DNA of 43,298 bases from Sphingomonadales bacterium. GTDB lineage: Bacteria; Pseudomonadota; Alphaproteobacteria; Sphingomonadales; Sphingomonadaceae. The notes beneath the pieces are model-generated. The model had not been told where the DNA came from, ran no database searches, and was given only the letters and a program-made list of their open reading frames with translations. The stretch covers positions 1-43,298 of the forward strand of contig JAAFIB010000017.1 in assembly GCA_013297725.1 (NCBI GenBank), read 5' to 3'. The position numbers and the translations under genes were made by a program. This document shows, piece by piece, positions 1-43,298 of the stretch. Numbering within the stretch: the stretch's first letter is position 1; each line of letters opens with the position of its first letter.

Positions 1-101
1 TTAACCAATTTACGTTGTAAAAAAATGTAACAATCATACTAAATGACGAGCCGCCTCGATTAAATATAATTTAATTACACCAAAATCACACAAAATTACA
101 A

Positions 102-602
102 CTACTCAACCGCTGGGATCGTTGCGATGATCGGTTCGTGCCGCCAGTGCCTAAGCAACCGGCTGAGGTTAACGGGTGAAAGTCCTATAGTTGCAGTATT
201 TCTTAGTGGGTGAATATTGATCCTGTCTACTGCAGCCAAGCGCGCATCTATAATAACGGTCACTTCGCTAGCATCATCGTTAATGACGGCAATCGGCGTA
301 ACAGAGCCAGGCGTCACACCAAGAAGGCGCATCATATCATCTGCGTTGCCAAAGCTTACGCGTTTAGAACCAATGGCTTGTGGTAGCTTCTTCAAATCAA
401 CGCGTATTTCGGCTGGAACAGTTACCAACCAGAATTGACCGCCGGCATCCTTTAGAAACAAGTTCTTCGTATGCGCACCCGCGATATCGCGTTCAAGTTT
501 TGCGCTTTCATCGACCGTGAATACGGCCGCATGCTCAATCAACTCAAACGCGATATCCAGAGCTGCAATATCAGCAAATAATTGCGCCTCGCCGGGGATC
601 AT
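102..602 (-). CDS. YbaK/ProX-family aminoacyl-tRNA deacylase (prolyl-tRNA editing protein)
   Basis: A 166-residue stand-alone editing domain. Members of this family hydrolyse mischarged aminoacyl-tRNA in trans, typically Ala-tRNA(Pro) for the ProXp-ala group. The segment THTKNLFL-like (seen as GAHTKNLFLKD), carrying the conserved lysine, and the late GVTPGSVTP segment are hallmarks of ProX proteins. The frame is open further upstream, but I chose the ATG at 602 because it overlaps the stop of the VOC gene at 599 in an ATGA arrangement, which implies translational coupling. It is the last gene of a VOC-VOC-deacylase operon running leftward. The 101 bases beyond its stop are very AT-rich and hold no recognisable gene. 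The family is secure; the exact tRNA substrate is inferred from the family. Confidence 0.85.
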   Translation of the reverse strand: MIPGEAQLFADIAALDIAFELIEHAAVFTVDESAKLERDIAGAHTKNLFLKDAGGQFWLVTVPAEIRVDLKKLPQAIGSKRVSFGNADDMMRLLGVTPGSVTPIAVINDDASEVTVIIDARLAAVDRINIHPLRNTATIGLSPVNLSRLLRHWRHEPIIATIPAVE

Positions 603-982
603 CCCCGGCACATTGCGCAAACTTTGTTTCCTGCAGGATCGCGAAGATATGCGAGATATAGTTTCATCCCATTGCCGTCGCGCCAACCTGGAGGATCTTC
701 AAGGGTGGTGCCGCCATTGGCAAGGCCCGCGGCATGCCAGGCATCAATTTCCTCAGGCGAATTTGCCGCAAATCCAATCGTGCTGCCATTCGCGCAGCTC
801 GCGGGATTTCCGTCGATTGGAATGCTGATCGAGAATATCCCGCCAGAGGTAAACCAGAACACTCTGCCCTTTGGATCTGCACCGCCAGCTTTGTGTCCAA
901 GCGCGCCGAGTGTAGCGTCGTAAAATGCGGTTGAGGCAGCGATGTCATTCGCACCCAACATGATGTGGCTGTATAAACTCAT
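599..982 (-). CDS. VOC (glyoxalase/bleomycin-resistance fold) protein, copy 1
   Basis: A 127-residue single-domain vicinal-oxygen-chelate protein. It opens with the family pattern HIMLGANDIAASTAFYDATLGALG and ends with YLRDPAGNKVCAMC, the usual DPxGNK closing strand. This subgroup is widely annotated as glyoxalase-like, but its substrate is unknown. An AAGGTAG ribosome site lies before the ATG. It sits 19 bases downstream of a clear paralogue (1002-1379) and overlaps the tRNA deacylase gene by 4 bases, so the three are probably co-transcribed. The last residues are Cys-rich (CAMC), as in the paralogue (CAFC). Catalytic activity is not demonstrable from sequence. Confidence 0.85.
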   Translation of the reverse strand: MSLYSHIMLGANDIAASTAFYDATLGALGHKAGGADPKGRVFWFTSGGIFSISIPIDGNPASCANGSTIGFAANSPEEIDAWHAAGLANGGTTLEDPPGWRDGNGMKLYLAYLRDPAGNKVCAMCRG

Positions 983-1001
983 GATTTAGCTACCTTTCAG
1001 T

Positions 1002-1379
1002 TTAATCTTGGATTTGACAAAAAGCGCAAATTTTATTGCCATCCGGGTCGCGCAGATATGCGCCATACGCCTTACCCGGTGCATTAGGGCGCAGCCCAGG
1101 TTCACCAGCACAGCTGCCCCCATTGGCTAGGCCTGCAGCGTGAAAAGCGTCGACGGCTTCTTTATTAGGCGCACCAAAACCTATTGTTCCGCCATTTGCA
1201 CTGGTTGCGGCATTGCCATCGGCTGGGCCACCAACGCCCAATGCTCCGCCATTGTGAGAATAAAATGCGCGGCCATTATGTGCTGCTCCTGCCGGAACGC
1301 CCAACGCGCCGAGTGCAGCGTCATAGAATGCTTTGGATTTCTCTATGTCGTTACTGCCGACCATAATGTGCGTAAACAT
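1002..1379 (-). CDS. VOC (glyoxalase/bleomycin-resistance fold) protein, copy 2
   Basis: A 125-residue VOC protein starting MFTHIMVGSNDIEKSKAFYD and ending YLRDPDGNKICAFC, so it is the tandem paralogue of the gene at 599-982. Both share the AxGLANGG loop and the C-terminal CxxC. A strong GAGGAG ribosome site precedes the ATG. It is the first gene of the small leftward operon that ends in the ProX-type deacylase. Tandem VOC pairs of this length often form four-module assemblies from two chains; whether these two form a heterodimer is a guess. The substrate is unknown. Confidence 0.85.
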   Translation of the reverse strand: MFTHIMVGSNDIEKSKAFYDAALGALGVPAGAAHNGRAFYSHNGGALGVGGPADGNAATSANGGTIGFGAPNKEAVDAFHAAGLANGGSCAGEPGLRPNAPGKAYGAYLRDPDGNKICAFCQIQD

Positions 1380-1467
1380 ATACTGCTCCTCTAGTGAAAT
1401 TCAAAAATCACGATCTTTGATACCATTTTCCGTTGACCGAAAAACCCGCTCATTATCAAGCGATGAT

Positions 1468-2985
1468 TCAGATCGCAGACCAAATCATCAAGCCTTTATC
1501 GCCTTGGCTCACACTGCCGTTGCTGCCAACGGGTTCAACTGCACCGTCGGTCAGGAAGGCGATCATCGCTTCATCGCTTGCAGGCACGCTGGCCAAAACA
1601 CGTTTACCCTCTGGCGTTCGAGCAATGACTGTGCCGACGCGCACTGAACCATCGCGTTTATAGAACACTGTATACGTCTCGATTGTCGCCCGCCCAACAT
1701 ATTCGCCATCCACATCTGGCACTGCCGCGCGGCGCGATTTGGCTTCAACATTGCAATCAAAATCATGCGGGAAAACTGCATTCAATTGCGGTTCGCTAGA
1801 AATAACAATCGCGTGGTTGTGGGTTGCATAGCCGCCATTGGCGAACAGTAAGGCGGTTCCCCGGTCACGCCGCAGCTTATCAACCATCGATGCGACAGCA
1901 TGGCTCATATAGTTGCCAATCGGCCCGCCCCCAAAGGTTAGCCCGCCAAAGGCAGTGATCGGACGGTCCATTGGCCAGTCAATCACCCGGCGCGCCATTT
2001 TGGGGATGCACGGGAAACAGGAGTACAGCTCTACGTCGCTCAAATCTTCGGTCGTCAGGCCATTGCGTTTCAGCGCCTGTTCCAGCGTTACGTCAATCGC
2101 TGCTGAATGCGCATATTGATCGCGCTTTAACAAATTATGCGGAGTGTGCGCCGCTGCCCCCATGCCGACATAGATGATGCGATCATCAGCAATTCCGGCG
2201 GCCCGGGCACGCGCAAGACTGGTCACAATGAACGCGGCACCTTGGTTCACGCTAGAATTGGCAACCATGCGTTTTTGGTATGGAAAGGTTATCGGACGGT
2301 TGTCTGCGTCGGGCGTCGTAATCGCCTTGGCCTCTACCGCCGTCTGAATCCAGGCATTGGGATTTTCCGCCGCAACACGCGACATTCCGGCCCAGATTTC
2401 ACCTGACTCGGCCTGCGCCTCAGCTAGTGTCTGCCCCCATGCAGCCCGCGTTGCATTTTCATACAGCGGATAGACATCGGTCGGTGCAACCAACCCATAT
2501 TGTGCAAGGTGTTCGATGGAACCGGCGAGCGCGGTGATATCTTCAAATGCTTTTGGCGAAGCAGCATCACGCAAAAAATCCGTTTTGGCGCCATCCGTTC
2601 TCGCGGCCGCTTTTCGTTGTCCAGACGTCTGCAACGCCTCTCCGCCAACGATAGCAGCCACCTTGATTTCGCCTGCCCCTATCCTGTTTGCCGCCTCGTT
2701 CAACAATTGCGCTGGGCTTTCGCCAGTCGGATAGGGCGTCTGCTTCACACGCGAAGGTGCTATACCAAAGTGATCGGCGACAAGCCGTGAGCAATCGCCA
2801 AGCTCGCGAAAGCTAAGCTGCGCCACAACAGATAGACTGTCCAGCTGCCCGATCCACCCACCACCAGCATCGGCATCTGCCTTGGCCAGCGCCTGAACCA
2901 TCAACCCAAGCGAGTCATGGACACATTCGCGGTCATTCACCTGACCGACACCAATAATTACAGGGATAAGATTTTCATCAGCCAT
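1468..2985 (-). CDS. Thiolase-superfamily protein annotated as acetyl-CoA acetyltransferase, with divergent active site
   Basis: A 505-residue thiolase-fold protein of the SCP-x-like group usually labelled acetyl-CoA acetyltransferase. The N-terminal PVIIGVGQVNDR, the central QGAAFIVTS, and the GGLTFGGGPIGNYMSHA segment identify the fold. The residues that normally carry catalysis look replaced: the helix that usually bears the nucleophilic Cys reads PTGESPAQLLNEA, the usual GHP reads GGP, and the usual late CxGGG reads FANGGYATHNH. It is therefore either a non-condensing acyl-CoA-binding protein or uses different chemistry; this subgroup is known but poorly characterised. The C-terminal part, roughly residue 400 onward, adds a small beta-rich domain. 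The gene stands alone, 88 bases upstream of the VOC operon. Confidence 0.75.
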   Translation of the reverse strand: MADENLIPVIIGVGQVNDRECVHDSLGLMVQALAKADADAGGGWIGQLDSLSVVAQLSFRELGDCSRLVADHFGIAPSRVKQTPYPTGESPAQLLNEAANRIGAGEIKVAAIVGGEALQTSGQRKAAARTDGAKTDFLRDAASPKAFEDITALAGSIEHLAQYGLVAPTDVYPLYENATRAAWGQTLAEAQAESGEIWAGMSRVAAENPNAWIQTAVEAKAITTPDADNRPITFPYQKRMVANSSVNQGAAFIVTSLARARAAGIADDRIIYVGMGAAAHTPHNLLKRDQYAHSAAIDVTLEQALKRNGLTTEDLSDVELYSCFPCIPKMARRVIDWPMDRPITAFGGLTFGGGPIGNYMSHAVASMVDKLRRDRGTALLFANGGYATHNHAIVISSEPQLNAVFPHDFDCNVEAKSRRAAVPDVDGEYVGRATIETYTVFYKRDGSVRVGTVIARTPEGKRVLASVPASDEAMIAFLTDGAVEPVGSNGSVSQGDKGLMIWSAI

Positions 2986-3042
2986 ACGTCCATGTGGCTA
3001 AAATGATGCGCTGGTGCAAGCCAATTTAATCGTGTGATTAAA

Positions 3043-3132
3043 TGGCGGAGAGATAGGGATTCGAACCCTAGGTACCGTCACCGGCACGCCGCATTTCGAG
3101 TGCGGTGCTTTCGACCACTCAGCCATCTCTCC
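3043..3132 (-). tRNA. tRNA-Ser(CGA)
   Basis: A complete 90-nt class II tRNA on the minus strand. The acceptor stem GGAGAGA (3132-3126) pairs with TCTCTCC; then come the G discriminator and an encoded CCA ending at 3043. The anticodon loop reads CTCGAAA, giving anticodon CGA for serine codon UCG. The long variable arm expected for tRNA-Ser is present, as is the T-loop TTCGAAT. Confidence 0.97.
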
Positions 3133-3263
3133 GCAAATCAAACGGGCTGGTCAGTGCTGGAAAACCAGCGTGCCCGTTCAACGAAGCGCGGCCATTAGCG
3201 AATGTTTTTGTCTTTGCCAAGCGCAAGGTTGAATGCAAAGCCAATCAAGCCGATATATGCATT

Positions 3264-3614
3264 ATGACACTGATTCCCGAGATGCCTGCGATCGCCGAAT
3301 CCCGTTTCGCCATTGGCGAAGTGGTGCGCCACCGTATCTTTGATTTCCGCGGCGTCATTTTCGACATCGATCCTGTTTTCGCCAATAGCGAGGAGTGGTA
3401 TAACTCAATCCCCGAACATGTGCGGCCGAAAAAGGATCAGCCGTTTTATCATTTGTTCGCCGAGAATGCTGAAAGCAGTTATATTGCCTATGTCAGCCAG
3501 CAGAACTTGATCGCCGACGGTGAACATGGCCCGGTGAACCATCCGGCCATTGAGGGGTATTTCGATGACTGGCAGGACAAACGCTATCCGCTGAAACGGA
3601 ATATGCGGCAGTAA
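3264..3614 (+). CDS. hspQ: Heat-shock protein HspQ (hemimethylated-DNA-binding YccV family)
   Basis: A 116-residue protein carrying the YccV-like beta domain: FAIGEVVRHRIFDFRGVIFDIDP, then FYHLFAENAESSYIAYVSQQNL, and finally HPAIEGYFDDW. In E. coli, HspQ binds hemimethylated DNA near oriC and acts as a specificity enhancer of Lon protease. The frame extends upstream into the tRNA, so I use the ATG at 3264; an alternative ATG lies at 3282. It is divergent from tRNA-Ser and convergent with the diheme cytochrome gene, 6 bases from that gene's stop. Assignment to the family is confident; the role in this organism is by homology. Confidence 0.9.
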   Translation: MTLIPEMPAIAESRFAIGEVVRHRIFDFRGVIFDIDPVFANSEEWYNSIPEHVRPKKDQPFYHLFAENAESSYIAYVSQQNLIADGEHGPVNHPAIEGYFDDWQDKRYPLKRNMRQ

Positions 3615-3620
3615 TCGGGG

Positions 3621-4646
3621 TTAGCGTTTCATTTCCCTGATCCACTGTTCCAGCAATTCTGCGCCTTCTTTGTGGACTGCGGAACGGCCTAGCTCTGGCA
3701 TCGCAATCCCTGGATCGGTGCTTTTCAAACGATAAAGCAGGATGGAGCGTTCGGGATGGCCCGGCTCGATGACGAAATCGAAATTGCCGCTGCCCCTGCC
3801 CGCGGCGACCGGACGCTTGCCGATACCCATTGCGGCATCGCCGGCGACCATATCGTCATAGAACAGGCCAGAGTTGCTGGCAGACCCCGTTGGCCGGTGG
3901 CAGTGGCCGCAATTGATTTTCAGATAGGCCAAGGCCCGTTTTTCAACACTGCCTGATTTTGGATCGTTCCAGACTGCGTCTGCAAGCAGGCTGTTTTTGG
4001 GAAGCTGTGCTTGTGCGGAAAGACGAGCCTTGTCAGTGGCGCTTTGGAAAATCATATTCTGCCAGGTTGGACCAATCGGCTCGATCTTGTCTTTGCTAGA
4101 ATGGCACTGCTTACATTGGTTTTTGTTGGGAACAGCATAGCTGATCGCTTGATCTTTGTCGCCCGCATGACGGATTGTTGCTGGAACGCGCGCGCCGCCA
4201 AGCTTTAGCTCGGCATCACTGCCATCGGCGCGCCAGACATAGGGTAACGCGACCCAGCCATCTGACCGGTGCAACAGCAATCGCGTTTCGATGATGCTCA
4301 ATTTACCCGCCGCATCGGGATAACCAAAGCTTTTGACAAGCGCGGCCCCAACCGGGAATTTCACGCGCCCGCTTGGTTCAACGGTCAGCTTGCCGTTGGC
4401 GGGAAGATAGATAAAGCGTTGTTTTTCAGAATAATCCGAAAACAACGGCGTTGCCAAAGCATAGGCCGTAAGAGCAGCACTAGGCCGGTCAGCACCGCCT
4501 TTGAAAAAACCAAATGCTGACAACAAAGGCGGATTTTCAGTAGCCATAATCGCCGTATCAGACACAGAACCCGATGGCACAGCCGCTCCGCTGCGGGCAA
4601 ACAACGCAAGTGCAAGGCAGGCAAAGGCTGCCAGTAACGCGCGCAT
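3621..4646 (-). CDS. SO2930-family diheme c-type cytochrome
   Basis: A 341-residue exported protein. An N-terminal signal peptide (about residues 1-21, ending GAAVPSG) is followed by a domain with two CxxCH haem-binding motifs, CKQCH and CGHCH, in the second half. The length, the paired motifs and the ending MPELGRSAVHKEG...WI match the family known as SO2930-type diheme cytochromes (TIGR03806). The start ATG overlaps the stop of the beta-helix gene by one base (TAATG), so the two are co-translated. This pair recurs in many gamma- and alphaproteobacteria and its function is unknown; a periplasmic or surface electron-transfer role is inference from the haem motifs and signal peptide. Confidence 0.85.
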   Translation of the reverse strand: MRALLAAFACLALALFARSGAAVPSGSVSDTAIMATENPPLLSAFGFFKGGADRPSAALTAYALATPLFSDYSEKQRFIYLPANGKLTVEPSGRVKFPVGAALVKSFGYPDAAGKLSIIETRLLLHRSDGWVALPYVWRADGSDAELKLGGARVPATIRHAGDKDQAISYAVPNKNQCKQCHSSKDKIEPIGPTWQNMIFQSATDKARLSAQAQLPKNSLLADAVWNDPKSGSVEKRALAYLKINCGHCHRPTGSASNSGLFYDDMVAGDAAMGIGKRPVAAGRGSGNFDFVIEPGHPERSILLYRLKSTDPGIAMPELGRSAVHKEGAELLEQWIREMKR

Positions 4647-5848
4647 TATCGGACTACCGCCTCCATGCTGTCGGGCAGCACAATCTTGGGCAGCTCTGTT
4701 ACTGTCTCGGTTGAGGCAGCTAGCATCGCTGGCTGCGCCGTTTCAGGCGACGCTTTCAAATCGGTCAGCCCCAGCGATAATGCTTGAACCAGATCGCCGA
4801 CATAGGGCTTGGCTGCATCACCGCCCGCACCGTCCCAGAATATCGGCGGGAACGAACCGCCCAAAGCCTCTGCCAGCTGCGCACCGCCGGGGATTTTCGG
4901 ATCCCATCCTGCCCTGTCATGCTGATTGCCCCAAATTGCAACGCCCTTTGCAATCGGATCATATTTGGGATCTTCATATGGATAGCGATAGCCAAGCACC
5001 ATGACGTTCGCGGTACCATTATTGCCCAGCATATTGTCAAACACATGCACGTCGCGATTGGCCATCACCATAACGCCGGTTCCGGTTGGAACATTTGCAA
5101 CGATGTTACCCTTTGGCGCGAAGTTAGGAGTCATGTTGTCGACGACAACATTTTCAAAAATGCGGACATTGCGCCCACCCATTTGCGGCAGGTTGGGCAG
5201 GTCGAATACAAGAATGCCGCCGGTGTTCTTGGTCGCCAGATTGTCATGAACATCAGCGTTAAAGCTGTTTTCAATTTCTATCCCGGCAACATTTTCCAGC
5301 GCGAGCGAATTACGCACAACAATGTTGTTCGATTGGCCGACATAGATGCCCGCATCTGATGCGCCCCGCACCATCACATTGTCGATCAGCACGTCTTTGC
5401 TTTCGACCGGATAGATGCCGTACGCACCATTGGTTGCTTTTGGCCCGCCAGTCCATTCAACGCGCAACTTGTAATAGACTATGCGGTTCGCACCTTTGGA
5501 TTTGATGCCATCACCTTTGCTGTTCTCAACCGCGAAATCGCGCAGCACAACATCGTCCGATGTGACCAATAACCCCTCGCCAGCACCAAGTTGGCCGGTG
5601 AAATCGAGAATGGATTTACTCGCGCCTCTGCCTTTGACCGTCACCTTGGCGACATCAAGCGATAGGCCATCGGTCAGGGTAAATCGTCCCTCACCCAGTT
5701 GCACAGTGTCCCCGGGTTCGGCAATTATCAACGCCTCTTGCAGCTTTGCCTGCGCGTCGGCACCGGCCTCGACAGTGATGGTCTTAGCCGTAAGCGGCAC
5801 GGAAAGCGCGGCGATGGAGGCCGCAGTTATGATCAATCTCATCCTCAT
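4646..5848 (-). CDS. Exported parallel beta-helix repeat protein, partner of the diheme cytochrome
   Basis: A 400-residue protein with a signal peptide (MRMRLIITAASIAALSVPLTA). It then shows the IVEAGADAQAKLQEAL-type start of right-handed beta-helix proteins and a run of about 22-residue coils rich in N, G and V, for example VLIDNVMVRGASDAGIYVGQ and NVAGIEIENSFNADVHDN. It fits the SO2929/TIGR03805 family, which travels with the SO2930 diheme cytochrome found immediately downstream. Beta-helix proteins of this shape often bind or cleave polysaccharides, but no catalytic signature is evident here. An alternative start two codons in (5842) is possible. Upstream lies the long inverted repeat at 5917-6013. 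Confidence 0.85.
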   Translation of the reverse strand: MRMRLIITAASIAALSVPLTAKTITVEAGADAQAKLQEALIIAEPGDTVQLGEGRFTLTDGLSLDVAKVTVKGRGASKSILDFTGQLGAGEGLLVTSDDVVLRDFAVENSKGDGIKSKGANRIVYYKLRVEWTGGPKATNGAYGIYPVESKDVLIDNVMVRGASDAGIYVGQSNNIVVRNSLALENVAGIEIENSFNADVHDNLATKNTGGILVFDLPNLPQMGGRNVRIFENVVVDNMTPNFAPKGNIVANVPTGTGVMVMANRDVHVFDNMLGNNGTANVMVLGYRYPYEDPKYDPIAKGVAIWGNQHDRAGWDPKIPGGAQLAEALGGSFPPIFWDGAGGDAAKPYVGDLVQALSLGLTDLKASPETAQPAMLAASTETVTELPKIVLPDSMEAVVR

Positions 5849-5916
5849 GAGGCAGAGGATGCCCTATGAATACGCGATTGCCAAGGGGGGAGTTAAAACT
5901 CCTAAGAACAGACTAA

Positions 5917-6013
5917 AAACCGTTAGTGCTGAGCCTGTCGAAGCGCGTCCTAAGGTTTAGACTATCGTGTATGGACGATGGACGTGCTTCGACAGGCTCA
6001 GCACTAACGGTTT
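5917..6013. repeat. Long inverted repeat of the TTCGACAGGCTCAG type
   Basis: Two arms, 5917-5950 and 5980-6013, are inverted copies of 34 bases with one mismatch (28 consecutive perfect pairs counted from the outer ends, 5917 and 6013). The core is GCTTCGACAGGCTCAGCACT. A second, less perfect pair lies at 6768-6855. The motif resembles intergenic palindromes common in sphingomonad genomes. It lies between the racemase stop and the beta-helix start, so it could act as a transcription end or an mRNA-stabilising hairpin; there is no strong T-run beside it. Confidence 0.85.
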
Positions 6014-6031
6014 GTGTGAGAACGTTTTTGT

Positions 6032-6730
6032 TCAAGGCGCGTCGCTCATAATCCAGTCGACACCAGCATCAGCATGGATTTCCGCACTATCATAAATTGG
6101 CAGAATGTTGGCCTTTGTGTCCACAATCATGCCCAGTTCGGTGCAGCCCAAAACCACCGCGTCCGCGCCATCCTTATCAATTTCGGTGATCAGCGTTTTT
6201 AGCGTGCGTTCGGAATTGCGCACCGCCTGCCCCGCCATCAGCTCGTCATAAATAATCCGGTCAAGCTCATCAACGTCGCCCGCCTCCCATGGCAGCAAAG
6301 TTACGCCGTGCTTCACGAGCCGCTGGCGATACCAGTTTTCGGCCATCACATTGCGTGTGCCGACCAACGCAGCTGATTTGACGCCAGCAGCTTTCATTTT
6401 TTGCCCGACAGCATCGGCGATGTGAATGACCTTTACGGACACAGCCTCTGCAACCTGTGCGTGCACCTTATGCATACTGTTCGCGCCAATCAGGATCGCA
6501 GTTGCGCCGCCGTCTTCCAGACGTTTTGCCGATGTAACCAGCGTTTCGGCAACATGATCCCAATCCTGTTCACTGGTCGCGCGGGCCAGATCACAAAAGT
6601 TCAAATTGTCGACCAACATCGGCGCGCTGCACAGGCCACCAACACGGCGCTGAACCTGTTTATTGATACGGCGGTAATAGAATTCGGTGGAATACCAACT
6701 CATTCCGCCGATCAGACCCAATTTACGCAT
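6032..6730 (-). CDS. Aspartate/glutamate racemase family protein
   Basis: A 232-residue Asp/Glu/hydantoin racemase-superfamily protein. It starts MRKLGLIGGMSWYSTEFYYR and carries the C-terminal catalytic segment VVLGCTELGMI. Two-base racemases use a first Cys in a CNT motif and a second Cys in LGCTE. Here the first motif reads GANSMH, so the residue before the Asn is Ala, while the second Cys is present. The E. coli relative YgeA is reported to have Thr at the first position, so non-Cys variants exist. A GGGAAG ribosome site precedes the ATG. The gene sits alone between two inverted-repeat pairs. Amino-acid racemase or epimerase activity is plausible but uncertain. Confidence 0.8.
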   Translation of the reverse strand: MRKLGLIGGMSWYSTEFYYRRINKQVQRRVGGLCSAPMLVDNLNFCDLARATSEQDWDHVAETLVTSAKRLEDGGATAILIGANSMHKVHAQVAEAVSVKVIHIADAVGQKMKAAGVKSAALVGTRNVMAENWYRQRLVKHGVTLLPWEAGDVDELDRIIYDELMAGQAVRNSERTLKTLITEIDKDGADAVVLGCTELGMIVDTKANILPIYDSAEIHADAGVDWIMSDAP

Positions 6731-6767
6731 GTCACTTCCCTAGATTTCCTGCCTGCCTCAAACCAAG

Positions 6768-6855
6768 AAACCGTAGTGCTGAGCCTGTCGAAGCACGCCT
6801 CACGGCACAGCGCTACGTCGGAGAAGCGCCCTTCGACAAGCTCAGGGCTACGGTT
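6768..6855. repeat. Imperfect inverted repeat, second copy of the TTCGACAGGCTCAG type
   Basis: Arms at about 6768-6797 and 6826-6855 are imperfect inverted copies of the element seen at 5917-6013 (left core AGTGCTGAGCCTGTCGAAG; right arm has three or so changes). It lies between the pntB stop (6902) and the racemase start, where a hairpin could end pntB transcription. A T6 run follows the right arm on the plus strand. Confidence 0.75.
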
Positions 6856-6901
6856 TTTTGATTGGCAGAGCTGCCTTGGACCTGCCTTAGCGTCAGATGC
6901 C

Positions 6902-8407
6902 TCAGTGCTGCAAGGCCTTGACGATATCATCCACCATCTTCTTGGCATCGGCGAGCAACATCATCGTCTGGTCCATATAGAACACGTCGTTATCGACCCC
7001 TGCATAGCCCACGCCGCCCATGCTGCGCTTGATGAAGAAAACCGTCTTGGCTTTGTCCACATCAAACACCGGCATTCCGTAAATCGGCGAGGTTTTATCG
7101 GTTTTTGCCGCAGGATTGACCACGTCATTCGCGCCGATGATGAAGGCGACATCGGTTTGCGCAAATTCGCTGTTGATGTCCTCCAACTCGAACACCTCGT
7201 CATAGGGCACATTGGCCTCAGCGAGTAGCACATTCATGTGGCCGGGCATGCGGCCAGCGACGGGGTGGATAGCGTATTTGACCTTCACACCTTCGCGTTT
7301 CAGGATATCGGCCATTTCGCGCAGAGCATGCTGGGCCTGCGCCACAGCCATGCCGTAACCGGGAACGATGATGACGCTTTCGGCCTGTTGCATCATATAG
7401 GCAGCATCCTCTGCAGAGCCACGTTTCCACGGGCGCTGTTCCTTGGCTTCGCCGCCCTCGGATGCCACCGCACCAAATCCGCCCGCGATCACCGAAATAA
7501 AGCTGCGGTTCATTGCCTTGCACATGATGTAAGATAGGATCGCGCCGGATGATCCGACCAACGCGCCGGTTATGATCATGGCACTGTTATGCAGCGTAAA
7601 GCCCATCGCCGCCGCCGCCCAGCCCGAATAGCTGTTCAGCATCGACACCACAACGGGCATGTCCGCGCCGCCAATGGGGATGATGAGCAGGAAGCCGATG
7701 ATGAAGCTGAGCGCGACGATGGCCCAGAAAACCCATTCGGTGCTATTGGTTGGCAGGATAGCAAAATAGGCGGTCAGCCCAATAATCGCTAGCAAAGTGC
7801 CAAGGTTGATAACGTGCCGCCCGGGCAGCATAATCGGCGAGCCCGACATTTTGCCGGCGAGCTTTAGGAAGGCGATAACCGAGCCGGAGAACGTGATCGC
7901 ACCAATCGCAACGCCCAGCCCCATTTCGATGCGGCTGACGGTTAGAATTTCTTTGTTTGCGTCAAGGATGCCGAACGCTTCGGGGTTCAGATAGGCGGCA
8001 ACGCCAACCAACACTGCGGCGAGGCCCACCAACGAGTGAAACGCCGCAACTAGCTGCGGCATGTCGGTCATCTTGATGCGTCGTGCAGTGGTTAGACCGA
8101 TTATCGCACCAACGGCAATAGCACCAGCAATCCATAGAAGATTGACTTCATTACCGGCATTTTCAGCCGAACGTGCCAAAAAGTCTGCATACTCTGGACT
8201 ATTTTGCGGCGGCGAAGGCCAAGTTAATGTCGGGCGATATTGACTGACCAAAGTCGTAACGACCGCAATCAACATCCCCGCCATACCAAAACGGTTGCCC
8301 CGACGTGACGAAGCGGGCGAACTCAACCCACGAAGCGCAAGGATGAAGAAAACACCGGAAATCAGGTAAGCCATCATGGCCCATGCGGGAACGGCTGCAT
8401 GTTCCAT
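6902..8407 (-). CDS. pntB: NAD(P)(+) transhydrogenase subunit beta
   Basis: A 501-residue membrane protein. The N-terminal two thirds are multi-pass transmembrane (domain II). The C-terminal part, about residue 325 onward, is the NADP(H)-binding domain III, with GYGMAVAQAQHALREM, HPVAGRMPGHMNVLLAEA and GANDVVNPAA. With PntAA and PntAB it forms the proton-translocating transhydrogenase that moves hydride from NADH to NADP+ at the inner membrane, driven by the proton gradient. It starts 3 bases after the pntAB stop, with an AAGAAGG ribosome site, and is the last gene of the operon; an inverted repeat lies downstream. Confidence 0.96.
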   Translation of the reverse strand: MEHAAVPAWAMMAYLISGVFFILALRGLSSPASSRRGNRFGMAGMLIAVVTTLVSQYRPTLTWPSPPQNSPEYADFLARSAENAGNEVNLLWIAGAIAVGAIIGLTTARRIKMTDMPQLVAAFHSLVGLAAVLVGVAAYLNPEAFGILDANKEILTVSRIEMGLGVAIGAITFSGSVIAFLKLAGKMSGSPIMLPGRHVINLGTLLAIIGLTAYFAILPTNSTEWVFWAIVALSFIIGFLLIIPIGGADMPVVVSMLNSYSGWAAAAMGFTLHNSAMIITGALVGSSGAILSYIMCKAMNRSFISVIAGGFGAVASEGGEAKEQRPWKRGSAEDAAYMMQQAESVIIVPGYGMAVAQAQHALREMADILKREGVKVKYAIHPVAGRMPGHMNVLLAEANVPYDEVFELEDINSEFAQTDVAFIIGANDVVNPAAKTDKTSPIYGMPVFDVDKAKTVFFIKRSMGGVGYAGVDNDVFYMDQTMMLLADAKKMVDDIVKALQH

Positions 8408-8410
8408 GTG

Positions 8411-8692
8411 TTACTTATCCTTCTTTTTATACATAGCCAGCATCCGCGCCGTTACCGCAAAGCCGCCAAAAATGTTGATACTGGCAAGCACCACGCCCAA
8501 CAGCCCGAGCCACTTCGCCCCAGGAGCACCCGAAGCCGCAGCCGCAATCAGCGCACCGACAATTATGACCGACGAAATCGCATTCGTCACCGCCATCAAC
8601 GGCGTGTGCAATGCGGGGGTGACTGACCAAACGACATAATAGCCGACAAAACAGGCCATTACGAAGATGGATAGGATTGAGATGAAGTCCAT
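8411..8692 (-). CDS. pntAB: NAD(P) transhydrogenase subunit alpha part 2 (membrane segment)
   Basis: A 93-residue membrane subunit starting MDFISILSIFVMACFVGYYVVW and ending MLAMYKKKDK. It is the part of domain II that alphaproteobacteria encode separately from the soluble NAD-binding subunit. The frame runs upstream through the repeat, but the ATG at 8692 gives the family's normal N-terminus. Its Shine-Dalgarno sequence, GGAGG at 8706-8702, nine bases before the ATG, lies inside the terminal repeat of the neighbouring DUF559 cassette. Normally this gene directly follows pntAA; here 468 bases of cassette separate them. Confidence 0.95.
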   Translation of the reverse strand: MDFISILSIFVMACFVGYYVVWSVTPALHTPLMAVTNAISSVIIVGALIAAAASGAPGAKWLGLLGVVLASINIFGGFAVTARMLAMYKKKDK

Positions 8693-8696
8693 TATT

Positions 8697-9164
8697 TTAT
8701 TCCTCCCCGGAACGGGGAGGGGGACCATCCAAAGGATGGTGGAGGGGGCTCGCCGCACGCGCAACGATTGCTTGGGCAGTCCCAACAGCATCCGCCAAAA
8801 CGCGCTGCGCCGAAACCCTCAGCACCCTGTAACCGTTCTCTTTCATAAATTTGGTTCGAATTTCGTCGCGTTTGGGGTTGTTGCCCATGTCGTGAGCCAT
8901 GCCGTCGACTTCCACGACAAGCCTTGCTGACAAACAGCAGAAATCGACGATGTACGGACCTATTGGGTGTTGACGACGAAATTTGAGACCGTCCGGGCGG
9001 GCTCGGAACAGCTGCCAAAGCATCCGTTCAGGAACCGTCATTTCGCTACGCAAGCGGCGGGCGTTGTAGACGACAGGGCGTTGAAAGGGCTTCAAACCCC
9101 CTCCACCACGCTTCGCGCGGTCCCCCTCCCCGTTCCGGGGAGGAATTTGCGGCGCGCCATTCAC
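8697..9164 (-). CDS. DUF559 (Vsr/PD-(D/E)XK-like) endonuclease-domain protein inserted in the pnt operon
   Basis: A 155-residue ORF. Its core, about residues 33-135, is a DUF559 domain: NARRLRSEMTVPERMLW, GLKFRRQHPIGPYIVDF and LVVEVDGMAHD, followed by GYRVLRVSA. Asp74 (VDF) and Glu85-x-Asp87 (VEVDG) fit the acidic residues of the Vsr-like PD-(D/E)XK fold; the biochemical role is unknown. The first ~23 residues (IPPRNGEGDR, GGGG) and the last ~17 (LHHPLDGPPPRSGEE) are translated from the two flanking repeats. The GTG start at 9164 overlaps the pntAA stop (GTGA); an internal TTG near 9096 would start just inside the repeat. The stop lies 4 bases from pntAB. The domain is confidently assigned; mobility is inferred. 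Confidence 0.8.
   Translation of the reverse strand: MNGAPQIPPRNGEGDRAKRGGGGLKPFQRPVVYNARRLRSEMTVPERMLWQLFRARPDGLKFRRQHPIGPYIVDFCCLSARLVVEVDGMAHDMGNNPKRDEIRTKFMKENGYRVLRVSAQRVLADAVGTAQAIVARAASPLHHPLDGPPPRSGEE
8699..8748 (-). repeat. Terminal repeat unit of the DUF559 cassette (pntAB side)
   Basis: A 50-base unit made of a 28-base outer block (8699-8726, containing the palindrome CTCCCCGGAACGGGGAG), an 11-base variable hairpin (ATCC-AAA-GGAT, 8727-8737) and an 11-base inner block GGTGGAGGGGG (8738-8748). The inverted copy at 9097-9146 matches in all 39 non-variable positions. Confidence 0.92.
8702..8706 (-). promoter_or_regulatory. Shine-Dalgarno of pntAB supplied by the repeat
   Basis: On the minus strand GGAGG ends nine bases before the pntAB ATG (8692-8690). 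These bases belong to the outer block of the repeat, and the DUF559 stop codon TAA (8699-8697) falls between SD and ATG. Translation of pntAB therefore appears to depend on the inserted sequence. Confidence 0.7.
9097..9146 (+). repeat. Terminal repeat unit of the DUF559 cassette (pntAA side), inverted
   Basis: The inverted counterpart of 8699-8748. Outer block 9119-9146 and inner block 9097-9107 are identical to the other copy. The 11-base centre (9108-9118) differs completely in sequence but can still fold, as GCGC-GAA-GCGT on the minus strand with one G-U pair. The copies face each other with outer blocks outermost, like terminal inverted repeats. Confidence 0.92.
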
Positions 9165-10291
9165 CCCAGCAACCTCTCATTCACAACCTTGCCATCCTTC
9201 GTAAGCCGAATAGCAGCGGTAATCTCATCATCATTGGGCAGCACAGGCCGCCCCGCTTCCTTATCCCAAAAGGCAGAGAGGAAGTTGAACAGGTTGCGTG
9301 CAAACAGCGCGGATGTGTCTGCGGCCAAGTGCGCAGGCGTATTGGAATAGCCGATGATTTTCACGCCGTGTTTGATGACGACCTCATCGGGCTTTGAACC
9401 CTCAACATTACCGCCTTGCGCAACTGCAAGGTCGAAAATCACACAGCCAGGCTTCATGCTCTTGATCTGATCGTCGCTCACTAAACGCGGCGCGGCGCGT
9501 CCGGGGATAAGCGCGGTGGTGATTACAATATCCTGCTTGGCGATGTGCGATGATACCAGCTCGGCCTGTGCCGCCTTATATTCATCAGACATTTCGGTCG
9601 CATAGCCACCTGCGCCTTCGCCTTCGATACCCGCAACATTCTCAACGAACACCGCCTTGGCCCCAAGACTTTCGATCTGTTCTTTAGTGGCCGATCGCAC
9701 GTCTGTTGCCGATACGACAGCTCCCATACGCCGTGCCGTTGCAATGGCTTGCAAGCCCGCAACGCCCACACCCATGATGAAAACCTTTGCCGCACTCACG
9801 GTGCCTGCCGCTGTCATCATCATCGGGAACGCGCGGCCGAAGGTTCCGGCACTGTCGATCACAGCTTTGTACCCCGAGAGGTTTGACTGCGACGAGAGGA
9901 TGTCAAAACCCTGCGCCCGCGTAACGCGCGGCATAAATTCCATCGCCAGCGCCTCAACGCCTGCCCTGGCATATTCGTCAACGCGCTTGCGCTGTCCAAA
10001 CGGGTCAAGCCCCGCAACTATCCAAGCGCCTTTGGCAACACCCTTAAGCGCCTTTGGATCTGGCCCCTGCACGCCGAGCAGTATGTCAGCATCCTTGGCC
10101 ACGACCGCCGCTGCACCTAAAGTCGCGCCAACAGCCTCATATTCTGCATCTGAGATCGACGCCGATAGCCCAGCGCCTTTTTCAACTGATACCGCCGCGC
10201 CAAGCCCGATGAACTTCTTTACAGTTTCCGGCGTCGCAGCAACACGGGTCTCGCCAGCGGCGGTTTCCTTTAGGACAGCGATTTTTGTCAC
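9161..10291 (-). CDS. pntAA: Re/Si-specific NAD(P)(+) transhydrogenase subunit alpha part 1 (NAD-binding)
   Basis: A 376-residue soluble domain I protein related to alanine dehydrogenase. It begins MTKIAVLKETAAGETRVAATPETV. The NAD-binding Rossmann segment is VFIMGVGVAGLQAIATARRMGA, followed by VSATDVRSATKEQ and the mobile-loop region ending in a C-terminal tail LPNDDEITAAIRLTKDGKVVNERLLG. It binds NAD(H) at the cytoplasmic face of the transhydrogenase. It follows the small COX IV-like gene by one base. Its stop overlaps the GTG of the DUF559 insert, so pntAB is displaced downstream. Confidence 0.96.
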   Translation of the reverse strand: MTKIAVLKETAAGETRVAATPETVKKFIGLGAAVSVEKGAGLSASISDAEYEAVGATLGAAAVVAKDADILLGVQGPDPKALKGVAKGAWIVAGLDPFGQRKRVDEYARAGVEALAMEFMPRVTRAQGFDILSSQSNLSGYKAVIDSAGTFGRAFPMMMTAAGTVSAAKVFIMGVGVAGLQAIATARRMGAVVSATDVRSATKEQIESLGAKAVFVENVAGIEGEGAGGYATEMSDEYKAAQAELVSSHIAKQDIVITTALIPGRAAPRLVSDDQIKSMKPGCVIFDLAVAQGGNVEGSKPDEVVIKHGVKIIGYSNTPAHLAADTSALFARNLFNFLSAFWDKEAGRPVLPNDDEITAAIRLTKDGKVVNERLLG

Positions 10292-10292
10292 G

Positions 10293-10415
10293 TTAGGCGA
10301 TGATCAAAACGACGATGGCAGCCGCAGCCACTGACAGAACAGTGCCCCATTTGAACATCTTGATAAAGCCCGCATAAGAATCTTGTGCAGCGCGCATATC
10401 CTGTTTTTCAGCCAT
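10293..10415 (-). CDS. Small aa3-type cytochrome c oxidase subunit IV-like protein
   Basis: Only 40 residues: a short polar head MAEKQDMRAAQDSYAGFIKMFKW followed by one transmembrane helix. This matches the bacterial aa3 oxidase subunit IV family (COX4_pro_2), whose members in alphaproteobacteria are of similar size. A strong GGAGG ribosome site sits before the ATG at 10415; the frame is open further upstream without such a signal. It is the first gene of the pnt operon, an arrangement I recognise from related genomes. Whether it binds the oxidase or the transhydrogenase cannot be told from sequence. Confidence 0.8.
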   Translation of the reverse strand: MAEKQDMRAAQDSYAGFIKMFKWGTVLSVAAAAIVVLIIA

Positions 10416-10591
10416 TTTACCCTCCTGAAGGTCAATTACATCACCGGCCTTAACTGCAACCCAGCATTTGCTCAAGCCTTTGCCGCGCAAACATTCGTCC
10501 GGATGCGATAGATTTTTTTGTGGGATGCTTAATCGCCTCTTTACCCATTTTTGTTACCGCAATGTTTGATGTGCTCTTTCATGGATGCTGA

Positions 10592-12019
10592 ATGGCTGAA
10601 AAATTGATCCGTTCGCTGATGCTTGTCGATGATGAGCCGGCCCAATGCCGACTGGTTTCAGCTATTGCTGGCCGGGCGGGATGGCGCACGATTGTTGCAC
10701 GCGATGCTGAAACCGCAATTGCGATGCTGGGCACACAAGACGGCATGATGCTGGACGCTATCTTGATCGACCAATGGGTTCCGAGTGCAGATAGTGCCGC
10801 GTTGATTGCTGAATTGAAATCGCGCCGCCCAGCTTTGCCGGTGCTGTTACTAACTGCCATCGGTTCAAATGATAGCGCCATCGAGGCGATGCGCGCCGGT
10901 GCGTCCGATTACATTATCAAACCCGTTGCTGCCGAACGGCTGATCGCCGCACTCAGTATTGCTGCCGATCATGCAAAAGATTTTGGTGAGCTACAGCCGC
11001 TGACCGAAAAGATCGCTCATCCTTTGGGCTTTGAAGAGATAATCGGCAGTGCCCCTGCATTCCGCAGTGCACTCGCCATCGCCGCAAAGGCTGCACGCAG
11101 CCGTGCGCCAGTGCTGATCGAGGGCGAAGGCGGCGTTGGTAAGGAAGTGGTCGCCGACGCAATCCACGCCGCATCGCCGCGTGCAAGGCAGCCTTATTTG
11201 AAAATCAACTGTGGTGCGATTGCGCCTAATCTGCTCGACTCAGTTCTGTTCGGGCATGAGAAAGACGCCTTTGCCGGAGCTTTTGACCGGCGCGTCGGCA
11301 TTATCCAGCAAGCCGAGAACGGCACGGTGTTTCTCGACGAAATCGACCAACTGCCGACCGAAACGCAAATTCGGTTGGTTCGTCTGCTGACCGAGAACGA
11401 GATACAGCCTTTGGGTTCGCCGCATAGTTATCGCATTGATGTGCGTATATTGTCAGCGAGCAATACCGATCTTGCCGCAAAGCTGGAGAGCGGCGCATTC
11501 CGCGAAGACCTGTATTATCGTATGAACGTCGTGCAATTGCGCATTCCGCCTTTGCGTGAACGGACGAGCGACATCCCTGCCCTTGCCCGCCACTTCCTTG
11601 GCCGCATGGCTAGCCAACCTGGCCTTCGCAGCCTGGGTATAACCGACGAGGCACTATCGCTGTTGAAGGCGTATAACTGGCCGGGCAATGTGCGTCAGCT
11701 GCAAAGCGCTTTGTTCCGGGCCGCAGTTCTCTGCGACCGCGATGCGCTAACGCCTGACGAGTTCAAACAGATCGCAACAGCTGTTGGCGTTCGCTCAGCC
11801 GCCGTTAGCACCAGCAACGACGGCAATGGTATCGGCATCGACCTTTACGAAGAAGACGGCAATCTGCGCCCGTTGGAAGAAATCGAGGCGGACGTTATCC
11901 GCCTTGCCATCGGCCATTATCGCGGCCGCATGACGGAAGTGGCCCGGCGATTGGGCATTGGTCGATCGACGTTATACCGCAAGCTTGCCGACCTAGGGAT
12001 CGAAAGCAATGCAGCTTAA
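10592..12019 (+). CDS. NtrC-like response regulator with degenerate GAFTGA motif
   Basis: A 475-residue protein with three domains. A receiver domain (about 8-125) has Asp13/Asp14, phospho-acceptor Asp60 and Lys110. An AAA+ domain (about 148-370) has Walker A GEGGVGKE (178-185) and Walker B TVFLDEID (245-252). A Fis-type helix-turn-helix lies at the C-terminus (MTEVARRLGIGRSTLYRKL). The loop that contacts sigma-54, normally GAFTGA, reads DAFAGA (225-230). Without the Thr, classical sigma-54 activation is doubtful, and it may act on sigma-70 promoters as TyrR-like relatives do. No cognate kinase is adjacent. It is divergent from the pnt operon across 176 bases and overlaps DUF2177 tail-to-tail. 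Confidence 0.88.
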   Translation: MAEKLIRSLMLVDDEPAQCRLVSAIAGRAGWRTIVARDAETAIAMLGTQDGMMLDAILIDQWVPSADSAALIAELKSRRPALPVLLLTAIGSNDSAIEAMRAGASDYIIKPVAAERLIAALSIAADHAKDFGELQPLTEKIAHPLGFEEIIGSAPAFRSALAIAAKAARSRAPVLIEGEGGVGKEVVADAIHAASPRARQPYLKINCGAIAPNLLDSVLFGHEKDAFAGAFDRRVGIIQQAENGTVFLDEIDQLPTETQIRLVRLLTENEIQPLGSPHSYRIDVRILSASNTDLAAKLESGAFREDLYYRMNVVQLRIPPLRERTSDIPALARHFLGRMASQPGLRSLGITDEALSLLKAYNWPGNVRQLQSALFRAAVLCDRDALTPDEFKQIATAVGVRSAAVSTSNDGNGIGIDLYEEDGNLRPLEEIEADVIRLAIGHYRGRMTEVARRLGIGRSTLYRKLADLGIESNAA

Positions 12020-12435
12020 GCGCTTTTTCCGCTAATCAAAGTCGTCAGCCAATATCCGGCTACTGATGCGGACCCGGTCAACACAGTGCCCCAAATCATA
12101 TCAAGCACGGTCACTTTGACGCTCCATACTTTCAACGTGGCAAAGTTGGTAAGATCATAAGTCATGTAACAGAAAAAGCCGAACAGCGCGCCCCAGATAA
12201 GCGCCGTTTGCCATTTGCCGCTTTGCAATGCCGGGCCAACGGCAAAGATCATCATGCCAAGGATATAGAGCAGATAAAAGATAACGGCAGGCCACAAGCG
12301 AAAGCCGCCTTCGTACATCATGCTACCAATTTCCGGCTTATACAGCCGCGAATACATGGTGCGCAGCCAGACACTGTCGATCAGAGCAAACGATACGCCC
12401 GTTGCGATATAGGCGATCAGATACTTAGCAACCAT
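12016..12435 (-). CDS. DUF2177 family membrane protein
   Basis: A 139-residue protein with about four transmembrane helices. The signatures FALIDSVWLRTMYSRLYKPEIG and GFFCYMTYDLTNFATLKVWS identify DUF2177. Function is unknown; family members are small inner-membrane proteins. A GGGGAG ribosome site precedes the ATG. It overlaps the 3' end of the convergent NtrC-like regulator gene by 4 bases and has no evident operon partner. Confidence 0.9.
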   Translation of the reverse strand: MVAKYLIAYIATGVSFALIDSVWLRTMYSRLYKPEIGSMMYEGGFRLWPAVIFYLLYILGMMIFAVGPALQSGKWQTALIWGALFGFFCYMTYDLTNFATLKVWSVKVTVLDMIWGTVLTGSASVAGYWLTTLISGKSA

Positions 12436-12504
12436 GCTGCGCTCCCCAATTTGGAAAGCACAGCATTGATTGTCTAAGCGCTGCCGTCAATGCAGCGTTT
12501 TGGC

Positions 12505-13284
12505 TTATTCGCCGCCGCCAAACGGAATGCGTAGGCCAAGCGAGAAGATCGACTGTTTGCTTTTGGCGTTCAAGTCGGCCGGAAGCAGATCGAGTTCCAT
12601 TTTTGTTTTGCCGGAATCACGGTAGTTATACTGACCGTAGATTTCCATGCCAGGCCCGATTTTATAGGTAGCACCAGCCATAAGCTGCCATGCAAAGTTA
12701 GTGCTGCTGCCTTGGCCGACATCAATGTTTGACGGGCGGTAATCAAACTTCACCTTTTGTCCGCCAACACCTGCACCGACATAGGGCTGAAAGCTGCCGC
12801 CGCTATTGAAATCATAATAAGCGTTGGCAAAGACACCATAGCTTTCCTGCTTGCCAATTCCGCTGTCAACCACGGTGCCAACGGTTGCACCAGCGGTTGC
12901 GCCGCGCGTCAGAACAGAGGCATCGACTGCGCTGATATCGGTGGTTCCGACAGTCACGCCTTTGTGCGTTTTTATTCCTGCACGGTTGTAGTTAAATTCA
13001 CCTTCAACGCGAAAACCGCCGTCAAAGCGATGACCGATTTGGCCAGAGATATTGTAGCCTGTGTCGAATTCCGTGGTCCACGATAATGGAGTGTCAGCCG
13101 GAATTGCTGCATAAATAGGTGCGACTGTCGTGGCAGGCACAGCCGAAGTAAATTCACCCTTATTTTTGGAATCACTGGGCAGCGCACCGCCAACGGAAAC
13201 ACCGACATAGGTTTGTGCCTGAGCAGCGCCAGATAGCGCCATAGCCGCCGCCGAAGCGAGCAGAAACAGGGGGAGTTTTTTCAT
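12505..13284 (-). CDS. Outer-membrane beta-barrel protein
   Basis: A 259-residue exported protein with a clear signal peptide (MKKLPLFLLASAAAMALSGAAQAQ). The mature part shows alternating beta strands typical of an eight-stranded OmpA/Omp25-like barrel, for example TGYNISGQIGHRF, GGFRVEGEFNYNRAG, YGVFANAYYDF, FQPYVGAGVGGQKV, and the closing strand SIFSLGLRIPFG followed by GGE. The role is structural or adhesive at most; no ligand can be named. An AAGGATG ribosome site lies before the ATG. The 198 bases upstream, to the folP stop, hold no gene I can see and probably contain its promoter. Confidence 0.88.
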   Translation of the reverse strand: MKKLPLFLLASAAAMALSGAAQAQTYVGVSVGGALPSDSKNKGEFTSAVPATTVAPIYAAIPADTPLSWTTEFDTGYNISGQIGHRFDGGFRVEGEFNYNRAGIKTHKGVTVGTTDISAVDASVLTRGATAGATVGTVVDSGIGKQESYGVFANAYYDFNSGGSFQPYVGAGVGGQKVKFDYRPSNIDVGQGSSTNFAWQLMAGATYKIGPGMEIYGQYNYRDSGKTKMELDLLPADLNAKSKQSIFSLGLRIPFGGGE

Positions 13285-13482
13285 GTGAGCATCCTTTTGG
13301 TTTCAACACTTTATAGCCTTATCGCAGCAGGTGCCCCCGCTCTCCCCCTGTTTGGTGAGCTGGTATCCGCAACAAGATGCCCGCGTAGATGGCAGGATCA
13401 GATGAGCCGAAAATGAATGGAATAGTCAGGAACATGAAAAGGTCAGATAGGCCGATTCATAGATGCGACGAACCGAGTAAAA

Positions 13483-14556
13483 TTATGTAGCGGCAGTCAG
13501 TGCCGCATCGCGCAACCCGCGCCAAACATGGATGGCCTGCACCGTTTCGGCGACGTCATGAACGCGCACGATTTGAGCGCCTTGCTCTATTGCTTTCATC
13601 GCAAGAAATACAGAACCACCAAGTCGTGCGTCAGCAGCAGCCTCATTTGACAGCGCGCCGATCATACGCTTTCTGCTTGCACCGAAAAGGATTGGGCAGC
13701 CGATGCCATGAAACAGGGCAAGATTGTTGATCAGCGTCAGATTGTCGGACAGCGATTTACCAAACCCGATACCGGGATCAATCACTATACGGCTGCGGGC
13801 AACACCTGCGGCCTCAACAGCGGCCACTCGCGCCTTAAGCCAATCGTATACGGCAAACAGTACATCATCATAATCGCCGCCTTTGTGCGGGTCACTGCCT
13901 TGGCTGGGGGCGTGCATCAGGGCAACAGGGCCATTACTGCTAACGGCCACTGACAGTGATCGGTCATCATACAGCAAAGCTGACACATCGTTTATCATCG
14001 ACGCACCCGCCGCCAACGAAGCCTCCATCACAGCCGCTTTTCGCGTATCTATAGAGATTGCAGCACCCGTACGTGCTAATCGCTCGATTGTCGGCACAAC
14101 TCGCTTAATCTCATCACCCTCCCAGACAACAGGCGCGCCGGGGCGGGTTGATTCACCGCCAATATCAAGGATGGCTGCTCCAGCAGCAGAAAGGGCTATG
14201 CCTGCGGCTGTTATTGCATCTGGATCATCACCCAGTTTACCGCCATCGGAAAAACTGTCTGGCGTCAGGTTCAAAATCGCCATCACTTGCGGCTGATCCA
14301 ACCGGATTGTGCGCGCACCCATTTGCAATGGCGCACGGGCACTTGTTAGATTAGCGAAAATTTGCTGCGCAGCATCGGGAAGCGCATCGCAATCGGCAAC
14401 CGGAACGATTGATCGTATGATGCGTTGCCCATCACGAACTATCAACTCAACCGCAGTGAACCATAGCATAGTTCCGGCAAGACGTGCCGATGCACCGTCA
14501 TGCTGTTGCGGACTTTCTATGAAATTTATGGGGCGAAGGTAGATTCTATTGCTCAA
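13483..14556 (-). CDS. folP: Dihydropteroate synthase
   Basis: A 357-residue folate enzyme joining p-aminobenzoate to the pterin pyrophosphate. Pterin-binding signatures are all visible: ILNLTPDSFSDGGK, DIGGESTRPGA, ISIDTRKAAV, INDVSAL, LMHAPSQG, IDPGIGFGKS, and GASRKRMIG, plus a final VRVHDV. The ~90-residue N-terminal extension before MAILNLTPDSF is longer than in the minimal enzyme; it begins RIYLRPINFIESP and may be a sphingomonad feature. The start overlaps the stop of the preceding periplasmic-protein gene by 11 bases. It is the last gene of a long leftward operon that begins with glmM. Confidence 0.95.
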   Translation of the reverse strand: MSNRIYLRPINFIESPQQHDGASARLAGTMLWFTAVELIVRDGQRIIRSIVPVADCDALPDAAQQIFANLTSARAPLQMGARTIRLDQPQVMAILNLTPDSFSDGGKLGDDPDAITAAGIALSAAGAAILDIGGESTRPGAPVVWEGDEIKRVVPTIERLARTGAAISIDTRKAAVMEASLAAGASMINDVSALLYDDRSLSVAVSSNGPVALMHAPSQGSDPHKGGDYDDVLFAVYDWLKARVAAVEAAGVARSRIVIDPGIGFGKSLSDNLTLINNLALFHGIGCPILFGASRKRMIGALSNEAAADARLGGSVFLAMKAIEQGAQIVRVHDVAETVQAIHVWRGLRDAALTAAT

Positions 14557-14971
14557 TAGCGTTGACTTTCATGTCCATGCTAAAGCCATCCATAGAGTTT
14601 TTGCTCTTATCAGCTTCTCCGATATGCACGGTAGACTGAGTATCCAAAAGCAATTTGGTAGTTAGCCGATTAGACCATCCGAGTTTTGAAACCTTAGCAT
14701 CAAGCGCAACAGACGTTTTCTCTTTGCCTTTTGGACTTGCAATGATCTCAATGTGATAGTCGAGCCGCGTCGAGCCGCTTATTGAAAAAACTGCAGGTTC
14801 CCCGGCAGCCACTATAAGCTTGGGCTCGGCGACTACTGCATTCCCGTCATAGAGTTGCAATTCAATGTTATAACGCTGCGCGGCATCAGCGGCTTGTGGA
14901 ACAGGGTTCGCAAACGCGAAAGTCGACAGCGTTAACGCCGCCATTGCAGTAGTGAGTTTCAATTTGGTCAC
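14546..14971 (-). CDS. Exported protein of unknown function
   Basis: A 141-residue protein with a signal peptide (VTKLKLTTAMAALTLSTFAFA) and a beta-rich mature part. I use the GTG at 14971 because GAGGAG lies a few bases upstream; the ATG at 15004 overlaps the ccrM stop and lacks a ribosome site. I recognise no family. The pattern (YNIELQLYDG, AGEPAVFSI, FSMDMKVNAIE) resembles small periplasmic proteins that buffer or bind metabolites or secretin-like parts, but no function is claimed. It is embedded between ccrM and folP, whose genes it touches or overlaps. Confidence 0.7.
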   Translation of the reverse strand: MTKLKLTTAMAALTLSTFAFANPVPQAADAAQRYNIELQLYDGNAVVAEPKLIVAAGEPAVFSISGSTRLDYHIEIIASPKGKEKTSVALDAKVSKLGWSNRLTTKLLLDTQSTVHIGEADKSKNSMDGFSMDMKVNAIEQ

Positions 14972-14993
14972 AACGCCTCTCCTCAGCTTATAG

Positions 14994-16333
<1,340 letters not shown>

Positions 16334-16355
16334 ACTGGTGATTATTTACAATCCG

Positions 16356-16910
16356 TTACAGCAAAGCCAGCTGTGCAACAGGCGCAAAGCTACGACGGTG
16401 GTGGGGCGTTGCGCCCAATGCGCGTAAAGCTTTTAGATGCGCTGCCGATCCGTAGCCCTTATTCGACGCCCAGCCATAGCCAGGATAAGCCAGATCATAG
16501 CCGCGCATCAAACGATCGCGATGCTCCTTTGCGATGATGCTAGCTGCGGAAATGCAAGGATGGATCGCATCGCCACCGATGAAAGCCTGAGCGTTGTAGC
16601 GCCATTTTGGTAGGCGATTTCCGTCGACCATCACAAGGCTTGGTTCGGCGCCCAACGCCTCAACCGCACGTGTCATTGCCAGCATGGTTGCTTGCAAAAT
16701 GTTGATGCTGTCGATCTCGGCAACATCGGCCAAGCCAACCGCCCAATGACAGCGCGACTTGATCTCAATCTCCAACACCGCGCGCCGTTTTGCAGTCAGC
16801 TTTTTGCTGTCATCCAGACCCTCGATCCCGCCATCACACAGCACCACAGCAGCGGCAACAACCGGCCCTGCCAATGGCCCACGCCCTGCCTCGTCCACAC
16901 CGACGATCAT
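16356..16910 (-). CDS. rnhB: Ribonuclease HII
   Basis: A 184-residue enzyme that cuts RNA in RNA-DNA hybrids, including single ribonucleotides in DNA. The catalytic set is visible: [18 protein letters not shown] (Asp5, Glu6), the SKKL segment, a MVDGN Asp, and [15 protein letters not shown]. The short form lacks any N-terminal extension. Its ATG overlaps the stop of the upstream ABM gene (ATGA). Pairing of rnhB with ccrM is common in alphaproteobacteria and links replication-associated functions. Confidence 0.96.
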
Positions 16911-17215
16911 TGTGATGGCAACAGCGACCAGAGGTTGACAGCTTCATCCATGTCAAACTGTTGCACAGTCTCGGATAGAGCCGCGCGCATTACAGCTGCA
17001 ACATCAAGCTTACTATTTGCTGCAAAAGCAGCGTCTCGTGTGACCTTATCAGGCCATCGTGCTAACGCGCAGTATGTACCCTCAGGACCAACAAAAAGTG
17101 CTGAACCTAACGATCCATGCTCAAGCAAACGCCGTGTTACTTCAGTCCATGCGCTCTGAAAGACCTCATGCTGACCGGGTTTTATATGCCACTGGAAAAA
17201 TGTTGCTATCGTCAT
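16907..17215 (-). CDS. Antibiotic biosynthesis monooxygenase (ABM)-like small protein
   Basis: A 102-residue dimeric ferredoxin-like fold protein. [23 protein letters not shown] is a typical ABM opening and [26 protein letters not shown] the middle strand-helix unit. Members range from quinol monooxygenases to haem-degrading or structural proteins; I see no decisive residues. The ATG at 17215 overlaps the thiD-VOC stop (ATGA) after a GGAGG site, and the stop overlaps rnhB, so the gene is tightly coupled on both sides. Confidence 0.7.
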
Positions 17216-18348
17216 AGTTGTATCCTCCACGGCGCAAAGCGTCGGTTTTCGCCGGCGCTGTATAGACAAATCAGATTACCAAAGGGATCGCGCAATCGAG
17301 CTTCAGTCCAGCCCCAGTCTTCGGCCTTTGGCATCTGGTCAAACGTCAGCCCCGCTTTCATAAGCTGTTCGCAATACTTGCCGAGCTGCGCATGTTCAAA
17401 ATACACAACCGTTGGCCCCGGTGCGCTATCATCAGCGTGAATTGAAAAGGTTGCGCCGTTTGCGGCCTCAAACCGCGCATAGCCGTTGTCTGGACTATCA
17501 ACGATCTGGGTCAGTCCCAATGTTGTATAGAAAGCCACCGAGGCAGCATAGTCGCTGGAACCAACGGTCACTTGGTTAAATGCGGGACCAGCAAGGATAG
17601 GTTCGGCGCGCACTTGGCCATGCCCCATCGGGCCATGTCCTGCGCCAAGGCCTGGAGCGTTGAGCAACGCATAGCGCACAAACAGCCGCGCTCGTTGCAC
17701 CGCATCCTGAACATGCATCCCCTGCCCCAGCCCTGTCGCAACAGCACTAGCCAAGGTGCAGCCTGTGCCATGTGTGCTGGTCGTTTCAATCCGCTTGTCG
17801 CTCCAACTGGCGCTTTGGTTGAAACCAAGATCGAGCCGGTCTGTGATATAATCGCCCTCGGCATGCCCGCCCTTTATCAGCAACGCGATGTTTCGGCGCA
17901 ACAACGCTTCACGCCCGCCCAATGCCGCCAGCTCTGGCAGATTGGGCGTGGTCAGTGCAGCGATTTCCATCAACCTGTCGAATGCGGCAATCGTCTCAGT
18001 ATCGGCCAGCAACGAACCGCTGGTAGCCACCATCACCGGATCAAATACGATCGGCACATCCAAATTTTGCAACCGGTCGGCAACGGCATGTGCAGTCTGC
18101 GCATTGCCAATCATCCCGATCTTGATCGCGTCAACGCCAATGTCGGAAAGCACACTGTCAATCTGAGCAATTACCATTTCGGTCGGCACAGAATGAACCG
18201 CCTGAACACCCACAGTGTTCTGCGCTGTAATTGCCGTCACTGCTGTCATCGCATGGCCGCCAAGCATCGTGACAGTCTTTATATCAGCCTGAATCCCGGC
18301 CCCGCCGCCGCTATCAGAGCCCGCAATAATCAGGATTCGTGCAGTCAT
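17212..18348 (-). CDS. thiD: Hydroxymethylpyrimidine/phosphomethylpyrimidine kinase fused to a VOC domain
   Basis: A 378-residue two-domain protein. Residues about 1-252 are ThiD, which phosphorylates HMP and HMP-P in thiamine synthesis: IIAGSDSGGGAGIQADIKT, a pyrimidine-binding MTAVTAITAQNT, VFDPVMVATSG, TPNLPELAAL, LIKGGHAEGD, and the ribokinase-type anion hole THGTGCT (192-198). Residues about 257-378 are a complete VOC domain (FNQVTVGSSDYAASVAFYTTLG to LRDPFGNLICLYS), joined by a Gly/His-rich linker (GLGAGHGPMGHG). Normal ThiD is about 265 residues. It overlaps the DUF1272 gene upstream and the ABM gene downstream by 4 bases each. The VOC role is unknown. Confidence 0.9.
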   Translation of the reverse strand: MTARILIIAGSDSGGGAGIQADIKTVTMLGGHAMTAVTAITAQNTVGVQAVHSVPTEMVIAQIDSVLSDIGVDAIKIGMIGNAQTAHAVADRLQNLDVPIVFDPVMVATSGSLLADTETIAAFDRLMEIAALTTPNLPELAALGGREALLRRNIALLIKGGHAEGDYITDRLDLGFNQSASWSDKRIETTSTHGTGCTLASAVATGLGQGMHVQDAVQRARLFVRYALLNAPGLGAGHGPMGHGQVRAEPILAGPAFNQVTVGSSDYAASVAFYTTLGLTQIVDSPDNGYARFEAANGATFSIHADDSAPGPTVVYFEHAQLGKYCEQLMKAGLTFDQMPKAEDWGWTEARLRDPFGNLICLYSAGENRRFAPWRIQL

Positions 18349-18572
18349 GCGCCCTTATACTTACGCACCGCCAAAGCAGGAAATTTTTCGAGAGACTTTT
18401 TTGACCGTGTCGGCCGATCCAGCAATTCGCCGCCGCAATTGGGGCAGCGTTCGTCCATCGCATCGCTGCATTCCGCGCAGAATGTGCATTCGAACGAGCA
18501 AATAAACGCGCCTCCTGCATAAGCGGGCAAGTCCGTGCCGCAGCGTTCGCAATCAGGGCGCATTTCAAGCAT
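18345..18572 (-). CDS. DUF1272 zinc-finger-like protein
   Basis: A 75-residue protein packed with cysteines: RPDCERCGTDL, FICSFECTFCAECSDAM and CPNCGGELLDRP. This spacing is the signature of DUF1272, small proteins that probably bind zinc; function unknown. The stop overlaps thiD (ATGA) and the start overlaps the membrane-protein gene upstream by 8 bases, so it lies in the glmM-folP run. Confidence 0.9.
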   Translation of the reverse strand: MLEMRPDCERCGTDLPAYAGGAFICSFECTFCAECSDAMDERCPNCGGELLDRPTRSKKSLEKFPALAVRKYKGA

Positions 18573-18765
18573 CGGTTGCGTTTTTCCGTCTGTTAAAGAG
18601 CCACATTTTCACGATCAGATAAATTGGCATCGCAATGGCTGTCGCGATTCCTCTCGCCGCAAGATCAAGTTCTCTTCCTCTAAGCCAGTCGAGTCCGAGC
18701 CCGAGGAGGAAAAACATAGCTGCGAATACCAACGCATCGAACCAAAAGCTCTTGGGTAAATTCAT
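18565..18765 (-). CDS. Small two-helix membrane protein of unknown function
   Basis: A 66-residue protein, [22 protein letters not shown]..., with two predicted transmembrane helices (about 8-27 and 36-58) and a basic C-terminus ([10 protein letters not shown]). I assign no family. The ATG at 18765 overlaps the glmM stop as ATGA, which fixes the start; the longer frame has no support. It is the second gene of the glmM operon. Confidence 0.7.
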
Positions 18766-20102
18766 GCAGCAGCCTGTTTCACAGCATCGCAAATGCGATC
18801 CACAACTGCCTCAACCTGCGCTGCGTCATCGCCCTCGGCCATCACTCGGATCACTGGTTCAGTGCCCGATGGCCGGATAACCAAACGGCCACAGCCCGCT
18901 AACTCCGCCTCAGCGTCTGCAATCACAGCTTTAACCGTTTCATCCTCCAATGGCTTGCCGCCCGAAAAACGCACGTTTTTCAACAGCTGCGGCACTGGCT
19001 CAAACAAATGCAGCAGCTCGCTGGCGGGCTTGCCCTGCTCCACCAATTCAGCCAGCACCTGCAATGCCGCGACAAGGCCATCGCCGGTCGTGCCATGGTC
19101 CAACAAGATCATATGCCCCGATTGTTCACCACCGACATTCATGCCCCGGCTGCGCATCTCCTCCAGCACATAGCGGTCGCCCACTTTGGCGCGGATCAGT
19201 TGTAGATGTTGCGTCGCCAAAAAGCGTTCCAGCCCAAGGTTCGACATCACCGTCGCCACAATCCCATCACCGCAGAGCAGTCCGTTGCGGCTCATCGAAA
19301 CGGCCAGCAATGCCATCAACTGATCGCCGTCAACAACGCGGCCTTTTTCGTCGACGACGATCAAGCGGTCAGCGTCGCCATCCAGTGCGATGCCGAGGTC
19401 AGCGCCAGCAGCAACCACCGTTTCCTGCAACGTTGCCACATGCGTTGAACCAACCTTGTCGTTGATATTCTTGCCATTGGGATTGACGCCGATGGTGGTG
19501 ACTTTCGCCCCCAATTCCCAAATCGCAGTGGGCGCTACTTGATACGCCGCACCATTGGCGCAATCGAGCACGACATGCAGGCCATCAAACCGGATATGAT
19601 CGGGAACCGACAGCTTGGCTGCATAAATATAGCGTCCACGCGCATCCTCGATCCTCCGCGCGCGCCCGATATCGTGCGATGGCGCCAACTGCGCAGGCTG
19701 ATCAATCAACGCCTCGATCGCCAGCTCATCCTCATCGGACAGTTTGTAACCATCAGGGCCGAACAGCTTGATGCCGTTGTCCTCATAGGGATTATGGCTT
19801 GCAGAGATCATCACGCCCAGATCGGCACGCATAGAACGGGTCAGCATCGCTACCGCTGGCGTCGGGATCGGGCCGAATTGTACGACATCCATGCCAACAC
19901 TGGTAAAGCCCGCAACCAGCGCGTTCTCGATCATATAGCCCGAAAGCCGTGTGTCTTTGCCGATCACGACGCGGTGTTTATGATCGCCGCGCAAGAAATG
20001 CGTGCCCGCCGCTTGACCGACTTTCATCGCCATTTCGGCGGTCATCGCACCTGCATTGGTGCGCCCGCGTATTCCGTCAGTCCCGAAAAATTTGCGGCCC
20101 AT
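18762..20102 (-). CDS. glmM: Phosphoglucosamine mutase
   Basis: A 446-residue enzyme converting glucosamine-6-phosphate to glucosamine-1-phosphate for peptidoglycan and LPS precursors. It starts [16 protein letters not shown]; the active-site serine loop is [17 protein letters not shown], the metal loop is [10 protein letters not shown], the sugar-binding loop is GGEQSGHMI, and the phosphate-binding [12 protein letters not shown] lies near the end. The ATG at 20102 follows a GGGGG-rich ribosome site; upstream in-frame codons are not family-like. It leads a leftward operon of nine overlapping or close genes ending in folP. In E. coli folP and glmM are adjacent; here seven genes lie between them. 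Confidence 0.96.
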
Positions 20103-20246
20103 ATTTATATCCCCCAACCGGTATGCCGAGCCTTTAGCGCAGCATTGTTCAACCTTCAAAGACTGAATTACGGACAAGGTAAAGTCTTCGCACTTGATCA
20201 GGCGCTTACACGGTGCAACTGTGCGTCAAACAGAAGGACGATTTGC

Positions 20247-21448
20247 ATGAAAAAGGCTTGGCTGATTTTGGCTGCACTGGTTGCGGGGCTGTTACTGGGG
20301 GCGTGGGTTGGCGATAGCGTGCCGTTCCTGACGCAATCGGCGGACCTGATCGGCACTTGGTGGCTGAATGGATTGCGGATGACGGTGATCCCGTTGGTTG
20401 TCGCGTTGCTGGTGACGGGCATTGTCCAGACCGCTGATGCTGCAAGCTCTGGCCGCACTGCGACACGATCCGTTATCACAATGCTATCTATCCTGATGAT
20501 CGTGACGATCATGTCGGCAATTGTGACGCCGTTACTGCTCGAAATGTTCCCGACGCCAAGTGGATCGGGCTATCCGGGGGCAACGACAACGGTGGATAAC
20601 CCTCCACCGTTTATCGAGTATCTGAAAGCCATTATATCACCCAACGTGTTCAACTCTGCGGCGAATGACGCACTGCTGCCGCTGATCATTTTCACAATCG
20701 CTCTCGCCTTTGCGATCACGCAGTTGGAACCTGCCAAAAAAGAAGTTCTTGCCCGATTTTTTGAGGCAATGGGCGAAGCGATGATTGTCGTCATCGGTTG
20801 GGTGTTATGGCTTGCCCCGCTTGGCGTATTTGCGCTTGGCATCACGCTGGGGATTGCCGCTGGCATCGCGTCCTTTGCCAACCTGCTGCATTATGTGCTG
20901 ATTGTTACAACCATCGGCTTCATCATCATGCTGTCGGCCTATCCAGTCGCATTTTTCTGGGCCCGGTTTAAACCGATAGCGTTTATTAAAGCAGCCATTC
21001 CTGCACAGTCGGTCGCCATTTCCACGCAAAGCTCGCTCGCGTCATTGCCTGCAATGGTCGAAGGATCAAAGCAGCTGGGCGTTGGAGCGCGCAGCACCGA
21101 TATTGTCCTGCCAATGGCCGTCGCCATTTTTCGTGCGACCAGCCCGGCGATGAACCTAGCCGTCGCAATCTATGTTGCGCATTGGTTGAACATTGAACTA
21201 AGTTTCGAACAGATGGCGTTGGGTGTTGCGGTCGCATGGATCACGACATTAGGTTCTGTCAGCCTGCCTGGGACGATCAGTTTTATTGCCGCCATCGCGC
21301 CGATTTGTATGGTGATGGGAATACCGCTGGAGCCATTGGGGCTACTGGTTGCGATTGAGACGTTTCCGGATATTATGCGCACAGTCGGAAATGTAACAAT
21401 GGACATTGCGGTGACAGGAACTGTCGCGCGCGGCGAAGGAGATATGAA

Positions 21449-21452
<4 letters not shown>
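20247..21452 (+). CDS. Dicarboxylate/amino acid:cation symporter (DAACS family)
   Basis: A 401-residue membrane protein of the GltP/DctA family, which imports C4-dicarboxylates or acidic amino acids with Na+ or H+. The family marks are visible: GTWWLNGLRMTVIPLVVALLV, the re-entrant hairpin segment SVAISTQSSLASLPAM, the NMDG-like TSPAMNLAVA and a second hairpin LGSVSLPGTISFIAA. The annotated frame is open far upstream, but MKKAWLILAALVAGLL at 20247, after AGAAGGA, gives the family N-terminus. The stop overlaps the aldo/keto reductase ATG (ATGA). Substrate specificity cannot be told from sequence. Confidence 0.88.
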
Positions 21453-22438
<986 letters not shown>

Positions 22439-22444
<6 letters not shown>

Positions 22445-23122
22445 CCAGCGGAACAGGCCGGCCCCATACGCGCCAAAGAAATTGTGCGCCCATGTCGCGA
22501 CCAGCCATAAAGCGATACCGGCAAGCCAAAGCCGCCAGCCTATATGCCCCATCTGCGTCAAACGCGGCCAATAGCTAGTGCGTGCTTGCCAGCTGCGCCA
22601 GCCATCGCCCAAAGCGGCGATCTTTTTCCGTTCCTGCGCCCACGCGCCAACCAGTGCCAGAAAGATAATGCTGCCGACAAAAATGAAATTATCGGTGCGC
22701 GGCGCAACTAAAATATGGCCGATGCCCCACAGGGCAAAGCCCCACATCATCGGGTGGCGCGTAACAAGAAACATGCCGCTGGGTGACTGAGCCGCCAGCG
22801 CCACACTTGCGCTCGCATCGGGATTCGGAAAGGCCGGATTACGGATGAGTGAGCCAAGGAAGAATATCGCAGCCAACAGCGTCAGGACGCTTGAGACAAT
22901 CCAGATTATATCCGTTTGAACCCAGACATCCTCACCCGTTGGCGCTTGCCGAAATGTCCAGATCATCCAAGCAAAAGTCGCCAGCGATACCAGCGAATAA
23001 ATGCCGGAAAACCCGTTCTCGCCGAAGCGCTTCACCATTCGGGATCGCAAAGGATGAGACATCAGGAAGTGCGTGCCAACAAACAGCGAGCAAGCAGTTA
23101 TCAGTGATGCATAGCCATCCAT
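22439..23122 (-). CDS. NnrU-family membrane protein
   Basis: A 227-residue multi-pass membrane protein with the NnrU pattern: CSLFVGTHFLMSHPLRSRMV, RNPAFPNPDAS, FLVTRHPMMWGFALWGIGHIL, and GPRTDNFIFVG-like variants. NnrU genes were named from denitrifier clusters; the family also includes isoprenoid-related proteins such as 15-cis-zeta-carotene isomerase relatives, and substrate is open here. I chose ATG 23122 because GGAG precedes it by the right spacing; an in-frame TTG lies 12 bases upstream. No nitrogen-oxide genes are nearby. Confidence 0.85.
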
Positions 23123-23144
23123 TTTGGTCTCCAACCTGTAACCC

Positions 23145-23175
23145 TCGTCATCCAGAACTTGTTTCAGGATGACGA
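23145..23175. repeat. Short palindromic hairpin with TCGTCATCC/GGATGACGA arms
   Basis: Nine-base arms at 23145-23153 and 23167-23175 flank a 13-base loop. The sequence resembles the TCATCCTGAAC-type palindromes common between sphingomonad genes. It lies between the amidohydrolase-like stop (23195) and the NnrU start, where it could serve as a transcription end for the peptide-use operon. Confidence 0.75.
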
Positions 23176-23194
23176 ATTGGGTGGCGATTATCTC

Positions 23195-24487
23195 CTATCG
23201 ATCATACGCCTTTGGCAGATCGCCTTCAACCGGGTTGCGATACCTGTCACGCAAGCGATCCTGCCGGTTAGCAAGTGGCTGCTGAACGCCGTCAATAAAC
23301 ACTGTCGTTGCCGCAGCATAGAGTTCCAGCGGATCGCCGTCCCAGATAACAACATCCCCTGCTCGTCCAGCTTTCAAACTGCCGTAGCGATCGCCAACGC
23401 CCATAATCTCAGCAGGAACGGAGCTGATCGTGGCGAACGCTTCATCCCAGTTCAGCCCGGTTGCACCCGGCACTTTTTGCAAGGACACAAGGTTCCCGGC
23501 ATATTGCGGCGTGTAGCGCAGCTGGTGAGCATCACGGTCGTTGATCATCCCGATGGCGACTTTAACGCCAGCATCTTTCATCCGGCCAATGTTGGATTGC
23601 GTAGCGCCCAGCATCTCAAACGTTGCCGGCAGATCATTCAGTGCCGATGCGATGACAGGGACGCCAGCACTGACTAGTTTATCCGCAACGCGCCATCCCT
23701 CGGTCGCGCCAACAAACACCATTTTTATCGCTGGATAATCACGTTTTAATTCCAGCAAGCGCAGCATGTCGTTTGCGCCCTCTACATGCACCAGCAACCG
23801 TGTTTCTCCGCGCAATACACTCTGCAGCGCGCGCGCATCTTCGATCTTTAACAGATCATCGTCAAAGGCATCGTTGCCGCTCGCATGAGCCTGCGCCTCA
23901 CGGAGCATCGCACGGAAATGCAGATGAGTGCCTGCGCGGCTACCACCCGAATTGCCAGCCCCATCTTCACCAAATTCAACGAACTGGAACGCTTTGGCTT
24001 TACTCACAGGGTTACTGTCTACGCCCAGATCGGCAATTGCGCCTTGGCCAGCAAAGATGCTTTTGGCTGCCTCTGGTGCAACAACGGCGCGGGTGACGCC
24101 CGCAGCGCGATTAACCGCAATCGGTGAACGAAACGGATCAATCGCTGGCGCAATGTCTATCGCTGCGGAAAAACCGCTATCGCCGCCGCTTTTGTCGTTG
24201 GTGCCATTAACGGCATCAACCTCGGCCAAGCCGATACGGCTGAACCCGGCAAAGATACCCGGTGTCACCCATTTGCCGCTCGCATCAATCGTCCGCGCGC
24301 CTGCAGGGACTGCGACGTCTTTACCAGCGGCCACGATATTGCCATCACGGATAACAACAGTGCCACCCTCGATTGGCGCCGAGCCGTCACCGATGATCAC
24401 TTTGCCGCCGGTGATGGCAACGGTTTCGGCGAATGCCGGGGTGGAAAACGCGGCTAATGCAGCGGCAGTGAAGAGCAGATGCTTCAT
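23195..24487 (-). CDS. Exported amidohydrolase-like protein lacking the metal-binding HxH
   Basis: A 430-residue protein with a signal peptide (MKHLLFTAAALAAFSTPAFA) and the composite beta-sandwich and TIM-barrel fold of amidohydrolases. The usual PGIIDxHxH reads PGIFAGFSRIG (76-86), so both first metal histidines are replaced (Phe82, Arg84). The other His ligands of its neighbour (HHA, HCYRADE) are also missing, while the C-terminal barrel closing segment (EIMGVGDRYGSLKAGRAGDVVIWDGDPLE) is intact. The start overlaps the stop of the intact amidohydrolase gene (ATGA). It is likely a non-catalytic partner or pseudo-enzyme of 24484-25896; that is inference. Confidence 0.85.
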   Translation of the reverse strand: MKHLLFTAAALAAFSTPAFAETVAITGGKVIIGDGSAPIEGGTVVIRDGNIVAAGKDVAVPAGARTIDASGKWVTPGIFAGFSRIGLAEVDAVNGTNDKSGGDSGFSAAIDIAPAIDPFRSPIAVNRAAGVTRAVVAPEAAKSIFAGQGAIADLGVDSNPVSKAKAFQFVEFGEDGAGNSGGSRAGTHLHFRAMLREAQAHASGNDAFDDDLLKIEDARALQSVLRGETRLLVHVEGANDMLRLLELKRDYPAIKMVFVGATEGWRVADKLVSAGVPVIASALNDLPATFEMLGATQSNIGRMKDAGVKVAIGMINDRDAHQLRYTPQYAGNLVSLQKVPGATGLNWDEAFATISSVPAEIMGVGDRYGSLKAGRAGDVVIWDGDPLELYAAATTVFIDGVQQPLANRQDRLRDRYRNPVEGDLPKAYDR

Positions 24488-25896
24488 TTCACATCTCCTT
24501 CACCGGGTTGGCCCAGCTCAAAATCACTAACGGGCCTGCGTTTGGGATCGCTGGAATCAAACAACAGCGCACCATCAACCCATACTTTTTCGGGCCGCGA
24601 ATAGACCGACAGCGGATTGCTGTTCCACAACACTAAATCGGCCATCTTACCCGGTTTCAAACTACCGGTCATCGCGTCAATGCCCAGCGCCTTGGCGGGA
24701 TTATACGTCATCCAGCGGATCGCATCGCCATCGGAAATCGTAAAGCCCATGCGCCGACCATTCGCCAGCGCCTTTGCCGCTTCTTGGTTCAACCGCTGGA
24801 TCTGGTTTTCATCATCCGAATGAATGATCACGCATGCGCCTGCGTTCTGCAGAATGGCTGCATTCTCTGGAATCGCGTCATAGGCTTCCATCTTAAAGCC
24901 CCACCAATCCGCCCAAACCGCAGAGCAAACGCCGTTCTCTTTCAACAAATCGGCAATTTTATAGCTTTCAACAGCGTGATGGAATGTGGAGACTTTATAG
25001 CCAAATTCCTTTGCCATATCGAGGACAATGGCCATTTCATCGGCGCGGTAGCAGTGGTTCTGAATTTTGATATCGCCATCCAACACACCCGCTAGCGTTT
25101 CCATGCCGATGTCGCGTGTAAACTCTTTGCCGCTATCGCGCTTTTTCTTATATTCCTGCGCTTTAATCCAAGTCTGACGATTAACCGCCAGATTGCCCAT
25201 GCGCGTGGATGGCATTCGGCCCTTTGCGCCGTAAACCCGTTTCGGATTTTCGCCGCACGCCATTTTCAGGCCATATGGCGCACCGGGGAATTTCATCCCT
25301 TGCACGCTGCGGGCATAGACGTTTTTCAACACCACAGAACGACCACCCATCAGGTTTGCTGAACCCGGCAGGATTTGCAACGAAGTCACACCGCCATTGG
25401 CAAGCGCACGGCTGAAACCGGGGTCTTGGGGCCAGACACTATGTTCGGCCCACACCTCTGGCGTGGTGGGCGAGGTCGCCTCATTCCCATCCTGATGCGC
25501 CTCAACCGCTGGTGAGGGATAATCACCAAGATGCGAATGGATATCGATGATACCCGGCGTTACAAATTTGCCAGTCCCGTCGATGACGTTGGCGTCTGCA
25601 GGAAGCTCTTTATCAGTCATCGCACCGCCGACCATGTTAACTTTCCCGTCTTTGAAATAGACAGTGCCGTTATCGATCTGCCCGCCTTCGCCGTCAAAGA
25701 TCGTGACGTTGCGAACGACCGTCGCGCTCCCTGGATAGGCCTTATACGTTGAGGCATAAGGCGCATCCGCCTTTTTCGCGGGAGCCGCTTTTTCCGCTGG
25801 CTCCGCAGAGGCGGTTTTAGGCGCCACTGCGGTATTAGAACACGCGACCAGCGCAAGGGGTGCCGCAAAAAGCGACCAGCGGATACGACTTTGCAT
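24484..25896 (-). CDS. Lipoprotein amidohydrolase (imidazolonepropionase/dipeptidase-like)
   Basis: A 470-residue metal-dependent hydrolase. A signal ending LALVAC (Cys19) marks it as a lipoprotein, so it probably acts in the periplasm or at the outer membrane. A linker rich in Ala, Lys and Pro precedes the domain. Metal ligands look complete: PGIIDIHSHLG (His120, His122), FHHAVESY, KIQNHCYRADE and VIIHSDDENQIQRLN. The ending KPGKMADLVLWNSNPLSVYSRPEKVWVDG is standard. Its operon mates are the POT peptide transporter upstream and an HxH-less paralogue downstream, which suggests a role in breaking down peptides or cyclic amides. The exact substrate is unknown. Confidence 0.9.
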   Translation of the reverse strand: MQSRIRWSLFAAPLALVACSNTAVAPKTASAEPAEKAAPAKKADAPYASTYKAYPGSATVVRNVTIFDGEGGQIDNGTVYFKDGKVNMVGGAMTDKELPADANVIDGTGKFVTPGIIDIHSHLGDYPSPAVEAHQDGNEATSPTTPEVWAEHSVWPQDPGFSRALANGGVTSLQILPGSANLMGGRSVVLKNVYARSVQGMKFPGAPYGLKMACGENPKRVYGAKGRMPSTRMGNLAVNRQTWIKAQEYKKKRDSGKEFTRDIGMETLAGVLDGDIKIQNHCYRADEMAIVLDMAKEFGYKVSTFHHAVESYKIADLLKENGVCSAVWADWWGFKMEAYDAIPENAAILQNAGACVIIHSDDENQIQRLNQEAAKALANGRRMGFTISDGDAIRWMTYNPAKALGIDAMTGSLKPGKMADLVLWNSNPLSVYSRPEKVWVDGALLFDSSDPKRRPVSDFELGQPGEGDVK

Positions 25897-25899
25897 AGT

Positions 25900-27633
25900 T
25901 TAAGCGGCCTTGTCTGCTTCGGGTTGTGCGTCTTCTAAAGTGTCGAGGTGCATCAGCTTTTTGATCAAAGGAGAGATGACTATAACAGCCACGCCAACTC
26001 CGATGGCGATCCAGCCAATCTGGGAGTAGACCTCCATCACCACTTCTGGTCCAACATTTTCACCGCCAGCTTTTTCAGAACCGGTTGCACCCGCGATCAA
26101 ACCAGCCACAAAGTTTCCGGTTGCTGATGCAAAGAACCATGTTCCCATAATCAAAGATGCCATATGCGCCGGTGCAAGCCTGTTCATCGCACTAAGGCCA
26201 ACAGGGGATAAACAAAGTTCGCCTGTTGTGTGCAGCAAATAGATGAGGAAAATAAACACCACCGGGATCAATGTGCCACTGCTTACCGATGCTGCACCCG
26301 CTACAAGCACAAGAAATCCTAGTCCCAACTGCACGATGGCAAGGCCAAATTTCGCAGGTGCTGATGGTTCAATCCCGCGACGCCCCATACTTGTCCAAAG
26401 CCATGCAAAAAACGGCGCAAGCAGGACGATGTAAATAGCGTTCAGTGATTGAAACTGCGAAGCCTTAGGCTCCCATCCAAAAATCGACCGGTCAACATGC
26501 CTATCTGTAAGCAAGTTGAGCGATGATCCTGCTTGTTCAAACAGCGCCCAAAAAAGAATGGAACCGATAATCAAAAACATCGCAGCAAAAATACGGTCAC
26601 GGTCATGGTTCGGCTTTCCGAAACACTGCCAAATCACAACAATTAGCGAAAGACCAAAACCCGCAAGCGCAAGCGTTTGTGCGGCCGATTCCGACATCCA
26701 CTTCATAAACATACCGATGAATGCGATAATTGCTAAGCCGCCGCCCGACGCGAATAGCATCAACGGAGCTTTTGGTGCTGCATCAAACGAGCCATGAACA
26801 AATTTGAATGTCGCGATGCCAAGCACATAAAGCACTAGGATTGTTCCAGCGATGCCCAGCAACGTGCCAACAACATCCTGATTTTGCACCAGCCACCAAC
26901 AGATTACGACGGCAACAAGTCCAGTCAGATAGATGAGCCATTCCAGCTTTATACCCGCAACGGTCGATGCGAGTTTTGCCGGATCAGAAGCCTCTCCGCG
27001 ACCAAGAAGCAGCGGCTTACCCCAGATAAAAACGATTAAGCCAAGCAACATGCCAACGCCAGCAGCGCCAAATCCGTATGACCAACCATAGGTTTCACCA
27101 AGATAGCCGCACAACAAAGCACCGATTGCAGCACCCAAATTGATGCCCATGTAAAAGATAGTGTAGGCACCATCACGGCGTACATCAGTGCGCGAATAAA
27201 GCTGCCCAACAATCACAGAAATATTGGCTTTGAGGAAGCCGGAGCCGACGATGATGAACGCCAATGCAAGCCAGAAGATGTTGAGCGAGCTAGCATCCTG
27301 TCCGCCGCTACCTTCAAAGCCCATCAAGAAATGCCCGAAAGTGAGGAGAACTGCCCCATAGACGACAGCTTTTCGCTGCCCCAGATATTTGTCTGCTAAA
27401 TATCCACCCAGAACAGGAGTGATATACACCAGCGCGGTATATGCGCCGTAAATAATGCCCGATTTTTCATCAGAGAATAACCAATGCTTGGTCAGATAAA
27501 AAATCAGCAGCGCACGCATTCCGTAATAGGAAAACCGCTCCCACATCTCGGCGAAAAACAGAACGAACAGACCTTTTGGGTGTCCTAAAATTGTCCCCGC
27601 AGAATCTCCGTCCTGCGCATATCCGGTGGCCAT
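25900..27633 (-). CDS. POT/PTR family proton-dependent oligopeptide transporter
   Basis: A 577-residue major-facilitator protein with about 14 membrane helices. The ExxERFxYY proton-coupling motif is visible as FAEMWERFSYYGMRALL near the N-terminus, and the PTR2 signature is GAAIGALLCGYLGETYGWSYGF. Family members import di- and tripeptides with protons. It is the first gene of the leftward operon containing the two amidohydrolase-type proteins, separated from the next start by 3 bases. A short region upstream (27634-27764) divides it from the divergent nitroreductase. Confidence 0.93.
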   Translation of the reverse strand: MATGYAQDGDSAGTILGHPKGLFVLFFAEMWERFSYYGMRALLIFYLTKHWLFSDEKSGIIYGAYTALVYITPVLGGYLADKYLGQRKAVVYGAVLLTFGHFLMGFEGSGGQDASSLNIFWLALAFIIVGSGFLKANISVIVGQLYSRTDVRRDGAYTIFYMGINLGAAIGALLCGYLGETYGWSYGFGAAGVGMLLGLIVFIWGKPLLLGRGEASDPAKLASTVAGIKLEWLIYLTGLVAVVICWWLVQNQDVVGTLLGIAGTILVLYVLGIATFKFVHGSFDAAPKAPLMLFASGGGLAIIAFIGMFMKWMSESAAQTLALAGFGLSLIVVIWQCFGKPNHDRDRIFAAMFLIIGSILFWALFEQAGSSLNLLTDRHVDRSIFGWEPKASQFQSLNAIYIVLLAPFFAWLWTSMGRRGIEPSAPAKFGLAIVQLGLGFLVLVAGAASVSSGTLIPVVFIFLIYLLHTTGELCLSPVGLSAMNRLAPAHMASLIMGTWFFASATGNFVAGLIAGATGSEKAGGENVGPEVVMEVYSQIGWIAIGVGVAVIVISPLIKKLMHLDTLEDAQPEADKAA

Positions 27634-27764
27634 GTGGCAACCCCTCTCTTTTTAGTTTAGCGTAAACCCCTCCCCGGGGCCGTTGCGGTCAACCTACCGA
27701 AAAAATTGCGTGTGTGAAGAATTTTGTTGCGCCTGATACCGCTTTTCGACGAACTGCTGCGGAT

Positions 27765-28334
27765 ATGTTCAATGACACCTCCTCGCTCGCCACCTATCTT
27801 GCCACTCGCCGGTCGGGTAAACCGCGCGAAATGATTGCGCCTGGGCCGGATGATGCAGTGCTTGATGATATCCTGCGCCTTGCCATGCGCACGCCCGATC
27901 ATGGCAAGCTGTTCCCGTGGCGCTTTGTCAAAATTTCGGATCGTCAGGCGTTTGGTGATCTGGTCAAAACTGCTTTTCTGACTGCCAATCCTGATGCGCG
28001 ACCTGCACAGGTTGAAGCGGCTGTTGCCCCTGCCCTAATGGCTCCCACGCTGATCGTGCTGCTCCACGCGCCACAGGAAAGCGTTAAAATTCCCGAATGG
28101 GAGCAGCAGTTAAGCACTGGTGCTGTGGCGATGAACCTGCTTCATGCAGCACAAGCGCACGGTTTTGTTGCCAGCTGGATTACCGGCTGGGTGGCCTATG
28201 ACGCGACCATAACCCATGCGTTATGCCAAGGTCGCGAGCGCATCGCCGGGCTGTTTTTCATCGGCAGCCCTGCGCGCCCGTTGGAAGAACGTCCGCGGCC
28301 GGAGTTCGAGGGTGTGGTCAGAACATTTCCTTAG
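27765..28334 (+). CDS. Nitroreductase-family protein
   Basis: A 189-residue FMN-dependent nitroreductase fold protein, close to the YdjA-like short form: LATRRSGKPREMIAPGP, MRTPDHGKLFPWRF, GAVAMNLLHAAQAHGFVASWITGW, and a final GLFFIGSPARPLEERPRP. It reduces nitro or quinone compounds in relatives. I used the ATG at 27765; the frame is open upstream, but MFNDTSSLATYLATRRS is family-like. Divergent from the POT operon. A pair of palindromic repeat units follows within a base of the stop. Confidence 0.88.
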   Translation: MFNDTSSLATYLATRRSGKPREMIAPGPDDAVLDDILRLAMRTPDHGKLFPWRFVKISDRQAFGDLVKTAFLTANPDARPAQVEAAVAPALMAPTLIVLLHAPQESVKIPEWEQQLSTGAVAMNLLHAAQAHGFVASWITGWVAYDATITHALCQGRERIAGLFFIGSPARPLEERPRPEFEGVVRTFP

Positions 28335-28503
28335 CCCCTCCTCTTCAGGGGAGGGGCAACGAGACTTGGCAGCTTGCTGCCTAGTCGCAGTGGGGCGGGG
28401 ATTTGCGGCCCTTGCGCAACACTAACAAGCCCCACCCCAACCCCGTGGAGCCTCTCGGATCAGTCCGGGGGGCTGATCCCTCCACGCCTGAAGGGGAGTG
28501 GCT
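28335..28503. repeat. Head-to-head pair of GC-rich palindromic repeat units
   Basis: Two inverted units, about 28335-28401 and 28429-28503, share a CTCCCCTTCAGG-type outer end and a GGGGTGGGG-type inner end. Each carries a different central hairpin: GGCAG-CTTG-CTGCC within the left unit and GATCAG...CTGATC within the right. The build (conserved outer block, variable hairpin, G-rich inner block) mirrors the DUF559 cassette repeats at 8699 and 9097, but only about 27 bases and no gene lie between these units. Confidence 0.8.
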
Positions 28504-28523
28504 TAACACAGGTTGACGCGCGC

Positions 28524-28541
28524 TACTGTATTATGGCAGTA
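28524..28541. promoter_or_regulatory. Candidate operator of the GntR regulator
   Basis: An inverted repeat TACTG-N8-CAGTA ends 7 bases before the GTG start of the GntR gene and overlaps its likely ribosome site. Its position suits autoregulation. No footprint or second copy supports it. Confidence 0.3.
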
Positions 28542-28548
28542 AGGTGGT

Positions 28549-28890
28549 GTGAAAAACGAGAGCAAACCTGTTTATCTAAAACTGCGTGATACGATCGCAG
28601 CGGCCATTCTGGATGGTGAATTTGTCGAGGGACAGATGCTGCCATCAGTGCGGGCATTTGCTGCGCAACAGGGCGCGAACCCGCTGACTGTGGCAAAGGC
28701 CTATCAACTGTTTCAGGATTCAGGGCTGGTCGAGGTCAAACGCGGCGTCGGCTTGTTTGTGGCACAGGGCGCAGTCGCTAAATTGCGCAGTACAGAACAT
28801 GACAATTTCATCAAAAACATTTGGCCAGTGGTAAAGGCGCAAATGTTGCGCGCCGGTATTGACCCTGCCGAGTTGCTGGAAAAAGCCTAA
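28549..28890 (+). CDS. GntR-family transcriptional regulator, YtrA-like short form
   Basis: A 113-residue repressor consisting of an N-terminal winged helix (PVYLKLRDTIAAAILDGEFVEGQMLPSVRAFAAQQGANPLTVAKAYQLFQDSGLVEVKRGVG) and a short dimerising helix, the YtrA arrangement without a ligand domain. The start is GTG, after AAGGTG. YtrA regulators usually sit with ABC transporter genes; none is here, so the target is open. Its 3' end overlaps that of prsT by 4 bases, convergent. A TACTG/CAGTA inverted repeat just upstream of the start may be its operator. Confidence 0.85.
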   Translation: MKNESKPVYLKLRDTIAAAILDGEFVEGQMLPSVRAFAAQQGANPLTVAKAYQLFQDSGLVEVKRGVGLFVAQGAVAKLRSTEHDNFIKNIWPVVKAQMLRAGIDPAELLEKA

Positions 28891-30854
28891 GTCTTCCCCA
28901 GCGCCTTACGCGCCACGGCGTAATCTTTCGCAATTTCTTTGTTATCTGGTGCCAGCTTGTTGGCTTTACGCAACAGGTTGTATGCGCCTTTTTTATCCTT
29001 ACCCGACGCAAGCAATATCTTTCCGTAAACCTGCGTTGTCATAACGTTGGCGGGGTGGACGCGATAGGCAAGCTTTGCTTCGCGCACCGCATCGTCCCAT
29101 TTCTTTGCGCCCGCATAGGCACGGGCAATGTTGGCATTCAATATCGCATCATTATATCCAAGGCGAACACGCGCGCGCTGTAACCAGTTGATCGCGTCCG
29201 CCCACTGCCCGCGATCCAGTAAGTCAAAAGCCCAAAGCCGCTGTCCGGCCAGACTATCGGGGTTAAAGTTCAAAAATTCGCTGATCGTTTTACTAGCAGC
29301 GGCGTTGTTGCCCTTTGCACGATAGGCAGCGACAAGACGCAGCATCGTCGGGCTGGCAAAGGCGATTTTGCGTGCGCGTTCATAGGCCGCAATGGCGCCA
29401 TCAACGTTCCCTGCAGCCATCTCTACATCACCAGAAACCAGCTGTGCCGCAAAAACGCCGGCATTCCCCTCAAGCAAGCGATTGGCTTGAGTGCGCGCGG
29501 CGCTCGTATCGCCATTGGCGAGCAGCAGCCGTACATAAGGGATCACCGCATCGGCATTACGCGGATAACGCTGCGCCTCTGATGCTGCACCGGCAAGCGA
29601 TTGCCGAACAGCCAGCGGCTTTGACACAGCTATGCTGGGATAGATGGCGCGATCAAGCCGTCCCGCCGCCGGTTTGCGTTCATCCAGTGCCTCCAGAATA
29701 CGCGCACCCAGCATGATTGTGTAGCTATCCGTATCGGGGCGATCGACAATCGGTGCGATTACATCCCATGCATCTTGATGCTCACCCGATTTGTGCATTG
29801 CGCGCGCCAATAACGTCCGCAGCTTGTTATTCGAAGGCTGCATCTCGACCAGTTTTTCAAAATGATCGACCGCGATGTTCCAGTTCCCGGATTCATATTC
29901 GATAATCGCGGAGAGCAATAACGGCCCTGGCAGATCGCCGAAATCTCGACCCAGTCGCGGGATCAGGCGGCGTGCCAGATCATAATTGCCGGCACGTGCC
30001 GCAATCACAGCCTGCATATAAAAAGCACGGGCGTTGTTGCTATCAAGCGAGATAATCTTGCGCGCCTGTGCCAGCATATCGGCATAGCGCCCCGCCTCGC
30101 CCAACGTTGCGCCATATTCCTCCAGCACGGGCACATCATTCGGGCTGACCTGCAGCGCGCGTTCAAACCAAGGCAACGCAGCCACCACACCAAATTGTGA
30201 CCGTACCAACCGTCCGCGTAATTCCAGCGCACGCAGATTATTGGGATCCAGTTTCAGCGCATAGTCCGCTGCATCAATCGCTCCGCCCTGATTGGCAATG
30301 ACCAGACGGAAACGGGCAATTTCGGTCCACAGCTTGCTGTCATTGGGTGTCAGTTTTAGGGCGCGGTTAAACGCCTGTTCCGCCGCAATCGTATCGCCCA
30401 TATCGATATAGACACGGCCCAAGATGCGATCTGCATAGGGCCGGTTTTTGACGGGCATAGTCTTGCTGGATAGCAGGTCGCGTGCATGTTCAAGGTCGCC
30501 CAGCAACCAATGGGCATGGCCAAGCAGATGCGCAGTTTCATCCTCGGGAACACCAAGCGATGTCGCCTTATCAAGCGCCGCCCGGGCAGCAACTGCATCG
30601 AACAGTTCCAACGCCACCTCGGCTTGCGCAACAAACGCTTGCCCCCAGCGGCTATCCTGCGCCGTTGCATTCATCAATTCTACGCGGGCAGACCGATAAT
30701 CGAGCGAGGCACGAAATGCCATTGCGCGGTCATACGCAGCCTTTGCATCACTATCGGGTTTGTATGCCGATGACGCAGTCGCCATGCTCGCCAGCACAGC
30801 TGCGTATAATAGCCGTTTTAGACTAGAGGATAATTTGCCCCGGGCTGCGACCAT
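28887..30854 (-). CDS. prsT: PrsT-like TPR-repeat protein of the PEP-CTERM/XrtA system
   Basis: A 655-residue exported TPR solenoid. After a signal-like start (SLKRLLYAAVLASMATASSA) come many 34-residue tetratricopeptide repeats, for example GRVYIDMGDTIAAEQAFNRALKLTPND and LRALELRGRLVRSQFGVVAALPWFERAL. It is downstream of prsK and prsR in the order known for PEP-CTERM/exosortase regulons, which supports the name. The family name includes lipoprotein, but I see no lipobox Cys in this N-terminus. The start overlaps the prsR stop by one base (TGATG). It likely acts in the periplasm in exopolysaccharide assembly; that is by family. Confidence 0.85.
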   Translation of the reverse strand: MVAARGKLSSSLKRLLYAAVLASMATASSAYKPDSDAKAAYDRAMAFRASLDYRSARVELMNATAQDSRWGQAFVAQAEVALELFDAVAARAALDKATSLGVPEDETAHLLGHAHWLLGDLEHARDLLSSKTMPVKNRPYADRILGRVYIDMGDTIAAEQAFNRALKLTPNDSKLWTEIARFRLVIANQGGAIDAADYALKLDPNNLRALELRGRLVRSQFGVVAALPWFERALQVSPNDVPVLEEYGATLGEAGRYADMLAQARKIISLDSNNARAFYMQAVIAARAGNYDLARRLIPRLGRDFGDLPGPLLLSAIIEYESGNWNIAVDHFEKLVEMQPSNNKLRTLLARAMHKSGEHQDAWDVIAPIVDRPDTDSYTIMLGARILEALDERKPAAGRLDRAIYPSIAVSKPLAVRQSLAGAASEAQRYPRNADAVIPYVRLLLANGDTSAARTQANRLLEGNAGVFAAQLVSGDVEMAAGNVDGAIAAYERARKIAFASPTMLRLVAAYRAKGNNAAASKTISEFLNFNPDSLAGQRLWAFDLLDRGQWADAINWLQRARVRLGYNDAILNANIARAYAGAKKWDDAVREAKLAYRVHPANVMTTQVYGKILLASGKDKKGAYNLLRKANKLAPDNKEIAKDYAVARKALGKT

Positions 30855-32215
30855 CAGACATGCATTTCATATTGTTTCAGCAAGTCATAAAGCGTCGGGC
30901 GGCTGATGCCGAGAAGTTTTGCAGCGTTGGATATATTTCCCTCTGTCCGCGCAATGGCCCGACCAATGGCTTTACGGTCGGCAACTTCACGCGCTGCTTT
31001 CAGGTTCAGCAACCGGTCTTCATCATCGGGCGTATCGAATTGCAAATCGTCCACAGTGATAAACTTCGTGTCCGCCATAATCACTGCGCGTTTGACCCGG
31101 TTTTCCAGTTCGCGGACATTGCCCGGCCAGCCCCATTGATCAATGGCGGTGAGTGCCGCCGAGGCAAAGCCTTTGATCGACGGGTTCATTTCGCGGGCAA
31201 AACGCGCGAGGAAATGCTTGGCCAGCAAAACTGCATCTCCGCTGCGTTCAGACAGTTTCGGAATGCCAATCGTCACCTCGGCAAGCCGGTAATACAGGTC
31301 TTCGCGGAATGTTTGATCCGAAATCATCTGGTTCAAATTCTGATGCGTTGCGGCAACGATGCGGACGTCGACGGGGATTGTTTTGCGGCCCCCGATGCGC
31401 TCGATCACGCGTTCCTGCAAAAAGCGCAACAGTTTTACCTGCAACGGCATGGGGATATCGCCGACCTCATCGAGGAACAATGTGCCGCCATGCGCTAGTT
31501 CAATCTTACCCTCGGTGGTTTTGATCGCGCCTGTAAACGCACCTTTTTCATGGCCGAACAGTTCGGATTCCAACAGGTTTTCGGGGATCGCACCGCAGTT
31601 GATGGCAACAAACGGCTTTGATTTACGCGCGCTGGCATCGTGCAGACCCCGAGCCAACAGCTCCTTGCCTGTGCCGCTCGCACCCAACAGCATCACTGAC
31701 ACGTTGGTGTTGGCAACGCGCTCAACAGTGCGTGCGGCTTTCAACATCTCCGGCGAAGCAGTCACTAAGCTGCCGAACAGCACCTCGCCATTGCTATCGG
31801 GCTGTTGCAGCTTCTGATTGGCCATTTCCAGATCGCGAACATGAAAGGCACGTTTGACGATCAGGTGCAGCTCGTCAATGTCGACCGGCTTTTGGTAAAA
31901 ATCCCACGCACCAGCGGAAATCGCATGCAACGCGCTTTCCTTGGCATTGTGGCCCGACGCAACGATGATTTTGGTATCAGGCTTCAACTGCAGCATTTCA
32001 TCCAGCGTCGCAAAACCCTCGGTCGTGCCATCGGGATCAGGCGGCAGGCCGAGATCAAGCGTGACCACATCAGGCTCCTCCAGACGCATCAACGCAATCG
32101 CCTCGGCGCGGTTTGATGCGCAGAAAACTTCAAAGTCTTCGTACGACCATTTCAATTGTCGCTGTAGCCCCTGATCATCTTCGACGATCAACAATTTCCG
32201 TTTTGCTTCACTCAT
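30854..32215 (-). CDS. prsR: PEP-CTERM-system response regulator PrsR (sigma-54 activator)
   Basis: A 453-residue NtrC-type regulator. Receiver domain: LLIVEDDQGLQRQL, phospho-acceptor Asp54 in VVTLDLGLPPD. AAA+ domain: Walker A GASGTGKELLARG, an intact GAFTGA loop (LFGHEKGAFTGA) and Walker B LFLDEVGD. C-terminal Fis helix-turn-helix: ISNAAKLLGISRPTLYDLL. With the kinase PrsK it is known from exosortase/PEP-CTERM regulons, where it activates sigma-54 promoters. The ATG at 32215 starts one base after the prsK stop. Confidence 0.92.
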   Translation of the reverse strand: MSEAKRKLLIVEDDQGLQRQLKWSYEDFEVFCASNRAEAIALMRLEEPDVVTLDLGLPPDPDGTTEGFATLDEMLQLKPDTKIIVASGHNAKESALHAISAGAWDFYQKPVDIDELHLIVKRAFHVRDLEMANQKLQQPDSNGEVLFGSLVTASPEMLKAARTVERVANTNVSVMLLGASGTGKELLARGLHDASARKSKPFVAINCGAIPENLLESELFGHEKGAFTGAIKTTEGKIELAHGGTLFLDEVGDIPMPLQVKLLRFLQERVIERIGGRKTIPVDVRIVAATHQNLNQMISDQTFREDLYYRLAEVTIGIPKLSERSGDAVLLAKHFLARFAREMNPSIKGFASAALTAIDQWGWPGNVRELENRVKRAVIMADTKFITVDDLQFDTPDDEDRLLNLKAAREVADRKAIGRAIARTEGNISNAAKLLGISRPTLYDLLKQYEMHV

Positions 32216-32216
32216 A

Positions 32217-34331
32217 TCAGGCCGCCCTATCCAATGCATTGCCGGTTTGGCCGGTGTGTTCTGTGATGTCGTCAGGTGTTGCAGCGGGCAGCAGAACTGT
32301 CATCCGTGTGCCCCGACCGACGCGGCTATCGACGCGCAGATTGCCGCCGATGGATTGGGCCAGCGCGCGTGCTTCATAGGCACCAATGCCAAACCCGCCC
32401 TCTTTGGTGGATTCAAACGGTTTGAACAGTTGATTGGCAACGAATGCCTCGGTCATGCCGCTGCCATTGTCTGATACACGGATGGCGATTTCGTTACCCT
32501 GCCGGCTAACGCTGATGCGTACGGGCGATCCGTCCGATGTCGCCTCAATCGCATTTTGCACCAGATGGTTCAGGATTGTTTCGATCCGTGCGGCATCGGC
32601 CTTTGCGTACATATCGGGCACCAGCTCGGTTTCAATCGGATAAATAAGGCGCTTGCCATGAACCACGGAAAGCACAGCCTTTTCAATATCTAACGGCTCG
32701 ATCTGCGCGTTGCGCGTTTGGCTATGCTGCGACAGACGCTTCAACAGATCGTTCATCTTGTCGACTGACGATTTCAGCGTTTCGACCATGTCCGCCTGAA
32801 ATTCAGGATTGGATGCATGCTTTTCGGCATTGCGCGCAAGGATCGACAACTGGCTAACCAGATTTTTGATGTCGTGCATTACAAAGGCGAAACGGCGATT
32901 GAACTGTTCAAACTGGCGGTTTTCAGTCAACGCCTGCTGGCTGCTCGCCTCTGCCAGATAGCTGGCCAGTTGCCGCCCGACGACGCGCACCATATCAAGA
33001 TCTTCCCAGTCCAGATCGCGTGCTATTGGCGGACGCGCCAAAACGGCGATGCCTGTCAAGCGGCCAAAATGCACCAATGGCACCACGGCCCAGGCGCGGC
33101 CTTCATCATATAACCATTGCGGAACCGCGCGCGGATCGCAGCGTTCATCGGTCCCTGCCCGCACCGCATCCATCAACAGAATGTGGCCTGAACCTTCAAA
33201 AAACGGCACAGTGTGCGAATTACCGGCAAAGGTTGGCACATTAGCGGTGGGCCAATTCCAGCGCGCCTGCACTACTAACCGGTCCTCTTCATCACGCGTC
33301 AACAACAGCCCGGCGGGGCTTTCAAAAATATCGGCGAGCGATTTGATCACGCGTTCGTGAAATGGCGCTGCATCAACGGTTGGAAAACCGATCGTATCGG
33401 CAAAGCGCATCCATTCTGAACGGTAATCATAGCGGTGCTGAAAAAAATTCTTGGCGATTACGACCTTTAGCCACGCACGGAATTTTCCCGATGGCAGATA
33501 CATTAACGCGATAATCGACATACAGAACACCAGCGTGATCTGCGCCAACCGGACATTTGCGCCGCCAACCAATTGCAGCGCAGTCGTCAACATCACCATG
33601 CCAACCAGATAGCCGCCAATGGCAATCAACGACACAGAGCGGAACGTGACCGACCGCGACAGTTTTAGCCGCCAATTGCTGTTACGCCGCGATGCCAACA
33701 CAAACACCGGTGCAAGCAATGCCATCCCCGGCCCGCGTGTCGCGATCAGTTCCAGAGCGCGCGTCTCGCTGAGATAAGCGATGGTGTAGAGATTGAGGTC
33801 ATACATCCACATCGCCGCCAGCGCCGCCATCGGCAGGCTAACGCCCCAGCGCGCCTCCGGAGCTGCGCCTGTATAAAGGTTGTGGACTAGAACAACTGCG
33901 CCAATGGCAAAGATCATACGCAGCAGCTGCGAGGATTGTTCGACGGCGGCGGCACTGCCGGAGTTTTCGCTAGCATAAAGGATCGCAAAATCGATCAGCG
34001 GCTGCAGCAACAACACCAGCACCAGTGCGCCATACATCATCGTTATCGTACGCGGCTGTTCCAGCGTTTCTACACTGCGGTGCAATGCGTACAAAAATCC
34101 CAGCCAAACCAAATTGCGTGCAGTTTCCGCAAGCAGCGCCGGAAAGGTAACTGGCCCGACCATAAAGATGGTCATTCCCCAAACAGCTGTTGTTGCAAGC
34201 GCCGCGATCAGCATCATGCGCTGCCGGTTGCCTAGGCCATATTGCTGAAACAACCAAATGGCGAGCACAGCATAGAGAAAACCGACCGCGCCATGGCTCC
34301 AAAAACCGATATCTGCCAGAGAACCTGTCAT
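32217..34331 (-). CDS. prsK: PEP-CTERM-system histidine kinase PrsK
   Basis: A 704-residue membrane sensor kinase. The first ~300 residues contain many hydrophobic helices (7TM-like MASE-type sensor), followed by a GAF-type domain (about 330-470, TVDAAPFHERVIKSLADIFE onward). The His box is FVMHDIKNLVSQLSILARN, His about 484. The ATPase domain has LNHLVQNAIEATSDGS, RVSDNGSGM and GFGIGAYEARALAQSIGG. The partner is PrsR directly downstream, and the upstream gene is the sugar transferase, one base away. Assignment follows from sequence pattern and gene order. Confidence 0.92.
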   Translation of the reverse strand: MTGSLADIGFWSHGAVGFLYAVLAIWLFQQYGLGNRQRMMLIAALATTAVWGMTIFMVGPVTFPALLAETARNLVWLGFLYALHRSVETLEQPRTITMMYGALVLVLLLQPLIDFAILYASENSGSAAAVEQSSQLLRMIFAIGAVVLVHNLYTGAAPEARWGVSLPMAALAAMWMYDLNLYTIAYLSETRALELIATRGPGMALLAPVFVLASRRNSNWRLKLSRSVTFRSVSLIAIGGYLVGMVMLTTALQLVGGANVRLAQITLVFCMSIIALMYLPSGKFRAWLKVVIAKNFFQHRYDYRSEWMRFADTIGFPTVDAAPFHERVIKSLADIFESPAGLLLTRDEEDRLVVQARWNWPTANVPTFAGNSHTVPFFEGSGHILLMDAVRAGTDERCDPRAVPQWLYDEGRAWAVVPLVHFGRLTGIAVLARPPIARDLDWEDLDMVRVVGRQLASYLAEASSQQALTENRQFEQFNRRFAFVMHDIKNLVSQLSILARNAEKHASNPEFQADMVETLKSSVDKMNDLLKRLSQHSQTRNAQIEPLDIEKAVLSVVHGKRLIYPIETELVPDMYAKADAARIETILNHLVQNAIEATSDGSPVRISVSRQGNEIAIRVSDNGSGMTEAFVANQLFKPFESTKEGGFGIGAYEARALAQSIGGNLRVDSRVGRGTRMTVLLPAATPDDITEHTGQTGNALDRAA

Positions 34332-34332
34332 T

Positions 34333-35721
34333 CTATCGCGCCCCGTCTGGCCATAGGATTACGCGAAATGTTTGCATCAGGATCAGGATATCCAAAAACG
34401 GCGTATAGTTTTTGGCGTAATACAGGTCATATTCCAGTTTATGCCGGGCATCATCAATCGACGCGCCATAGGGATAATTGATCTGTGCCCAGCCTGTAAT
34501 GCCCGGCTTCACCATGTGACGTTCCGCATAATAGGGCATTTTGGTTTCAAGGTCGGCAACGAATTCTGGCCGCTCTGGACGCGGACCGACAAAGCTCATC
34601 TGCCCTTTCAACACGCACCATGTTTGCGGCAATTCGTCGATGCGAACCAACCGGATGAATTTGCCGATACGAGTTACGCGAGGATCATTTTTGGATGCCC
34701 AAACGGCTTTACCCTCTGCCTCTGCATCGGATCGCATTGAACGCAGTTTATAGACGTCAAAGGCCTGTCCATATAACCCGACGCGTTGCTGCCGGTAAAA
34801 GGCTGGGCCTCTGCTTTCCAGTTTCACCAGAATGGCAAAAAGTAAAATCAACGGCATAGTGAGAACCAGCAAAAGCGCGCTGGCAACAATATCGAACAGC
34901 CGCTTTGCAATACCCGAAAGCCGACGTCCCGAGGAAAAACCATCAGAGAAAATCAGCCAGCTGGGGTTGACGCTATCCAGATCGACGCGCCCGGTTTCAC
35001 GCTCCAAAAAGCTGGAAATCTCGTTAACATGCACACCCGTTGTTTTGATGCGTAGCAAATCTTGCAGCGGCAAAGCATTGCGACGTTCTTCAAGGGCGAG
35101 CACGACTTCGCTGGTCGCCAGCTTTTCGACATAGTCGGCCAAATTATAGATTGCATCGCGATCAATCGCCTCTGGGATCACCCGTTTGGATTGGTCGTGC
35201 GAGATGTAGCCCACAACAACAAATCCTGATCCTGGCTTTGCCTCTAAATCCTTGATACGCTGCGCGCGTTTGCCGGCACCGAGCACCAGCAAGCGCCGCT
35301 TAAATGCTGTGCCGCCGACAAGGCTGCCGAGCACCGCACGCGCCATCGCCAAATATACAAACGCCAGCCCCATCGCGTATAACGAGTTTGATCGCCACAG
35401 AGTCATTCCCGGCAAAGCAAACGCCATAATCGCCATGAAGATAACGCCCAACGAAATCGCCACTAGTAACCGCGCAATTGCAAAGCGCAGGGATTGCAAA
35501 GAGTCCTGACTATATACGCCGACCGCCATCGCCGCGAGCTGGACAGCCGAGGCAAAGGTGATAAGCGGCCAGATGCGATTGCCAATATAGTCGATAGCCA
35601 TGCCGATCTGATTAGCACGGATCACCCAAGCGGTTTCTGCGGCTGCTAGCAGCAGGCAAAAATCCACCAGCGCCAGAAATAGCACCGCATAGGGTACGTA
35701 ATGCTTAAAAAGCCGGATCAT
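34333..35721 (-). CDS. TIGR03013-type sugar transferase (undecaprenyl-phosphate glycosylphosphotransferase) of the XrtA system
   Basis: A 462-residue membrane enzyme that starts exopolysaccharide repeat assembly by moving a sugar-phosphate to a lipid carrier. N-terminal hydrophobic helices (1-~120) precede a CoA-binding-like domain (LVLGAGKRAQRIKDLEAK). Then follows the bacterial sugar transferase domain: AKRLFDIVASALLLVLTMPL, RGPAFYRQQRVGLYGQAFDVYKLRSM, RIDELPQTWCVLKGQMSFVGPRPERPEF, KPGITGWAQINYPYG. It heads the operon with prsK-prsR-prsT and faces a mannose-1-phosphate guanylyltransferase across 169 bases. Confidence 0.9.
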   Translation of the reverse strand: MIRLFKHYVPYAVLFLALVDFCLLLAAAETAWVIRANQIGMAIDYIGNRIWPLITFASAVQLAAMAVGVYSQDSLQSLRFAIARLLVAISLGVIFMAIMAFALPGMTLWRSNSLYAMGLAFVYLAMARAVLGSLVGGTAFKRRLLVLGAGKRAQRIKDLEAKPGSGFVVVGYISHDQSKRVIPEAIDRDAIYNLADYVEKLATSEVVLALEERRNALPLQDLLRIKTTGVHVNEISSFLERETGRVDLDSVNPSWLIFSDGFSSGRRLSGIAKRLFDIVASALLLVLTMPLILLFAILVKLESRGPAFYRQQRVGLYGQAFDVYKLRSMRSDAEAEGKAVWASKNDPRVTRIGKFIRLVRIDELPQTWCVLKGQMSFVGPRPERPEFVADLETKMPYYAERHMVKPGITGWAQINYPYGASIDDARHKLEYDLYYAKNYTPFLDILILMQTFRVILWPDGAR

Positions 35722-35890
35722 AACGTTGTTCTACGCGCCAAAGGTAAAGTGTCGATTAATTTTACACTCACAGAACAGATGCCTGATTCTTTACACATAA
35801 TTGGCAAAGTCAGGTGTAAGGAAACCCTGCGCTGACCTTGCTGCATATCCATCTATGCAATACAGGCGCGAGACATAGGGAGGTTCAAAC
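35722..35890. promoter_or_regulatory. Divergent promoter region between the sugar transferase and the guanylyltransferase
   Basis: A 169-base AT-rich gap feeding two divergent polysaccharide genes. TTTACAC occurs at 35761-35767 and again at about 35791 (CTTTACACATAA), and GTAAA/TTTAC form an inverted pair at 35744-35765. GGGAGG lies a few bases before the rightward ATG. I see no clear sigma-54 -24/-12 element. Confidence 0.4.
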
Positions 35891-36913
35891 ATGGCAATTG
35901 TTCCGGTGATATTATCTGGCGGCGGCGGAACAAGGCTGTGGCCATTATCGACGCCGGAGAAGCCAAAACAGTTTCTGGCACTGACCGATGACCGCACCAT
36001 GTTCCAGCTTACACTGGACCGTGTTAGTAACGCTGAACAGTACGCCGCGCCTATCATTGTCGCCAATTCCGCGCATGCCGGTTTGATCGAAAACCAATGC
36101 GCTGACGAAAATGCCATCATCCTATTGGAGCCCTGCGCACGCAACACAGCACCAGCTATTGCATTGGCGGCACTCTCTGCAAGTGATCCTAAAGCCATAT
36201 TGCTGGTGATGCCTAGCGACCACGTGATCAACAATGTTGCTGCATTTCATGCCGCCACCCAGGCCGCACTCCCGCTGGTCGAGGCGGGCTGGTTGGTCAC
36301 TTACGGCATTACCCCGACCGGCCCCGAGACAGGCTATGGCTATATCCAGATGGGCGATGCTTTGTCTGGCGGACTTCAATCCGTCGCACGCTTTGTAGAA
36401 AAGCCTGATCTTGCGCGTGCCACCGCGATGCTGGCAGAGGGCAATCATAGCTGGAACGGGGGCATATTCCTGTTCCGAGCGGATGTTTATCTGGGCGCCT
36501 TATCTGTCCACGCTCCAGACATGTTAGCAGCGGCGCACAAGGCAATGGCAGCGGCAACACACAGCGGCAATCGCATTACGCCAGACGCGCAAGCCTTTGC
36601 CGAATGTCCATCTGACAGCATTGATTATGCAATTATGGAAAAGGCGGAACGCGTTGCGGTGGTCCCCGTTGCAATGGGATGGTCTGACGTCGGCAGCTGG
36701 GATGCGCTGTATGAACTTAACGCCAAAGACGATACAGGAAACGCCATTACCGGCGCTGCGCGGATCGAGGGTGCATCGGGCAATCTGATCCACACCGATG
36801 GCATCCGTGTTTCTATCCAGGGTGTCGATGACCTGATCGTTGTGGCCAATGGCAAAGAGGTTTTGATCATCCCGCGCGGCCAATCGCAAGACGTCAAGAA
36901 ATTCAGTAGCTAA
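35891..36913 (+). CDS. Mannose-1-phosphate guanylyltransferase
   Basis: A 340-residue nucleotidyltransferase making GDP-mannose. The N-terminal activator loop ILSGGGGTRLWPLSTPEKPKQFLAL, the MPSDHVINN segment, the sugar-binding ETGYGYIQMG and FVEKPD, and the WNGGIFLFRADVYL block all match ManC/CpsB. The C-terminus is a short beta-helix (LIHTDGIRVSIQGVDDLIVVANGKEVLII); the ~130-residue phosphomannose isomerase cupin of the bifunctional forms is absent. A strong GGGAGG site precedes it. It stands opposite the sugar transferase, fitting a role in the same exopolysaccharide pathway. Confidence 0.9.
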   Translation: MAIVPVILSGGGGTRLWPLSTPEKPKQFLALTDDRTMFQLTLDRVSNAEQYAAPIIVANSAHAGLIENQCADENAIILLEPCARNTAPAIALAALSASDPKAILLVMPSDHVINNVAAFHAATQAALPLVEAGWLVTYGITPTGPETGYGYIQMGDALSGGLQSVARFVEKPDLARATAMLAEGNHSWNGGIFLFRADVYLGALSVHAPDMLAAAHKAMAAATHSGNRITPDAQAFAECPSDSIDYAIMEKAERVAVVPVAMGWSDVGSWDALYELNAKDDTGNAITGAARIEGASGNLIHTDGIRVSIQGVDDLIVVANGKEVLIIPRGQSQDVKKFSS

Positions 36914-36941
36914 GCCCAAAGGTCCGCGCTACGTTCGCGCA

Positions 36942-38072
36942 ATGTCAGAACGTAAACTGAAATCATGGGTAGAAGCTGGGCTGATCGATAGTTCCGCTGC
37001 GGATCGTATTCGCACATGGGAAGCAAGCCATGCAAAGCCACTCGCGCTTTGGGCCATTATCGGCATTGCTGCGCTTGCCATAGGTTTGGGCGTCATCTCA
37101 CTGATCGCCGCCAATTGGGATGCGATTGATGGTCCGGTTCGGCTTGCGATCCATTTCGCAATCATGGCCGGTGTTGCCGGCTGGCTGATGCTGCAAGAAA
37201 AATCGCATGACGCATTTCAAGAGGCCGGAGTGTTCGTCCTTGGCGCGCTGGGCCTATCGTTTTTTGGCCATATAGGTCAGGTGTATCAAACAAGTTCGCC
37301 GCTGTGGCAGCCATTGGGAGCATGGCTGTTGCTGTTTTCGCCATTGCTATTGTATTTTGGTCGCGGGTGGTTGTCGGCTTTAGTGTGGTTTGCGGCGCTG
37401 GCTGCAACCGCGTTAAGTTATGTCGGCGAAACGCTTGATTTGCCAGCGGCGCTATCCCCGACAGTGATGGGCCTAACGATTGCTGCACCGATCATTGTTG
37501 TCGGACTGGCAAGCTGGATGCGCAATCAAACCGTGCGACCTTATTTTTGGTTGCGGCTTCAACAAGTATCGCTGGTTTATGCAATCATCGTGGCAAGCTT
37601 GTCACTGATAAGCTCAGCCGATTCCCGTGGTATTTTTTGGGACACACAGAATGGCTATGGTTTTGGACCAGCGTTCGCCGCAAGTATCATAGCTTTAGTC
37701 ACTGCAGCTCTCATCTGGATCGCTCGGAAAAACAAATCTGGAGAAGCGGTTGCTGGCTTACTGACAACGGCCGCTATCCTTAACCTATTGGGCTGGGTAT
37801 TTGCTGGCAGCAGCGTGATGGCCGCCATCTTGTTCATCAGCCTGTGGGTCGCGGTTGCTGCTGCAAGCCTTTATGCCAGTTGGCGACAAGTGTTTCAGGC
37901 ATCGGTCGCGGTTATCGCGCTTCGGCTTATCATCCTCAGTTTCGAACTCGGCGATGATTTGCTGGGCAGCGGCCTTGGTTTGATTCTGACCGGATTGTTG
38001 ACACTCGTTATTGCTTGGATTGCTTACCGTATCTCAAGCAAATTTGCGCCGGTTGAGGAGGCAACAACATGA
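36942..38072 (+). CDS. DUF2157 membrane protein
   Basis: A 376-residue integral membrane protein. A cytoplasmic N-terminal stretch (MSERKLKSWVEAGLIDSSAADRIRTWEASHAKP) is typical of DUF2157, followed by about ten transmembrane helices. Function is unknown. It overlaps the GDYXXLXY gene by 4 bases, and these two families co-occur widely, so they likely work together. It begins 28 bases after the guanylyltransferase, possibly in the same transcript. Confidence 0.88.
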   Translation: MSERKLKSWVEAGLIDSSAADRIRTWEASHAKPLALWAIIGIAALAIGLGVISLIAANWDAIDGPVRLAIHFAIMAGVAGWLMLQEKSHDAFQEAGVFVLGALGLSFFGHIGQVYQTSSPLWQPLGAWLLLFSPLLLYFGRGWLSALVWFAALAATALSYVGETLDLPAALSPTVMGLTIAAPIIVVGLASWMRNQTVRPYFWLRLQQVSLVYAIIVASLSLISSADSRGIFWDTQNGYGFGPAFAASIIALVTAALIWIARKNKSGEAVAGLLTTAAILNLLGWVFAGSSVMAAILFISLWVAVAAASLYASWRQVFQASVAVIALRLIILSFELGDDLLGSGLGLILTGLLTLVIAWIAYRISSKFAPVEEATT

Positions 38073-38635
38073 AGCTTCGCCCTGCCCTTGCCGCAGTGTT
38101 GCTGCTGCCTCTGATCGGATTTGGCGCTAGCTGGGCGATGACGCACCAAAAGGCGCAATTGGGCACCGATTGGGATGTGCCAATCGCAGGCTATGATCCG
38201 CGCGATCTCCTGCGCGGGCATTATCTGCAATATCGTTACGAATGGCCGGGCATTTCCGCTGGAGAAAACGGCAGCACGCCCTATTACTCGGCGCTTTGCA
38301 TAAAGGGTAGCGCGCCCAATATCGCCGCAGTCAGCGACTTTGAAAACGGAGCGGTCGCGCAATGCGATAGCATCGCCCGCGCGCCTGATGATGGCTTAAC
38401 CAGCCTAATCGATTCCCGCTATTACGTTCCGCAAACAAAGGCCGCTGGGTTGGAGGATAAGCTGCGCGATCCAAAGCTACAGGCGATCATGCGCGTGCGG
38501 ATCCGCGAAGATGGCGTTGTGACGCCAAAATCGCTGCGCTTTCGGCCATTGACCGCTGCCGAGATCGCTGAGCGAGCAGCGCGTGAAGCGCGCGATTCCC
38601 AGCAGCCGCCACCGCCAACTCCCATCAGCCAATAG
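38069..38635 (+). CDS. GDYXXLXY domain-containing protein
   Basis: A 188-residue protein with a single N-terminal membrane anchor (LRPALAAVLLLPLIGFGASWAM). The name-giving motif region is GYDPRDLLRGHYLQYRYEW, here with DPRDLLRGHYLQY in place of the strict GDYxxLxY. A proline-rich tail (QQPPPPTPIS) ends the protein. It is paired with DUF2157 upstream. Its 3' end overlaps the convergent carotenoid oxygenase gene by 11 bases. Function unknown; a periplasmic position is inferred from the anchor. Confidence 0.88.
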   Translation: MKLRPALAAVLLLPLIGFGASWAMTHQKAQLGTDWDVPIAGYDPRDLLRGHYLQYRYEWPGISAGENGSTPYYSALCIKGSAPNIAAVSDFENGAVAQCDSIARAPDDGLTSLIDSRYYVPQTKAAGLEDKLRDPKLQAIMRVRIREDGVVTPKSLRFRPLTAAEIAERAAREARDSQQPPPPTPISQ

Positions 38636-40070
38636 TTCCGTGAAAGCCAAGCGGCAGCGGCAGGCTGGCTTGCCATGTCGCAACCGGGCCATCGCTTAGC
38701 TTTGCGGCGTTCAGCAGATGCAGCTCGGTCTTTTGCGCTTTCAGGTTCAGCGTTGTGCCGATTAACCAACCATCCCGTTCGCCAGCGCCATTTGCAACGA
38801 ACAGGAATTCCTCGACCAGATGATCGTCGCCGAAATCATGCTTGTCATCGCGGCCCTTTTGCCAATCCCACTTCGCAATCGCATGCGGAAACGGGGTATT
38901 GCGATAGCCGGTGACGTGCGTTGTAAACCGCCGTGCCAGCCCCGCCATCCGCTGGTCACTCGCGGGGAACTCGGCTGCAACACGGGTGGTCTGCATCTCG
39001 GCCTTGCCGTCTGGACGCAGAACAATCTGCGTCAGCATCGGCGTCGGCGCTTTGATATGCTGTCCGCGCAATAATGCCGAGGCTGATTTCTGGCCAAAGG
39101 TGGGGTTGGCCTCAAGACAGCCGTCAAAACGGATCGTGCCATCGCTTTCTTCCCAGCCAGCGGCCAAGTGAAAGAACGAGAATGCGGGCAATTCAAACAC
39201 GCGGCGCTTGCTGAAATCATCCTTGTCGACCACCAATACCTGCGTGCCCAGTTCCGGCTTCCAGCTCATCCCCGTCGACAGCGGAAACTTGAATTCCTCT
39301 TGCACCCAGGGTTGCAGCACAAAGATCAAATGCCGCGCTGTGGTGGTGAAATCGTGAAAGTAACTGTTGCGATCCAGCGCGATCATCTCAGCCTTCGCCA
39401 GGCTGCCATCGGGGTTTAGTTTCCAGACATAGGTATTCTGCCCATTGCCGCCAAAGTTCCACACCGTGCCATCGCGATCAACATGCGGATGTGCCGAGAA
39501 CGGCATTTGTTTCAAATCGCGGCGGAATGTCTTTGGCCCTTGAGTAGCAAGCGTTGCGGCGTCCAGCATCGTTGCCGATCCGCCCTCCCACAATGCATAT
39601 AGTTGCCCGCCCGCTACCATGACGCTGGTGTTTGCCGCATTGGTATCATCAGGGCCGTTGATCACCGCACCATTGCGGCGCGGGCTGCCAAAGCCGGGCT
39701 GGACCATCGCGTTCAGCTTGGCCTCCAACCGCCGCTTAGGCGTATCGACAAAGCGCGCTGCCAGCGTTGCCTTGCCGCCCTCAACTCGCCAGCGCCGGAC
39801 CAAACCGTCGCCATCGAACCAATGCCCCGATGCGCTATCCCCGCGCCGAAACTTGGCCGGGCCGTTGCGGAACAATGTGGTGGAAAGCCCCACTGGCACT
39901 TTGCCCTGCACCAACGTCAGCGCTTCTTGCGGAACATCCGCCTCGACATCCGCCACGCCGAGCGCCCATCCCGCAGGCGACGCCCCGGCAAGCGCCATGT
40001 CTGGCGTAATCACAGCAGCCCCGATAATCAGGCTGGTTCCCAAAAATTGGCGGCGGTCGAGGTTAGTCAT
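38625..40070 (-). CDS. Carotenoid oxygenase family protein with twin-arginine signal
   Basis: A 481-residue Fe(II)-dependent dioxygenase-fold protein that in relatives cleaves carotenoids, stilbenes or lignin monomers. It starts with a twin-arginine signal (LDRRQFLGTSLIIGAAVIT), implying folded export. Candidate iron histidines lie in AHPHVD, YFHDFTT, FSFFHLAAG and the C-terminal FHGTIG, one per blade pair as usual. It is co-directional with and 15 bases downstream of the DUF2141 gene. The substrate is unknown; periplasmic location is unusual to note. Confidence 0.9.
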   Translation of the reverse strand: MTNLDRRQFLGTSLIIGAAVITPDMALAGASPAGWALGVADVEADVPQEALTLVQGKVPVGLSTTLFRNGPAKFRRGDSASGHWFDGDGLVRRWRVEGGKATLAARFVDTPKRRLEAKLNAMVQPGFGSPRRNGAVINGPDDTNAANTSVMVAGGQLYALWEGGSATMLDAATLATQGPKTFRRDLKQMPFSAHPHVDRDGTVWNFGGNGQNTYVWKLNPDGSLAKAEMIALDRNSYFHDFTTTARHLIFVLQPWVQEEFKFPLSTGMSWKPELGTQVLVVDKDDFSKRRVFELPAFSFFHLAAGWEESDGTIRFDGCLEANPTFGQKSASALLRGQHIKAPTPMLTQIVLRPDGKAEMQTTRVAAEFPASDQRMAGLARRFTTHVTGYRNTPFPHAIAKWDWQKGRDDKHDFGDDHLVEEFLFVANGAGERDGWLIGTTLNLKAQKTELHLLNAAKLSDGPVATWQASLPLPLGFHGTIG

Positions 40071-40085
40071 GACGATCCCTTTCGC

Positions 40086-40529
40086 TTACTTTATTTCAAT
40101 GCTGTGCGCATTATCGCCAGCCTTTATTTCAAACGCCGCTTCGGCCCATTTCGCTGGCCCCATATTGCCGACTGCATTGTTGGAAAATGCAAAGGGTTCG
40201 GTTGGCATACCATAAGGATTAGTTCCCATTTGGCCGTCGCCGTCAATATCGTGAAACGATTTAATCGCGTACCGTCCGGGCTTTAATCCTGCCAACTGCG
40301 TTGCGATTTCGGCTTTGTCGGCTTTGATCATGATCATCCGCAATGGCGCGGCTTTATCGTTATAGGCGTCTTCGCTATCGACCAGCACGCCCATCACAGC
40401 GCCCTCTTGTTCCGCGATGCCAGTAAAGCTTAGCGTCAGGGTCGCACTATCATCTTGGGCGACGGCGGCGGCGGAAAAGCTGGCGCCGGTCATGGCGACT
40501 GCGATAAAGATTGATTTCAACTGGTTCAT
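40086..40529 (-). CDS. Exported DUF2141 protein
   Basis: A 147-residue secreted protein: signal peptide MNQLKSIFIAVAMTGASFSAAAVA, then LTLSFTGIAEQEGAVMGVLVDSEDAY, LAGLKPGRYAIKSFHDIDGDGQMGTNPYGMPTEPFAFSNNA, the DUF2141 hallmark with a DxDxDG-like acidic loop. The ATG at 40529 follows GGAG; the frame extends upstream without support. It precedes the carotenoid oxygenase by 15 bases, forming a two-gene unit. Divergent from the LytTR gene, which may regulate it. Confidence 0.88.
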   Translation of the reverse strand: MNQLKSIFIAVAMTGASFSAAAVAQDDSATLTLSFTGIAEQEGAVMGVLVDSEDAYNDKAAPLRMIMIKADKAEIATQLAGLKPGRYAIKSFHDIDGDGQMGTNPYGMPTEPFAFSNNAVGNMGPAKWAEAAFEIKAGDNAHSIEIK

Positions 40530-40633
40530 GTTACTTGCTCCTGTTTGCGGTTTTGCTAGGGTGATCAACAGATGACAGCGACTGCCCCCCTTAACAAACC
40601 AACATACGTAAACGGCACGGAATACTGCGCCAA

Positions 40634-41494
40634 ATGACTGATAATGCCGTTCACGCATCGCCAAAGGCGACACTAGAAACGCCAGCGGCAGCCGCAACAA
40701 CGCCTATGGACGGCAGCTTCGGCGCACGCCACCGGCGCAGCTATCTGCTCGCCATTGGTATCGGCGTCGTCATGGCAATCATCGCGCCGTTACAGACCGA
40801 CAATATCGATTTGCTGCCGCGCATGGCCTATTGGCAAATCCTGATGCTGTCGGGCGCAACGCTGGGCCTTGGCATCACAGAACTGGTTGAACGTTGGGGC
40901 CGCCTGCGCCGTTGGCCATGGGCAGAGGTGCCGTTGATCGGCACCCTGATCGCGCTGCCGCTGACGATGATTGTGATGGGAACCGGCGCGATGTTCTTTG
41001 GCACACAAGCCAGCGGCGTATTTCGTTTCAGCTATAATTTCGGCGTCACCGCATTGATCAGCATCGCGATAACCGCCCTGGGCCACGCGATCAGCAGCAA
41101 CAAAGGCGAAGTGCAGCCAGCAACACCTGCACAGCAACCTCAACCTGAACCAACATATCCCGCCCCCACAGCAACTAATCGCTTCGCCGAACGCCTGCCC
41201 CTGCCGTTACGCACCCTGCCCGTCATCGCGCTGCAAGCCGAAGACCACTATCTCCGCGTCCACTTTCAGGGCGGGCAATCCACCCTGATCCTGCTGCGCC
41301 TATCCGACGCCATCGCTGAGCTACCCACCGACACAGGCGCACAAACCCACCGCAGCTGGTGGGTAGCAAAGGACGCTGTGCGAGGCGTGGTGAAGGGTGA
41401 TGGACGAGCAACGTTAAAGCTGGATGACGCAATTGAAGCGCCGGTGAGCCGCAGTTTTTATAAGGCGCTAGGGGATAAGGGCTGGTTGGTTTGA
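40634..41494 (+). CDS. Membrane-bound LytTR DNA-binding regulator
   Basis: A 286-residue protein. About four transmembrane helices (residues ~35-160) are joined by a Pro/Gln/Ala-rich linker (about 163-180) to a C-terminal LytTR domain: VIALQAEDHYLRVHFQGGQSTLILLRLSDAIAEL, HRSWWVAKDAVRGVVKGDGRATLKLDDAIEAPVSRSFYKAL. LytTR proteins bind direct repeats in promoters; this one has no receiver domain, so it may answer membrane or envelope signals directly. It is divergent from the DUF2141-carotenoid oxygenase pair across 104 bases. Confidence 0.88.
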   Translation: MTDNAVHASPKATLETPAAAATTPMDGSFGARHRRSYLLAIGIGVVMAIIAPLQTDNIDLLPRMAYWQILMLSGATLGLGITELVERWGRLRRWPWAEVPLIGTLIALPLTMIVMGTGAMFFGTQASGVFRFSYNFGVTALISIAITALGHAISSNKGEVQPATPAQQPQPEPTYPAPTATNRFAERLPLPLRTLPVIALQAEDHYLRVHFQGGQSTLILLRLSDAIAELPTDTGAQTHRSWWVAKDAVRGVVKGDGRATLKLDDAIEAPVSRSFYKALGDKGWLV

Positions 41495-41568
41495 TTTTGG
41501 TTTTAGTGAGAGGTTCTAGGCCGTGTTTGTTTGGGGGGAACGCACACGCGGGTTTCAGGTGAAATTTC

Positions 41569-41598
41569 AAAAAAAGCCGACGCTCCCTGCGAGGCGGC
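41569..41598 (-). terminator. Rho-independent terminator of the HEPN-like gene
   Basis: On the minus strand a GC-rich stem (41598-41576; outer GCCG/CGGC and inner CGC/GCG with a bulge) is followed by seven T residues (41575-41569). It starts 7 bases after the gene's stop codon. Confidence 0.6.
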
Positions 41599-41605
41599 GT
41601 TACAT

Positions 41606-42631
41606 CTACGCTCGGCGAATAAGTGATTTGATCCAAATCATACAGGAATCAATCGCCCAATCGGTTTGCTGCGGGAGCAGCGATGGCAATGGCTGCCCGC
41701 TGGCTGGTCCATGTCCAAACTGATTTCTGATTTCGCCAAAAAGCGTTATGAGGACATCCTTCTCCCAAACTTGGATGAAGCGCGAACCGCTCCGCTCCTT
41801 GACCAAGTTGTCGATGTAGTTGGCCGCTCCTCGCTCGGCTCCCGTCGTCCAGCCCTTGTCATTGGAAATGGTCTTGATGGTGCTTTCCAAGGCGTTTAGA
41901 GCATTTGAGACTGCGTTGCGGTCGCCGCGATCCCGCTCGTCCAGTGACTCTTTCATTTGTTGGTCAACAACTGACCATTTTGGTTCACACACCAACGACC
42001 AGAACGGCCGTTCAACTTGCTGCTCAATCAGAGCGTCTTCTGACATTTGAATGAGGTTGTTGTGACAGATTAACGGTATCTTAGCCTGCCGGTACCGCTC
42101 GTTTAATTCATGGGTATGGGCAGCGAACGCCACCTCTCCAGCCTCGTACGCGCGCCTCTCCCTTTCTTGCCAAATATCACCAATGGCAATGACAAGGGAG
42201 GCCTTTTGCATGGCCAGCTGATTGGCCCGTTCTTGGAATGCGAGTTCAATGAAGCTGATCCGGTATTTCATGAAAAGATCAGGAGAATGCGAGTCTTTGA
42301 ACTGTTCTGTTAGATACATTTTTGTCTTGTTGTCTGCGGTCCTCGGAAAATTCTGGCTTCTTATGTAGCCATTGGGAGCCTTCCAAGAATGTACGTAGGT
42401 CGGCGCTATCAAGTAAGTAACTCCGAGCTCCCGAGCGAGTTTGGAGTGAGCTATTTCCTGACCTTTCATTGCCGGGTCGTCTTTGGATTCCGTGTATCGA
42501 CTTTTGTTACGTAAATACACGTCGTCAGCAATCAGTTGTGCCGCCTGCCCTAGAAAACGGCGATCTCGCTCCGTAAATGTCGACCACAGGGTTACATCTT
42601 CGTAACGGCGAAAAAATGCGTCTGTAAGCAA
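41606..42631 (-). CDS. HEPN-like protein, possible abortive-infection (Abi) type
   Basis: A 341-residue protein unlike the rest of the window. The N-terminal MLTDAFFRRYEDVTLWSTFTERDRRFLGQAAQLI and C-terminal LFGEIRNQFGHGPASGQPLPSLLPQQTDWAIDSCMIWIKSLIRR recall AbiJ/Abi-C type families; this is recalled, not searched. The R302-N-Q-F-G-H307 pattern matches the R-x4-6-H catalytic signature of HEPN ribonucleases. The start is a TTG preceded by GAGGGG, which I prefer to later codons. A long central part (about 90-260) is not recognised. It is followed by a terminator and flanked by an AT-richer gap. Confidence 0.6.
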   Translation of the reverse strand: MLTDAFFRRYEDVTLWSTFTERDRRFLGQAAQLIADDVYLRNKSRYTESKDDPAMKGQEIAHSKLARELGVTYLIAPTYVHSWKAPNGYIRSQNFPRTADNKTKMYLTEQFKDSHSPDLFMKYRISFIELAFQERANQLAMQKASLVIAIGDIWQERERRAYEAGEVAFAAHTHELNERYRQAKIPLICHNNLIQMSEDALIEQQVERPFWSLVCEPKWSVVDQQMKESLDERDRGDRNAVSNALNALESTIKTISNDKGWTTGAERGAANYIDNLVKERSGSRFIQVWEKDVLITLFGEIRNQFGHGPASGQPLPSLLPQQTDWAIDSCMIWIKSLIRRA

Positions 42632-42866
42632 GAAAACCCCTCAACTCCGACATTTGAACTTGAACTCTTTATAAGGTAAGGACCGGCAAATAGCCAGTTG
42701 GCGTTCTGGCAGGCAGTCTCCGCGTCATCAATCTAAACGGCGACATTATGCGTTTCTCTTTGCTAATCGAATGATAGTCATTTTGGAGAGCTGGTTGGAT
42801 CTCGATTTCGACCAAAGGGACAGCCTTGGAATGTTGAATCTTTGGCATGATTTTCTGACCTAAAGA
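42632..42866. other. Gap without a recognised gene
   Basis: 235 bases between the HEPN-like start and the zinc-ribbon gene stop. I see no ORF of family type on either strand; it likely holds the HEPN-gene promoter. Confidence 0.6.
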
Positions 42867-43073
42867 TCAGCAATCGACCATCACTTCTTCGCCGCACTTT
42901 TTGCAAATGAATTCTTGGTGGAACGGGTTGGGATTATGCCCCGCGCTTCGAAAACCCGCCGAAACATCGTCGATTGTGAAATTAGGACCATTATCGTTGT
43001 CGGTACCATGGGCGACGCCAAGCGCCGCACACGGTTCGCATCGGAGGGCATATGTGTATTTCTGCGTTGCCAT
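42867..43073 (-). CDS. Small CxxC zinc-ribbon-like protein
   Basis: A 68-residue protein MATQKYTYALRCEPCAALG...QEFICKKCGEEVMVDC. Two CxxC pairs, CEPC near the N-terminus and CKKC near the C-terminus, suggest a zinc ribbon, and the protein ends in Cys. The ATG at 43073 follows a GAGG site; the frame continues 12 codons upstream. I recognise no family. It could be a stand-alone DNA- or RNA-binding accessory gene in a hypervariable region; that is inference. Confidence 0.5.
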   Translation of the reverse strand: MATQKYTYALRCEPCAALGVAHGTDNDNGPNFTIDDVSAGFRSAGHNPNPFHQEFICKKCGEEVMVDC

Positions 43074-43226
43074 GCTCGTCGCCTCACTTACCCGAATTAC
43101 TTTTATCAAGGATCATTCAATTGACATCCCGAAGCCGTAATACTCTCAACGAGTAGGAAGAACGGTAGCCGGCACAAAAAGAACCATAAGACCCAATACC
43201 GGCATCAAAGGCTCTATACTATTTAG

Positions 43227-43290
43227 ATGTCTGCTTTCAAGTGGTTCAATTTGCTGCTGGAACGTCCGAAATCTTGTCGCAAGCAGACAT
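43227..43290. repeat. Inverted repeat ATGTCTGCTT ... AAGCAGACAT
   Basis: Ten-base perfect inverted arms at 43227-43236 and 43281-43290 are separated by 44 bases, in the last 75 bases of the window, which hold no gene I can see. It may be a long hairpin or the ends of a small element. Confidence 0.5.
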
Positions 43291-43298
43291 AGGCAATT

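Follow-up and report, generated by a model that had tools for sequence, protein, structure and literature searches.

A DUF559 gene enclosed by inverted palindromic arms interrupts the transhydrogenase operon of a Sphingomonadales bacterium, and across the order related genes are mostly enclosed by arms whose type follows the type of the nuclease. On balance we favour the reading that these genes and their arms form a REPIN-like system in which a Vsr-fold nuclease takes the place of the RAYT enzyme, the nuclease being specific for its own arm type and spreading arms and arm doublets in trans.

Within the window, by which we mean the whole analysed stretch of 43,298 nucleotides, pntAA (9161-10291, minus strand, AlaDh_PNT match) is the host gene upstream of the insertion, and pntAB (minus strand, ATG at 8692, stop at 8411, PNTB_4TM match) is the host gene downstream of it. 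The first-pass annotation had described the two genes as split by a 50-base repeat, a DUF559 gene and an inverted copy of the repeat, and both coordinates and Pfam matches agree with this description. The whole element of arm, gene and inverted arm spans 448 bp (8699-9146, minus strand). Read from a GTG start, the DUF559 frame (8697-9164, minus strand) encodes a protein of 155 aa with a match to PF04480 (E = 2.9e-31). As had also been noted, this GTG (9164-9162) shares bases with the stop codon of pntAA, the pntAB ATG begins after a gap of 4 bases past the DUF559 stop, and the frame runs open across both arms, the right one encoding the tail PPPRSGEE. The left (5') arm (9097-9146, minus strand) contains hairpin 1 at 9125-9143 and hairpin 2 at 9105-9121 and carries an SD-like sequence, GGTGGAGGGGG, at its inner end. 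An in-frame TTG (9093-9095, minus strand) follows one base past this SD-like end and, judged from the sequence, may be the true start rather than the GTG. The right (3') arm is inverted (8699-8748, plus strand) with hairpin 1 at 8702-8720 and hairpin 2 at 8724-8740; its outer end, GGGGAGGA on the gene strand, is SD-like and lies 8 nt upstream of the pntAB ATG.

Both arms are 50 bp long and differ only within 11 variable bases of the second hairpin; ungapped extension of the arm match gave 68 nt at 79%. The long arm pattern was found twice in the window, compared to no occurrence in 100 shuffles, and three times in the genome. For single-stranded DNA two hairpins were predicted both for the left arm (9092-9146, z = -3.42) and for the right arm (8699-8752, z = -3.93). 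Pfam recognised no transposase domain within the element, the matches being DUF559 and one REase model below cut-off.

Judged by the junctions of relatives, the element between pntAA and pntAB is an insertion. Alignment of related pnt junctions, which had been proposed as a check for empty sites, revealed a short gap of 12-17 bp in 20 of 30 congeneric genomes; 7 genomes including this one carried DUF559 and 3 carried other content. In the family sample PntAB was found in 113 of 119 genomes and 68 junctions were analysed, of which 10 contained DUF559, 19 were shorter than 40 bp and 4 gave no PntAA match. The remaining 35 junctions held other sequence of 49-1364 bp, so the pnt junction may generally be a permissive spot. 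One of these 35 cases (L332) consists of 49 bp that form a lone hairpin of the same type as here.

A gene-less doublet of arms is located before ribF in this genome (L001). Among 29 relatives the ribF junction showed a gap of -4 to +5 bp in 17 cases and of 14-37 bp in 3 cases (one with a short palindrome), a different palindromic element was present in 7, and 2 were unreadable. Divergence of the empty sites prevented the boundary from being placed at pnt and at ribF, and no target-site duplication could be read at either. A second and unrelated-looking palindromic family, GCCCTGAGC...GCTCAGGGC in inverted arrangement with junction gaps of 133-161 bp, was observed at the dipeptidase/ribF junction in L239, L240, L243, L244, L247, L249 and L250, which is the site of the type-A doublet in this genome (arm types are defined below). 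Possible remnants of this second family lie in the window at about 6712-6948.

Going by its structure model (mean pLDDT 89.3), the DUF559 protein has a Vsr fold, which is in line with the nuclease fold that the first-pass annotation had assigned. Foldseek matched the model to 3hrl, an endonuclease-like DUF559 protein, to I-Bth0305I (3r3p, E = 2.5e-5) and to Vsr (1vsr, E = 3.8e-3), and a profile search likewise retrieved 3hrl (E = 6.8e-36) and the homing endonuclease 3r3p (E = 3.6e-6). I-Bth0305I thus shares both a profile match and a fold match with the protein described here; it differs in being labelled a mobile intron protein, whereas the DUF559 gene stands between inverted palindromes. Across 70 relatives E23, W27, E62, H68 and D77 were invariant and D51 and D64 were conserved in at least 90%, a pattern which we take to resemble the EDxHD signature. 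A known defence protein was rejected as an identity for the nuclease, the best PADLOC match having E = 0.02. On plasmids, the search for close copies returned 40 records, all below 60% identity. A literature search at the level of titles and abstracts, with subscription journals and preprints thinly covered, found no link of DUF559 to palindromic repeats.

DUF559 genes elsewhere carry flanking repeats as well. Among 145 order-wide loci (among the matches listed) an inverted-repeat pair scored at least 15 in 112 and at least 20 in 97 cases, and the 33 loci without a scoring pair included 7 of the 8 suf-site genes. Of the first 93 loci, 73 scored at least 15, versus 0 of 465 mononucleotide shuffles. 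When the left flank of one locus was paired with the right flank of another, 112 of 917 combinations reached 15, as expected if repeat types are shared among loci; at a score of at least 25 the numbers were 47 of 93 for true flank pairs versus 35 of 917 for cross-pairs. Control genes were taken from relatives, partly from other genomes than the DUF559 loci and omitting the ribF locus of this genome, and yielded no scoring pair in ribF flanks (0/27) or around pntAB without DUF559 (0/42; 0/69 in total). A chance inverted repeat is ruled out by the shuffles and these control flanks. A set of 79 loci picked by similarity to this nuclease contained 51 that scored at least 16, versus 78 of 790 cross-pairings; it leans to type A because of this choice, and at least L130 and L135 duplicate loci of the order-wide set. 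Its loci with scoring arms include Elusimicrobia, Phycisphaerae, Deltaproteobacteria and Paraburkholderia. Another layout is found in L006 (G000:C61), the third of the DUF559 genes in this genome, whose arms together form a complete doublet at its 3' end (1839-1985) and do not stand one on each side.

In type-A-like loci the arms are largely read together with the gene. The frame was open across the left arm in 52 of 58 such loci, and in 42 an in-frame start lay no more than 18 nt from the SD-like inner end. A stop codon followed 2-35 nt past the right arm in 39 of the 47 readable loci, and the C-terminal tail (here PPPRSGE) is therefore encoded by the arm. Such tails of annotated DUF559 proteins can stem from translation of the repeat, which calls for caution in annotation. 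In 20 of 32 type-A loci a frame of 60 codons or more begins with an ATG within 25 nt downstream of the right arm.

Mapping of repeat copies without the gene, another check proposed at the outset, showed these to be dispersed. Among the 150 type-A copies listed (of 841), another copy lay no more than 600 bp away in 108 cases. Of the 60 pairs of adjacent listed copies up to 1000 bp apart, 52 were convergent, with spacings of 83-165 bp in 48 pairs and of 431-457 bp in 4 pairs, each of the latter containing a DUF559 match. Twenty regions selected around convergent type-A pairs were fetched; besides a single full copy of 456 bp they held 23 units without the gene, each 112-142 bp long. The palindromic units that the first-pass annotation had expected to spread do exist without the gene, but their form is a doublet of arms and not mainly a single palindrome. 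In one region (L218, G059:C1:354500-356250) we observed a BIME-like array of type-A doublets, the last three about 278 bp apart.

Hairpin 2 is variable in sequence and nevertheless paired, with 450 of 457 cells pairing versus 70% after swapping of the 3' halves. In 20 arms that we picked for diversity out of the 60 arms that shared a length class (124 distinct arms in all), 99.3% of cells were paired and 32 cells were changed on both sides; each of these values was reached in 0 of 500 shuffles, and so was the covariation score. Two of the five covariation measures were not extreme, namely double-change pairs (13/500 shuffles) and further pair types (151/500). Triloops were mostly GNA, in 60 of 95 cases for hairpin 1 and in 93 of 116 for hairpin 2. 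GNA triloops are unusually stable in DNA.

The arms were sorted into types by their stem (A = CCTCCCC, B = CCTCTCCC, C = CCCCTCCC) according to rules of our own making that were revised once. By these rules 104 of the 145 loci were typed; the other loci were 33 that lacked a scoring pair and 8 whose type was unclear. On the nuclease tree, which like the other nuclease trees is a quick tree of the domain of about 100 residues, the repeat types of these 104 loci (among the matches listed) needed 6 changes. Shuffling of the labels gave a mean of 48.5 and a minimum of 38 changes in 1000 shuffles, and shuffling within genomes only gave a mean of 41.0 and a minimum of 27. The three nearest nuclease proteins from other genomes predicted the repeat type at 100 of the 104 loci among the matches listed. 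Such linkage at the locus would arise too if arms and gene just travelled together. Over 54 genomes the count of each repeat type rose with how many cognate nucleases a genome has (Spearman 0.61 for A, 0.65 for B and 0.46 for C), compared to 0.04 to 0.43 for non-cognate types; for these counts loci of unclear type were assigned by their nearest typed relatives, and G014 remained untyped. Several observations stand against the main reading, among them these non-cognate correlations of up to 0.43, the 33 loci that lack a scoring pair, and the 18 type-B palindromes of this genome, none of whose three DUF559 genes is of type B, one being typed C and two A. The type-B copies may have been left behind by a nuclease since lost. 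Type-C palindromes number 17 in the same genome.

Presence of the nuclease and abundance of the repeats also go together across genomes. DUF559 was present in 72 of the 147 genomes of the order. Five or more repeats occurred in 47 of the 56 genomes whose DUF559 match was strong (E < 1e-20), in 0 of 16 with a weak match and in 0 of 75 with none; this split was fixed after inspection of the list, and any match taken together gives 47 of 72 versus 0 of 75. Nine of the 56 strong genomes had fewer than five repeats. Unsubtracted repeat counts, those of the class sample included, contain the nucleases' own arms, and with two arms subtracted per DUF559 match 40 of the 56 strong genomes still reached five. 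The number of repeats followed DUF559 copy number (Spearman 0.88 overall and 0.82 inside the family), and reversed control patterns gave 0 to 2 matches per genome and strand in the order searches. A class sample of 187 genomes outside the family was searched with a looser repeat pattern than the order sample, and three family genomes had been removed from it before counting: at least five repeats occurred in 24 of 44 genomes with strong DUF559 versus 7 of 143 without (Fisher 1.6e-12). The latter 7 genomes, and 6 of the 44 strong genomes with zero repeats, stand against a simple rule. One genome of the class sample (G330) showed 125 palindrome matches, yet also 73 to the reversed control pattern.

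The RAYT family PF01797 did not show such an association. It was detected in 32 of the 147 order genomes and in 12 of the 47 repeat-rich ones (p = 0.52), and this genome gave no match to it. We therefore rejected RAYT-driven repeats as an explanation.

Copies with the nuclease are found again and again at a restricted number of host sites, a point on which the first-pass annotation needs correction. The 136 tree loci (among the matches listed) form 17 host-flank clusters, and the cluster labels needed 40 changes on the nuclease tree compared to a shuffled mean of 101.8 and a minimum of 93. The pnt label (23 loci) alone needed at least 9 changes, which means that this junction was filled repeatedly or that DUF559 was replaced there. 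In G171, whose PntAB is 98% identical to ours, the same junction carries a DUF559 only 45% identical to ours, and together with the at least 9 changes this led us to reject a single ancestral pnt insertion followed by vertical descent. One pair with PntAA 96% and DUF559 100% identical hints, at the level of sequence, at lateral arrival. This pair and the recurrence of sites, including DUF559 at pnt in 10 of 68 family genomes, together with the homing endonuclease I-Bth0305I being the second-best solved relative, would suit a homing-type element, in which the nuclease cuts particular empty operon junctions, is copied in by flank recombination and leaves the dispersed doublets as by-products or decoys. 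We regard this as a possible but rather unlikely explanation. It does not account for dispersed repeats that track both presence and type of the nuclease. Identities of PntAA and DUF559 at the pnt site were weakly correlated (0.36), and one pair with PntAA 98% and DUF559 40% identical indicates replacement of DUF559. The junction may also be just permissive, as other sequence occupies it in 35 of 68 family genomes, and site recurrence at pnt may be compatible with vertical descent or permissive junctions as well as with homing.

The suf site differs from the others in its arms. A lineage of DUF559 genes without a scoring arm pair adjoins sufB in several genera (L284, L290, L301, L304, L305, L308 and L309) and is perhaps domesticated. 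In this genome a DUF559 gene lies between sufB and sufC (L004, 1340-1920, G000:C138), and the frame that continues past the right arm terminates in KEAQKLLGISLEVSVG; this is a diverged copy of VEAQKLLGISLEGSVG, the sufB C-terminus with which the intact upstream sufB ends. The flanking duplication is about 48 bp long and its copies differ at the DNA level. A motif search for this kind of sufB-end duplication found none in the other 7 suf-site loci.

Passages of one study (PMC12907096) describe VsrA of Caulobacter as a DUF559 protein and Vsr-like endonuclease that the DNA damage response requires once a cytosine methyltransferase is lost, and for which a role in mismatch repair is predicted. A repair or housekeeping function might be considered accordingly, in which a Vsr-like DUF559 processes mismatches or hairpins and palindromes moved by another agent build up where they are healed or tolerated. 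This tie to cytosine methylation and DNA damage, the presence of Vsr among the structural matches and the 7 of 8 suf-site genes that belong to the lineage without a scoring arm pair all fit such a function, which we nevertheless consider improbable, as it leaves unexplained the inverted-arm bracketing at 112 of 145 loci (among the matches listed), the arm type following the nuclease clade, the doublets and the occurrence of as many as 10 DUF559 matches in a single genome (among the matches listed). Slightly less probable still is that doublets are mobilised by an unrelated enzyme with DUF559 as cargo trapped in one doublet per lineage: gene-less pairs do outnumber gene-bearing ones by 48 to 4 among the copies listed, and 7 of the 31 class genomes with at least five repeats have no strong DUF559, but a single cargo family recurs with all three repeat types (A, B and C) and also with arms in Phycisphaerae and Elusimicrobia, of 8 pairs tested for DUF559 dN/dS the 5 with a finite ratio all gave values below 0.5, and PF01797, the one transposase family compared, does not track the repeats.

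The REPIN-like reading that we favour draws on a close resemblance in architecture. REPIN/RAYT systems, in the parts of PMC3116915 that describe them, consist of inverted doublets and of a distinct enzyme gene per repeat type that lies beside its own repeats. Both features are shared: short palindromes are dispersed here as inverted doublets (52 of 60 listed pairs convergent, 48 of them spaced 83-165 bp), and each repeat type has an enzyme gene flanked by that type and co-varying with it (100 of 104 loci predicted). The linked enzyme differs, being a PF04480 Vsr-fold DUF559 protein here and a Y1 tyrosine transposase (PF01797) in the case of RAYT, and PF01797 gave no match in 35 of 47 repeat-rich genomes, among them this one. 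Type-A arms further differ in having two hairpins and in being read in frame with the enzyme. The same architecture with an unrelated enzyme would mean that the system works like REPIN/RAYT without being a member of it.

As with MITEs and their autonomous transposons, a short form without the gene and a long form with it have their inverted ends in common. Unlike such transposons or insertion sequences with terminal inverted repeats, the element here has no recognised transposase domain, and unlike MITEs the doublet spacers in G135 showed, by eye, no remnants or internal deletions of the full copy present there. CGTC REPs are characterised by a CGTC tag, a stem of 8-9 bp beginning with AT and a CCA tail. 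A form of the CGTC consensus that may differ from the published one was found near only 6 of 224 DUF559 loci, and in this form CGTC REPs were rejected as the arms, though the families may overlap. The sections of a 2013 survey that deal with these REPs describe them as mostly head-to-head palindromic doublets that are frequent in Alphaproteobacteria, a feature shared with the doublets found here, and, with most of them occurring in Alphaproteobacteria, as apparently without a dedicated transposase (PMC3733652).

The first-pass annotation had read the order of repeat, nuclease and repeat as a mobile cassette similar to RAYT/REP systems. Neither of the two outcomes that it had named as refuting this, a lack of empty sites among relatives and a lack of such repeats at DUF559 genes elsewhere, was observed. 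Empty sites, cognate types, co-occurrence and gene-less doublets support the cassette; the part of the claim by which the nuclease causes the spread is one that we infer. Direct movement of the element was not observed in these genome comparisons. In the mechanism that we propose, a full copy would consist of two inverted arms with two hairpins each around one DUF559 nuclease gene, and the arm-spacer-arm doublets without the gene would be non-autonomous versions of it. With specificity for its own arm type, the nuclease would maintain or spread arms and doublets in trans as RAYTs are proposed to do for REPINs. The arms would fold into hairpins in single-stranded DNA, as the predicted folds and the covariation suggest. 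Its fold and its conserved acidic and histidine residues suggest that the nuclease might recognise the cognate hairpins and nick or cut there or at the target junction, and the break might then be healed by copying in a doublet or a full element, so that cutting would spread the units. Persistence at tight operon junctions could be favoured because GGGGAGGA would supply a ribosome-binding sequence for the next gene and because the arms are open reading frames.

For some palindromic repeats of bacteria no mover is known, and a pairing with DUF559 would give such repeats an enzyme. DUF559, to which Pfam assigns no role, would in turn gain one if it is paired type by type with dispersed hairpins. 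With our confidence evenly balanced we further propose that Vsr-fold DUF559 proteins are a second and independently evolved class of palindrome-mobilising enzymes in bacteria, each with its own hairpin code, which may be responsible for a large part of the GC-rich palindromic repeats in Alphaproteobacteria and in other phyla, and that their gene-bearing copies may home into few operon junctions, where the arm ends would serve as ready-made ribosome-binding sites.
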